This document shows, in pieces, positions 1-41,212 of a stretch of DNA of 41,212 bases. The notes beneath the pieces were generated by a model. The model saw nothing but the letters and a program-made list of their open reading frames with translations. It had not been told where the DNA came from and made no database searches. The stretch's first letter is position 1. Every line of letters begins with the position of its first letter. Source of the DNA: Geminocystis sp. M7585_C2015_104 (GTDB lineage Bacteria > Cyanobacteriota > Cyanobacteriia > Cyanobacteriales > Cyanobacteriaceae); the NCBI GenBank assembly GCA_015295805.1, contig DVEF01000095.1, positions 1 through 41,212 on the forward strand, given 5' to 3'. The translations under genes and the position numbers were made by a program.

Positions 1-2
1 AA

Positions 3-1199
3 AGGGAGTTGTTAAAATTAGCCGCCGATAGCCAAGCCAATTTACAGGTGGCAGAAACAGGGGATATTGTCTATGTGTTTCCGCAAAATTTTAGGACAAT
101 TCTGAGGAATAAATACTGGCGACTGCGATGGGAAAAATGGCTGAAAAAAGCATGGGACATTATATTCTACCTAATTCGGATTTCTTTCGGCATTATCTTG
201 ATAACCTCTATAATAATCATGTTGATAGCAATAGCCGTAATCATCATAGGAATAAGTAGCGGTGGAGGAAGAGACAATGAAAACAGGAGAAATGGCGAAA
301 CAGCCAATTGGGCAGGAGGAGTGTGGTCTCTGCCGAGGATTTGGATTATGCCGGATTTCTTTTGGATATTTACTGGAGAATATGAGGAAAGATTCTACGA
401 AAAAAGAAGGGAAATTGAATCAGGCAGTGGAAGCGGCCGGCTAAATTTCCTGGAGTCGATTTATTCTTTCCTGTTTGGAGATGGCAACCCAAATAAGGAT
501 TTGGAAGAAAAAAGATGGCAGTATATAGCAGCAGTAATAAGAAACAACAATGGGGCAATAATTGCAGAACAAATAGCCCCCTATTTGGACAACATTGATA
601 TTAGCAAAGAGACGAGTGAGGATTATATTCTACCAGTGTTAATTCGCTTTAATGGCTATCCGGAAGTCAGCGAAACGGGTGAAATTATCTACTACTTCCC
701 AGAATTACAGGTGACGGCATCGGAAAGGGAAAAGATGGAAATACCCCCCTATTTGAGGGAAAACCTATGGCAATTCAGTATGGCCACAAGTGGACAAAAA
801 ATGGCGGCCATTGGCCTAGGAGGGGTTAATATTATTCTAGCTCTAATGTTGGGCAGCCTATTAACCCCAGGGGTGGTAGAACAGATGGGGGGTTTTATCG
901 CCTTTGTGAATTCTATCTATGGCATACTCCTAACCTATGCTATAGGCTATCTCGCCATTCCCCTCATTCGTTATTTGTGGCTACAAAGACGTAACCGGAA
1001 AATTACACAAAGAAATCAACAAAGGGAAAGACAAGCTTATCTACTCAATACTTCTTCACGGTTGCAACAAAAGATTCTATATGCTAGAAACTATGGGCAA
1101 CAAAAAATCCTGACGGCAGGGGACATGGTATATTCTACCGAAAAGGATATACTAGAACAAACTATAGAAAAACTGGATGGCAATGGGGAAGAGTCTTAG
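3..1199 (+). CDS. Membrane protein with duplicated module (5' end off the window)
   Basis: The reading frame is open to the left edge and a TTG at position 9 is not a convincing start, so the gene probably begins outside the window. About 398 codons are visible. A hydrophobic segment lies near residues 55-82 (FGIILITSIIIMLIAIAVII), and a second hydrophobic pair near 262-325. Two copies of a short module are visible: V-A-E-T-G-D-I-V-Y-V-F-P near residue 15 and V-S-E-T-G-E-I-I-Y-Y-F-P near residue 220. Each precedes a charged or hydrophobic stretch, which suggests an internal duplication on either side of the first membrane segment. The C-terminus is rich in Arg, Gln and Asn. I do not recognise a named family; it resembles conserved cyanobacterial membrane proteins of unknown function. 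Its stop overlaps the stop of the convergent downstream gene by 4 bases. Confidence 0.7.
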   Translation, partial: RELLKLAADSQANLQVAETGDIVYVFPQNFRTILRNKYWRLRWEKWLKKAWDIIFYLIRISFGIILITSIIIMLIAIAVIIIGISSGGGRDNENRRNGETANWAGGVWSLPRIWIMPDFFWIFTGEYEERFYEKRREIESGSGSGRLNFLESIYSFLFGDGNPNKDLEEKRWQYIAAVIRNNNGAIIAEQIAPYLDNIDISKETSEDYILPVLIRFNGYPEVSETGEIIYYFPELQVTASEREKMEIPPYLRENLWQFSMATSGQKMAAIGLGGVNIILALMLGSLLTPGVVEQMGGFIAFVNSIYGILLTYAIGYLAIPLIRYLWLQRRNRKITQRNQQRERQAYLLNTSSRLQQKILYARNYGQQKILTAGDMVYSTEKDILEQTIEKLDGNGEES

Positions 1200-1483
1200 G
1201 GAGATTGGTTGCCGCCGATGGAACTGTTTTGGGGGAAAAAGATGCCAGAATCCCAAAGATGAGTATAACGGATACCTAAACCAAACCCAAACCCACCAAA
1301 GCCAAATACCGTGGAGGTAATAAGAAGAAAATAACAAAGGGCAAGTCTACGATTGTTGGCATCTTTGGCGGCTTTTTTTGCAGGGGAAGAAGACTGGGAA
1401 GGCTGATGTTTTTTCGCCACAGGGGGGATTTCTAATTTAGGAGATTTTGACATAATATTGGGGATTACGGTTACTCTTTTCAT
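1196..1483 (-). CDS. Small single-span membrane protein, unknown function
   Basis: About 95 residues. The N-terminal half is basic and rich in Pro, Ser and Lys, with A-K-K-A-A-K-D-A-N-N-R-R just before one strongly hydrophobic segment (ALCYFLLITSTVFGFGGFGF). A short tail follows that contains W-D-S-G-I-F-F-P-Q. A basic stretch ahead of the segment suggests the N-terminus stays in the cytoplasm. The chosen ATG (MKRVTVIP) has a weak GGAA-like site just upstream; an internal ATG (MSKSPKLE) 10 codons later is an alternative. The gene is convergent with the preceding one and shares its stop tetranucleotide. I do not recognise a family. The membrane-protein layout and the exact tail-to-tail fit with the neighbour argue that it is real. 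Confidence 0.5.
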   Translation of the reverse strand: MKRVTVIPNIMSKSPKLEIPPVAKKHQPSQSSSPAKKAAKDANNRRLALCYFLLITSTVFGFGGFGFGLGIRYTHLWDSGIFFPQNSSIGGNQSP

Positions 1484-1613
1484 GATTTCCAGCAAAAAGA
1501 TTACTCAATCGATCGCTATAATACATCACACTCGTGCTCATGGGTGAATTATTCCGGATTAGGGATTGGGAGTGGGAGGTGGAGCTTTATGATTGTAAAC
1601 CAGTACATGGGGA

Positions 1614-4349
1614 TTAGGGAAGGGGATATTTACGGAGGAGATAGTCTATAGCTTCCTGGCGGGAGTGGATAAGGCCATCTAAAAACAGGGCGCGGATTTC
1701 CTCTAACATCTTCTTGAAGGCTTTTCCAGGCTTGTAACCTAACTGTTTTAAGTCATCGCCATTAAGGGGCGGTTTCCGTTGACGCCAGTGCATTAAATAA
1801 TCCCAAATACAACGTCTAATGAGTTTATCACTTTGGAGAGCGACCAGTATTAAAGTGAGGGGGGGATAGTTATCAAGACAGAAGACCTTTTCACTTATCC
1901 TCTCACAGGTGGGTAGGATTTTATGGATTGTTTCCCTGTCGGCAGGTAAACAACGAAGACGTTGGATACTGTCTTGGGGCAGTTGTAAACTCTCAGCCAC
2001 ATTTACCCCCTCGGGGAAACTAGCTAGGATGACCTCCAAACGTAACAGCCAGGGGGAAACAGCAGTAGAAGGGGGTAGAGTTTGATACAATTTCAACCAG
2101 CGCTCAAGAAAACGGAGTTGCCACCAAACAGTGGGGGTAAGCTGGCAATGACGATGGATACAACGCAACGCACCAATTTCCTGAAGCAGTCTTAAAGCAG
2201 ACTGCCAGTAGGGGGCGGAGAGAATATAATACAATTCTGTCCGTAGACGGGTGGTTAAGGCGGGAAGTGGTTTGTTTTCCAAGGAAACCCTCTCAAATAC
2301 GCCGCAGTGGATGGCATAGTCCATGTATCTGCGAGTCTCTTCTTCTATTGTGAAGTTAAGCCTTACGGCAAAACGTACAGCCCGATAAATTCTGGTAGGA
2401 TCTTCAATAAAGCTATTGGGATGTAAAACCTTTATCCTCCTCAGACGCAAATCCCTGACGCCACCAAAGAAATCCAATAATTCACCAGAATTAGGGGAAG
2501 TGAGACGCACCGCCAGGGCATTTATGGTAAAATCCCTTCTATACAAGTCTTGACGGATAGAACTAGATTCTACCTCGGGATTGGCAGCAGGATAAGGATA
2601 AAATTCCGTGCGCGCCGTGGCAATGTCCACCCATAATGAGCCCAATTCTGGATCTTTATGCCATAATAGGGCAGCCGTTTGAAATTCTCCATGAACACTC
2701 ATACGAGCCTGGGGATAGATTTTTCTCAATGCTTTAGCTAAATGCACACCGGCTGCGGGGGTTGTCGCCTGGTGATAACCGTCCACTACTAAGTCAACAT
2801 CTTGTAGATACACAATCTCTTTATCCTCACTGAGGAGTAAATCCCTAACCGCGCCACCGACAAGATACAGGTGCCATCCCTGTTGTTGGGCGCATTCCGC
2901 CGCTGCTTGTAGTAGTCGCCAGAGTGGGGGAGAAAGTTTATTAGCCAGGGAGAGGAGAAGACAGGAAACCATGGGGAGATTGGAGGGGGAATGGGAGGGC
3001 CGTAGATGAGGGTGACAGGAGTGGAGATGACGCAAAACATCGGTGCGGGTGACGATGCCTACTAGTTTTCCCCCTTCCATCACCGGCAGTCTGCCGATGT
3101 CATTTTCCACCATCAACTGTTCTATTTCTGGTAAAGTGGTATTAGGATGGATAACATGGACATTTCTCGTCATATAGCCCTTTACCGGAGCATGGGCGAA
3201 ACCGTGGTGTAAAGCCAAATCGATATCTCGACGGGAAATAATACCTACCAGTTGCTGTTGGGAGTCTACTACTACTAATCCCGAATGTCCATATCTCAGG
3301 AGTATCCTCTGTGCCTCGGCTATGGTGGTATCTGGTAGAATGGTGCGCACGGGGTAAGACATCAAATCCTTGGCAGTTAGGGGGGTGGGTATTGCCTTTT
3401 TTACCCGGTAGACTACTCTTTCCAGGATTTCCTTGGGGTTATGACAGCGTATGGTGAGGGAAGCGGCACTTTTATGACCCCCTCCTTGGAATTCTAGAAA
3501 TATTTGGCCTAAGTTGACACTTTCCACACTGCTACGGCCGATTATTGTCAATTTTCCTGGTTTTCCGTTTTTGGCGCCGTAATAATGGGCAAAGAGGAGA
3601 ATATCGGTTTCGCTCAAATCACGGATGCGGCTGACGAAGGTGGACAAACCAGGGATATAATGGGGAGTGCAAACCAGTATCCAGCCGATGGTATAACCGT
3701 GGATGGTTATAGTTTCCAGATTTTTGAGGGCACTGGGCAATAATTTTCTCAGATTTGGTGCTATTGTAGGCTCTACAAATTCTGCCAAGACTTTTAGATT
3801 GACACCCTGACTCATTAACCAAGCCAAAGCCGACGCATCCCGAGGGGTGGTTTGTTCAAAAGTAAGTGAGCCTGTGTCTACGTGGATCCCCAGCGCCATA
3901 GCAGTGGCCTCTATACTATTCAGGCTGAGGGATTTTTGTTGCAAAAGTTCACAAATAATAGTGGTACAGGCACCGACTTTTTCTATATACTTGACCACAA
4001 TGGGGGTTTTTTTGTCATTATTCAGAGGCGGGGTTAAATCCTCTGTCTCTTCGTGGTGGTCATAGATAACCACTGATTCTATATTGTCTAATTGTAGCCA
4101 TTCTTGAGCCTTGCCGAGACGTTGAGGTTTCTGAGTATCCACCACCAAAAGACGACGGAGAAACAGGGGATTAACGCTACGAAATTCCACTAGGGGAAAC
4201 TCATCCCGGTGAAGGCTTAAAAATTTTGTGACGGAGGGATGTGCCCCATTTACCAGTAGTATTTTCGCCCCGGTATAGAGTTTGGTCAAACCGACGGCGG
4301 CCCCTAGGGCGTCAAAGTCGGCGTTTTGATGACATATTATTAAGTCCAT
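1614..4349 (-). CDS. DHH-CBS-tRNA nucleotidyltransferase fusion (CCA-end enzyme)
   Basis: 911 residues with four parts in order. (1) A DHH phosphoesterase domain: H-Q-N-A-D-F-D-A-L-G near residue 7, V-V-D-T-Q near 70, the D-H-H triplet at 97-99 and H-V-D-T-G-S further on. (2) A DHHA1-like part with G-G-G-H-K-S-A-A-S near 290. (3) Two CBS domains (TAKDLMSYPV and PVKGYMTRNV begin them, about residues 320-440). (4) A class II nucleotidyltransferase head with V-G-G-A-V-R-D-L-L near 497, D-V-D-L-V-V-D near 517 and R-R-D-F-T-I-N-A-L, followed by the RNA-binding body. The family adds or repairs the 3' CCA of tRNA. Cyanobacteria often split this between a CC-adding and an A-adding enzyme, and I cannot say which this is. 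The DHH and CBS parts may act in nucleotide or RNA turnover and adenylate sensing (inference). The length fits the large cyanobacterial type. It is divergent from the DUF3386 gene. Confidence 0.9.
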   Translation of the reverse strand: MDLIICHQNADFDALGAAVGLTKLYTGAKILLVNGAHPSVTKFLSLHRDEFPLVEFRSVNPLFLRRLLVVDTQKPQRLGKAQEWLQLDNIESVVIYDHHEETEDLTPPLNNDKKTPIVVKYIEKVGACTTIICELLQQKSLSLNSIEATAMALGIHVDTGSLTFEQTTPRDASALAWLMSQGVNLKVLAEFVEPTIAPNLRKLLPSALKNLETITIHGYTIGWILVCTPHYIPGLSTFVSRIRDLSETDILLFAHYYGAKNGKPGKLTIIGRSSVESVNLGQIFLEFQGGGHKSAASLTIRCHNPKEILERVVYRVKKAIPTPLTAKDLMSYPVRTILPDTTIAEAQRILLRYGHSGLVVVDSQQQLVGIISRRDIDLALHHGFAHAPVKGYMTRNVHVIHPNTTLPEIEQLMVENDIGRLPVMEGGKLVGIVTRTDVLRHLHSCHPHLRPSHSPSNLPMVSCLLLSLANKLSPPLWRLLQAAAECAQQQGWHLYLVGGAVRDLLLSEDKEIVYLQDVDLVVDGYHQATTPAAGVHLAKALRKIYPQARMSVHGEFQTAALLWHKDPELGSLWVDIATARTEFYPYPAANPEVESSSIRQDLYRRDFTINALAVRLTSPNSGELLDFFGGVRDLRLRRIKVLHPNSFIEDPTRIYRAVRFAVRLNFTIEEETRRYMDYAIHCGVFERVSLENKPLPALTTRLRTELYYILSAPYWQSALRLLQEIGALRCIHRHCQLTPTVWWQLRFLERWLKLYQTLPPSTAVSPWLLRLEVILASFPEGVNVAESLQLPQDSIQRLRCLPADRETIHKILPTCERISEKVFCLDNYPPLTLILVALQSDKLIRRCIWDYLMHWRQRKPPLNGDDLKQLGYKPGKAFKKMLEEIRALFLDGLIHSRQEAIDYLLRKYPLP

Positions 4350-4359
4350 GCACCATTAA

Positions 4360-4387
4360 TTACCATTTAGTGATAAACAGTTATAAT
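4360..4387 (+). promoter_or_regulatory. Candidate sigma70-type promoter for the DUF3386 gene
   Basis: A perfect TATAAT (4382-4387) lies 33 bases before the chosen ATG. A TTACCA box (4/6 match to TTGACA) sits 16 bases upstream of it. It lies in the short gap between two divergent genes, and an AGGAG ribosome-binding site follows at 4411-4415. It is a sequence match only; no start site has been measured. Confidence 0.45.
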
Positions 4388-4420
4388 CGGATGGAAAAGC
4401 AGTATCATATAGGAGTATAT

Positions 4421-5062
4421 ATGACGCAAACCCTAACGGCAGAAGAGGTTTTCCGCAAAGCCTACGAGAATCGATACGTCTGGGATGAGAATTTCCCCGG
4501 ATACACCTGTGACATCACACTCAAAACTCCAGAGGGTACTTATACTGGAAAAGGTCAAATCACGCCCGATCTTAAGTATAGCGTTTCTGGCATTGAGGAT
4601 GGGCCGGCCAAAAAGGGGATGGAGCAACAACTGTGGGAGATTACCATTCACCGGGTAAATGATAGCTTTGAAAAGGCCCATGGAGAAAACACCTTTTCCT
4701 TTGGCCAAACTGATGCGGATGGGGCGGTAGAAATTCTTGTGGGTGGGGCTGCTGCCGGTAACAAATACAAGGTCAAGGACAATGTTGTCACTCTAGTTTA
4801 CCGCAAGGTTGGCAACTTGTATGTTACCATCAACACCTTTGAGGTTTTACACACAGAAAAAGGCTATTTATCTGTTGCCTATGATTCCGTCTACACAGAT
4901 GTGGAAACTGGGAAGCAAAGGGGACCAAGGAGTATTTTTCGGGATAAATTTGAGAAAATAGGCGACTACTATATCTTAACTAATCGTCAGATAACAAAGG
5001 AAGAAAACGGGAAAACGTCAGGGACAGAATATACCTTTTCCAACATAGTTTTGGGAACATAA
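4421..5062 (+). CDS. DUF3386 family protein
   Basis: 213 residues from the ATG at 4421, chosen because AGGAG lies 5 bases upstream. The frame extends further upstream, but only into the divergent neighbour. The protein is soluble, with no signal peptide or membrane segment. It has the features I associate with the cyanobacterial DUF3386 family: an N-terminal A-E-E-V-F-R-K-A-Y-E-N-R-Y-V-W, then alternating beta-strand-like blocks, a Y-R-K-V-G-N-L-Y-V-T-I segment, G-Y-L-S-V-A-Y-D-S-V-Y, and a closing T-G-T-E-Y-T-F-S-N-I. No enzymatic motif is visible and the role is unknown. It is transcribed alone: a promoter lies in front and a hairpin terminator behind. Confidence 0.8.
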   Translation: MTQTLTAEEVFRKAYENRYVWDENFPGYTCDITLKTPEGTYTGKGQITPDLKYSVSGIEDGPAKKGMEQQLWEITIHRVNDSFEKAHGENTFSFGQTDADGAVEILVGGAAAGNKYKVKDNVVTLVYRKVGNLYVTINTFEVLHTEKGYLSVAYDSVYTDVETGKQRGPRSIFRDKFEKIGDYYILTNRQITKEENGKTSGTEYTFSNIVLGT

Positions 5063-5087
5063 AATTCCTAAATTAATATTTAGATAT

Positions 5088-5133
5088 CACGCTGTTTATC
5101 TGCCGCATAACAGGTAGCGGCGTGTTTTTTTTT
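5088..5133 (+). terminator. Rho-independent terminator after the DUF3386 gene
   Basis: The outer stem CACGC (5088-5092) pairs with GCGTG (5120-5124). A further CTG/CAG pairing is possible inside the loop. Nine T residues follow at 5125-5133. It sits 26 bases after the stop codon of the upstream gene. Confidence 0.6.
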
Positions 5134-5232
5134 ATTATTTCTTCTTATTTATTCCTTGCTCATTGACAGTAAAAGAGAGGAACATTTTGGGGGATAATTA
5201 CTGTCACAATCAAACCACCGACACACCAACTA

Positions 5233-6138
5233 ATGAGTCAATTTTCCCATGACGAGTTTGTAAAAGAATATATTCCCCTGTTGTATTCAGAATACGGGGA
5301 AGTGAAAGCCGGGGCAACCCTTAGCAGCCAGAGACAGGAGATAGACATTCTCTTTTATCCTAACAAGCCCCTTCCCTCTTTTCTCGGCCTGTTGGGAAGG
5401 ATAGTCTTCGACTGTACAGTTTTGGAAGTATACCGCAACCCGGTAGTAGGAGAACAAATCCGCAGTTGTCTGGGAAAATTAATAGAGCTACATAATAGCC
5501 AAAGAGGACAGGCAAGACTAGACAATAGTTCCACAAAAACTCTGGCCTTCCTTTGGATAATTACACCCACCATTTCAAAGTCAATACTCAAACAATTTGG
5601 GGCTTTTTCACCACAGGGATGGGAAAGGGGGGTATATTTCCTGCCACCTGGGTTAAATACCGGCATTATTGCCATCCACCAGCTACCAGTGACAGATGAC
5701 ACTATCTGGTTGAGAATTTTGGGAAGGGGAAAAGTACAACTCGAAGCCATAAGAAGGCTACAACAATTCCCTTCTTCCTCCCCCTACCGGGAAGAGGTAC
5801 TAGAATTGGTCTATGGCTTGTTGGCTAAACTGGAAACCAGAGACAAAAGCAAACAAGATAAAGGAGAGGAGGAATTAATTATGACTTTGAGAAGCCTTTT
5901 CCAGGAAAAAGTTACCCAAATCCGACAACAAGGGTTACAAGAGGGCTTGCAACTGGGAAGACAACAGGGGGAAAAACAAATAATCCTGCGTCAACTTGCC
6001 CGAAAGTTGGGGGAAATTCCCGAACCATTGAAGGAGAAGATAACGGCTTTACAGACAGAAAGACTAGAAAGACTGGCAGGGGATTTGTTGGAGTTTAATA
6101 GCCTGGAGGATTTAACAAGCTGGCTGGAAAAACAATGA
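5233..6138 (+). CDS. Rpn/PD-(D/E)XK-like protein with DUF4351-type tail
   Basis: 301 residues. The N-terminal part (M-S-Q-F-S-H-D-E-F-V-K-E-Y) leads to E-V-K-A-G-A-T-L-S-S-Q-R-Q-E-I-D-I-L-F-Y. Acidic residues ahead of hydrophobic strands look like the core of the PD-(D/E)XK nuclease-like proteins found in many copies in cyanobacteria. After a linker rich in Lys, Gln and Glu, the last ~85 residues (IRQQGLQEGLQLGRQQGEKQ, then L-A-R-K-L-G-E-I-P-E-P-L) match the DUF4351 helical hairpin. Families of this kind are linked to mobile nucleases (RpnA-like), but I cannot confirm catalytic residues here. It stands alone, after a terminator and facing a convergent glycosyltransferase. Function is uncertain. 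Confidence 0.65.
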   Translation: MSQFSHDEFVKEYIPLLYSEYGEVKAGATLSSQRQEIDILFYPNKPLPSFLGLLGRIVFDCTVLEVYRNPVVGEQIRSCLGKLIELHNSQRGQARLDNSSTKTLAFLWIITPTISKSILKQFGAFSPQGWERGVYFLPPGLNTGIIAIHQLPVTDDTIWLRILGRGKVQLEAIRRLQQFPSSSPYREEVLELVYGLLAKLETRDKSKQDKGEEELIMTLRSLFQEKVTQIRQQGLQEGLQLGRQQGEKQIILRQLARKLGEIPEPLKEKITALQTERLERLAGDLLEFNSLEDLTSWLEKQ

Positions 6139-6175
6139 GTCAATTTCCCCATAAGCCAAAAGCTATTTCTGGGAA

Positions 6176-7475
6176 CTAACAATTAATCACCTGGTGGTAG
6201 AGTTGGAGGATTTTTTGTGCTTTATTAGGCCAAGCAAATTCTCTTGCTCTTGAGATTGCTCCCTCGGACATTTTCAATCTTGTTCCCTCATTTTCTAGCA
6301 AAAATTCTATTTTTTCTGCCAGTTGTTGAATTACATATTGTCTGGAAATTGGCTCTATTTTAAAGCCCGTTTCTTCAGTCACGTATTCGCCAATACCGCC
6401 ATTATTAACAACAATACAGGGCAGTCCACAAGCCATTGCTTCTAACACCACAGCCCCTCCAAATTCCCTTACCGAGGGGAAACAGAAAATATCGGCCATT
6501 TTGTAAAACTGGAGGACCTTTGGCCAAGTGACCCATCCCGTAAATTGGACTAGGTTTTCCAGATTTAGTACTTTCACTAACTTTTGAAGGTAATTTTTCT
6601 CCTCCCCATCCCCCACTATGATTAGAGAAATTCGTTTTTTCCAGTGGATTTTTAAGTTAGCAATTGCCCTTATTACCATATCCGCCCCTTTGTATGGTAC
6701 AAGCCTTCCTACAAATAGAATGTTGATTTTCTCATCGTTTTTTTTTTCTGCTCCTTGGTTGATAAAAGAAATCCTCGCTGACCCCATTTTCATACAGCAG
6801 TACCATTCTGTCATCAGGAAGATTGAATGTCTCTTTTAGCATGTTTAAGGTATAAGTGGATCCAGCTAGTATCTTAGTAGCTTTTGTGTAGGTTTCTCTG
6901 TATCCAGGTACTACAAATCTGCCTATATCTCTCAAAAAATTGAGGCTGGCATTTTCTTTTTTTGCCACCTCGGAAAAGCCTGGGGGAAAGGGCAAACCCC
7001 CATTAACTGGTCCAAGAATGAAGGGAATTTTGGACTTGAGACAGGCCTTTATCACTTTAAAGGGGTATCTGGGTATCACGGGGGTTATACCATGGACAAT
7101 ATCATATTTCTTTTCAGCAATAGCCTGTTTGAAATGCTGATAAACTTTTTGGTTAAATTCTGCATAAACGGGATAAGTAAGAGCATGACGGAGCGGCCAG
7201 TTTACACCTCCTCCAGTTTTAGAAGATATAATAGAAGCTAGTCTGTAATACATGCTAATAAATCGGCTCTCGTTAGTGTAAAATATCTTGCTGTGGTCTA
7301 TATCTTTTTGTTTTTCCAATGCCCTTTTATTTCTCTGGTGAGTAACTAAAGTAACATCTGCCAGCCGGCTAATTTCTCGGTAGAATTGATAGCCCTCCAG
7401 AGGTACAGAAGATAGTTCTGGATTACACTGTTCAATGACTAATAAAACCCTTAACCTGTCCCGGCGATTATCCAT
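6176..7475 (-). pseudogene. GT4-family glycosyltransferase split by a frameshift at an A10 run
   Basis: Two overlapping frames together make one GT4 (GT-B fold) glycosyltransferase. The N-terminal acceptor domain starts at 7475 (L-R-V-L-L-V-I-E-Q, then I-L-G-P-V-N-G-G-L-P-F-P) and stops in a poly-A tract. The C-terminal donor domain carries V-G-R-L-V-P-Y-K-G-A-D-M-V-I-R-A, I-I-V-G-D-G-E-E and the E-x7-E signature in E-F-G-G-A-V-V-L-E-A-M-A-C-G-L-P. The break coincides with ten T on the plus strand (6738-6747), that is A10 in the message. With nine A the two frames join into one protein of ~432 residues, a normal length for the family. It may be a true frameshift, a sequencing error, or slippage that makes some full-length protein. 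The likely substrate is a sugar for surface polysaccharide. No polysaccharide genes are adjacent. Confidence 0.8.
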
Positions 7476-7572
7476 GAAGCTACTGCTAAGATGAAGTTAC
7501 AATTCTGTTGTTATTTTAACTGGCAGGCAGATAAAGCTGAGCCGCGAATGAGAATATATCTACCATGATTAA

Positions 7573-7623
7573 GGGAAAATAAAAGGAATAAAAAAGCCGA
7601 TTTTATTCCCCTTTTTATTTCCC
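7573..7623 (-). terminator. Long imperfect hairpin, probable terminator after the amidase gene
   Basis: The left arm 7573-7593 (GGGAAAATAAAAGG...) and the right arm 7601-7623 are near-perfect reverse complements over about 20 bases, with a short loop. Read on the minus strand, the hairpin ends in an AT-rich T-run, as expected for a terminator downstream of the amidase gene (stop at 7770) and upstream of the glycosyltransferase. The region 7476-7769 shows no gene. The arms are long for a simple terminator, so a small repeat-element remnant is also possible. Confidence 0.45.
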
Positions 7624-7769
7624 GAAATATCACAATGCAGTGTCATAAAAGACCAATTATGACATGGAGTCTGAGGCATTGGAAAACGCTAAGGGATGTT
7701 CTCCCGGGGTAATAGCCTCGAAAAAAAAAATACTACTTAAGGACTTGACAAAAAGAGAAATGTATGTTT

Positions 7770-9194
7770 TCATGGAGGGGAGGATAAGAATGGGGGTAGT
7801 GTGGTCATTCTCGGGGGCAGGGACATTTCTAGCTGATGGGCAAGTTGGAGGAGCAGGGAGTCCTGGGCCGGTTTAGCCACCAATTGGATGCCAAGGGGGA
7901 GTCCATCAGTGGTAAAACCAGTGGGGAGAGAAATAGCGGGTTGTCCGGTGGCGTTGAAGGGGGGACAGGGGTTAATCCAACGGATAATCTCAGAAAGGAT
8001 TTCCTCTGGCGGTTTTTCGGCCCAGGCGCCTATTTTGATGGGAGGGGACAGGTAAGTGGGTAACAGTAGAATGTCAAATTCTTGGAAAAAGGAGAGTATT
8101 TGGCGGGAAATCTGATGCATTTGTGCCAAAGCCCTCAGGTAGGTGCCTAAATCGGGGGCGTTGGCTAAGAGCCACTGATTCATGGGGCTGAGAATGGAGG
8201 GGGAAATCTGTAGAGCTGCAAGGGTGGACTGCCAAATGAGTCTAAAGGGTTCCACCAGGGGGGTAAAATCGGGAGAGACGGGAATAATTTGATGCCCCAT
8301 ACCCTCCAAAATACGGGCAATGGACTCCACCTCTTGTTGTACTGAGGGGTGGGTTGTAGTTGAGGGCAAAACGGAGGTGGTAAAGGCGATTTTAAGGGAT
8401 GAGGGGGGTTGAGAAATAGAATCCAAAAAGGGAGTGGGAGGACTAGGCAGCCAGTAGGGATCCCCTACCACATAACCGCTGAGGATGTCAAGGAGGGCGG
8501 CACTGTCGGCTACTGTGCGGGTGAGACAACCATGGGTGGCAATACCGCCGGGATATTCTCCAACTGGTGCATTAGATATACGCCCCCGAGATGGTTTCAG
8601 TCCCACTATACCACAACAAAAGGCGGGACCGCGAATGGAGCCACCTCCGTCAGATCCTGGTGCCAGGGGTAACAAGCCAGCGGCCACTGCGGCGGCTGCC
8701 CCCCCTGATGAGCCTCCTGCGGTGTGTTCTAAATTCCAGGGGTTACGACAGGGTGGTAAACCGGGGGATTCTGTGTAGGGGAGAGTGCCAAATTCCGAGG
8801 TGGCGGTTTTGCCTATGATAATAAAACCGGCGGCTTCTAGTCTTTTGGTGATTTCCTCTGAATAAGTGGCAACTTGTTTTCTGGATTGCAAAAGGGCATT
8901 GCCATAACCGGTGGGCATCCCCTCTACGGCATATAAGTCCTTTATAGCCGTGGGTATGCCGAAAAAAGGCGGCAGGGAGGACCTGTCTTTTGTTTTACCT
9001 ATTATTTCTGTTTGTAGTCTAGCTTTGGCCAATGCCCCCTCTAAGTCTATATAGGCAAAACAACCTAGAGATTCCGCGTACTTTTCTATCCTACTGATAT
9101 AACACTGCAACAATTCTAGAGGAGACAAGTCTTTTTTTCTGATTAAATCTGCTAGTTGTAATGCGGAAAGCTCTGTTATTTCCTCTCTTTGCAT
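7770..9194 (-). CDS. Amidase-signature family enzyme
   Basis: 474 residues. It belongs to the amidase signature family, which hydrolyses amide bonds with a Ser-cisSer-Lys triad. The Lys is visible at ~85 in P-T-A-I-K-D-L, the cis-Ser in the G-G-S-S-G-G block at ~160-165, and the nucleophile Ser at ~186 in G-S-D-G-G-G-S-I-R-G-P-A. The N-terminus (L-S-A-L-Q-L-A-D-L-I-R) and the C-terminal F-N-A-T-G-Q-P-A-I-S-L-P-T-G are typical. The protein is cytoplasmic, with no signal peptide. It is not GatA of the Glu-tRNA amidotransferase: the surrounding sequence differs from the usual GatA N-terminus and no gatB or gatC is adjacent. Substrate unknown. It lies 70 bases downstream of the PP2C gene on the same strand, so co-transcription is possible. 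Confidence 0.88.
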   Translation of the reverse strand: MQREEITELSALQLADLIRKKDLSPLELLQCYISRIEKYAESLGCFAYIDLEGALAKARLQTEIIGKTKDRSSLPPFFGIPTAIKDLYAVEGMPTGYGNALLQSRKQVATYSEEITKRLEAAGFIIIGKTATSEFGTLPYTESPGLPPCRNPWNLEHTAGGSSGGAAAAVAAGLLPLAPGSDGGGSIRGPAFCCGIVGLKPSRGRISNAPVGEYPGGIATHGCLTRTVADSAALLDILSGYVVGDPYWLPSPPTPFLDSISQPPSSLKIAFTTSVLPSTTTHPSVQQEVESIARILEGMGHQIIPVSPDFTPLVEPFRLIWQSTLAALQISPSILSPMNQWLLANAPDLGTYLRALAQMHQISRQILSFFQEFDILLLPTYLSPPIKIGAWAEKPPEEILSEIIRWINPCPPFNATGQPAISLPTGFTTDGLPLGIQLVAKPAQDSLLLQLAHQLEMSLPPRMTTLPPFLSSPP

Positions 9195-9264
9195 CTATTG
9201 ATACCCCGAACGAATTGGTGTTAGTTTGAGCAAAAGGGAAGAAATAAAATCTTTTAGTCATAGA

Positions 9265-11043
9265 TTAGCGGTAAAAACCAGCCATTCCCTCCAAGTGGGG
9301 TTGGACTTTTATGCGAACTAAAACACAGGTGAGATTATCATGGCCATTTATTTGATTGCCCAGGTCAATGAGTTGGGATGCCCCCTCATCTAAACTGGCC
9401 CTGGAACTGATAAGAGGCAGAAGGGTTTTCTCCCAGTGGTTTTCTAGCAAATTGTTATCATAGAGGCCATCAGAACACAAAACAAGGAGGGTGTCCTCTT
9501 TGATGTCAAAAAATTGGATTTCTGGGTGGACATGGCTACTATCCCTTGGGCCAAGGGCCTGGGTTAGCTGATGGGCGTCGGCGCGGCCATAGGCGATTTC
9601 TGGTTCTACCCCCTGCTGTATTTCCATTTGAGCTACGCTGTGATCTCTGGTCAACTGTTCCAAACCCCACTTCCTGGTAACCCGATAGACGCGACTATCG
9701 CCTACGTGGGCAATGGCCACCTTGGTATCCTGCAGCAAAACCATAGCCACGGTAGTACCCATGCGTCCGGCCCCCACTTGACCCTTATTCTGGTTGAGGG
9801 CAAAAATAGCATCGTTGGCCATTAGAATCCCCTTGCGGATAGTTTCCTCAGAGGGCAATTGATTTTCCGTCCAGTGTTGTTCAAAATAGCTGGTCAGGAA
9901 TTGTACAGCGGCAGCACTAGCTACTTCGCCACTAGCATGTCCTCCCATGCCATCACAGACAATATACAACCCCCTAGCACTGACATATGTTCCTTTGGTA
10001 GTCTCCGACTTGCGGATGGAGGTTTCCATGGCAAAGTAGTCCTCGTTGTGGGTACGACGACGGCCGACGTCACTTAGGGCGGCATCTGCGACACTGAAAA
10101 GACGCATGGGGAGGACTAGAGTGGGTTGCTCGTCGCCTTCTTCGGGGAGGTTGACGCGGGTGGCCTCTACAGAGGCCGCTTCTTCTCCTCCCATGGCTTC
10201 GGCCACCGTTTTTAACACATCGTCTTCAGAGGGAATATTTAACGATTCTTCTTCGAGGAAGGATTCGATTTCCAATTGTTGGGAAAACCCATCCAACTCT
10301 GAGCGTAGTTGCTTAGCGGATTCTATAACCCCTGATTCGATTTTGGTCATCAACTCCTCAATCCAGGTTTGGTATTTCTCGTCCAAATCCAGAAGCAAGT
10401 CGGCCCAGGTTTGTACTAGTTGTCGCAAAAGGGGTGGGTTTGAGGCGGCATCCAGATAAATCCTATCCAAAAGGAGATTTTCTCCGTCTTCAGTCTTGAG
10501 GTTTTCCAACACCAGCAGGCTGTTACGGCAATTGAGTTTACTGAAGACTCGCCACAGTTTAACCATGTGTTTTAGCAAGTCCAAAACCTGTTGGGGTTTA
10601 GGTGGTTGCTGCTGCCAGTATTCACTGAGACACCGGGCATTACTGTGTTGGCCTATTATGACAATTTCTTGGTCTGATTCTTTATCTAGCCAGGCATCCA
10701 GTAGTTCTGGTACAGTGGGGTTATGTTCCGCCAGGGTAAGGTAAATAAAGGCCAATTCTGGAATCCCAGCTTGTTTAAGACTTTCTTTTTCAAAATCATC
10801 AATAGTCTCCAAATTCTGATCCAAAATGGTTTTAGCCGAGGGATCTGTGTCCAGGACAGGGATGCTAAAATACTGACGGTTGTCCACGGTGGCGTAGGGA
10901 GAAAGGGAGGAGGGGGGGAGGGGCGCCGCTAGGGTATATCGTTGGGAGGAGTCGCCGGGGAAGGGAAAGGGGATACGAAGGGGTTTACCCAGGGGGCAGG
11001 AGATAATTCCTTGATAGGTATTTGTTTCTGTGCTGGCGGGCAT
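9265..11043 (-). CDS. PP2C-type Ser/Thr phosphatase with long N-terminal region
   Basis: 592 residues. The C-terminal ~270 residues form a PP2C (PPM) phosphatase domain. It starts with D-V-G-R-R-R-T-H-N-E-D, then C-D-G-M-G-G-H-A-S-G-E near 360, A-H-V-G-D-S-R-V-Y-R near 448, L-C-S-D-G-L-Y-D-N near 522 and G-H-D-N-L-T-C-V. These carry the metal-binding aspartates, so it should be an active Mn/Mg-dependent phosphatase. The N-terminal ~320 residues are acidic and Leu-rich, with no motif I recognise. They are typical of a cyanobacterial subgroup in which a zinc-ribbon/FHA-like or degenerate kinase-like region precedes the catalytic domain (which of these applies is not clear here). It is cytoplasmic. 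A G14 tract lies 46 bases upstream of its start (see repeat entry). Confidence 0.88.
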   Translation of the reverse strand: MPASTETNTYQGIISCPLGKPLRIPFPFPGDSSQRYTLAAPLPPSSLSPYATVDNRQYFSIPVLDTDPSAKTILDQNLETIDDFEKESLKQAGIPELAFIYLTLAEHNPTVPELLDAWLDKESDQEIVIIGQHSNARCLSEYWQQQPPKPQQVLDLLKHMVKLWRVFSKLNCRNSLLVLENLKTEDGENLLLDRIYLDAASNPPLLRQLVQTWADLLLDLDEKYQTWIEELMTKIESGVIESAKQLRSELDGFSQQLEIESFLEEESLNIPSEDDVLKTVAEAMGGEEAASVEATRVNLPEEGDEQPTLVLPMRLFSVADAALSDVGRRRTHNEDYFAMETSIRKSETTKGTYVSARGLYIVCDGMGGHASGEVASAAAVQFLTSYFEQHWTENQLPSEETIRKGILMANDAIFALNQNKGQVGAGRMGTTVAMVLLQDTKVAIAHVGDSRVYRVTRKWGLEQLTRDHSVAQMEIQQGVEPEIAYGRADAHQLTQALGPRDSSHVHPEIQFFDIKEDTLLVLCSDGLYDNNLLENHWEKTLLPLISSRASLDEGASQLIDLGNQINGHDNLTCVLVRIKVQPHLEGMAGFYR

Positions 11044-11088
11044 AGGAGTACTTCCAACTATTTACTAATTCACCTATTATAGGAGCAA

Positions 11089-11102
11089 GGGGGGGGGGGG
11101 GG
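11089..11102. repeat. G14 homopolymer tract in front of the phosphatase gene
   Basis: Fourteen consecutive G on the plus strand (C14 in the 5' leader or promoter region of the minus-strand phosphatase gene). G7, GG, GG and G4 runs follow within the next ~45 bases. Four G-runs this close can form a G-quadruplex, and a homopolymer of this length is prone to slippage. It lies outside any supported coding region. Confidence 0.7.
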
Positions 11103-11167
11103 ATTAGAGATGGGGGGGAAGGAGGAGTGGGGAAAAAAGGCCCCCCGGAGAGGGTTAAAATCGGGGC

Positions 11168-11434
11168 ATGCCGAGCCGGGGATGGATTGGATTTGCCCTA
11201 TCTCCATTTTTAATCTTACTGGTCTGCTGGACGGCGAGGGGCTTTACATTTCGTAAAATATCGTCTTGTTGGGGCTTCCCGGGGGGAAGAGAGCCACGAT
11301 ATGCCCTGATAGAAGCCTGTTTGATTGGGATTTTGTCTGCCTTGGCGGCCTTAGTGCTAAAAGGGAGCCCAACCCGTTGGACTCTTATGGTTTGGAATTG
11401 GTATCCCATTAGGGCGCCTTTTTTGTTCTACTAG
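11168..11434 (+). CDS. Possible small two-span membrane protein
   Basis: 88 codons. Two hydrophobic stretches are visible (GFALSPFLILLVCW near residues 8-21 and A-L-I-E-A-C-L-I-G-I-L-S-A-L-A-A-L-V-L near 47-65), with a basic, Trp-rich ending. No clear ribosome-binding site precedes the ATG and I do not recognise the family. In its favour, the opposite strand and other frames lack better candidates and the layout looks like a real membrane protein. Against it are the G-rich low-complexity surroundings and the lack of a start signal. Treat as tentative. Confidence 0.3.
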   Translation: MPSRGWIGFALSPFLILLVCWTARGFTFRKISSCWGFPGGREPRYALIEACLIGILSALAALVLKGSPTRWTLMVWNWYPIRAPFLFY

Positions 11435-11834
11435 TCTAGAGTTCATTTTGGGGCCCTTTGGCGAGGCTCTTTGGCTGGTGAAGACTTTTTGCCCCAGTGC
11501 TGCTATTGTCCGTCTAACTTTATTACTCCTGTAATATAACATTTTTGTATTTTAAAGTAATAAAAGATATCCCTGGGGACGATTTTGGCATTGGGCGCGG
11601 TATTAACCCTAGGACTGTGAATATATTGGAGCAGCGGCCGGAAAGTCAACTCTTCCCAATTGGTCTCAAACGGTTTATACCGGTATGTGGGATTGACAGG
11701 ACTGGGCTTGGGGAGAGCCTTCCCGTGATGCAACAGGGCTCATTTGGTACGCTGGGAACTTTTCTATGATGAAGACGTCCTGCAAACCTGGGCAAATAAA
11801 TGCATGGCTTTCGCTCCTATATAGGGAGGTAGTT
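11435..11834. other. 400-base stretch without a supported gene
   Basis: Short open frames on both strands overlap each other and show no motif, membrane pattern or start signal that I would accept. The only functional element I see is the AGGGAGGTAG ribosome-binding site just before 11835, belonging to the next gene. Confidence 0.5.
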
Positions 11835-12290
11835 ATGCAGTGGCAGAGAATTAGCAGATTAGTGGGCTTCTTGCTGGCCGGTTTGGTTAGTGCGTCACCT
11901 GCTTTGTCTGCTCCAATAGACATTATTCTTTACACAGGTGGGGACGACTTAAGGGGCGGCAGTTTCTTTAATTTTTACATCAAGCTTCAGGGTCAACCCC
12001 TGCGTCAGTTCAGAGATGTCAATCGTAGGGCTAACTTGCCAAACGGATCCCTAAATCGCTACCGGTTAGATTTACCCGAACTTACTTCTCCCGATCAGGT
12101 AGAGTACTGCGAGATTGAGCATGTAAGCCAAGAAAGTTTTCCCCAGACTGCAGACAACTGGAATCTCGACATGGCAATTGTTCTCTTTCGCCCCCAAGGA
12201 CGAGGGCCATCGGTTGTCCTCTGTGAAAGGCTAAGTCCTCACCGGTTTACTGGTGCTAGTCGCAGATTAGTTATGCAAAGAGCTTTCTAA
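11835..12290 (+). CDS. Secreted PLAT/LH2-like small protein
   Basis: 151 residues from the ATG at 11835, chosen because GGGAGGT lies just upstream and because it places a signal peptide at the N-terminus (R-I-S-R-L-V-G-F-L-L-A-G-L-V-S-A-S-P-A-L-S-A). An earlier in-frame ATG at 11766 would put 23 unrelated residues ahead of it. The mature part begins I-D-I-I-L-Y-T-G-G-D-D-L-R-G-G-S and ends its core with D-N-W-N-L-D-M-A-I-V-L-F. This resembles the small beta-sandwich (PLAT/LH2-like) domains that carry a T-G-G-D-D-L-R-G motif in secreted bacterial proteins. The fold assignment is by motif only. Probably periplasmic or extracellular; ligand unknown. Confidence 0.6.
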   Translation: MQWQRISRLVGFLLAGLVSASPALSAPIDIILYTGGDDLRGGSFFNFYIKLQGQPLRQFRDVNRRANLPNGSLNRYRLDLPELTSPDQVEYCEIEHVSQESFPQTADNWNLDMAIVLFRPQGRGPSVVLCERLSPHRFTGASRRLVMQRAF

Positions 12291-12587
12291 CTCTCTAGTT
12301 TCTCTCAAGAGCTTCCTTGATGACAATACCGTTGTTTTATGACAAACGACCTTGACTCCAGGGGGATTCCAAGCAGGCTAGCAATAATGCAACCATTATC
12401 TACCTGGTATCTACCCGGGAATCTCCCCTCCTCTTCCTGGGCTTGTACTGGGTTTTGAAGAAAAACTCTAGAGTAATCAAGAAACAGTGGGCAGTTTGGT
12501 TAGGAAAAGTTATAAGTTGGGTTTAAAGGCGAATCGGGTGGGCACATCAGAATATTCGGGATTGAAACACACTATGGATGTGTGGTC

Positions 12588-12983
12588 ATGAGGCTTTTGC
12601 AGTGGCGTTTCACCAAACCCTTGAAGCAACTTTCTAGGGTGTCATTGGGTGCTGGGGTGTTCCTATGGTTGTTCACTCTGCCCGGTAACAGTAGCGCGGC
12701 AAAAACTTTCCAAATATACGATGTTTCACTTTCTGCGCGTGTCATGCACGCAAGACCCGTAACCTGCGGACGCCCCACCCATGCCAGCAAATCGCTGGTT
12801 GTCATCGCCGTGGATAGAGACACACGTATTCTTTCCCCAGATGGGAGGCAAATACATCTTCGCCAGCTTCGGCCTGGTATGCATGTCCGCGTTAGGGGCG
12901 AGCAGACCAGTCCAGGAAGTATTCTTGCTGCTGAAGTAAGGCTAGCTAAAGGGGAAAATTTAATATGTAACAAGCAGATATAA
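12588..12983 (+). CDS. Exported small protein with DUF5666/OB-like core
   Basis: 131 residues from the ATG at 12588 (an in-frame GTG lies two codons upstream). A basic start (M-R-L-L-Q-W-R-F-T-K) is followed by a hydrophobic stretch and a plausible signal cleavage after N-S-S-A-A. The mature part has V-I-A-V-D-R-D-T-R-I-L-S-P-D-G-R-Q-I and L-R-P-G-M-H-V-R-V-R-G, then A-A-E-V-R-L. This is the pattern of a small OB-like DUF5666 repeat (value, 'defines property', 'G-x-V-x-V-x-G'). A frame of equal length exists on the other strand but lacks any domain pattern. This is the second exported small protein in a row. Function unknown. Confidence 0.5.
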   Translation: MRLLQWRFTKPLKQLSRVSLGAGVFLWLFTLPGNSSAAKTFQIYDVSLSARVMHARPVTCGRPTHASKSLVVIAVDRDTRILSPDGRQIHLRQLRPGMHVRVRGEQTSPGSILAAEVRLAKGENLICNKQI

Positions 12984-13260
12984 TGCTATATCCCTTGCCT
13001 AACAACCTTTGAGGATTATCATCTACAAAAGCAATCTCTGTAGTACCGTGTTTCAGCGGGCAGGGTTGGCGCACAATTTTCCCGCCCTTGGCCTTAATTT
13101 TTTCACAGGTGCCGTAGGTGTCCTCGAATCCCAGTCGTAGTTGTTTTGCCCCCATTTGTAAGTCAGTTAAATTGCGGCAATCTTTTAATCTTTGTAATAA
13201 AAAGAATCTGGGCAAGTTCCTCTCCCCGGTTACTCGCCCAGAAATTAAACACCACGGTTA
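12946..13260 (-). pseudogene. Relic of lactoylglutathione lyase (glyoxalase I) gene
   Basis: The frame from 13215 down contains Y-G-T-C-E-K-I-K-A-K-G-G-K-I-V-R and K-H-G-T-T-E-I-A-F-V-D-D. These are the hallmark blocks of the second half of GloA (usual form D-I-Y-x-T-C-E-K-I-R-A-x-G-G-K-V-x-R and K-H-G-x-T-V-I-A-F-V-E-D-P-D-G-Y-K). The D-P-D-G-Y-K end is scrambled and the first half, with its metal-binding His and Glu, is missing. Only faint traces remain up to ~13260 (F-N-F-W-A-S-N resembling L-T-Y-N-W-G). So the methylglyoxal-detoxifying enzyme is not made from here. It is wedged between the DUF5666-like gene and the 3' end of aroF. Confidence 0.7.
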
Positions 13261-13285
13261 TGATTGTTGCTTTGCTACCAGAAGC

Positions 13286-14344
13286 TCAGAGACAGACGGG
13301 CTGTGGAGTCTCCCAGCGATTGAGGGTTTTCCCGATTACCGCCAATTGTTGCATTAATTCGGAAAATGCCTGTGGAGTCAAAGACTGAGGGCCGTCAGAA
13401 AGGGCTTTGGAGGGATTGGGGTGTACTTCTATCATCAAGGAGTCGGTTCCCGCTGCTACGGCCGCCATAGCCATACTAGGTACAAATTCTGCCTTGCCGG
13501 TGCCATGACTGGGGTCGATCATGATAGGCAGATGAGTAATTGAACGTAATACTGGTATTACTGATAGGTCGAGGACATTACGAACGTACTCGGAATCAAA
13601 GGCGCGAATGCCTCTTTCGCAGAGGATAACATTAGGGTTGCCGGCGGCAAGGATATACTCGGCGGCCATTAGCCATTCGGTTATGGTAGCAGACATCCCC
13701 CGTTTAAGCAAGACAGGTTTAGACTGTCTCCCCACCTTTTTCAGCAGGGAGAAATTCTGCATGTTTCTAGCGCCTATTTGAAGGATGTCGGCGACTTCTG
13801 CAATTTTTTCCAAGTCGGCAGCGTCCATCACCTCAGTGACTACCCCCAGGCCAGTGGCTTCCTTGGCGGCTGCTAGTAGTTCCAGGGCACTCTCGCCGTG
13901 TCCTTGGAAGGCGTAGGGAGACGTCCTAGGCTTGTAGGCCCCCCCTCTCAACAATTTGGCTCCCGCCTGTTTTACCCTTTTGGCGGTTTCTATGATCATT
14001 TCTTCATTTTCTACCGAACAGGGGCCAGCCACTACTACTACAGGATGCCCCATACCGAACACCACATCACCATTTGGGGTGGGCACTACCACTTCGCTGG
14101 GTTGTCCATGACGGAATTCGAGGCTAGCACGTTTGAAGGGCTTTTCTACCCTCAAGACACTCTCTATCCAGGGGCTAATCTCCTGGATGTGTTCGGGGTT
14201 AAGGGTGGCCGTTTCGCCTACCAGGCCGATAACCACCTTGTGTTTGCCCACTATCTTCTCCGGTGTCAACCCCCAACCGGCTAACTCTTCGCTCACCCTT
14301 GTGATTTCTTCTTCGGGGGTTCCTACTTTCATTACTACAATCAT
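13286..14344 (-). CDS. aroF: 3-deoxy-7-phosphoheptulonate synthase (DAHP synthase)
   Basis: 352 residues. It joins phosphoenolpyruvate and erythrose 4-phosphate to DAHP, the entry step of the shikimate pathway, in the cytoplasm. The N-terminal ~90 residues ([10 protein letters not shown] onward) match the ferredoxin-like regulatory domain of the type I-beta enzymes. The TIM-barrel follows with [11 protein letters not shown] near 110, [15 protein letters not shown] near 135, L-L-K-R-G-M near 215 and I-D-P-S-H-G-T-G near 277. The length is right for this subclass. The start at 14344 has a second ATG four codons in, and either is possible. It is the last gene of a minus-strand run behind rpsO and PAM68. 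Confidence 0.93.
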
Positions 14345-14478
14345 ACTGACAAACCTCTGTTAGCTAGTTTAGTCCGCTAAAATACTGGTCAATTTATCGA
14401 GGGGTTCATGGCGGTAGCCGGCGACTACTGCTACTACCACTGGTTGCAGTTCCCCTGTCTTCCCAATTGTTTACTATA

Positions 14479-14967
14479 TTAGTCCTTGTTCACGGCTTTT
14501 TGACGATGTTCTCGCCAGGCCGACACGAATCTGCCAAAATTGAGCTTAAATTCCGACCATCCCCACCAACTGCCCACTCTGTCTTCATCCCAACTGGCAG
14601 AAAAAATCCCATAACTGAGGCCCAACACCCCCAGCCCAAACAGGCCCAACGTCACCAATAAAACCGCCGTGTTGGGCACTTTAAACCATTCCTGGGACAC
14701 CAAGGCATAAAAAACGAAAAAAGAAAGAACCCCCATACTAGTGGGGACTCCACTGAACAGTGCCATTCTTCTTACCATTCTTTTGCTTACCACCTCAGGG
14801 ATGCCGTAGGTGAAGCGGTTGTACCGGTGTTTACTTTTTTCTTGTGCTACCCCGACATTCTCCCTTTGACTTTTGGTCGGGCTGCCAGCCTTTTTGTCTC
14901 CTGCTTTTCTTTTTTTGTTGCTTTTCGGCTCAAAGGGTAATGAATTTTTAGTATTAGGAGATGACAT
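14479..14967 (-). CDS. PAM68-like photosystem II assembly protein
   Basis: 162 residues from the ATG encoding M-S-S-P-N-T-K-N, chosen because the family usually starts shortly before the L-P-F-E-P block seen here. An in-frame GTG at 15003 overlaps rpsO and is less likely. A long Lys/Ser-rich N-terminal stretch is followed by I-P-E-V-V-S-K-R-M-V-R-R-M, two membrane segments (V-P-T-S-M-G-V-L-S-F-F-V-F-Y and V-L-L-V-T-L-G-L-F-G-L-G-V-L-G-L), then S-A-S-W-D-E-D-R-x-G-S-W-W-G. This order is characteristic of PAM68, a thylakoid factor that helps early photosystem II assembly in plants and cyanobacteria. It lies directly behind rpsO, a conserved cyanobacterial arrangement, and is probably in the same transcript. 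Confidence 0.85.
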   Translation of the reverse strand: MSSPNTKNSLPFEPKSNKKRKAGDKKAGSPTKSQRENVGVAQEKSKHRYNRFTYGIPEVVSKRMVRRMALFSGVPTSMGVLSFFVFYALVSQEWFKVPNTAVLLVTLGLFGLGVLGLSYGIFSASWDEDRVGSWWGWSEFKLNFGRFVSAWREHRQKAVNKD

Positions 14968-14995
14968 GGTCTTTAGTGGACTATGGAAGTGGATT

Positions 14996-15265
14996 TTAAC
15001 CACGGATACCCAGTTGTTGGATTAGTTGTTGATGTTGTTGTGGATTTTTTCTTCTGAGGTAGTCTAACAAACCCTTTCTCTTACCGATGAGTTTCATTAA
15101 CCCCCGGCGGGAAGCGAAATCTTTTTTATTGTTTTTCAGGTGTTCGCTGAGCCGATTAATTCTCTCCGTAAGCAAGGCGATTTGTATGGGGGATGAACCG
15201 GTGTCAGTCCCGTGAATTTGATACTTGTTAATTATCTCCTGTTTTTGCTCTTGGGTCAGACTCAT
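14996..15265 (-). CDS. rpsO: 30S ribosomal protein S15
   Basis: 89 residues from the ATG encoding M-S-L-T-Q-E-Q-K, chosen because AGAAAGGA lies 5 bases upstream; an upstream GTG seven codons earlier is not needed. The family blocks H-G-T-D-T-G-S-S-P-I-Q-I-A-L-L-T, L-S-E-H-L-K-N-N-K-K-D-F and R-R-G-L-M-K-L-I-G-K-R-K are all present at the usual length. S15 binds 16S rRNA early in assembly of the small subunit platform. It is the first gene of the rpsO-PAM68-aroF run; its stop (14996) lies 28 bases before the PAM68 start. Confidence 0.97.
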   Translation of the reverse strand: MSLTQEQKQEIINKYQIHGTDTGSSPIQIALLTERINRLSEHLKNNKKDFASRRGLMKLIGKRKGLLDYLRRKNPQQHQQLIQQLGIRG

Positions 15266-15362
15266 TTTTTCCTTTCTGGCACACAAAACCTAAAACACTG
15301 TGATCTAGGATTATATCACATATTATGGTCAGGCGGTTAGGGTGCAGGGATGTAGTAGGGGG

Positions 15363-16121
15363 TTAGGACGTGGGGGGGTTAGGATGTGGGGTAGACGAGG
15401 GGTTGTTGTCATCCTGTTTCCCGGGATAGTCGAACTTGTAGCCCACACCGCGAATGGTAGTAATAAACTTGGGATGGGAGGGATCTTCTTCTATTTTGCG
15501 ACGAATCTGGCCGATATGCACATCTACCACCCGATTGTCACCCATTGGTGTACTTTGCCATACTTGTGCTACCAATTCCTCTCTTGTCCACACCCGATTT
15601 GGATTGCAGGCCAGAAAGTATAATAAGTCAAATTCCAAGGTTGTCAATACCACTGGATTTCCTCCCACGGTGACTTCTCTGGTGACAGGATTGATGGAAA
15701 GTCGACCAAAATCCAACACTTTAGACTTGGTTTGTTTTAAAGGGAAATTGCGTCTTCTTCTTAGAATTGCCTGCACCCTAAATTCTAATTCTTCCAGGTC
15801 AAAAGGTTTAGTAAGATAGTCATCTGCTCCAGTTAGAAAACCTTTTTTTTTGTCTTCCAAGTCGGTGCGACTGGTTAGCATTAGAATAAATACATCACTG
15901 TTTTTCTGCATCTCGGCGCAAAGATTGTAACCGAGTGTATCTGGCAGATTTATATCCAGGATTACTAAATCCGGCTGGAATTTTTTAAAGATTTCTATGG
16001 CGGTTTGTCCGTCATTAGCCGACTCGACTTGGTATTTTTTTTGACTAAGGAAACGACTGATTAAGTTGGCGATGTGAACATCATCATCCACTACAAGAAT
16101 CTTGGCCGAGGTTGTTTCCAT
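15363..16121 (-). CDS. OmpR/PhoB-type response regulator
   Basis: 252 residues. The receiver domain (1-118) has the acidic pocket D12-D13, the phosphoacceptor D56 (D-L-V-I-L-D-I-N-L-P), T83 and K105 (L-T-K-P-F). A winged-helix DNA-binding domain follows (~130-232), with T-T-L-E-F-D-L-L, W-T-R-E-E-L, V-D-V-H-I-G-Q-I-R-R-K-I and I-R-G-V-G-Y-K-F. It is complete and should be active. It differs from RpaA and RpaB in the D-x-L-G-Y-N-L-C and S-R-T-D-x-x-D blocks, so I do not assign a symbol. The last ~15 residues are a Pro/Ser/Asn-rich tail encoded by G-rich repeats. No histidine kinase gene is adjacent (orphan). It is divergent from CPP1, and they share a ~220-base control region. Confidence 0.9.
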   Translation of the reverse strand: METTSAKILVVDDDVHIANLISRFLSQKKYQVESANDGQTAIEIFKKFQPDLVILDINLPDTLGYNLCAEMQKNSDVFILMLTSRTDLEDKKKGFLTGADDYLTKPFDLEELEFRVQAILRRRRNFPLKQTKSKVLDFGRLSINPVTREVTVGGNPVVLTTLEFDLLYFLACNPNRVWTREELVAQVWQSTPMGDNRVVDVHIGQIRRKIEEDPSHPKFITTIRGVGYKFDYPGKQDDNNPSSTPHPNPPTS

Positions 16122-16340
16122 AGGGGGTTGGAAAATCTAGTTTTGCTTGCTAACACCGGTGATAGCAGTTGGCTTTTTTGTGTGTTCCGCCGCACAATAT
16201 TAAACCCACTAACTATCCTACAACATCTAGCCCTATTGGTAAACAATTTGTTAACTAAAAGAGGCCATAGGGTGATTCAAATATAATGGATCTTAATACG
16301 GCTTGAAGCCAAAAAACCGGCAAAGGAGGTAACTGTTAGT

Positions 16341-16970
16341 ATGAACAACTTGAATCCTTACGAACAGTTGGGCGTTAGGGAGGATGCTTCCTTCGAGGAA
16401 ATACAACGGGCTCGCAAAAGACTACAAGAGCAGTACAGCAATAACCCCCAGGTTTTAGAGTCCATTGAGATTGCCTATGATGCCATTATTATGCAGAGAC
16501 TGCGTCTGAGACAAGAGGGGAAGATAAAAGTGCCTGATCAGATTCGTTTTCCGGAAAAAATGCAGGAAAATAGGAATATACCCCCTCTTGTTGAACCCAT
16601 TAATGTCCCTAGTTTTCCCGTTTTTTTAAGGGAATTATGGGAGCCTAGTTCTGGCAGAAACCTATTAATAAGCGGCCTAATTTTTCTAGTTTTAATTTAC
16701 TCCGCCTTCTCCTCCGCCACGGGGGAGAATCTCCCGCTTTTTTTGACGGGGGGAGTAGCAGCCTGTCTGGTATTTTTGTTTCTGAAGACCAGGCTTTTTT
16801 GGCGAGCATTCTTCGTCACTTTTATCAGTTTTATTGCCTCTGTTGCCGGAGGTTATTTGTTATTTCACCTAATAGCCAATACGGGCCTTCAGTTAGGCAT
16901 TTCGGCGGACGCTTTTGCTACATTATTTACCCTGGTAACTATGTGGTTTGTGGGTAATTTTCTCCGCTAA
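16341..16970 (+). CDS. CPP1/DUF3353 J-like membrane protein
   Basis: 209 residues, preceded by a strong AAAGGAGGT ribosome-binding site at 16322-16330. The N-terminal ~60 residues are J-domain-like (N-P-Y-E-Q-L-G-V-R-E-D-A-S-F-E-E-I-Q-R-A-R) but lack the HPD triplet, so Hsp70 stimulation is not expected. About four membrane segments follow from residue ~112 (LLISGLIFLVLIYSAF; F-L-T-G-G-V-A-A-C-L-V-F-L-F-L; F-F-V-T-F-I-S-F-I-A-S; F-A-T-L-F-T-L-V-T-M-W-F-V). This matches the CPP1 (chaperone-like protein of POR1) family, which in plants stabilises protochlorophyllide oxidoreductase and in cyanobacteria is a conserved thylakoid-type protein. The role in this organism is inferred. Confidence 0.88.
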   Translation: MNNLNPYEQLGVREDASFEEIQRARKRLQEQYSNNPQVLESIEIAYDAIIMQRLRLRQEGKIKVPDQIRFPEKMQENRNIPPLVEPINVPSFPVFLRELWEPSSGRNLLISGLIFLVLIYSAFSSATGENLPLFLTGGVAACLVFLFLKTRLFWRAFFVTFISFIASVAGGYLLFHLIANTGLQLGISADAFATLFTLVTMWFVGNFLR

Positions 16971-17006
16971 ATACGCTAAAAACGCCAATATAAATTATCC
17001 CTTTTT

Positions 17007-17804
17007 TTACTGGTGAATAGAACCATCGGGCATGATGGCGCCTTGTAGATTGCAATCTTCAAGGTTAGCCCCCATCAAATTTGCCCCTTGTAAATTGGCC
17101 TTTCTCAAATCTGCATGAGAAAGATTGGCATATGTTAAAGAGGCGCCCATCAGATTCACTTTCCTTAAGTCCGCACTAGTAAAATTGACATAACTAAGAT
17201 TTGCCTCTGCCAAATTGGCCCGTTGTAGTTTTGATTTTTCCAGGTTACTTCCTTTCAAATCCGCTTGATAAAAATTGGCTCTTTTGAGATTGGCATTGAC
17301 GATATTGGCTTTTACCATTCTACTCCCCACGAAAGAGGCCCTGGCAAAATTACTCCTATTTTTCTTCTCTTCCCCACTGAGGTTAGCAAGGGTTAAATCT
17401 GCATGTTCAAAGTTAGCTTTCCTAAAATTACCCCCTCTCAAATCCGCCCTAACCAGTTGGCTGAAGGAAAGATTTGCCCTTTCCAGATGGCTATTTCTTA
17501 AATTGCTACCCCTGAGATTACTCCCAATTAAAGTTGCCCTCCTTAAGTTAACTCCTGCTAAGTCTAGGTGTTTTAACTTAGCTTTGTTCAAATTGGCTCG
17601 AGACAGGTTTTTTCTTCCCAAAGATAGTCTCTTGTCGTTAAAATTATAGGCGGAAAAATCACATTTCACACATCTATTGCTTACTTTTATTTTTTCCACA
17701 TCCCCCCTGTCATAAGCCAGAGCAGGGTAGGCATTTCTTGCATTTATAAATAGGAAGATTATCAAGAGTAATAACGCCGTTGTTTTCTTCACTTTTACCT
17801 CCAT
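17007..17804 (-). CDS. Exported pentapeptide-repeat protein
   Basis: 265 residues. The N-terminus is a signal peptide or anchor (K-K-T-T-A-L-L-L-L-I-I-F-L-F-I-N-A). After C-V-K-C-D-F-S come about 40 tandem A(D/N)Lxx pentapeptides (for example A-N-L-N-K-A-K-L, A-D-L-R-K-A-N-L-Q-G-A-N-L-M-G-A-N-L) running to the C-terminus with one charged interruption (G-E-E-K-K-N-R-S). Such repeats form a right-handed quadrilateral beta-helix. Exported members are common in cyanobacteria (lumenal or periplasmic), and their functions are mostly unknown. The C-x2-C pair ahead of the repeats is typical of the N-cap. It is divergent from recF. Confidence 0.88.
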   Translation of the reverse strand: MEVKVKKTTALLLLIIFLFINARNAYPALAYDRGDVEKIKVSNRCVKCDFSAYNFNDKRLSLGRKNLSRANLNKAKLKHLDLAGVNLRRATLIGSNLRGSNLRNSHLERANLSFSQLVRADLRGGNFRKANFEHADLTLANLSGEEKKNRSNFARASFVGSRMVKANIVNANLKRANFYQADLKGSNLEKSKLQRANLAEANLSYVNFTSADLRKVNLMGASLTYANLSHADLRKANLQGANLMGANLEDCNLQGAIMPDGSIHQ

Positions 17805-17928
17805 AATATATTTTTTGAAATTCTCTATTTTCTGTCTCTTATATCACACTTTTCTCAGACAATTTTATCATTTAACAAAAATTAACATATACTGGATTAG
17901 AGACTGGCTAGAAACTTTTGTGCAGGGA

Positions 17929-19050
17929 ATGTTTCTGAGGAGATTGAATTTAAGTCACTTCCGGAATTACAGAGATGCGGAATTGTCTTTAGATAGTAGA
18001 AAGGTGATAATTGTAGGGGATAATGCCCAGGGAAAATCTAACCTATTAGAGGGGATACAATTCTTATCAACTCTCAAGAGTTATCGCACCAGCCGGGAGC
18101 AAGATTTAGTTTATAATCAACAAGGTAATGCTGAAATTGGTGCGGACATTATTCGCCATCATGGAGATTATAATTTGGGGATAAGAATTCCCGTAAAAGG
18201 GAAAAGAGAATTATGGGTAAACGGGCAAAGACTGTCACGGCATATCGATTTTTTGGGAATAGTGAATACGGTGTTGTTTTCCAGTCTTGACACAGATTTG
18301 GTTAGAAACGCGCCGGAATACAGAAGAGAGTGGCTCGACAACTTGCTGTTACAATTAGAGCCAATATACACTGCTATTCTGAGAGAGTATAACCAGGTAA
18401 TAAAACAGAGAAATAGTCTTTTGAGATTGTGGAGAAATAGAGGCATAACTAACTCGGAGATGTTGGAAATGAGAATATGGGAAGAGAAGTTAGCGGAAAA
18501 TGCTTGCCGGGTTATGAGGAGGAGAAAAAGGGCGATAGAAAGACTAAAACCCCTGGCCCAACTCTGGCACAATAAATTGAGTGATGAGAAAGAAAAGCTG
18601 GAAATAATATACCAACCAAATGTAGAATTTGAGGAGGAAGAGGAGGTGGAGAAAATAAGGGGTAGAATAAGAGAAAAATTAGAGATGAAAAGAAATACAG
18701 AAATTCAATTTGGCGCAACTTTAGTAGGGGTGCACCGGGACGACATTGGCTTTTTTATCAATGGGAAAAGTGTCAGACATTATGGCTCTAGTGGACAACA
18801 AAGAACTCTAGTGTTAGCCTTGAAACTGGGGGAAATACAACTGATTGAACAAGTGGTGGGGGAAACACCATTATTACTGTTAGACGATGTGATGGCCGAG
18901 TTAGATTTGCAACGCCAAAACAACTTATTACACTGTCTTGGCAGCCGTTTTCAAACCTTTATAACCACTACCCATCTCAACCATTTCTGTGACTCCATAA
19001 TACAAGATGCACAAATTGTCAAGGTTGAACAGGGGCGTTTATTATACTAG
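17929..19050 (+). CDS. recF: DNA replication/repair protein RecF
   Basis: 373 residues from the ATG encoding M-F-L-R-R-L-N-L, chosen because it fits the usual RecF N-terminus and GCAGGGA lies just upstream; the open frame extends 38 codons further without family similarity. The ABC-type ATPase parts are a Walker A G-D-N-A-Q-G-K-S-N (30-38), a signature S-S-G-Q-Q-R-T-L near 286 and a Walker B P-L-L-L-L-D-D-V-M-A-E-L-D. RecF loads RecA at single-strand gaps with RecO and RecR; neither is nearby, nor are dnaA or dnaN, so the classical dnaA-dnaN-recF order is broken, as is usual in cyanobacteria. Confidence 0.95.
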   Translation: MFLRRLNLSHFRNYRDAELSLDSRKVIIVGDNAQGKSNLLEGIQFLSTLKSYRTSREQDLVYNQQGNAEIGADIIRHHGDYNLGIRIPVKGKRELWVNGQRLSRHIDFLGIVNTVLFSSLDTDLVRNAPEYRREWLDNLLLQLEPIYTAILREYNQVIKQRNSLLRLWRNRGITNSEMLEMRIWEEKLAENACRVMRRRKRAIERLKPLAQLWHNKLSDEKEKLEIIYQPNVEFEEEEEVEKIRGRIREKLEMKRNTEIQFGATLVGVHRDDIGFFINGKSVRHYGSSGQQRTLVLALKLGEIQLIEQVVGETPLLLLDDVMAELDLQRQNNLLHCLGSRFQTFITTTHLNHFCDSIIQDAQIVKVEQGRLLY

Positions 19051-19257
19051 TGGGGATGAAAGTGTTTTTATGTCATGGAGGTCTATTCTACAGGGTTATA
19101 TTCGCCTTATGCTCTAAACTGTAAGACAAGTGTATCTCATTACACCCCAAGGGGAACGTCTTATAAAATATGGGCAAGAGGGAATAACAGAAACACAGAT
19201 TGGGCAGTTTTATTCTGCAGTGCAGTTGCCTTAGTGACGTGAGGGGGGTTAGGAAAA

Positions 19258-20295
19258 ATGCATTCCAGGCAACCAGAATCTGAATCCCAACCTTTGGAGG
19301 AGGTATTAGCAGGGGAAGAGGAAGAAAAACAGACTCCTATGAGTAGCTATAATCCCAAAAATTGTTTGATTCTGGCAGTGGATGACAATTTGTTGAGTAG
19401 GGCTCTGTTGGAGAACATTTTACAGGCAGAGGGGTACAGGACTAAAATAATGGCGGACAGCGAAGAGGTGTTGGTGTATCTAGAGTATCATAATCCCGAC
19501 CTAATTTTGTTGGATTTAGTAATGCCAAAAATTGACGGTTTAAGGCTATGTAGACAGATAAAAAGTAATCCAAAGTGCAAGGATATACCCATAATTTTCA
19601 TCACCGCTAGTGAAGAGAAAGAAAACCTCCTTCAGGCCTTTAAGATTGGTGCGGTGGATTATATAACAAAGCCTTTTCACCCTCAGGAATTGTTGGCGAG
19701 AGTGAGAACCCATTTAGACCTAAAATTTACCAGGGATGAGTTGAGAAAGGCCCTCAGGGAGTTAGAGAAGTTAGCCACCACTGATGAGTTAACCGGGGTA
19801 GCCAATCGTCGCCACTTTAGCAGCATAGCTGAGAGAGAATTTAACCTAGCAAAAAGACAAAAAAGACATTTTTCAATTCTGGTTTTAGATATTGACTTTT
19901 TCAAAAAAATAAACGACACCTATGGACATGCAGCCGGGGATTATGTAATCAAGTCAGTGGCCTGTTACTGTAACCAAACCATAAGGAAAGAGGATATACT
20001 AGCCCGTTGGGGAGGGGAGGAGTTTATTATCCTCTTGCCGGAGACCGCGTTACAAGACGCAGTACGGACTGCCTGTCGCCTGCGGGAGGGGATTGCCAAT
20101 CTAAATTTAGAATTTGACTCTCATCCCATCGCGGTGACGGTTAGTATAGGCGTGTCCTATTTTCATGAAGCAGATGCCAGTCTAAATGATACCATCATCA
20201 GGGGCGACCAAGCCTTGTATAGGGCAAAGAATCTTGGCCGCAACGTGGTGGTAGACGAGAATGGGATTCCCTACAAACGTTGGTACGGGGATTAG
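19258..20295 (+). CDS. REC-GGDEF response regulator, diguanylate cyclase
   Basis: 345 residues. An acidic N-terminal tail (~30 residues) precedes a receiver domain with V-D-D-N at 41-44, phosphoacceptor D86 (L-L-D-L-V-M-P) and the K of T-K-P-F-H. A GGDEF domain follows from ~165 (L-A-T-T-D-E-L-T-G-V-A-N-R-R) with the active-site G-G-E-E-F at 252-256. An R-K-E-D lies exactly five residues ahead of it, the position of the RxxD product-inhibition site. It should make cyclic di-GMP from two GTP when phosphorylated, with feedback control. No kinase gene is adjacent. Its ATG follows a G-rich GAGGGGGGTTAGG ribosome-binding region. Cyclic di-GMP in cyanobacteria governs motility, sessility and cellulose. 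Confidence 0.92.
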   Translation: MHSRQPESESQPLEEVLAGEEEEKQTPMSSYNPKNCLILAVDDNLLSRALLENILQAEGYRTKIMADSEEVLVYLEYHNPDLILLDLVMPKIDGLRLCRQIKSNPKCKDIPIIFITASEEKENLLQAFKIGAVDYITKPFHPQELLARVRTHLDLKFTRDELRKALRELEKLATTDELTGVANRRHFSSIAEREFNLAKRQKRHFSILVLDIDFFKKINDTYGHAAGDYVIKSVACYCNQTIRKEDILARWGGEEFIILLPETALQDAVRTACRLREGIANLNLEFDSHPIAVTVSIGVSYFHEADASLNDTIIRGDQALYRAKNLGRNVVVDENGIPYKRWYGD

Positions 20296-20332
20296 AGCAC
20301 AGGGGGACGTCACTGGCTCTTGTAAGAGCTTA

Positions 20333-20854
20333 CTAAACATCCGCACTATCGTTGCCCATGTCAATGTCCAGAAAATTTGTTTTTTCCCCGTAAAAAAGGG
20401 ACAATTTTTCCTTGAGACGGTGATAGGTGTCCCAGTCGGATTTTCTTTCAGCTTCCTTCATCCCCATAAAAAGATACTTGAAAGCCTCCTCACGGGCCTC
20501 CAGATAGCGGTGTTGACGCCATTTTAGGATAAAGAGACAGCCGGCATACATATCCATGAAGACATAGGCTTCCTCGGGGCGTGTCTCCATGGCCTTTTTT
20601 AGCCACTGATGGGCTGCATTATACTGCTCCAGGTGGAAACGAATGATGCCAATGAAGTAGAGACAGAGGAATTTTTCCCTTGAATCGTCTGCCAGTAGTT
20701 TTTCGAGGCGGATGAATTCCCGGGCAAACTGGTTTAGTTTTCTCCTGTTTACTACTCGTGGCGGATTGTCTTCCGAAAGGCAATCGGAGGTGAAGTACCT
20801 GTGTACTAACCGGTGGAACAACTCCCGGTTTGCCTGTTGAGATAAACTGACCAT
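20333..20854 (-). CDS. TPR-like helical protein, unknown function
   Basis: 173 residues, all helical in appearance, with no signal peptide. One recognisable tetratricopeptide-type repeat (L-Y-F-I-G-I-I-R-F-H-L-E-Q-Y-N-A-A-H-Q-W-L) continues into the next helix (A-M-E-T-R-P-E-E-A-Y). A second degenerate repeat follows (H-R-Y-L-E-A-R-E-E-A-F-K-Y). The N-terminus begins V-S-L-S-Q-Q-A-N-R-E-L-F-H-R-L-V. Probably a protein-interaction adaptor. It is convergent with the diguanylate cyclase gene with only 37 bases between stops, and divergent from cimA. Confidence 0.65.
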   Translation of the reverse strand: MVSLSQQANRELFHRLVHRYFTSDCLSEDNPPRVVNRRKLNQFAREFIRLEKLLADDSREKFLCLYFIGIIRFHLEQYNAAHQWLKKAMETRPEEAYVFMDMYAGCLFILKWRQHRYLEAREEAFKYLFMGMKEAERKSDWDTYHRLKEKLSLFYGEKTNFLDIDMGNDSADV

Positions 20855-20966
20855 GCTAATTGTTTAATTCGGTTTTATTCATTCTAACCCATTTGCCAGT
20901 CTAGAAGAAAATCAGAAGGGAGTTTTAAGTTAAGATAAATTATGAGACGACACAGTTGAGGGGGCG

Positions 20967-22601
20967 ATGAGGGAAAAAAGAATTTGGGTATATGACACAA
21001 CCCTGAGAGATGGCGCCCAGAGGGAGGGAATAGCACTGTCTTTGACGGATAAACTCAAAATTGTGCGCAAATTGGACGAAATGGGCATTCCCTTCATCGA
21101 GGGGGGATGGCCAGGTGCCAATCCCAAGGATGTGGAGTTGTTTCGGCAGTTGCGAGTCACGCCCCCGAAGAAAGCGGAAGTGGTAGCCTTCTGTGCTACT
21201 CGTCGTCCGGGAAACAAGTGCGAACAGGATTCCCTCCTACAGGCCATTTTGGAGGCCGAAACCAGATGGGTGACTGTTTTTGGTAAGTCCTGGGACCTCC
21301 ATGTTACTCAGGGACTACAGACAAGTTTAGAAGAGAACCTGGCGATGATCCAGGAAACCATTGCTTTTTTTAGACAAAGGGGGCGCCAGGTGATATACGA
21401 TGCGGAACACTGGTTTGACGGTTATAAGGCCAATCCGGACTACGCCTTAGCCACCTTAAGGGCCGCCATAGCCGGTGGAGCCCAATGGCTAGTATTTTGT
21501 GATACCAATGGCGGCTGTCTTCCCCACGAAGTTTCTTCTATCATCAGTGAGGTTGTGGCCAAACTCTCCTCGGATTTGACCCACAATATAGGACTAGGTA
21601 TTCATACTCATAACGATAGTGGAACGGCAGTGGCCAACGCCCTGGCGGCGGTGTTGGCAGGGGTGACAATGGTACAGGGGACCATTAACGGCTATGGGGA
21701 AAGATGTGGCAATGCCGACTTGTGTACCCTGATACCCAATCTACAATTGAAATTGGGGTATAAATGTTTGGAGGACGAGCAACTACAAAAGTTGACGGCA
21801 ACCAGCCGTTATGTGAGTGAGATTGCAAACCTAGCCCCGGATGACCATGCGCCCTTTGTGGGGAAGTCAGCCTTTGCCCATAAGGGGGGCGTCCACGTGT
21901 CCGCAGTACTCCGTAACCCTGTGACTTACGAACATATTGAACCAGAAAGGGTGGGCAATGCAAGAAGGATAGTGATTTCCGAGCAGGCAGGCCAAAGTAA
22001 CGTAATCTCCAAGGTGAGGGAACTGGGTTTGAATCTGGACAAACAAGACCCGCGGCTGAGGGAAATATTGCAGAAATTGAAGGATTTGGAATATGAAGGG
22101 TACCAGTTTGAAGGGGCTGAGGCAAGTTTTGATTTGTTAATTCTCTCCTGTGTGGGACTGAGAAAGAAATTCTTCACCATCAAGGGATTTCAAGTCCACT
22201 GTGACTTGTTGGCCCCAGAGGATAACTCTTCTTTTAGCCATTCCCTAGCCACCGTCAAGGTATTGGTGGACGGACAGGAGTTATTAGAAGTGGCAGAAGG
22301 CAATGGGCCAGTGTCAGCCCTGGATCATGCCCTGAGAAAGGCTCTTATGCAGTTTTATCCGGAAATAGGCCAGTTCCACCTCACCGACTATAAAGTCCGC
22401 ATACTAGACGGATCAGCCGGAACTTCTGCAAAAACAAGGGTTTTGGTGGAATTCAGTAACGGCGAACAGAGTTGGACCACCGTGGGGGTTTCTACTAACA
22501 TAATCACTGCTTCTTATCAGGCGGTGGTAGAAGGGATTGAATATGGTCTATTGCTCTCCCATGGGACAATCAATAACCCTGGCAAACAGCTTGCTCTGTA
22601 A
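20967..22601 (+). CDS. cimA: (R)-citramalate synthase
   Basis: 544 residues. Pyruvate plus acetyl-CoA gives citramalate, the first step of a threonine-independent route to 2-oxobutyrate and isoleucine, which many cyanobacteria use. The DRE-TIM barrel starts V-Y-D-T-T-L-R-D-G-A-Q-R-E-G and has G-I-H-T-H-N-D-S-G-T-A-V-A-N and the N-G-Y-G-E-R-C-G-N-A-D-L block. The C-terminal ~130 residues are a LeuA-type regulatory dimer domain (V-L-V-D-G-Q-E-L-L-E-V-A-E-G-N-G-P-V-S-A-L-D-H-A-L), the usual seat of isoleucine feedback. Length and the R-D-G-A-Q-R-E-G variant separate it from 2-isopropylmalate synthase. GAGGGGGCG precedes the ATG. Confidence 0.92.
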   Translation: MREKRIWVYDTTLRDGAQREGIALSLTDKLKIVRKLDEMGIPFIEGGWPGANPKDVELFRQLRVTPPKKAEVVAFCATRRPGNKCEQDSLLQAILEAETRWVTVFGKSWDLHVTQGLQTSLEENLAMIQETIAFFRQRGRQVIYDAEHWFDGYKANPDYALATLRAAIAGGAQWLVFCDTNGGCLPHEVSSIISEVVAKLSSDLTHNIGLGIHTHNDSGTAVANALAAVLAGVTMVQGTINGYGERCGNADLCTLIPNLQLKLGYKCLEDEQLQKLTATSRYVSEIANLAPDDHAPFVGKSAFAHKGGVHVSAVLRNPVTYEHIEPERVGNARRIVISEQAGQSNVISKVRELGLNLDKQDPRLREILQKLKDLEYEGYQFEGAEASFDLLILSCVGLRKKFFTIKGFQVHCDLLAPEDNSSFSHSLATVKVLVDGQELLEVAEGNGPVSALDHALRKALMQFYPEIGQFHLTDYKVRILDGSAGTSAKTRVLVEFSNGEQSWTTVGVSTNIITASYQAVVEGIEYGLLLSHGTINNPGKQLAL

Positions 22602-22660
22602 TACTTTGTGACACTGAGATCCGGTTTTCCTCCGTTGTATTGTTATTATTTTTCTGAACT

Positions 22661-24301
22661 ATGACCTCTTTACCTGAATGCACTAGACACAGACTACAAC
22701 GTCTACCCCTTATACCCCATGTGTGGGAGGGTGGTCGTCTTCCTGTGGAGGAACTAATGGCCTCCCCCCAACAAGGAGTCTCTGGCCAGAAGAGTGATTG
22801 TATTATATGGTTGGACGGGTCGGAGGGTTTAGTGCGTGCCATGGACATTGTCAAAGCCAGTGTGGGGAAGGAGGCAGTGGTAAGGGCCCTACTAAAAGCT
22901 ATTGAAAACCCCCATAACCCCGCCAAACCTGGACGCCCCAAGAAAATTGTAGTCAAAGACAGGGAGTTGCAGTTCCTTTTACGAGGCGTGTTGCAAAACC
23001 TGGACATAGAAGTAGACTGGAGCCCCCAATTGCCCCTTTTAGACGAACTTTGGCTTAATTTCCAAAATAGTCAATCACAATGCTGTGCCTACATTTCTCC
23101 CGAGTTGTTCAACAGGTTAGGGGAATTAGCCTCCTCCCTCTGGCCATTACAACCCTGGCTACTGTTGTCAGAAGATGAAATCCTCCGGGTCGACATCAAT
23201 CGTTGGCATGTAGACTCTTTATATGTGAGCGTCTTGGGAATGATGGGGGAAGAAAGGGGCATAGTTTTATATCGCACCTTGGATTCTTTAAAACACTTCC
23301 GCCAAAGAATAGCCCATTTGGCATTGGAAAGATACAGTCTACCTCAACAGGAGGAGGATGATGACGAGTTGGAGTCCATTTTCCTACAACAAGACTGTTG
23401 GTTTGTCAATTATAACCCCTCCCAAGAGGAACAAACAAGTACAGTGTGGAGGTCGGACTATCACGGGGAGGAGGTGTCTATAGTTTTTGGCAGCATCCAC
23501 CCCTATGAGGGAATTCGTCCCATTAAGGAGGATGAGGAAATTTTCCCCATCTACGTTGCCCTATCCGCCTTAGCCTCATTTATTGAACAACATGAAGACG
23601 ATTTGGCAGAGGAGACTATTAGACTCATCCGGGAAAAATACCCCATACAATCCCCCGAAGATGACAATTCCACCTGTTGGGTGTCCGTGTCTACTATGCC
23701 CGATTTAACTAGGGAACTAGAACAAATTCTAGATGATGTCCAACAGGACTGTAAACAGGCCTTGGGGGAAGAAGAGGAGGAAGGGGGAAAAAATATAGCC
23801 CTCCAAGAAGACCTAATTCCCGAAGACACTATTGTACTTTTAGAAACAATCCCCAGTTTCCTACTATCTCGTCTCCACAATAACTCTTATACAGATACTA
23901 ATTGTCCTTCTTCGCTGTCCGCCCAAACCCTCGCCTGGATTCACAATCTTGCCGCCAAAACTGACTTCCCCGTAATTATCCTCCAAACCACCAAACCAAA
24001 GGCTAGACAACTGTTATGCCGTCTGGAAGCGGAAAAGGGGATTGTTAAAGTCATTTTCGCCAACGGCGGAGCGTCAGACCATGAGACTTTAGGTGTATTA
24101 CAGACAACCATAGGGAACTTTTACGTCTTTGCCCAGTTTCCTGAACAGGTTTCCTACCCCCTTGGCCGTTGGCAGAAAAGAGTAGCCAAATTCGACGGCT
24201 ATTGCGGCGTGGTGGTGGCTATGGGCGCTAAAGGCTCATCCCGTGGTAATCCCCAGCCCAAAGACTTTTTGTATCTGTTCTACACCCGTGTGGAAAAGTA
24301 G
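22661..24301 (+). CDS. Cyanobacterial protein resembling DUF6930 family
   Basis: 546 residues, soluble, rich in Glu/Asp stretches (for example Q-E-E-D-D-D-E-L-E near 225 and G-E-E-E-E-E-G-G near 370). The first half has I-I-W-L-D-G-S-E-G-L-V-R-A-M-D-I-V and K-A-I-E-N-P-H-N-P-A-K-P-G-R-P-K-K-I-V-V-K-D-R-E-L-Q-F. This fits a family recently catalogued as DUF6930 by my recollection; I cannot verify the number. No catalytic motif is recognised. It starts 59 bases after cimA and ends 83 before acnB, all on the same strand, so the three may be co-transcribed. The gene is conserved-looking, and its role is unknown. Confidence 0.7.
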   Translation: MTSLPECTRHRLQRLPLIPHVWEGGRLPVEELMASPQQGVSGQKSDCIIWLDGSEGLVRAMDIVKASVGKEAVVRALLKAIENPHNPAKPGRPKKIVVKDRELQFLLRGVLQNLDIEVDWSPQLPLLDELWLNFQNSQSQCCAYISPELFNRLGELASSLWPLQPWLLLSEDEILRVDINRWHVDSLYVSVLGMMGEERGIVLYRTLDSLKHFRQRIAHLALERYSLPQQEEDDDELESIFLQQDCWFVNYNPSQEEQTSTVWRSDYHGEEVSIVFGSIHPYEGIRPIKEDEEIFPIYVALSALASFIEQHEDDLAEETIRLIREKYPIQSPEDDNSTCWVSVSTMPDLTRELEQILDDVQQDCKQALGEEEEEGGKNIALQEDLIPEDTIVLLETIPSFLLSRLHNNSYTDTNCPSSLSAQTLAWIHNLAAKTDFPVIILQTTKPKARQLLCRLEAEKGIVKVIFANGGASDHETLGVLQTTIGNFYVFAQFPEQVSYPLGRWQKRVAKFDGYCGVVVAMGAKGSSRGNPQPKDFLYLFYTRVEK

Positions 24302-24384
24302 TGGAAGATGTAGTGTAAGCTCTGGTGTTTGATATTCCTGATATGCTAGAAATATGAAACATACAACAGCTAAACAGAAATAAG

Positions 24385-26979
24385 ATGGACTGGTTGGCAG
24401 AATATCATCAACACGTAGTAGAAAGAGCTCGTCTAGGCATTCCCCCGTTACCACTAAACCCTAAGCAAGTATCGCAACTGTGTGACAGTTTGTTAAACCC
24501 ACCAGAGGAATTAAAAGAGGAATTACTAACACTGCTAAGAGAAAGAGTCCCAGTGGGTGTGGATGAAGCGGCTTATGTCAAGGCGGGGTTTTTAACAGCT
24601 ATTGCCAAAGGAGAGTTAAACTGTCCTGTAATCCCCCCCCAAGAGGCAGTGCGGCTGTTGGGCACCATGATGGGGGGTTATAATGTTCAATCCCTTATAG
24701 ACCTTTTACAGTTCCCAGACTCTAGTATAGCTTCAGAGGCCGCCATCGCTCTATCTAAAACTCTGTTGGTGTTTGATGCCTTCCATGACGTGGTAGAATT
24801 GGCCAAAGACAACCCCTATGCCAAACGGGTGTTAGATTCTTGGGCAGCAGGAGAATGGTTTACCGCCAGGCCAAAAGTACCAGAAAAAATCACCGTAACC
24901 GTATTCAAAGTGCCCGGGGAAACCAATACTGACGACTTGTCGCCAGCTATCCATGCCACCACTCGTCCGGACATCCCCCTCCATGCCCTGTCCATGCTAG
25001 AATCCAGATTCCCAGAGGCATTGGCAATTATCGCCCAGTTAAAACAAAAAGGCTATCCCGTTGCCTATGTGGGGGATGTAGTGGGTACAGGTTCTTCTCG
25101 TAAATCAGCAATAAATTCCCTTCTGTGGCATATAGGCCATGATATACCCTTTGTACCCAACAAGAGAGCCGGAGGCTACATTTTGGGCGGCAAAATAGCC
25201 CCCATCTTCTTCAACACCGCCGAGGATGCCGGTGCCATGCCCATCGAGTGTGATGTCACCTCCCTAAACACCGGTGATGTTATTAATATCTACCCCTACC
25301 AGGGGAAAATTACTAACGAGAAAGACGAACTCCTGACTACCTTTACCCTCAAACCCGTCACCCTCCTCGATGAAGTCCGTGCCGGTGGGCGCATCCCCCT
25401 GTTAATCGGTAGAGGCCTAACTGATAAGGCCCGTCAGGCTTTAGGCTTAGAACCCAGTAACCTGTTTATAAGACCTACGCCTCCCCCAGATACCGGCAAA
25501 GGATTCACCCTAGCCCAGAAAATCGTAGGTAAGGCCTGTGGCGTAAAGGGGGTACGTCCTGGCACCGCCTGTGAACCTGTAGTAACCACTGTAGGTTCTC
25601 AAGATACAACGGGACCTATGACCCGGGACGAGTTGAAGGAATTGGCCTGTCTGGGTTTCAGTGCAGATTTGGTGTTGCAGTCATTCTGTCATACAGCCGC
25701 CTATCCCAAACCAGTAGACATAAAGATTCACAAAGAGTTGCCTGATTTCTTTGCTAGCAGGGGAGGTGTGGTGTTACGTCCCGGAGATGGTATTATCCAT
25801 TCCTGGTTAAACCGCATGTTGCTGCCCGACACAGTGGGCACTGGTGCCGATTCCCATACCCGTTTCCCCCTGGGCATCTCCTTCCCCGCAGGCTCGGGTT
25901 TAGTGGCCTTTGCCGCCGCCTTGGGCTCAATGCCTATAGACATGCCCGAGTCGGTGTTGGTCAGGTTTAAGGGGGAGTTACAGCCGGGTGTCACCCTCCG
26001 AGACATTGTCAATGCCATTCCCTGGGTGGCCATTCAACAGGGCAAATTGACAGTGGGCAAGGAGAATAAGATAAACGTCTTTAATGGCCGGATAATGGAA
26101 ATTGAAGGGTTGCCTAATTTAAAGGTGGAACAGGCCTTTGAGTTAACAGATGCCACGGCTGAACGCTCCTGTGCCGCCTGTACCATCAAACTGAGCGAGG
26201 AGACAGTGGCGGAATTTTTGCGATCTAATATCAGTCTTTTGAAAAACATGATTGCCAGGGGGTATCAAGATGCCCGCACTCTCCTCCGTCGCATTGCCAA
26301 GATGGAGCAGTGGCTGGCCAACCCCACCCTCCTTTCAGCAGACGAAGACGCTGAATACGCTGATGTTATCGAAATTGACCTAAATCAAATCAAAGAGCCC
26401 ATTGTGGCAGCCCCCAATGACCCAGACAACGTCAAACTCTTGAGTGAGTGCGCTGGCGACAAAATCGATGAGGTATTTATAGGGTCTTGTATGACAAACA
26501 TAGGACATTACAGAGCCGCCGCCAAGATTTTAGAGGGGGCAGGCAGAGTAAAAACTGTGTTGTGGATATGTCCTCCTACCCGCATGGATGAGCAGCAGTT
26601 GCGCAACGAGGGAGTATATAGCATTTTTGCTGCCGCCGGCGCCAGAACCGAAATGCCAGGGTGTTCTCTGTGTATGGGCAATCAAGCCCGTGTTCAGGAT
26701 TATGCCACCGTCTTTTCTACCTCCACCCGCAACTTTGACAACCGTATGGGTAAGGGGGCAAGGGTTTATCTCGGTTCGGCCGAACTTGCTGCCGTTTGTG
26801 CCCTTCTTGGTAGAATCCCCACTGTGGAGGAATACATGGAAATTGTTAAAGAGAAAATTGACCCCTTCCGCGGCGAATTATATCGCTATTTAAACTTCCA
26901 TGAAATTGAGGGATTTGAAGACGAAGGGCGCATTATACCCCCTGAAAAAATGCCAAAATTAGAAGAAATAAAAATTTAA
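24385..26979 (+). CDS. acnB: Aconitate hydratase B
   Basis: 864 residues, the length of AcnB. It isomerises citrate to isocitrate through cis-aconitate in the TCA cycle, in the cytoplasm. The helical N-terminal HEAT-like domain ([21 protein letters not shown]) and the early placement of the swivel domain (T-D-D-L-S-P-A near 190, [13 protein letters not shown] near 232) are the B-type order. The [4Fe-4S] ligands are visible at C702 (G-S-C-M-T-N-I-G-H), C760 and C763 (P-G-C-S-L-C-M-G-N). [17 protein letters not shown] is intact. A terminator follows directly. Confidence 0.96.
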
Positions 26980-26991
26980 AATTATCACAAA

Positions 26992-27018
26992 TAGAGAGTC
27001 TTTATGGCTCTCTTTTTT
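26992..27018 (+). terminator. Rho-independent terminator after acnB
   Basis: AGAGAG (26993-26998) pairs with CTCTCT (27008-27013) around a nine-base loop, and the T-run continues to 27018. It lies 13 bases after the acnB stop. An ATG inside the loop (27004) opens the frame of the next gene but is part of this hairpin and is not its real start. Confidence 0.65.
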
Positions 27019-27060
27019 CTTGGCAACCAGGTTATTATCCTGCAATCTTTAGGAGGAAAA

Positions 27061-27489
27061 ATGAGTAATTTTATCTTCCATTTGGCTATTCCTATTACTG
27101 ATGTTGGCGAGGCAAAACGGTTTTATAGCGAATTGTTAGGCTGTCAGGTAGGTAGAGTTAACCAGTCTGCTATTATTTTCAACTTTTATGGCCATCAACT
27201 GGTAGGGCATATTACTAAAGAAGTATTATCGCCTCCCCAAGGCATTTATCCTCGTCATTTTGGTATTATCTTCCCAGAAAAATCAGACTGGGATACCTTG
27301 TTGTCCCGTTGTGAAAAGTCTAATATCCCCTTTTATCAGCCGCCAAAAATTCGTTTTCCCGGCCAAATTACTGAACACCACACCTTCTTTTTACAGGATC
27401 CCTTTTTCAACATACTAGAGTTCAAATTTTATGTCCATCACGAGGCAATTTTTGGGGCTAATCATTTTGCCCAAATAGGTGACAGATGA
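27061..27489 (+). CDS. VOC-superfamily (glyoxalase/dioxygenase-like) protein
   Basis: 142 residues from the ATG at 27061, chosen because AGGAGG lies immediately upstream and the protein then begins with the usual first strand (M-S-N-F-I-F-H-L-A-I-P-I-T-D). An upstream in-frame ATG lies in the acnB terminator. Two beta-alpha-beta-beta-beta modules are visible: V-G-E-A-K-R-F-Y-S-E-L-L-G-C near 15-28 and the second half ending F-F-L-Q-D-P-F-F-N-I-L-E-F-K-F-Y. Candidate metal ligands H7, H66 and E120 occupy the standard VOC positions. The D-P-F-x-N-x-L-E-F-K ending is typical of a subgroup called glyoxalase/dioxygenase-like; substrate unknown. It differs from the glyoxalase I relic at 13 kb. Confidence 0.82.
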   Translation: MSNFIFHLAIPITDVGEAKRFYSELLGCQVGRVNQSAIIFNFYGHQLVGHITKEVLSPPQGIYPRHFGIIFPEKSDWDTLLSRCEKSNIPFYQPPKIRFPGQITEHHTFFLQDPFFNILEFKFYVHHEAIFGANHFAQIGDR

Positions 27490-27541
27490 GAATTAAATAT
27501 GTTAAAATGTAGACCACAAATAAGCCAAAATTGTCCGAGAT

Positions 27542-28012
27542 ATGCCCCAGGAAATTTGGCAACAACAAGAAATAGTAAGATGGACAAAAATCCTCCTGGA
27601 CAGTTATAAAGATTTGTTTGGGAAAGAACTAATCGAACGTAGCAAAGATGCCTTAAAAGATTCTGAAAATTTATTCCATGCCGATTTTGTAGTTTTCTCC
27701 CACAATACTAACCCAGACCCTCTATACAATTATGCCAACAAAAAGGGACTACAATTGTGGGAGATGACTTGGGAGGAACTGGTAAAAACCCCCTCCCGCA
27801 CCACCACTGAGCCTCTGCTGAGGGAAGAAAGGGAAAGACTGTTAAAACAAACGGCGGAAAAGGGCTTTGTCTGCAACTTTAAGGGAATTAGAATATCTAA
27901 AACCGGCAAAAAATACTACATAAAAGACATAACCCTTTGGAATCTGAGGGACGAAAAAGGGCTATTCTGTGGCCAAGCAGCCACCTTCTCCCAGTGGGAA
28001 AAAATAGAATAA
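27542..28012 (+). CDS. MEKHLA-domain protein
   Basis: 156 residues, no signal peptide. The sequence W-Q-Q-Q-E-I-V-R-W-T-K-I-L-L-D-S-Y, V-V-F-S-H-N-T-N-P-D-P-L-Y-N-Y-A-N-K-K-G-L-Q-L-W and M-T-W-E-E-L matches the MEKHLA domain, a PAS-like fold found in cyanobacteria and at the end of plant HD-ZIP III factors. It is the whole protein here. Ligand and role are unknown; a sensor of redox or small molecule has been suggested for the domain. It starts 52 bases after the VOC gene and ends 47 bases before the acyltransferase, all on the plus strand, so a three-gene transcript is possible. Confidence 0.82.
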   Translation: MPQEIWQQQEIVRWTKILLDSYKDLFGKELIERSKDALKDSENLFHADFVVFSHNTNPDPLYNYANKKGLQLWEMTWEELVKTPSRTTTEPLLREERERLLKQTAEKGFVCNFKGIRISKTGKKYYIKDITLWNLRDEKGLFCGQAATFSQWEKIE

Positions 28013-28059
28013 ATTGGCGAACTTGGTAGAACAAAAGCGAGAAGAGAAAGTCGAAAAAA

Positions 28060-28908
28060 ATGATGGGGATATTCATGGAATTTAAGGAACAAATAGAAGC
28101 CGATAAGAGCCAATGTTCGGGATGGTCGTTGGAGGAAAGGGACCCAAAAGTAATAGAAAAATTAATGCCCTTTTGGGGGTTTTTATATGAGTACTATTTT
28201 CGGGTAAGAACTGGCGGCTGGGAAAATATTCCCGAAGGACAAGTGCTACTGGTGGGCTCCCATAATGGCGGTTTGGCAGCCCCCGACATGATAATGATGA
28301 TCTATGACTGGTTTCGTTTTTTTGGCACCGAAAGACTGGCCTATGGATTAATGCACCCCCTGATCTGGGACATATACCCCCAAGTGGCAAAAGTAGCGAC
28401 TAAAACCGGCGCTATCCGAGCCCACCCCTCTATGGCTATAGCCGCCATCGAAAAAGGGGCAACCGTCCTAGTGTACCCTGGAGGAGGCGAAGATGTCTTC
28501 CGACCCTACTGGGAAAAGCAAAAAATTAAATTTATGGGGCGTAAGGGTTTTATTAAACTAGCCTTAAAATACCACCTACCCATCATCCCCCTCCTCTCCA
28601 AGGGAGCTCATGATAGTTTGTTTGTAATAGCAGATATATATAGAGAACTGAAAGGCATAATACCATGGGCAATACAAGAAGAACCACGGGTCTTCCCCAT
28701 ATATTTGGGGTTGCCCTGGGGATTGGCAGTGGGGCCCTTGCCTAATATACCCCTGCCAGTACAAATCACCACCCGTGTCTGTCCACCTATTTATTTCCCC
28801 CGCTATGGGGAGTCTGTTAGTAAGAAGCGAGATTATGTACAACAGTGTTACGATTTGGTAGTAAGCAGGATGCAGGCAGAATTGGACAGGTTGTATCAGG
28901 AGGACTAA
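28060..28908 (+). CDS. PlsC-like/lysophospholipid acyltransferase family protein
   Basis: 282 residues; a second ATG at 28075 (M-E-F-K-E-Q) is an alternative start. It belongs to the lysophospholipid acyltransferase superfamily, the subgroup close to monoacylglycerol/diacylglycerol-type enzymes. The block I is G-S-H-N-G-G-L-A-A-P-D-M, where H and D replace the compact HX4D of PlsC, followed by Y-P-G-G-G-E-D-V-F-R-P near 145, G-R-K-G-F-I-K-L-A-L near 160 and P-I-I-P-L near 175. Hydrophobic stretches suggest membrane association. A cyanobacterial homologue of this kind, Slr2103 in Synechocystis, is reported to make acyl plastoquinol or neutral lipid; whether this is the orthologue is open. Its stop overlaps the stop of the convergent Hpt gene. 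Confidence 0.8.
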   Translation: MMGIFMEFKEQIEADKSQCSGWSLEERDPKVIEKLMPFWGFLYEYYFRVRTGGWENIPEGQVLLVGSHNGGLAAPDMIMMIYDWFRFFGTERLAYGLMHPLIWDIYPQVAKVATKTGAIRAHPSMAIAAIEKGATVLVYPGGGEDVFRPYWEKQKIKFMGRKGFIKLALKYHLPIIPLLSKGAHDSLFVIADIYRELKGIIPWAIQEEPRVFPIYLGLPWGLAVGPLPNIPLPVQITTRVCPPIYFPRYGESVSKKRDYVQQCYDLVVSRMQAELDRLYQED

Positions 28909-29891
28909 TTGTGAGCCTGCAACAGGCTGACCAGTTTGGCTATCTGTTCCTTAGTAAACACCTTAGAAAGGGTATCGGCGGCAATAACTGGATCTACTGT
29001 CACCAACACCTGGGGCAATTTAGAATAGGCCAGTTGTTCTAGTCCCTGAGAAGGTATAATTTCCGAGCCCTTGCCCACATCTAAACAATCCCCCGCCAAT
29101 TTGATTTCCTTGATAACCACTGGTGCTAAAAGACGATAGGAGTGTTTGGGGTTAGCTATGGCTTGCTTGGCACATTTGATTAGATTCTGCCAACCACTCT
29201 CCCCTGGTGCCAGTTGGGCCAGTTTATCGCATAAACCTTGTAACTGTTGACGGTTGTTGGGGGTAGGCTCTTGTTTGAATATAGCCAACATTTGTTGTAG
29301 AATTTGTTTTACTTTGACAGTAATCTTCTCCTCTGCCGGCGGAGCTTGCCGTGTTACTTCTGTATTCTCTGTATTTGACTTGGAGGTGGCAGTAACGGGG
29401 TTAGATGACGCTTTGGCAGCAGTTACAGAGGTTAGTGTAAGTTTTTCTGTGGTGGGAGGCGGCACATCCCCACTGGCTAATTGTTCTATATAGTTAAGTA
29501 ACTCCACAAAGCGGGGCTCGGCTTCTTTCATGATTTGTTCCCCTTCCTCAGGCGACAAGCCAAAGGGACCTTGCAATCGTTCGATCAAATCCTGTAAAGT
29601 ATCGTAGGCTCTTAGGAAAAGACTTTCTAGGGTGGGGTCAGGCTGAATAGGTTGATCCCTGAGGATTTTGAAGGCGTCTTCCAAACGGTGTGCCGCCTTC
29701 TGAATTGCCGTAAAATTGAGCATTGCCGCCCCCCCCTTGATGGAGTGTGCCGCCCGGAATAATTCATTTATTCTCTCTTTGTCTTCTACTGCCAATTCCA
29801 ACTCCAAAATCCCCTTTTCAATGGTTTCCAGGTGTTCCTTTGCTTCTTCGATAAAATAACCTACTATTTTTTCGTTGTTGCCACCGTCCAT
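28905..29891 (-). CDS. Hpt-domain phosphotransfer protein
   Basis: 328 residues. The N-terminal ~115 residues form a histidine phosphotransfer domain like the P1 domain of CheA, with the phosphoacceptor H49 in F-R-A-A-H-S-I-K-G-G-A-A-M-L. The middle is a Ser/Thr/Ala-rich linker (~145-200) and the C-terminal ~130 residues are helical with no kinase or CheW motif. So it is a relay protein without its own catalytic part. Such proteins in cyanobacteria work with the Pil/Chp-type phototaxis systems or hybrid kinases, but no such genes are adjacent. It is convergent with the acyltransferase gene (4-base stop overlap) and divergent from bvdR, with a 119-base control region between. Confidence 0.85.
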   Translation of the reverse strand: MDGGNNEKIVGYFIEEAKEHLETIEKGILELELAVEDKERINELFRAAHSIKGGAAMLNFTAIQKAAHRLEDAFKILRDQPIQPDPTLESLFLRAYDTLQDLIERLQGPFGLSPEEGEQIMKEAEPRFVELLNYIEQLASGDVPPPTTEKLTLTSVTAAKASSNPVTATSKSNTENTEVTRQAPPAEEKITVKVKQILQQMLAIFKQEPTPNNRQQLQGLCDKLAQLAPGESGWQNLIKCAKQAIANPKHSYRLLAPVVIKEIKLAGDCLDVGKGSEIIPSQGLEQLAYSKLPQVLVTVDPVIAADTLSKVFTKEQIAKLVSLLQAHN

Positions 29892-30010
29892 AATTTCTTC
29901 TCCTCAATTCATTGACTCTTGCCATGGCCTCATCTTTAGTATATACCCCCGGGGATAGGTTAGCCTTCCGGTGTTATAATTCCCCTAGCCATTGACGGGA
30001 GAACAAATAA

Positions 30011-30979
30011 ATGCTAAAAGTAGGCTTAGTGGGCACTGGACATGCCGCCCAGAGAAGGGCTGAAGCCTTTCTGGCACATCCTTTGACTACATTGGTGGCA
30101 GTAGCAGGAAATACCCCTGAGAAAACTCAGTCTTTCAGTCAAACCTATGGTATCCCCTCCGTATCCAGCTGGCAGGATTTAATTGAAGACACCACCATCG
30201 ATTTGATTTGTATTTCTAATGTAAACAAAGAGCATGGGAAAATCGTTAGGGCGGCGTTACTGGCTGACAAACACGTGGTAGTAGAATACCCCCTCACCAT
30301 ATACCCCCAAGAGGCGGAGGAGTTACTACAACTAGCCCGTAGCCGCAACAAACTCCTCCACGTAGAACATATTGAAATACTAGGAGGAGTACATCAAGCT
30401 ATCAGAAAATATTTATCAGAAATAGGTGAGCCTTTTTTAGCAAGATATAGTACAATCACCCTCAAAAGTAGACTAACCCCCAATTGGACTTTTAACTACT
30501 CCTGTTATGGGTATCCCTTCATCGCCGCACTTTCCCGCATCACCCGCTTTACTGACTTGTTTGGCAGGGTAGACTCAGTAACCTGTTATAGCCGCTTTTG
30601 GGATGCTCCTCAGCCGGGTTATTTTTCTTCCTGTTATTGTCAGGCCCAACTGTCTTTCAAAAACGGAATTTTGGTTTGTTTAACCTATGGCAAAGGGGAT
30701 GAGTTTAAGAGTGGCGAAAGGGTTTTAGAAATTTACGGCAACAAGGGCACATTAAAATTCGAGGGGGAAAAGGGTAAAATCATCCGTGGTGAGGAGGAGG
30801 AAGAAATTGAAGTTGCTGGCAGACGTGGTTTATTCAACAAGGATACAGAGGCAGTCATCGACTATCTCACTCGAGGAAAACCCCTTTATTTTACACTGGA
30901 GGCCAGCATTTATGCCCTAAAAGTGGCAGAGGCAATCCAAAAGGCAGATCAAACCAAAAGCCTAGTTTTCCTACCTTAA
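30011..30979 (+). CDS. bvdR: Biliverdin reductase (Gfo/Idh/MocA family)
   Basis: 322 residues. It reduces biliverdin IX-alpha to bilirubin with NADPH, and in Synechocystis loss of the gene disturbs phycobilisome formation. The Rossmann start V-G-L-V-G-T-G-H-A-A-Q-R-R-A-E is characteristic of the cyanobacterial enzyme. L-L-H-V-E-H-I-E-x-L-G-G-V-H-Q-A-I-R near 115, A-R-Y-S-T-I near 142, L-S-R-I-T-R-F-T-D-L-F-G near 178, and the ending R-R-G-L-F-x-x-D-T-E-A-V-x-D-Y-L-T then L-E-A-S-x-Y-A-L also match. It is full length. The start follows GGGAG seven bases upstream. It is transcribed alone. Confidence 0.9.
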   Translation: MLKVGLVGTGHAAQRRAEAFLAHPLTTLVAVAGNTPEKTQSFSQTYGIPSVSSWQDLIEDTTIDLICISNVNKEHGKIVRAALLADKHVVVEYPLTIYPQEAEELLQLARSRNKLLHVEHIEILGGVHQAIRKYLSEIGEPFLARYSTITLKSRLTPNWTFNYSCYGYPFIAALSRITRFTDLFGRVDSVTCYSRFWDAPQPGYFSSCYCQAQLSFKNGILVCLTYGKGDEFKSGERVLEIYGNKGTLKFEGEKGKIIRGEEEEEIEVAGRRGLFNKDTEAVIDYLTRGKPLYFTLEASIYALKVAEAIQKADQTKSLVFLP

Positions 30980-31082
30980 AAATCTTAATAACTCCCCCGG
31001 CTTTTTTTATTCCTATACCGCCAGAAATGTTCTATATTAATTCCTAGAATATAACGCCATTGTCCCTCCATTTGTTGATAGT

Positions 31083-32888
31083 ATGGTTTCCATTGACATA
31101 GAAGCTATAAGATTAGAATTTGACCGGATTGTGGCCGCTTTTGGTACGCCCAATGACATTTTCAGACTACAAACAGAGAGATTCATACAAGAAAATTCCA
31201 TTATCCTCCAAGAAGTAGGCAGCGGCAACAATATCGAAAAGGTGTTTTTGACAGTTACCACCTTTGAAGATCAAAACGATGGCAGCTATACTGGAGGCTT
31301 ATCCCTTCGGGATGCCATTTTAAGAGCCAAGGCCGATTCTAACAAAGAATATGTAATCCGACTACCAGCAGGTGTCTATCAGCTTTCCATCCAAGGCAAT
31401 GAAGACACCCTCTCCCCAGCCACCAATCCTAACCTCCCCGGCATAGCAGATGACATTGTCATTCGCAGTGGGGATTTAGACATTAAAACAAGGATAAGGA
31501 TAGTCGGTGCCGGCGCCAATGCCACTATTATAAACGCCTCTGGACTAGGAGATCGTATTTTTGACGTGGGGGAGGGGGGTTTATTAATCCTAGAAGGTGT
31601 AACCCTGGAAGAAGGATTTGCTAATAACACCACTACAGCCAATGGCACTGCTGGTGGGGCAATCCGCATCCAACAGGGGGGAGGGGCTATCATCAGCAAC
31701 AGTATAATCCGTAATAGTAGCACTCCCCTGAGAGGAGAAGCCAAAGGTGGTGGTATTGCCAACTTCGGTGACCTAGAACTTGTCAATACAACCATATCTG
31801 GCAATGTTACCGGGCTTGGGGGAGGCGTTTACACCACAGGTAACTTCAAAATTCTTAACAGTTCCCTGGTAGGAAATGTGGGGAGTGATGGGGGTGGTGG
31901 TATCTATGTTGGTGGCAACGCCTCTGGGGTAATTTTAAATAGTACTATCTCTAGTAATCTTACGGAAAAGAGTGGGGGTGGCATCCTCAGTGAAAACGCC
32001 ACCGTTTCTGTAGTCAATACCACCATCACCAAAAACTCCGCCTAGACTGGTTCCGGTATCATTGCTGTAGGGCCTGATAACCCCCTGTTGTTGCAAAACA
32101 GTATTGTGGCCGGGAATTTGGAAAGTGCAGACATAGAGGGATTCTTTGCAGCCAATAGTGCCTTTAATCTGATTGGCAATGGCAATGGGGTTATGGTAAA
32201 CGGTCTTAACGGCAACATAGTTGGTGATGTTCTTAATACCATAAATCCCAGACTTGGTCCTCTGCAAAACAATGGGGGTATTACACCCACTCATGCTCCA
32301 CTCCCAGATAGTCCCGCCATTGACCGAGGTGACAATCAGATTTCAAGCCAGGTAGGCCAGACAGATCAAACTGGTGCCAATCGGATCAGAAATCGGCGAG
32401 TGGATATTGGCAGTGTAGAAGCTCAAATTAGTCCTCATCCCCTTCTTACCTCACCCATTTATCGTTTTCAAAATAGAGAAATTCCTGGCACATACTTATT
32501 TGTAAATGAAAGTGAGCGTCAACGAGTCCTAGCCAACTTCCCCCAATTCCAGGAAGAGGGATTTGCCTTTAGTGTCGCCACCAGGGAAGCAGATGGTTTA
32601 ATTCCTATTTATCGTTTTCAAAATAGGGAAATTCCCGGAACCTATTTATATGTCAACGAGGAAGAAAGACGGAGGATTCTTCGACAATTTCCCCAGTTTC
32701 AGGAAGAAGGATTAGCCTTTTATGTTTTCCCCGGCAATTCCACTGAGGGCGAGACTATTTATCGTTTCCAGAATAGCAATCTCCCTGGCACTTATTTGTT
32801 TGTAAATGAAGCCGAAAGACTGAGTATTCTCCAAAATTATCCCTCTTTTATCCAGGAGGGTATTGCCTTTTCTGCTTCCCTTCTATAA
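31083..32888 (+). pseudogene. Beta-helix surface protein with one in-frame TAG
   Basis: One reading frame of 601 codons plus stop is interrupted only by TAG at 32043-32045. Before it: a C-S-L-R-E-A-like opening (T-G-G-L-S-L-R-D-A-I-L-R-A near 78) and right-handed beta-helix repeats rich in G, N, S and T (N-S-I-I-R-N-S, G-G-G-I-Y-V-G-G-N-A). After it, in the same frame, the helix continues (L-L-Q-N-S-I-V-A-G-N-L) into the choice-of-anchor Q closing block (L-G-P-L-Q-N-N-G-G-I-T-P-T-H-A, S-P-A-I-D-R-G, R-R-V-D-I-G-S-V-E-A). Then come three 50-residue Y-R-F-Q-N repeats. No signal peptide is visible at the start. A C-to-T change of one CAG would explain the TAG. A short product of 320 residues may still be made. 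Likely a cell-surface or exported protein. Confidence 0.82.
32457..32885 (+). repeat. Three 150-base tandem coding repeats
   Basis: Repeat units start at 32457, 32607 and 32757, exactly 150 bases apart. Each encodes I-Y-R-F-Q-N-(R/S), P-G-T-Y-L-(F/Y)-V-N-E, (S/E/A)-E-R, and a final F-x-x-E-G-(F/L/I)-A-F. This is the beta-propeller-like module seen at the end of many cyanobacterial surface and calcium-binding-repeat proteins (akin to the Y-R-F-Y-N / T-H-F-Y-T modules of DUF5648-type). They form the C-terminus of the beta-helix protein above. Confidence 0.85.
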
Positions 32889-32892
32889 GTTA

Positions 32893-33774
32893 CTATAGAC
32901 CGTTATAGGAACTATAAAAATACCTCTCCAGACTCTCTAACCAGTAGGGGAGAGTCAAATTGTATTCTTTTCTTATTTTGCTGGTATTCAAGACAGAATA
33001 AGCCGGACGTTTTGCTGGCGTAGGATATTCCTCTGTTAGAATTGGCAGGAGCTCTTTTACTTTTAAATCATACCCTTTTTGACGGGCATTTTTGATTATA
33101 TTTACAGCAAAATCATACCAGCTACATACTCCTAAATCTGTCAAGTGATATATTTCTTGTTGCGAATCCTTGCCCCGGGTTTCTATCAGTTTTTTTATCA
33201 CAGTAGCAATGTTTTCTGCTAACGTGGGACAACCAGTTTGGTCCATCACTACTCTGATTGTATCCCTTTGTTGCCCCAGTTTTAACATAGTTTTGACAAA
33301 ATTGCTCTTACCATATCTGCCATAAACCCAAGCAGTCCTTATGATAACAAAATTGCTGCTGATTGCCTTTATATTTTCCTCCCCCTCCAGTTTCGTTTTC
33401 CCATAAACTCCCAAGGGGTTAGTGTCATCTGTTTCTAAGTAGGGTTTATTCGCCCTGCCGTCGAATACATAGTCGGTAGAGATGTGGACAAATTTTGCTT
33501 TTATCTTCTCCGTCTCTTCAGCAATTATCTTTGGAGCTAGTCCATTTATTTGTTGTGCCAATTCCGGTTCAGATTCCGCCTTGTCCACAGCCGTATAAGC
33601 CGCGGCATTTATGACAATATCTGGTTTGATTTCTCTTATGCATTCCTGAATTTGTTGAGGGATATTTAAGTCAACTTTCTGGCGATTTATGGGTAAAAAT
33701 TCAGGGGAATTTTGAAAAACATATGTGATTTCCCTCCCCACTTGCCCATCACAGCCAAATAAAATTATTTTCAT
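32893..33774 (-). CDS. rfbD: dTDP-4-dehydrorhamnose reductase
   Basis: 293 residues, full length. It reduces dTDP-4-keto-L-rhamnose to dTDP-L-rhamnose with NAD(P)H for surface polysaccharide. The extended short-chain dehydrogenase pattern is complete: F-G-C-D-G-Q-V-G-R-E near 6-15, N-A-A-A-Y-T-A-V-D-K-A-E near 57, H-I-S-T-D-Y-V-F-D-G near 97, the catalytic Y-G-K-T-K near 128, R-T-A-W-V-Y-G near 146 and D-Q-x-G-x-P-T near 183. The rfbA, rfbB and rfbC partners are not adjacent. It is the last gene with clear cyanobacterial-style codon use before the island. It is convergent with the beta-helix gene, with 4 bases between stops. Confidence 0.93.
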   Translation of the reverse strand: MKIILFGCDGQVGREITYVFQNSPEFLPINRQKVDLNIPQQIQECIREIKPDIVINAAAYTAVDKAESEPELAQQINGLAPKIIAEETEKIKAKFVHISTDYVFDGRANKPYLETDDTNPLGVYGKTKLEGEENIKAISSNFVIIRTAWVYGRYGKSNFVKTMLKLGQQRDTIRVVMDQTGCPTLAENIATVIKKLIETRGKDSQQEIYHLTDLGVCSWYDFAVNIIKNARQKGYDLKVKELLPILTEEYPTPAKRPAYSVLNTSKIRKEYNLTLPYWLESLERYFYSSYNGL

Positions 33775-34261
33775 TCTCCTCCTCCATAGATAATACTATA
33801 CAATCCGGCTACGTCGCCGCCCAAAGCCCAAGTAGCTCAACCAAAATAAGCCTAAATGAAAATGATAGGCCTAAACAATAAGTAAAGCACAAACGGGGAG
33901 GCTTTGAACCCAATGGAATACAAATTAGAAATAGATATTAGAAACAGATGATAAATGATAAAGGAATATGAAAGACATTAAACTAAAATCATTTCCCCAT
34001 CCAGGTTCTATACTACAACGAGAGTAAAACAAGGGTAAAAAGGAGAATAACTCTTCCTACACCCTAGTGCCATGGAATCTAGGTATTTAACACCAAAGGG
34101 CCTGCCGCGGCACACGAGAAGGTGGATTAAATTCTAGAAATTCAGGTTCCACAAGCCCGTGTTCAGGGATGTGTGGTATATTATTGGGTTTATAGGGTGG
34201 GAATATGGGCCAGAAACTTCTCATTAAAAAACTACAAAAAAGTACAAAACTCTGTTTTAAG
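33775..34261. other. AT-rich stretch without a supported gene
   Basis: Upstream of rfbD the sequence becomes AT-rich and low in coding character. Open frames on both strands are short, start without ribosome-binding sites and show no motif. One minus-strand frame (34087-34413) reaches 108 codons but matches nothing I know, and its 5' half overlaps the relic described next. This is probably the left edge of the transferred segment, with decayed DNA. Confidence 0.5.
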
Positions 34262-34500
34262 GATCTATTGGGGCACAAGGCTTTGAAAAGATAAGAAAAC
34301 AAGGACAATCTTTTGTGGACAAAAACCACATTATAGCAAAGCTTATTGGGGAGAAAGTTTATTATTTCCTCATCAAGGCCAAAAATATTTAGGACATCCC
34401 CATTCATTGACATCCTAAAGTAGACCTTAATAGATAAAAAAGAACTTTTTGAAAAGCTGTATCTAGAGGAAAACTGAGATAACTCTTGGAACCTCTAAAA
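34262..34500 (+). pseudogene. Relic 1: N-terminus of an AAA-ATPase-like/PD-(D/E)XK family gene
   Basis: Reading through one frameshift and two stops gives the N-terminal order of the family (AAA-ATPase_like domain followed by a PD-(D/E)XK domain). I-G-A-Q-G-F-E-K-I-R-K resembles the usual I-G-I-Q-x-F-E-x-I-R, FVDKNHIIAKLIGEKVYYF resembles Y-V-D-K-T-x-x-I-x-x-L-I, and S-S-R-P-K is the remnant of L-S-R-P-R-R-F-G-K-S with the Walker A lost. Then F-I-D-I-L-K and K-K-E-L-F-E-K-L-Y-L-E-E-N follow. Nothing recognisable from the rest of the gene remains, so it is truncated or beyond recognition. It lies just upstream of maf on the same strand. Confidence 0.75.
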
Positions 34501-34991
34501 TTGGAATTTTTAAAAAAAGAAAGGTTCAATTACTGCAAAAAGCATCCAACTTTATTTTTCATTAACAGGCTGAACTCCCAAAATGCTGGCCCTACCTGTA
34601 CAGAGTTGAAAAGCCCGTCTGAAACGGGTAATTCTCGAACATATTCTTTAAAAGATTACTGTATAAGAGGAATTTTTTGTGGAAATAAAAAAACAGAAAA
34701 AAGCCCAACAAATGAGAGGGGCTACAGGAAAATGCACCTAGAGGGCGGGGACGAAGAAAGAAACGGGCATATTCTCGGAAACAAATTCTATAAAAACTGC
34801 CACATAATGGCTCTCTCTGACAAAGAAAAAATGGAATATAAGAGCTAGTAGAAATTCTAACCCACCCAAAAGGTGATGGGACTGAGTGTAAGTTATGGTA
34901 CGATAACCATAGTGCGGTTCCAGCCCGGGCACCCTGTTTGCCCCGATTCAAATTATTTAATAAAACGACAATATTACAATACCCCTAGTCT
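34501..34991. other. Degenerate stretch before maf
   Basis: Open frames here (for example 34486-34848 on the plus strand) show no domain. Possible faint continuation of relic 1 (K-K-H-P-T-L-F-F for the family's K-K-Y-P-V-I-x-I-S-F) is seen at ~34535 but not enough to call. A six-base stem (TATGGT/ACCATA near 34894-34911) occurs without a T-run. No clear ribosome-binding site precedes the maf ATG. Confidence 0.4.
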
Positions 34992-36929
34992 ATGAAATTT
35001 ACAGAAGACCAAATAAAGCAATTATTCATCAAAAACAGTGCAATATTGCGCAAAAAAGCCCCCTACCTTTGGCAAATAGCATCTTCAGGGGAGAAAGGTT
35101 GTGAGGTGAAGGTGGACGGAGAGGGGAGGATAAATGCTATACTCCGTGGCAACCCAGTATACAAGACTGATGCCTTACAATTATCCCTTTCCCAGGTGGA
35201 AGCCTTTGAAGCCAAGCCCGCAAGACTGTTTGCCGACTTTGAGAATATCGGCAGAGAAATAAACCCACAGATAATCGCCCATAGGTATAGCTTTGAACTA
35301 CTGGAAAGACTACCGAACAAGATATCCCCCCCCTCCTGCCGAAAGACAAAGCACATACCTCTTCTGCTGATGGTGGGGCTTGGTTTTGGTCTTCATTTAA
35401 AACTCCTATTGGAAAGGTATGAAATCCAAAACCTCATAATTTTGGACGTACCAGTCTTCTTTAGGCTTAGCCTTTATACCCTGGACTGGGAATGGTTTTT
35501 AGAACACTATAGTCAACCCGGGAGAAGCTTAAACGTCATTGTCCACAACAAGCTAGTATTGGAAAAGGACTTGGACATAGCCTTTGCCGAGTTAAGAAGT
35601 GCTATTGGTCAGCTAAATCCAGGACTATTTTACTGGGGCTATTATTTTGAGCATATCCACCACAGTCCCCCCATGAAGGTGAGAGAGTGGTTTGGCCAGT
35701 CTCCATTATTTTTTGAATTTTTCATGGGCTACTTTGACGACGAGCTTTGGTCTTTAAAATGGACATTGGAGAAATTCCCGAAAAAAATACCCCTATACTA
35801 CCCTCATAAGAGAGTATCAGGGGGGGCTGTTGCCTTTGTACTGGGGGCAGGCCCCTCTTTAGACTATGCCCTTGACAAGATAAGGAAATATCAGGATAAG
35901 GCCGTTATATTCTCCTGCGGTTCCACCATATCTTCTCTGGAAAGGGCGGGTATAGTCCCAGACTTCCACGTAGAAATAGAAAGGACTAAATACACCTACG
36001 ACACCCTTGTAGAAATAAGCGGAGACTTTCTAAGGCAAATTATTCTTATAGCCGACAACCCCCTCTGGACAGACTGCTTTGACCTTTTTAAAAAGGGCTA
36101 CATGTTTTTAAAGCTCAACGACACAGGGGCATTCCTTTTGGAACCCACGGGCTCGCCCTTCATTTGGTATATCGGACCCACTGTGACTGCGGCGGGGGTA
36201 GCTTTGGCGGCGGAGTTCGGCTTTGATACCATATTCCTCTTCGGCGTTGACTTGGGCACCAGGAATCCCCAACAACACCACTCCCACCTCAGCAATTATT
36301 ACAACCCCAAAAGTATGCTTCATAAACAAAAAGTGGACTTCCCTCTAACCGCACCTGGCAATTTTGGTGGGGTGGTGCACACCAATTTACTTTTCGCCAA
36401 AACTAAGTATGCCATCGAGCGGGTTATAAAGAAAAAAGGCGTAAGGGTATACAACACTTCCGACGGTGTTATGATAGAGGGGGCGAAACCTTTGCCAATA
36501 GAATTTTTCAGGGTGGAAGGGGATTTTGACAAACAGTCGGCCATAGAAACCATTGAAGGAAACTTTGACACCACCTACATAGATCTGGTAAACCCTGCTG
36601 AAGTATTAGAGAAGCTGTACAGTGATTTTGAAACCCTGGCTCAAGAGGTAGGGGAATATGCCAAAAAGTTCGACGGCACTAAGCTCTACGATGTAATTCA
36701 TGGTATTAGGGTGTTGGGAGGGGATATATCTTCTAAGAAAAACACCCTTTTGTACAACCTCCTATTCCACAACGTCTATTCCTGGAGTAGACTGGCATTA
36801 GGATATGCTCTTAGCCTAGAAGACAAGGAGAGGGGGGAGTTTATGGGCTTTTTCTGGGATATGTGCCACCGGTTTATAGAAGAGGCTAAAGGGGAAATCA
36901 AAAAGGTCGTGGAGGAGTTTGGAAAATGA
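34992..36929 (+). CDS. Maf-type motility-associated glycosyltransferase (DUF115)
   Basis: 645 residues. Maf proteins attach pseudaminic or legionaminic acid to flagellin Ser/Thr residues in flagellated bacteria. The N-terminal ~270 residues look like the Maf_N region (S-F-E-L-L-E-R-L-P, L-L-M-V-G-L-G-F-G-L-H-L). The core (~283-455) is the DUF115/MptE-like domain: L-G-A-G-P-S-L-D, I-F-S-C-G-S-T-I-S-S-L, G-I-V-P-D-F-H-V-E-I-E, Y-I-G-P-T-V-T-A-A-G-V-A and F-L-F-G-V-D-L-G. Its stop overlaps the start of pseI as ATGA, which ties glycan synthesis to transfer in one transcript. Cyanobacteria lack flagella, so the acceptor here must be another protein, or the segment is foreign to the chromosome. Confidence 0.9.
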   Translation: MKFTEDQIKQLFIKNSAILRKKAPYLWQIASSGEKGCEVKVDGEGRINAILRGNPVYKTDALQLSLSQVEAFEAKPARLFADFENIGREINPQIIAHRYSFELLERLPNKISPPSCRKTKHIPLLLMVGLGFGLHLKLLLERYEIQNLIILDVPVFFRLSLYTLDWEWFLEHYSQPGRSLNVIVHNKLVLEKDLDIAFAELRSAIGQLNPGLFYWGYYFEHIHHSPPMKVREWFGQSPLFFEFFMGYFDDELWSLKWTLEKFPKKIPLYYPHKRVSGGAVAFVLGAGPSLDYALDKIRKYQDKAVIFSCGSTISSLERAGIVPDFHVEIERTKYTYDTLVEISGDFLRQIILIADNPLWTDCFDLFKKGYMFLKLNDTGAFLLEPTGSPFIWYIGPTVTAAGVALAAEFGFDTIFLFGVDLGTRNPQQHHSHLSNYYNPKSMLHKQKVDFPLTAPGNFGGVVHTNLLFAKTKYAIERVIKKKGVRVYNTSDGVMIEGAKPLPIEFFRVEGDFDKQSAIETIEGNFDTTYIDLVNPAEVLEKLYSDFETLAQEVGEYAKKFDGTKLYDVIHGIRVLGGDISSKKNTLLYNLLFHNVYSWSRLALGYALSLEDKERGEFMGFFWDMCHRFIEEAKGEIKKVVEEFGK

Positions 36930-37972
36930 TAGAAATAGCAAATAGGAAGGTAGGAGAAGGCCTGCCCGTTTTCACAGTGGCCGAACTTTCCGCTAACCAC
37001 CTGCAGGATTTGAACCTGGCCATGAAGACTATAGAGGCCATAAGGGAATCCGGTGCAGATGCGGTAAAGCTACAAACCTACACCCCGGATACTATAACCA
37101 TAGATGCAAGGAATGAATACTTCATGATAAAAGAGAGCACTCTATGGGATGGCCAATATTTATACGACCTTTACAAAAAAGCCTACACCCCCTGGGACTG
37201 GCATGACAAACTGTTCGAGTACGCCAAAAAGCTGGGGCTTGTATGTTTCTCCTCGCCTTTTGATAAGACTGCTGTAGACCTTTTGGAAAAACTCAACACG
37301 CCCGCCTACAAGGTGGCTTCTTTTGAGATAACTGACATACCCCTGATAGAATACATAGCCAGCAAGGGAAAACCCGTTATCATCTCCACGGGCATTGCTA
37401 CCCTATCAGACATAGAAGAGGCCGTCAACGCCTGCAGGAGGATGGGCAACGAGCAAATAGTACTTTTGAAGTGCGTATCCGAATATCCTACCCCACACGA
37501 GGATGCCCACCTGAGAACAATCCCCAACATGAGGGAAACCTTTGGAGTGCCCGTGGGACTTTCTGACCACACTCCGGGCATATCCGTGCCCGTGGCCGCA
37601 GTGGCATTAGGTGCGGTAATGGTAGAAAAGCACTTCATCCTGGACAGAAACCTAAAAAGCCCAGACAGTGCCTTTTCCCTCACCCCAGCCGAATTCAAAG
37701 CCATGGTGGAGGCCATCCGTCAGGTAGAAAAAGCCCTCGGAAAGGTGACTTATGACCTCACACCTAGGCAAAGACAGATGAAGAAATTCTCCCGAAGTCT
37801 GTTTGTAGTAAAAGAGCTAAAAAAGGGTGAGGTTTTCACTGAAGAGAATGTCAGAAGCATCAGGCCTGGCTACGGGCTGGCACCTAAGTATTTGCCCCAA
37901 GTGTTGGGGAAGAAGGCAAAAAAAGACATCTCTAAAGGAACACCCCTTAGCTGGGAACTGATAGAAGAATAG
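36926..37972 (+). CDS. pseI: Pseudaminic acid synthase (NeuB family)
   Basis: 348 residues. It condenses phosphoenolpyruvate with the 2,4-diacetamido-hexose made by PseB/PseC/PseH/PseG to give pseudaminic acid. The NeuB barrel is intact: V-A-E-L-S-A-N-H near 19-26, A-D-A-V-K-L-Q-T-Y-T-P-D-T near 44, S-S-P-F-D near 111, S-T-G-I-A near 151, L-K-C-V-S-E-Y-P-T near 183 and G-L-S-D-H-T-P-G near 212. The C-terminal antifreeze-like SAF domain follows (R-S-L-F-V-V-K-E-L-K-K-G-E near 292). The S-A-N-H and Q-T-Y-T-P-D-T blocks favour PseI over sialic acid synthase NeuB. It overlaps maf by 4 bases, with a GGAG ribosome-binding site inside maf. Confidence 0.9.
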   Translation: MIEIANRKVGEGLPVFTVAELSANHLQDLNLAMKTIEAIRESGADAVKLQTYTPDTITIDARNEYFMIKESTLWDGQYLYDLYKKAYTPWDWHDKLFEYAKKLGLVCFSSPFDKTAVDLLEKLNTPAYKVASFEITDIPLIEYIASKGKPVIISTGIATLSDIEEAVNACRRMGNEQIVLLKCVSEYPTPHEDAHLRTIPNMRETFGVPVGLSDHTPGISVPVAAVALGAVMVEKHFILDRNLKSPDSAFSLTPAEFKAMVEAIRQVEKALGKVTYDLTPRQRQMKKFSRSLFVVKELKKGEVFTEENVRSIRPGYGLAPKYLPQVLGKKAKKDISKGTPLSWELIEE

Positions 37973-38127
37973 CCCTTTTGTCCAGTAACATTTCCCCTAC
38001 TTTTTTTTCTTCCTAAAGACAAAAAACTACAAAGATATCAATATTCAAAGTCAGGGCGGAAAACAAAAGGTGTAGTGTTTACTAGGGGAAAAAGCAAAAA
38101 GATATTTGTTGAGGAGATGGAACTGAA
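37973..38127. other. Short intergenic stretch before relic 2
   Basis: AT-rich, no gene seen. A T-rich run at 38000-38013 follows the pseI stop but no convincing stem precedes it. Confidence 0.5.
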
Positions 38128-39554
38128 ATGAGTAAAAAACTGCCAATAGACATACAAACTTTGGAAGAAATTAGAACAGAGGTTTTTTATTATGGACAAG
38201 ACTAATTTTGTTCCCCCGCTTGTGTAAGAAGGTAAGTCTTAGTTTTTGTCCCGGCCAGGATATTTGGCAACCTTTTGTTTTTAGATGCCTTAAAGCAGGC
38301 ATTTCCGAGAGAATTGGAACAGGGGAAATGTACTGTGATTCATAGATTTTCGTGGTTTGATTACAAAATGCTCACTATCTCAAAAACCGGGTTTAGAATA
38401 AATAAATCTCAACCGTTCAATGAATTTAAATATTACAAAATAATATGAAAGGAATATATTAGTTGATAAATTTATCTACACATTCCCGCAGAATTAAACC
38501 CAATTATCCGGTAATAAAAACGTTTCGTTAAGGGAATATAAAGGTTGTATTTTAAATAGATGAAGGGTTAATTTTGATATATGAATATGAAGGGCAAATT
38601 ATTGAGAAAAAAAGCCAAAAACACACAAAGAAGAGGTAAAAGCCATCAGAGAAATCCTAAAAAACCTGTACGGCGTCATCAAGCCCCTCTATACCTATAT
38701 GAAATTTGTTATCATAACGGGGGAATTAGATTTTTTAAAAGTTCCATTGTTTTCCGGCCCTAATCAACTCCAAGATATAACACTAAACTCCAACTACTCT
38801 ACTATCTGGGGCTACGGGGAAAAAACTACAAACCGTATTCGAGGGGAAACTTCAAGGACGAGAATTATCAGAAATAAAAAAGTGGTACAATGGCCATTCT
38901 TCCTGTGGCGAAGAAAAGGTTTATTACACCTCTCAGAAAAACAGTTTAAACCCCACTAGTTTGAAACCGGCACCCCTAAAACTGCTGATAGCAAACAGAG
39001 TATTCATTCCCGAACTCGAAAATCTATATGTTTCCCACACATCACTTGACGGCTTTGACGTCGACTACATGCAGCCGGAAAATATACCCTTCTAAGCAGG
39101 ACATCTAAGAGGGATTAGCTATATCCTTACATATCCAAACAAGGAGGTGAAGGGCTTATTAAATGAAAGGCTACTTAAATGAAAGGCTACTGAGGCACTT
39201 TACAAATTGGCTCCCCCTTTAGGGGACAAAAGATAAGGTGTTACCTTGGTAGTATTTTAATTTACAAAGTTTATTTTTAATCCCTGATGTACAGTCTTCT
39301 GTCGTCCACAGGCCTTGAAATATCCGCAGCCAACAGGGGCAGTTCTTTGTAACACTTTTAAAGACAAAAACCCCAGGAGTAGAATTCAGGACTATGAAGA
39401 ACAAGCCAGGGAGCTATGCCTTGACGCAGATAGAGGGGAACAGGTACCATTAGGAGTATGTGGTAAATATAAGGAGGTATGCCGGGTTGGAGAACAGTTC
39501 AGTGAAAAGGAGGAGAATGTAGTTGGTTTTGGCGGAAAAACGGTGAATAATTAG
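38128..39554 (+). pseudogene. Relic 2: near full-length AAA-ATPase-like/PD-(D/E)XK family gene
   Basis: Followed through many frameshifts and stops, the family order is visible. M-S-K-K-L-P-I-D-I-Q-T-L-E-E-I-R at 38128, Y-Y-x-D-K-T-N-F, F-L-S-R-P with the Walker A damaged, L-D-A-L-K-Q-A-F near 38290 and N-Y-P-V-I-K near 38492. L-I-L-I-Y-E-Y replaces the L-I-D-E-Y-D Walker B near 38570. FVIITGELDFLKVPLFSG then starts at 38702, followed by N-Q-L-x-D-I-T-L, K-K-W-Y-N-G, R-V-F-I-P-E-L-E-N-L-Y, K-G-L-L-N-E-R-L-L, G-L-E-I-S-A-A-N-R-G near 39310, A-L-T-Q-I-E-G-N-R-Y-H near 39418 and N-V-V-G-F at 39514-39528. Intact relatives are ~500 residues, and this relic spans about 475 codons. Their role is unclear; they occur in many copies in thermophiles and anaerobes. 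Confidence 0.85.
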
Positions 39555-39578
39555 GTTCCTGCCCTGGAGGGGAGAGGA

Positions 39579-40610
39579 ATGGGCTTTCTGGACAACAAGG
39601 TAATACTCATAACAGGAGGCACCGGCTCTTTTGGAAAGGCCTTTACCCATTTTGTCTTGAAACACTATAACCCTGCCAAGCTGATCATCCTCAGCAGGGA
39701 TGAGTTCAAGCAGTGGCAGATGCAAAGGGAATTCCCAGAAGACAGATATCCCCAGATAAGGTTTTTCCTAGGAGATATACGGGACAAGGACAGACTAAAA
39801 TTCGCCTTTGACGGTGTGGACTATGTGGTACACGCCGCCGCTCTAAAACACGTCCCCACCCTGGAGTACAACCCCTTTGAGGCGGTTAAGACAAACATCC
39901 TTGGCTCTCAGAACATTATAGAGATCGCCATCGAGAAAGGGGTAAAGAGGGTAATAGCCCTCTCCACCGATAAGGCGGTAAGTCCAGTGAATCTATACGG
40001 TGCTACAAAGCTCACCATGGAAAAGCTCTTCGTTGCAGGCAATGCCTACGCGGGCTCAAAGGAAACCTCCTTCGCCATAGTGCGCTACGGCAATGTGGTG
40101 GGCAGTAGGGGAAGCGTTATACCCCTGTTTTTAAACCTCCTAAGAGAAGGCCGTAGGGAGTTTCCCATCACTGATAAGAGAATGACACGCTTCTGGATAA
40201 CCTTAGAGGAGGGGATTAGACTTGTGCTTTTTGCCCTTGAATACGGAGAAGGCGGCGAAGTATTTGTGCCAAAGATACCCAGCGTAAGGGTTGTAGACCT
40301 TGCAAAGGTCATGTGTCCCCATTGTTCCCTCAGATACATAGGCACACGCCCTGGAGAAAAGCTTCATGAAAGCCTAATCTCCCCCGATGAGTCAAGGGAC
40401 ATAAGACTTATAAAGCACGAAGGTAAAGAATACTTTGTTCTACTTCCTCAGTTTAGCTTTGAAGCGAGGGCATTGGAAAAGTGGAAAAATTCCCCAAAGA
40501 TGCCAGAGGGCTTTTTCTACAGGAGCGATAAAAACGACTGGTGGCTAGAAGGTGAGGAACTGAAAGACTTCTTGGATAGGGCTCTGAGTAGCCTTGAGGT
40601 AATATATTGA
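39579..40610 (+). CDS. pseB: UDP-N-acetylglucosamine 4,6-dehydratase (inverting)
   Basis: 343 residues, right for PseB. It is the first step of pseudaminic acid synthesis: UDP-GlcNAc is dehydrated at C4-C6 and epimerised at C5. The NAD-binding start I-T-G-G-T-G-S-F-G-K-A-F is at 11-22, then D-I-R-D-K-D-R-L near 66, H-A-A-A-L-K-H-V-P near 87 and S-T-D-K-A-V-S-P-V-N-L-Y-G-A-T-K near 129 (the S-T-D-K and Y-x3-K active site of this family). A V-R-Y-G-N-V-x-G-S-R-G-S-V block follows near 168. GGAGGGGAGAGG is a strong ribosome-binding site. By hand count about 30 of 35 leucine codons are CTN and arginine is mostly AGG/AGA, unlike the genes left of 33.8 kb. Confidence 0.94.
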   Translation: MGFLDNKVILITGGTGSFGKAFTHFVLKHYNPAKLIILSRDEFKQWQMQREFPEDRYPQIRFFLGDIRDKDRLKFAFDGVDYVVHAAALKHVPTLEYNPFEAVKTNILGSQNIIEIAIEKGVKRVIALSTDKAVSPVNLYGATKLTMEKLFVAGNAYAGSKETSFAIVRYGNVVGSRGSVIPLFLNLLREGRREFPITDKRMTRFWITLEEGIRLVLFALEYGEGGEVFVPKIPSVRVVDLAKVMCPHCSLRYIGTRPGEKLHESLISPDESRDIRLIKHEGKEYFVLLPQFSFEARALEKWKNSPKMPEGFFYRSDKNDWWLEGEELKDFLDRALSSLEVIY

Positions 40611-40652
40611 TATCTATATAGAGCAAAGCAATTTTAAACGTAATTTTAGACA

Positions 40653-41212
40653 ATGATACCCTACGGCAGGCAGTACATAGACGAGGAGGACATAAAGGCG
40701 CTCCTTGAAGTTCTAAAGTCCGACTTTATAACTCAGGGGCCAAGGATTCAGGAGTTTGAAAGAGTTCTTGCAGATTACTGCGGGGCAAAATATGCGGTGG
40801 CTTTCAATTCTGGTACTTCGGCTCTCTACTGTGCTTACAAAAGCCTTGGACTGGGGGAAAAAGACCAGTTCATCACAAGCCCCATAACCTTTACAGCCAC
40901 AGTCTCTGCGGGAGTTATGCTGGGTGCAGAGCCGGTATTTTGCGACATAGAGCCAGACACCGGCAATATGGACATCAACCTACTTCAAAGCCTGATAACA
41001 GACAGAACAAAGCTCATAGTTCCAGTCCACTACGCAGGACATCCTGTTGACATGGAAAAGGTTTGGGAAGTGGCTCAAAAGTATGGTCTCTATGTGGTGG
41101 AGGATGCCTGCCACGCCCCTGGCTCTAAGTATAAGGGCTACAAGACAGGCTCCTGCAGGTTTTCCCATGCGGCTATCTTTAGCTTTCATCCCGTAAAGCA
41201 CATAACTACAGG
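40653..41212 (+). CDS. pseC: UDP-4-amino-4,6-dideoxy-AltNAc transaminase (3' end off the window)
   Basis: 186 codons visible from the ATG at 40653; the window cuts the gene. It is a DegT/DnrJ/EryC1-type PLP aminotransferase acting on the product of PseB. The PseC-type opening I-P-Y-G-R-Q-Y-I-D-E-E-D-I is followed by L-K-S-D-F-I-T-Q-G-P, A-F-N-S-G-T-S-A-L, S-P-I-T-F-T-A-T near 88, V-E-D-A-C-H-A near 150 and S-F-H-P-V-K-H-I-T-T, where the K binds PLP. It follows pseB by 42 bases on the same strand. The remaining steps (pseF, pseG, pseH) would be expected to the right. Confidence 0.93.
   Translation, partial: MIPYGRQYIDEEDIKALLEVLKSDFITQGPRIQEFERVLADYCGAKYAVAFNSGTSALYCAYKSLGLGEKDQFITSPITFTATVSAGVMLGAEPVFCDIEPDTGNMDINLLQSLITDRTKLIVPVHYAGHPVDMEKVWEVAQKYGLYVVEDACHAPGSKYKGYKTGSCRFSHAAIFSFHPVKHITT

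Follow-up and report, generated by a model that had tools for sequence, protein, structure and literature searches.

A Maf and pseudaminic acid gene island of Aquificota type that appears integrated in a cyanobacterial genome without a Flagellin_N match

A gene for a Maf-type glycosyltransferase and a set of pseudaminic acid (pse) genes appear to be truly integrated in the genome of the cyanobacterium Geminocystis sp. M7585_C2015_104, in which no Flagellin_N match was found. We put at about 93% the probability that this maf/pse island was acquired horizontally and is integrated in the cyanobacterial genome. The window, that is, the whole stretch of 41,212 nucleotides analyzed, is the entire contig C95 of an assembly of 2.82 Mb (108 contigs, 96.9% complete), and its right part carries the following features:

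32893..33774, minus strand: rmlD/rfbD, dTDP-4-dehydrorhamnose reductase (TIGR01214, 347 bits), the left cyanobacterial flank of the insertion
33775..34991: decayed spacer 1, with no intact gene and one AAA-ATPase_like fragment inside
34267..34377, plus strand: AAA-ATPase_like (PF09820) fragment, 25.7 bits, or 26.3 including same-frame neighbours, for a cut-off of 26.1
34992..36929, plus strand: Maf-type glycosyltransferase (Maf_flag10_N and MptE-like; PF20157 and PF01973, 5mu5, tree)
36926..37972, plus strand: pseI, pseudaminic acid synthase (TIGR03586; 84% to Aquificota L068)
37973..39578: decayed spacer 2, the pseI/pseB interval, with remains of an AAA-ATPase_like gene
39579..40610, plus strand: pseB, UDP-GlcNAc 4,6-dehydratase (inverting) (TIGR03589; 81% to L068)
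40653..41210, plus strand: first half of pseC, truncated by the contig end (TIGR03588; 78% to L068 over 186 aa)

The open reading frames encode 645 residues for maf, 348 for pseI, and 343 for pseB, and the pseC frame is still open at the contig end, with 186 residues readable. The ATGA at 36926-36929 is shared by the end of maf and the start of pseI, the 1,606 bp between pseI and pseB hold no intact gene, and pseB and pseC lie 42 bp apart, whereas the counterpart pair overlaps in L068, a locus from an Aquificota MAG. A sequence-only reading had claimed the ATGA coupling of maf to pseI, followed by pseB and pseC; frames and family profiles agree with it, with the addition that pseI and pseB do not adjoin. 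No Rfam or tRNA match was obtained for the window, and the short repeats within 33-41 kb were judged to be due to chance.

The window Maf reaches 81 bits with the Maf N-terminal family PF20157 (cut-off 23.5) and 109 bits with the MptE-like family PF01973 (cut-off 34.6). Moreover, its residues 125-514 align to the PDB structure 5mu5 (5mu5_A, E 2.8e-42), an entry labelled just "Uncharacterized protein" that we take to be a Magnetospirillum Maf. With its Maf_flag10_N and MptE-like domains, the protein resembles the Maf family (5mu5, Aeromonas caviae Maf1, and Clostridium botulinum Maf), and it differs from the Maf flagellin glycosyltransferases in residing in a genome where Flagellin_N has no match. 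Against the NCBIfam PseD model (NF050051), it gives 63.7 bits, below the required 670. For the sugar genes, PseI scores 525 bits (TIGR03586, cut-off 340) and PseB 477 bits (TIGR03589, cut-off 408), and the half-length PseC frame gives 264 bits over positions 1-190 of TIGR03588, the cut-off of 423.5 not being reached. The missing half of pseC has no match elsewhere in the same genome; an aminotransferase on contig C7 was considered for this role and rejected, as it covers model positions 15-379 with 251 bits, below the cut-off, and is 38% identical to the window PseC. Apart from two copies overlapping the window, none of the 147 loci compared, a set without contig C67, matched its terminal 20 bases.

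The closest locus found, L068, has the same gene order, with flagellin adjacent to it, and amino acid identities of 64% for Maf, 84% for PseI, 81% for PseB, and 78% for PseC. The likeness to the Aquificota island (L068/G406 C4 and L211-L213) extends to the Maf-pseI-pseB-pseC order and the overlap of maf with pseI, with 60-84% amino acid identity to L068, where pseG lies downstream on the opposite strand. Among eight Aquificota loci read (seven genomes, L068 included), Maf, PseI, and PseB occur together in six, with PseC next in five of these, and flagellin stands beside Maf in four, being a common but not strict feature; in two of the eight, the contig stops at Maf or close to it. In contrast to that island, the window has no flagellin or FlaG/FliD/FliS match beside maf (in L068, flagellin was named by Pfam and FlaG, FliD, and FliS by eye), it carries 1.6 kb of a decayed gene between pseI and pseB, and its host is a cyanobacterium.

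The requested tree for Maf agrees with this comparison: the window Maf falls in a set of seven rows with six Aquificota rows (support 100/100) and is thus nested inside the Aquificota Mafs. This tree has 45 rows including the window, and 45 loci were listed for it (26 from the Aquificota search, 11 from the same phylum, and eight others, among them two more Aquificota and one from G264, a genome of the same class), L126 being dropped by length. Left out of it were the remaining same-phylum Maf loci, L187, L199, L204, and L207, as well as each genome's second match (L217 excepted). The window Maf query alone found no relative in the genome contigs searched, and the PseI query did find relatives.

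The island adjoins cyanobacterial DNA on two sides, in line with the cyanobacterial setting claimed earlier, and no sign of a chimera was seen. On C95, rfbD is joined to maf, and on C67, pseG is joined to rfbC and murF. The RfbD protein is 89% identical to that of the same-genus genome G151 (C38), DNA homology to G151 stopping ~3 bp upstream of the rfbD start codon, and the rfbC/murF side of C67 is 84% DNA-identical to G151:C25. Because rfbC and rfbD are neighbours in the relative G391, where their matches lie 4 bp apart on one strand, C95 and C67 look like the two flanks of one insertion; this neighbourhood was seen in that one genome, rfbC and rfbD being far apart in G187. No sequence physically links the two contigs, and pseC and pseG are each truncated by contig ends. 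An assembly or binning chimera, in which Aquificota DNA was misjoined to a cyanobacterial contig, would account for the start of foreign codon usage at maf (the four maf/pse genes differ from 23 other window frames, a hand-picked set) and for a contig that ends within pseC; also, a habitat common to donor and recipient is conceivable, L068 having Tibet in its title and presumably coming from a hot spring. However, two separate contigs carry the island ends, joined in matching orientation to both sides of one rfb locus, an AAA-ATPase_like remnant resembling copies of the cyanobacterial genus sits inside the island, and L068 is just 65-76% DNA-identical across four genes, which makes a chimera very improbable.

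The remaining pathway genes, for which a search had been proposed, were found in part. A pseG-like frame truncated by the contig end is present at C67:3-788, with 125.5 bits for a cut-off of 153.55; it is 60% identical to the PseG of L068, which itself scores 157.4 bits. No PF02348 match above the cut-off, as would be expected for pseF or another CMP-transferase, occurs in the assembly, the interval between C95 and C67 lying outside the assembled sequence; the sole CTP_transf_3 match of the genome has 20.6 bits (cut-off 22.6), and a similar one occurs in G151. The PseH of L068 has no match on the window and six pieces of the same genome compared.

Within the spacers lie decayed genes and repeats that a same-genus genome shares. 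Beside and between the maf/pse genes, the spacer DNA has stops in all frames. Spacer 2 aligns to the AAA-ATPase_like copy of G151:C10 (57% over 1,065 columns, E 7e-29 to 2e-28) and to a copy on contig C105 of the same assembly (69% over 181); it has no match in L068 at E 1e-3, and PF09820 has no match in the L068 genome. The repeats of the C67 spacer also occur across both the window's own genome and G151.

By comparison, ~1,520 maf/pse codons are free of stops and frameshifts. Positions identical in all homologues are largely kept, being 89/96 in Maf, 151/156 in PseI, 169/174 in PseB, 94/99 in PseC, and 20/21 in PseG; leaving out each of the other rows one by one gives losses of 0-17 invariant positions, with 83 for one distant Maf row. 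On the other hand, the Maf of the window has accumulated about two times as many changes as its nearest relative (47 v 23, 48 v 26, and 92 v 43 with three outgroups), and of 215 positions that do not vary among six Aquificota Mafs it has lost 22, the window row alone being scored. The excess is present in every region and largest in the MptE-like one; the idea that faster change is confined to the acceptor-binding part was rejected. Such acceleration could reflect relaxed constraint just as well as a change of acceptor. The dS relative to L068 is saturated, so a low dN/dS says little on the time since transfer, and dN/dS was not relied on.

These data bear on whether the island is a passenger on its way out, arrived by chance, lacking an acceptor, and decaying, its intact frames reflecting a recent arrival. 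Such a scenario would agree with the lack of a flagellin match in the genome and of pseF in the assembly, the split of the operon by 1.6 kb of decayed DNA, the pseB-pseC gap in place of the L068 overlap, the codon usage that is still foreign, and the roughly doubled Maf branch. Nonetheless, the coding frames stayed open while the adjoining spacers carry stops in all frames, an argument that would not hold had the spacers decayed before the genes arrived, and the conserved positions are largely retained. We regard a decaying passenger as unlikely, yet a serious rival, and consider it probable that the island is integrated and retains some function.

A host without flagella had been claimed, and a genome-wide flagellin search agrees: Flagellin_N (PF00669) has no match in the 96.9% complete assembly, a control being positive in 4 of 14 genomes. 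Also, no complete flagellar system was found alongside, FliC, FlaG, FliD, and FliS of L068 being unmatched on the window, C67, and five other pieces of the genome compared, with the pseC-pseG stretch lying outside the assembly. The left flank of maf is the spacer and rfbD, and flagellin was seen on neither flank read. Three further proposals of the sequence-only reading found no support. A dedicated acceptor had been suggested from the maf-pseI coupling, but this coupling says nothing on a cyanobacterial acceptor, since the same overlap exists in the Aquificota operon. The beta-helix protein at 31-33 kb, suggested as one possible acceptor, has its frame split by a TAG at 32043-32045, and a same-genus genome has just ~240 bp between the neighbours at that site. 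Lastly, a new kind of system as such is not supported, the parts of the locus being of a known kind, relocated.

Maf_flag10_N was found in 2 of 388 genomes of the class, the window's own and G264. In G264, a Maf occurs with PseB, PseC, PseI, PseG-like, and SpsF-like genes; this Maf is 26% identical to the window Maf over the aligned part and lies outside its clade on a long branch, so that the two clusters are placed separately in the Maf tree. Next to the G264 cluster lie exporter genes (ABC and HlyD) and a protein of 798 aa rich in Ser/Thr/Ala/Gly, which has no Pfam, NCBIfam, or PDB match at the thresholds used and may resemble type I secreted S-layer proteins. The order-level relatives G197, G403, and G405 have PseI homologues at 47-49%, with no window-Maf match in 15-20 kb around any of them and no Maf_flag10_N match in G197. 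Among open-licence PMC papers, none was found on Maf glycosyltransferases in cyanobacteria, and a search for maf, cyanobacteria, and flagellin returned no paper whose title concerns this topic. For Thermosynechococcus CL-1, a hot-spring cyanobacterium that is similar in this respect, a cluster for pseudaminic acid biosynthesis is reported, and Maf is unmentioned in the part of the description drawn on here (PMC7005997).

The PseI homologues of G197, G403, and G405 and the CL-1 cluster would fit a function in which the sugar pathway serves a surface polysaccharide and Maf is idle or vestigial, and so would the insertion between rfbC and rfbD, which are dTDP-rhamnose genes. However, the maf frame is intact and still overlaps pseI, and the protein retains most conserved positions, with its MptE-like region conserved best. 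This is one of two sub-cases of a functional island, and we consider it improbable.

On the best-supported reading, an Aquificota-type Maf-pseI-pseB-pseC...pseG island, often back to back with flagellin in that phylum, was acquired horizontally and lies between rfbC and rfbD. AAA-ATPase_like genes of the recipient genus decayed beside and inside the island while the pse and maf frames stayed open. PseB, PseC, PseH, PseG, and PseI, together with a CMP-transferase, would make CMP-pseudaminic acid; PseH and the CMP-transferase would have to sit in the unassembled pseC-pseG stretch. In the other functional sub-case, Maf would then move pseudaminic acid to Ser/Thr of a non-flagellin protein in the cytoplasm, prior to export, and our guess for this acceptor is a type IV pilin or an adhesin. 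For Maf1, flagellin glycosylation is described as cytoplasmic and preceding export (PMC4065374). That Maf acts on a non-flagellin acceptor in this cyanobacterium is put forward tentatively. The fuller proposal, that Maf, in a cyanobacterium with no flagellin detected, was retargeted to another exported protein and, considered with G264, that Maf is a more general cytoplasmic transferase of nonulosonic acids to proteins, is still doubtful; retargeting itself is possible and unproven.

Speaking against such a reading, PMC11339370 describes for published Mafs no glycosylation of non-cognate flagellins, although one Maf accepted flagellin chimeras. The locus described here offers a well-bracketed example in which a flagellum-linked island for protein modification has crossed phyla, into a genome where no flagellin was detected. 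If its enzymes work, the action of Maf on non-flagellin proteins, left open by that work on cognate specificity, would become testable.

The set of four genes recognized by the sequence-only reading is real, with maf, pseI, pseB, and pseC present as it stated, and as a set of enzymes it is not of a new kind. The window is contig C95 of an assembly of 2.82 Mb in 108 contigs, 96.9% complete. In addition to what that reading states, the stretches between rmlD and maf (1,217 bp) and between pseI and pseB (1,606 bp) hold no intact gene, and the features concerned are the following.

Features of the Maf/pse island and related loci (window coordinates unless a contig or locus is named)
31083-32885: beta-helix-like ORF, choice-of-anchor Q and DUF5648, in-frame TAG at 32043-32045
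34267-34377: AAA-ATPase_like copy
34992-36929: maf
36926-37972: pseI, overlapping maf by ATGA
37973-39578: AAA-ATPase_like copy
39579-40610: pseB
From 40653: pseC, frame open at the contig end
Contig C67 of the same genome: PseG in the first 788 bases, cut by the contig end; then a 1.4 kb spacer, rfbC (Pfam), and murF (by eye)
L054 7147-8138, L156, and L157: further AAA-ATPase_like copies
L056 2949-17431 and L171 331-9982: Maf cluster of the same-class genome G264 (contig C1, about 97-122 kb)

The island was acquired from an Aquificota lineage. A PseI scan of the contigs of named genomes gave 86 relatives, of which 80 were kept, and among these best 80 of 86 the closest is that of L068 (84%), from an Aquificota MAG with Tibet in its title, followed by those of the Aquificaceae loci L069 (78%) and L070 (76%). 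L068 has the same gene order, Maf, PseI, PseB, and PseC, with identities to the window of 64, 84, 81, and 78%, respectively; there, flagellin (Pfam) adjoins the island back to back, together with FlaG, FliD, and FliS (identified by eye), and further along come a fusion of a cytidylyltransferase with an aminotransferase, PseH, and PseG. A Maf match is found in 31 of the 136 genomes searched of the phylum. Maf, PseI, and PseB occur together in six of eight Aquificota loci (from seven genomes, that of L068 included), five of these six also having PseC, and flagellin adjoins Maf in four of the eight; L214 and L216 carry sequence on the flagellin side of Maf with no flagellin match, and L215 and L217 lie at or near contig ends. 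In the Aquificaceae MAG of L069 and L216, the Maf frame is split into two overlapping ORFs, and the upstream stretch read gave no flagellin match. Moreover, in a Maf tree of 45 rows, the window groups with six Aquificota rows (support 100/100), its exact sister being, less surely (91/58), L181 from the L068 genome. Codon usage also differs between the four island genes and 23 other window ORFs picked by us, AGG and ATA being about twice as frequent in the former, and a codon score, with each gene excluded from its own reference, separates 4/4 island genes from 23/23 ORFs.

The island is apparently integrated in the cyanobacterium. The left part of the searched stretch (26.0-33.8 kb) has DNA matches in 7/7 genomes of its own family, its own one included, and the oxidoreductase and RmlD encoded to the left of the island share 91 and 89% amino acid identity, respectively, with the same-genus genome G151; 16S gave no match in the window's own assembly, and the host is taken as a cyanobacterium from the sequence-only reading, from its genes read without a control, and from the genomes that accompany it in the searches. 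Searching the window's genome for PseG led to the truncated copy on C67, which is 60% identical to that of L068 and, as in L068, lies on the opposite strand. The rfbC/murF part of C67 has 84% DNA identity to contig C25 of G151, and on the window's side the island is flanked by rfbD. In the relative G391, 4 bp separate the match to rfbC from that to rfbD, and both share a strand; in G187 they are far apart. The orientation of both contigs fits a single insertion between rfbC and rfbD, and we take them to be two flanks of one island, with its middle absent from the assembly. Homology to G151 ends close to the rfbD start and to the rfbC stop, within a few bases of each, and in G151 both points lie some 0.75 kb from the end of a contig (C38, L060 1-728, and C25, L172 1-755, both breaking at this site), so that G151 also seems to hold something unassembled there, which suggests an insertion hotspot or repeats at the site in that genome too.

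A chimeric assembly would be hard put to account for the marks of the recipient genus found inside and beside the island. The pseI-pseB spacer matches a decayed G151 copy of an AAA-ATPase_like gene along some 1 kb (57%, E 7e-29 to 2e-28) and a copy on contig C105 of its own genome along 181 bases (69%), and it gives no alignment with L068; matches to this family (PF09820) number two in the window's genome, three in G151, and zero in the L068 genome. Within the C67 spacer lies a stretch (L155 974-1099) with 35-120 of its bases repeated at numerous sites both in its own genome and in G151. The rmlD-maf spacer holds one short AAA-ATPase_like fragment, reaching the cut-off only with its neighbors in frame, and shows no DNA match to the AAA-ATPase_like copies. 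In the host genus, these genes are mostly short or decayed copies as seen here.

The Maf N-terminal domain (Maf_flag10_N) occurs in 25 of the 386 genomes sampled from the phylum (in 21 of them it exceeds the cut-off), and 23 of the 25 are labelled with the phylum only, being outside the window's class; in the class sample it occurs in 2 of 388, the window's genome and G264. In the tree, the G264 Maf falls outside the clade of the window, on a long branch whose placement is poor. Its neighbors are exporter genes (ABC and HlyD) and a protein of 798 aa that is rich in Ser, Thr, Ala, and Gly and matches no family. The cluster also has PseB, PseC, PseI (over the cut-off), WbuX (an N-acetyl sugar amidotransferase), an SpsF-like gene, a frame resembling PseG (25% to L068), and one weakly resembling PseH that scores below the cut-off. 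DUF5648 is also found near this Maf (L056 2949-4016). In five relatives (G014, G389, G070, G109, and G145; L034-L038), NeuB/PseI-like domains (34-38%) form part of open frames, about 750-760 aa in size, that may encode fused enzymes.

We give a probability of about 0.6 to an island that is integrated and retains a function of some kind. Its genes are open across about 1,520 codons, and of the positions identical in all compared homologues the window's genome keeps 89/96 in Maf, 151/156 in PseI, 169/174 in PseB, 94/99 in PseC, and 20/21 in PseG; leave-one-out of the other rows gave 0 to 17 positions lost, except for the distant Maf L079, with 83. The fast change of Maf counts against function: its rate is about twice that of its closest relative (with the distant outgroups p is 0.006 and 0.014, and with L214 it is smaller), and 22 of 215 positions invariant in six Aquificota Mafs are lost, a count for the window row only, without control rows. 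The excess of change in Maf is spread over every region, and acceptor binding is therefore not singled out. For PseI and PseB the excess is weaker, one of the three outgroups giving nominal significance in each case, and PseC shows none. The dN/dS ratio is low, though at saturated dS. No CMP-transferase over the cut-off is found in the assembly, where pseC and pseG are both cut by contig ends.

Cyanobacteria are known to be without flagella, and Flagellin_N, the one flagellar family searched genome-wide, gave 0 matches in the window's genome, the control being positive in 4/14 genomes. With no flagellin found, the island might modify another protein, or its sugar might be used elsewhere or go unused. 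Within the case of an integrated, functional island, a retargeted Maf is the somewhat likelier of two sub-cases and use of the sugar in a polysaccharide the somewhat less likely one; taken overall, each is less likely than not. Earlier reports describe Maf as attaching nonulosonic acids to flagellin Ser/Thr in the cytoplasm, before export (PMC4065374; PMC11339370), and a Clostridium Maf as accepting mini-flagellin chimeras and not non-cognate flagellins (PMC11339370), a specificity that cuts both ways for a new acceptor here. Also, Thermus type IV pili bear a pseudaminic acid derivative, in an account whose passages seen name no Maf (PMC7203116), so such sugars can sit on pilins. The maf-pseI coupling had been thought to favor a dedicated acceptor; because the donor operon has the same overlap, it is no evidence for one. 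Neither does the beta-helix ORF hold up as the proposed acceptor, its frame being interrupted by the TAG and the ORF being absent at that place in G151. A relative of this ORF lies on contig C32 of the window's genome (L066). The interest of the island lies in whether its Maf gained a new acceptor, and on the present evidence both answers are possible.
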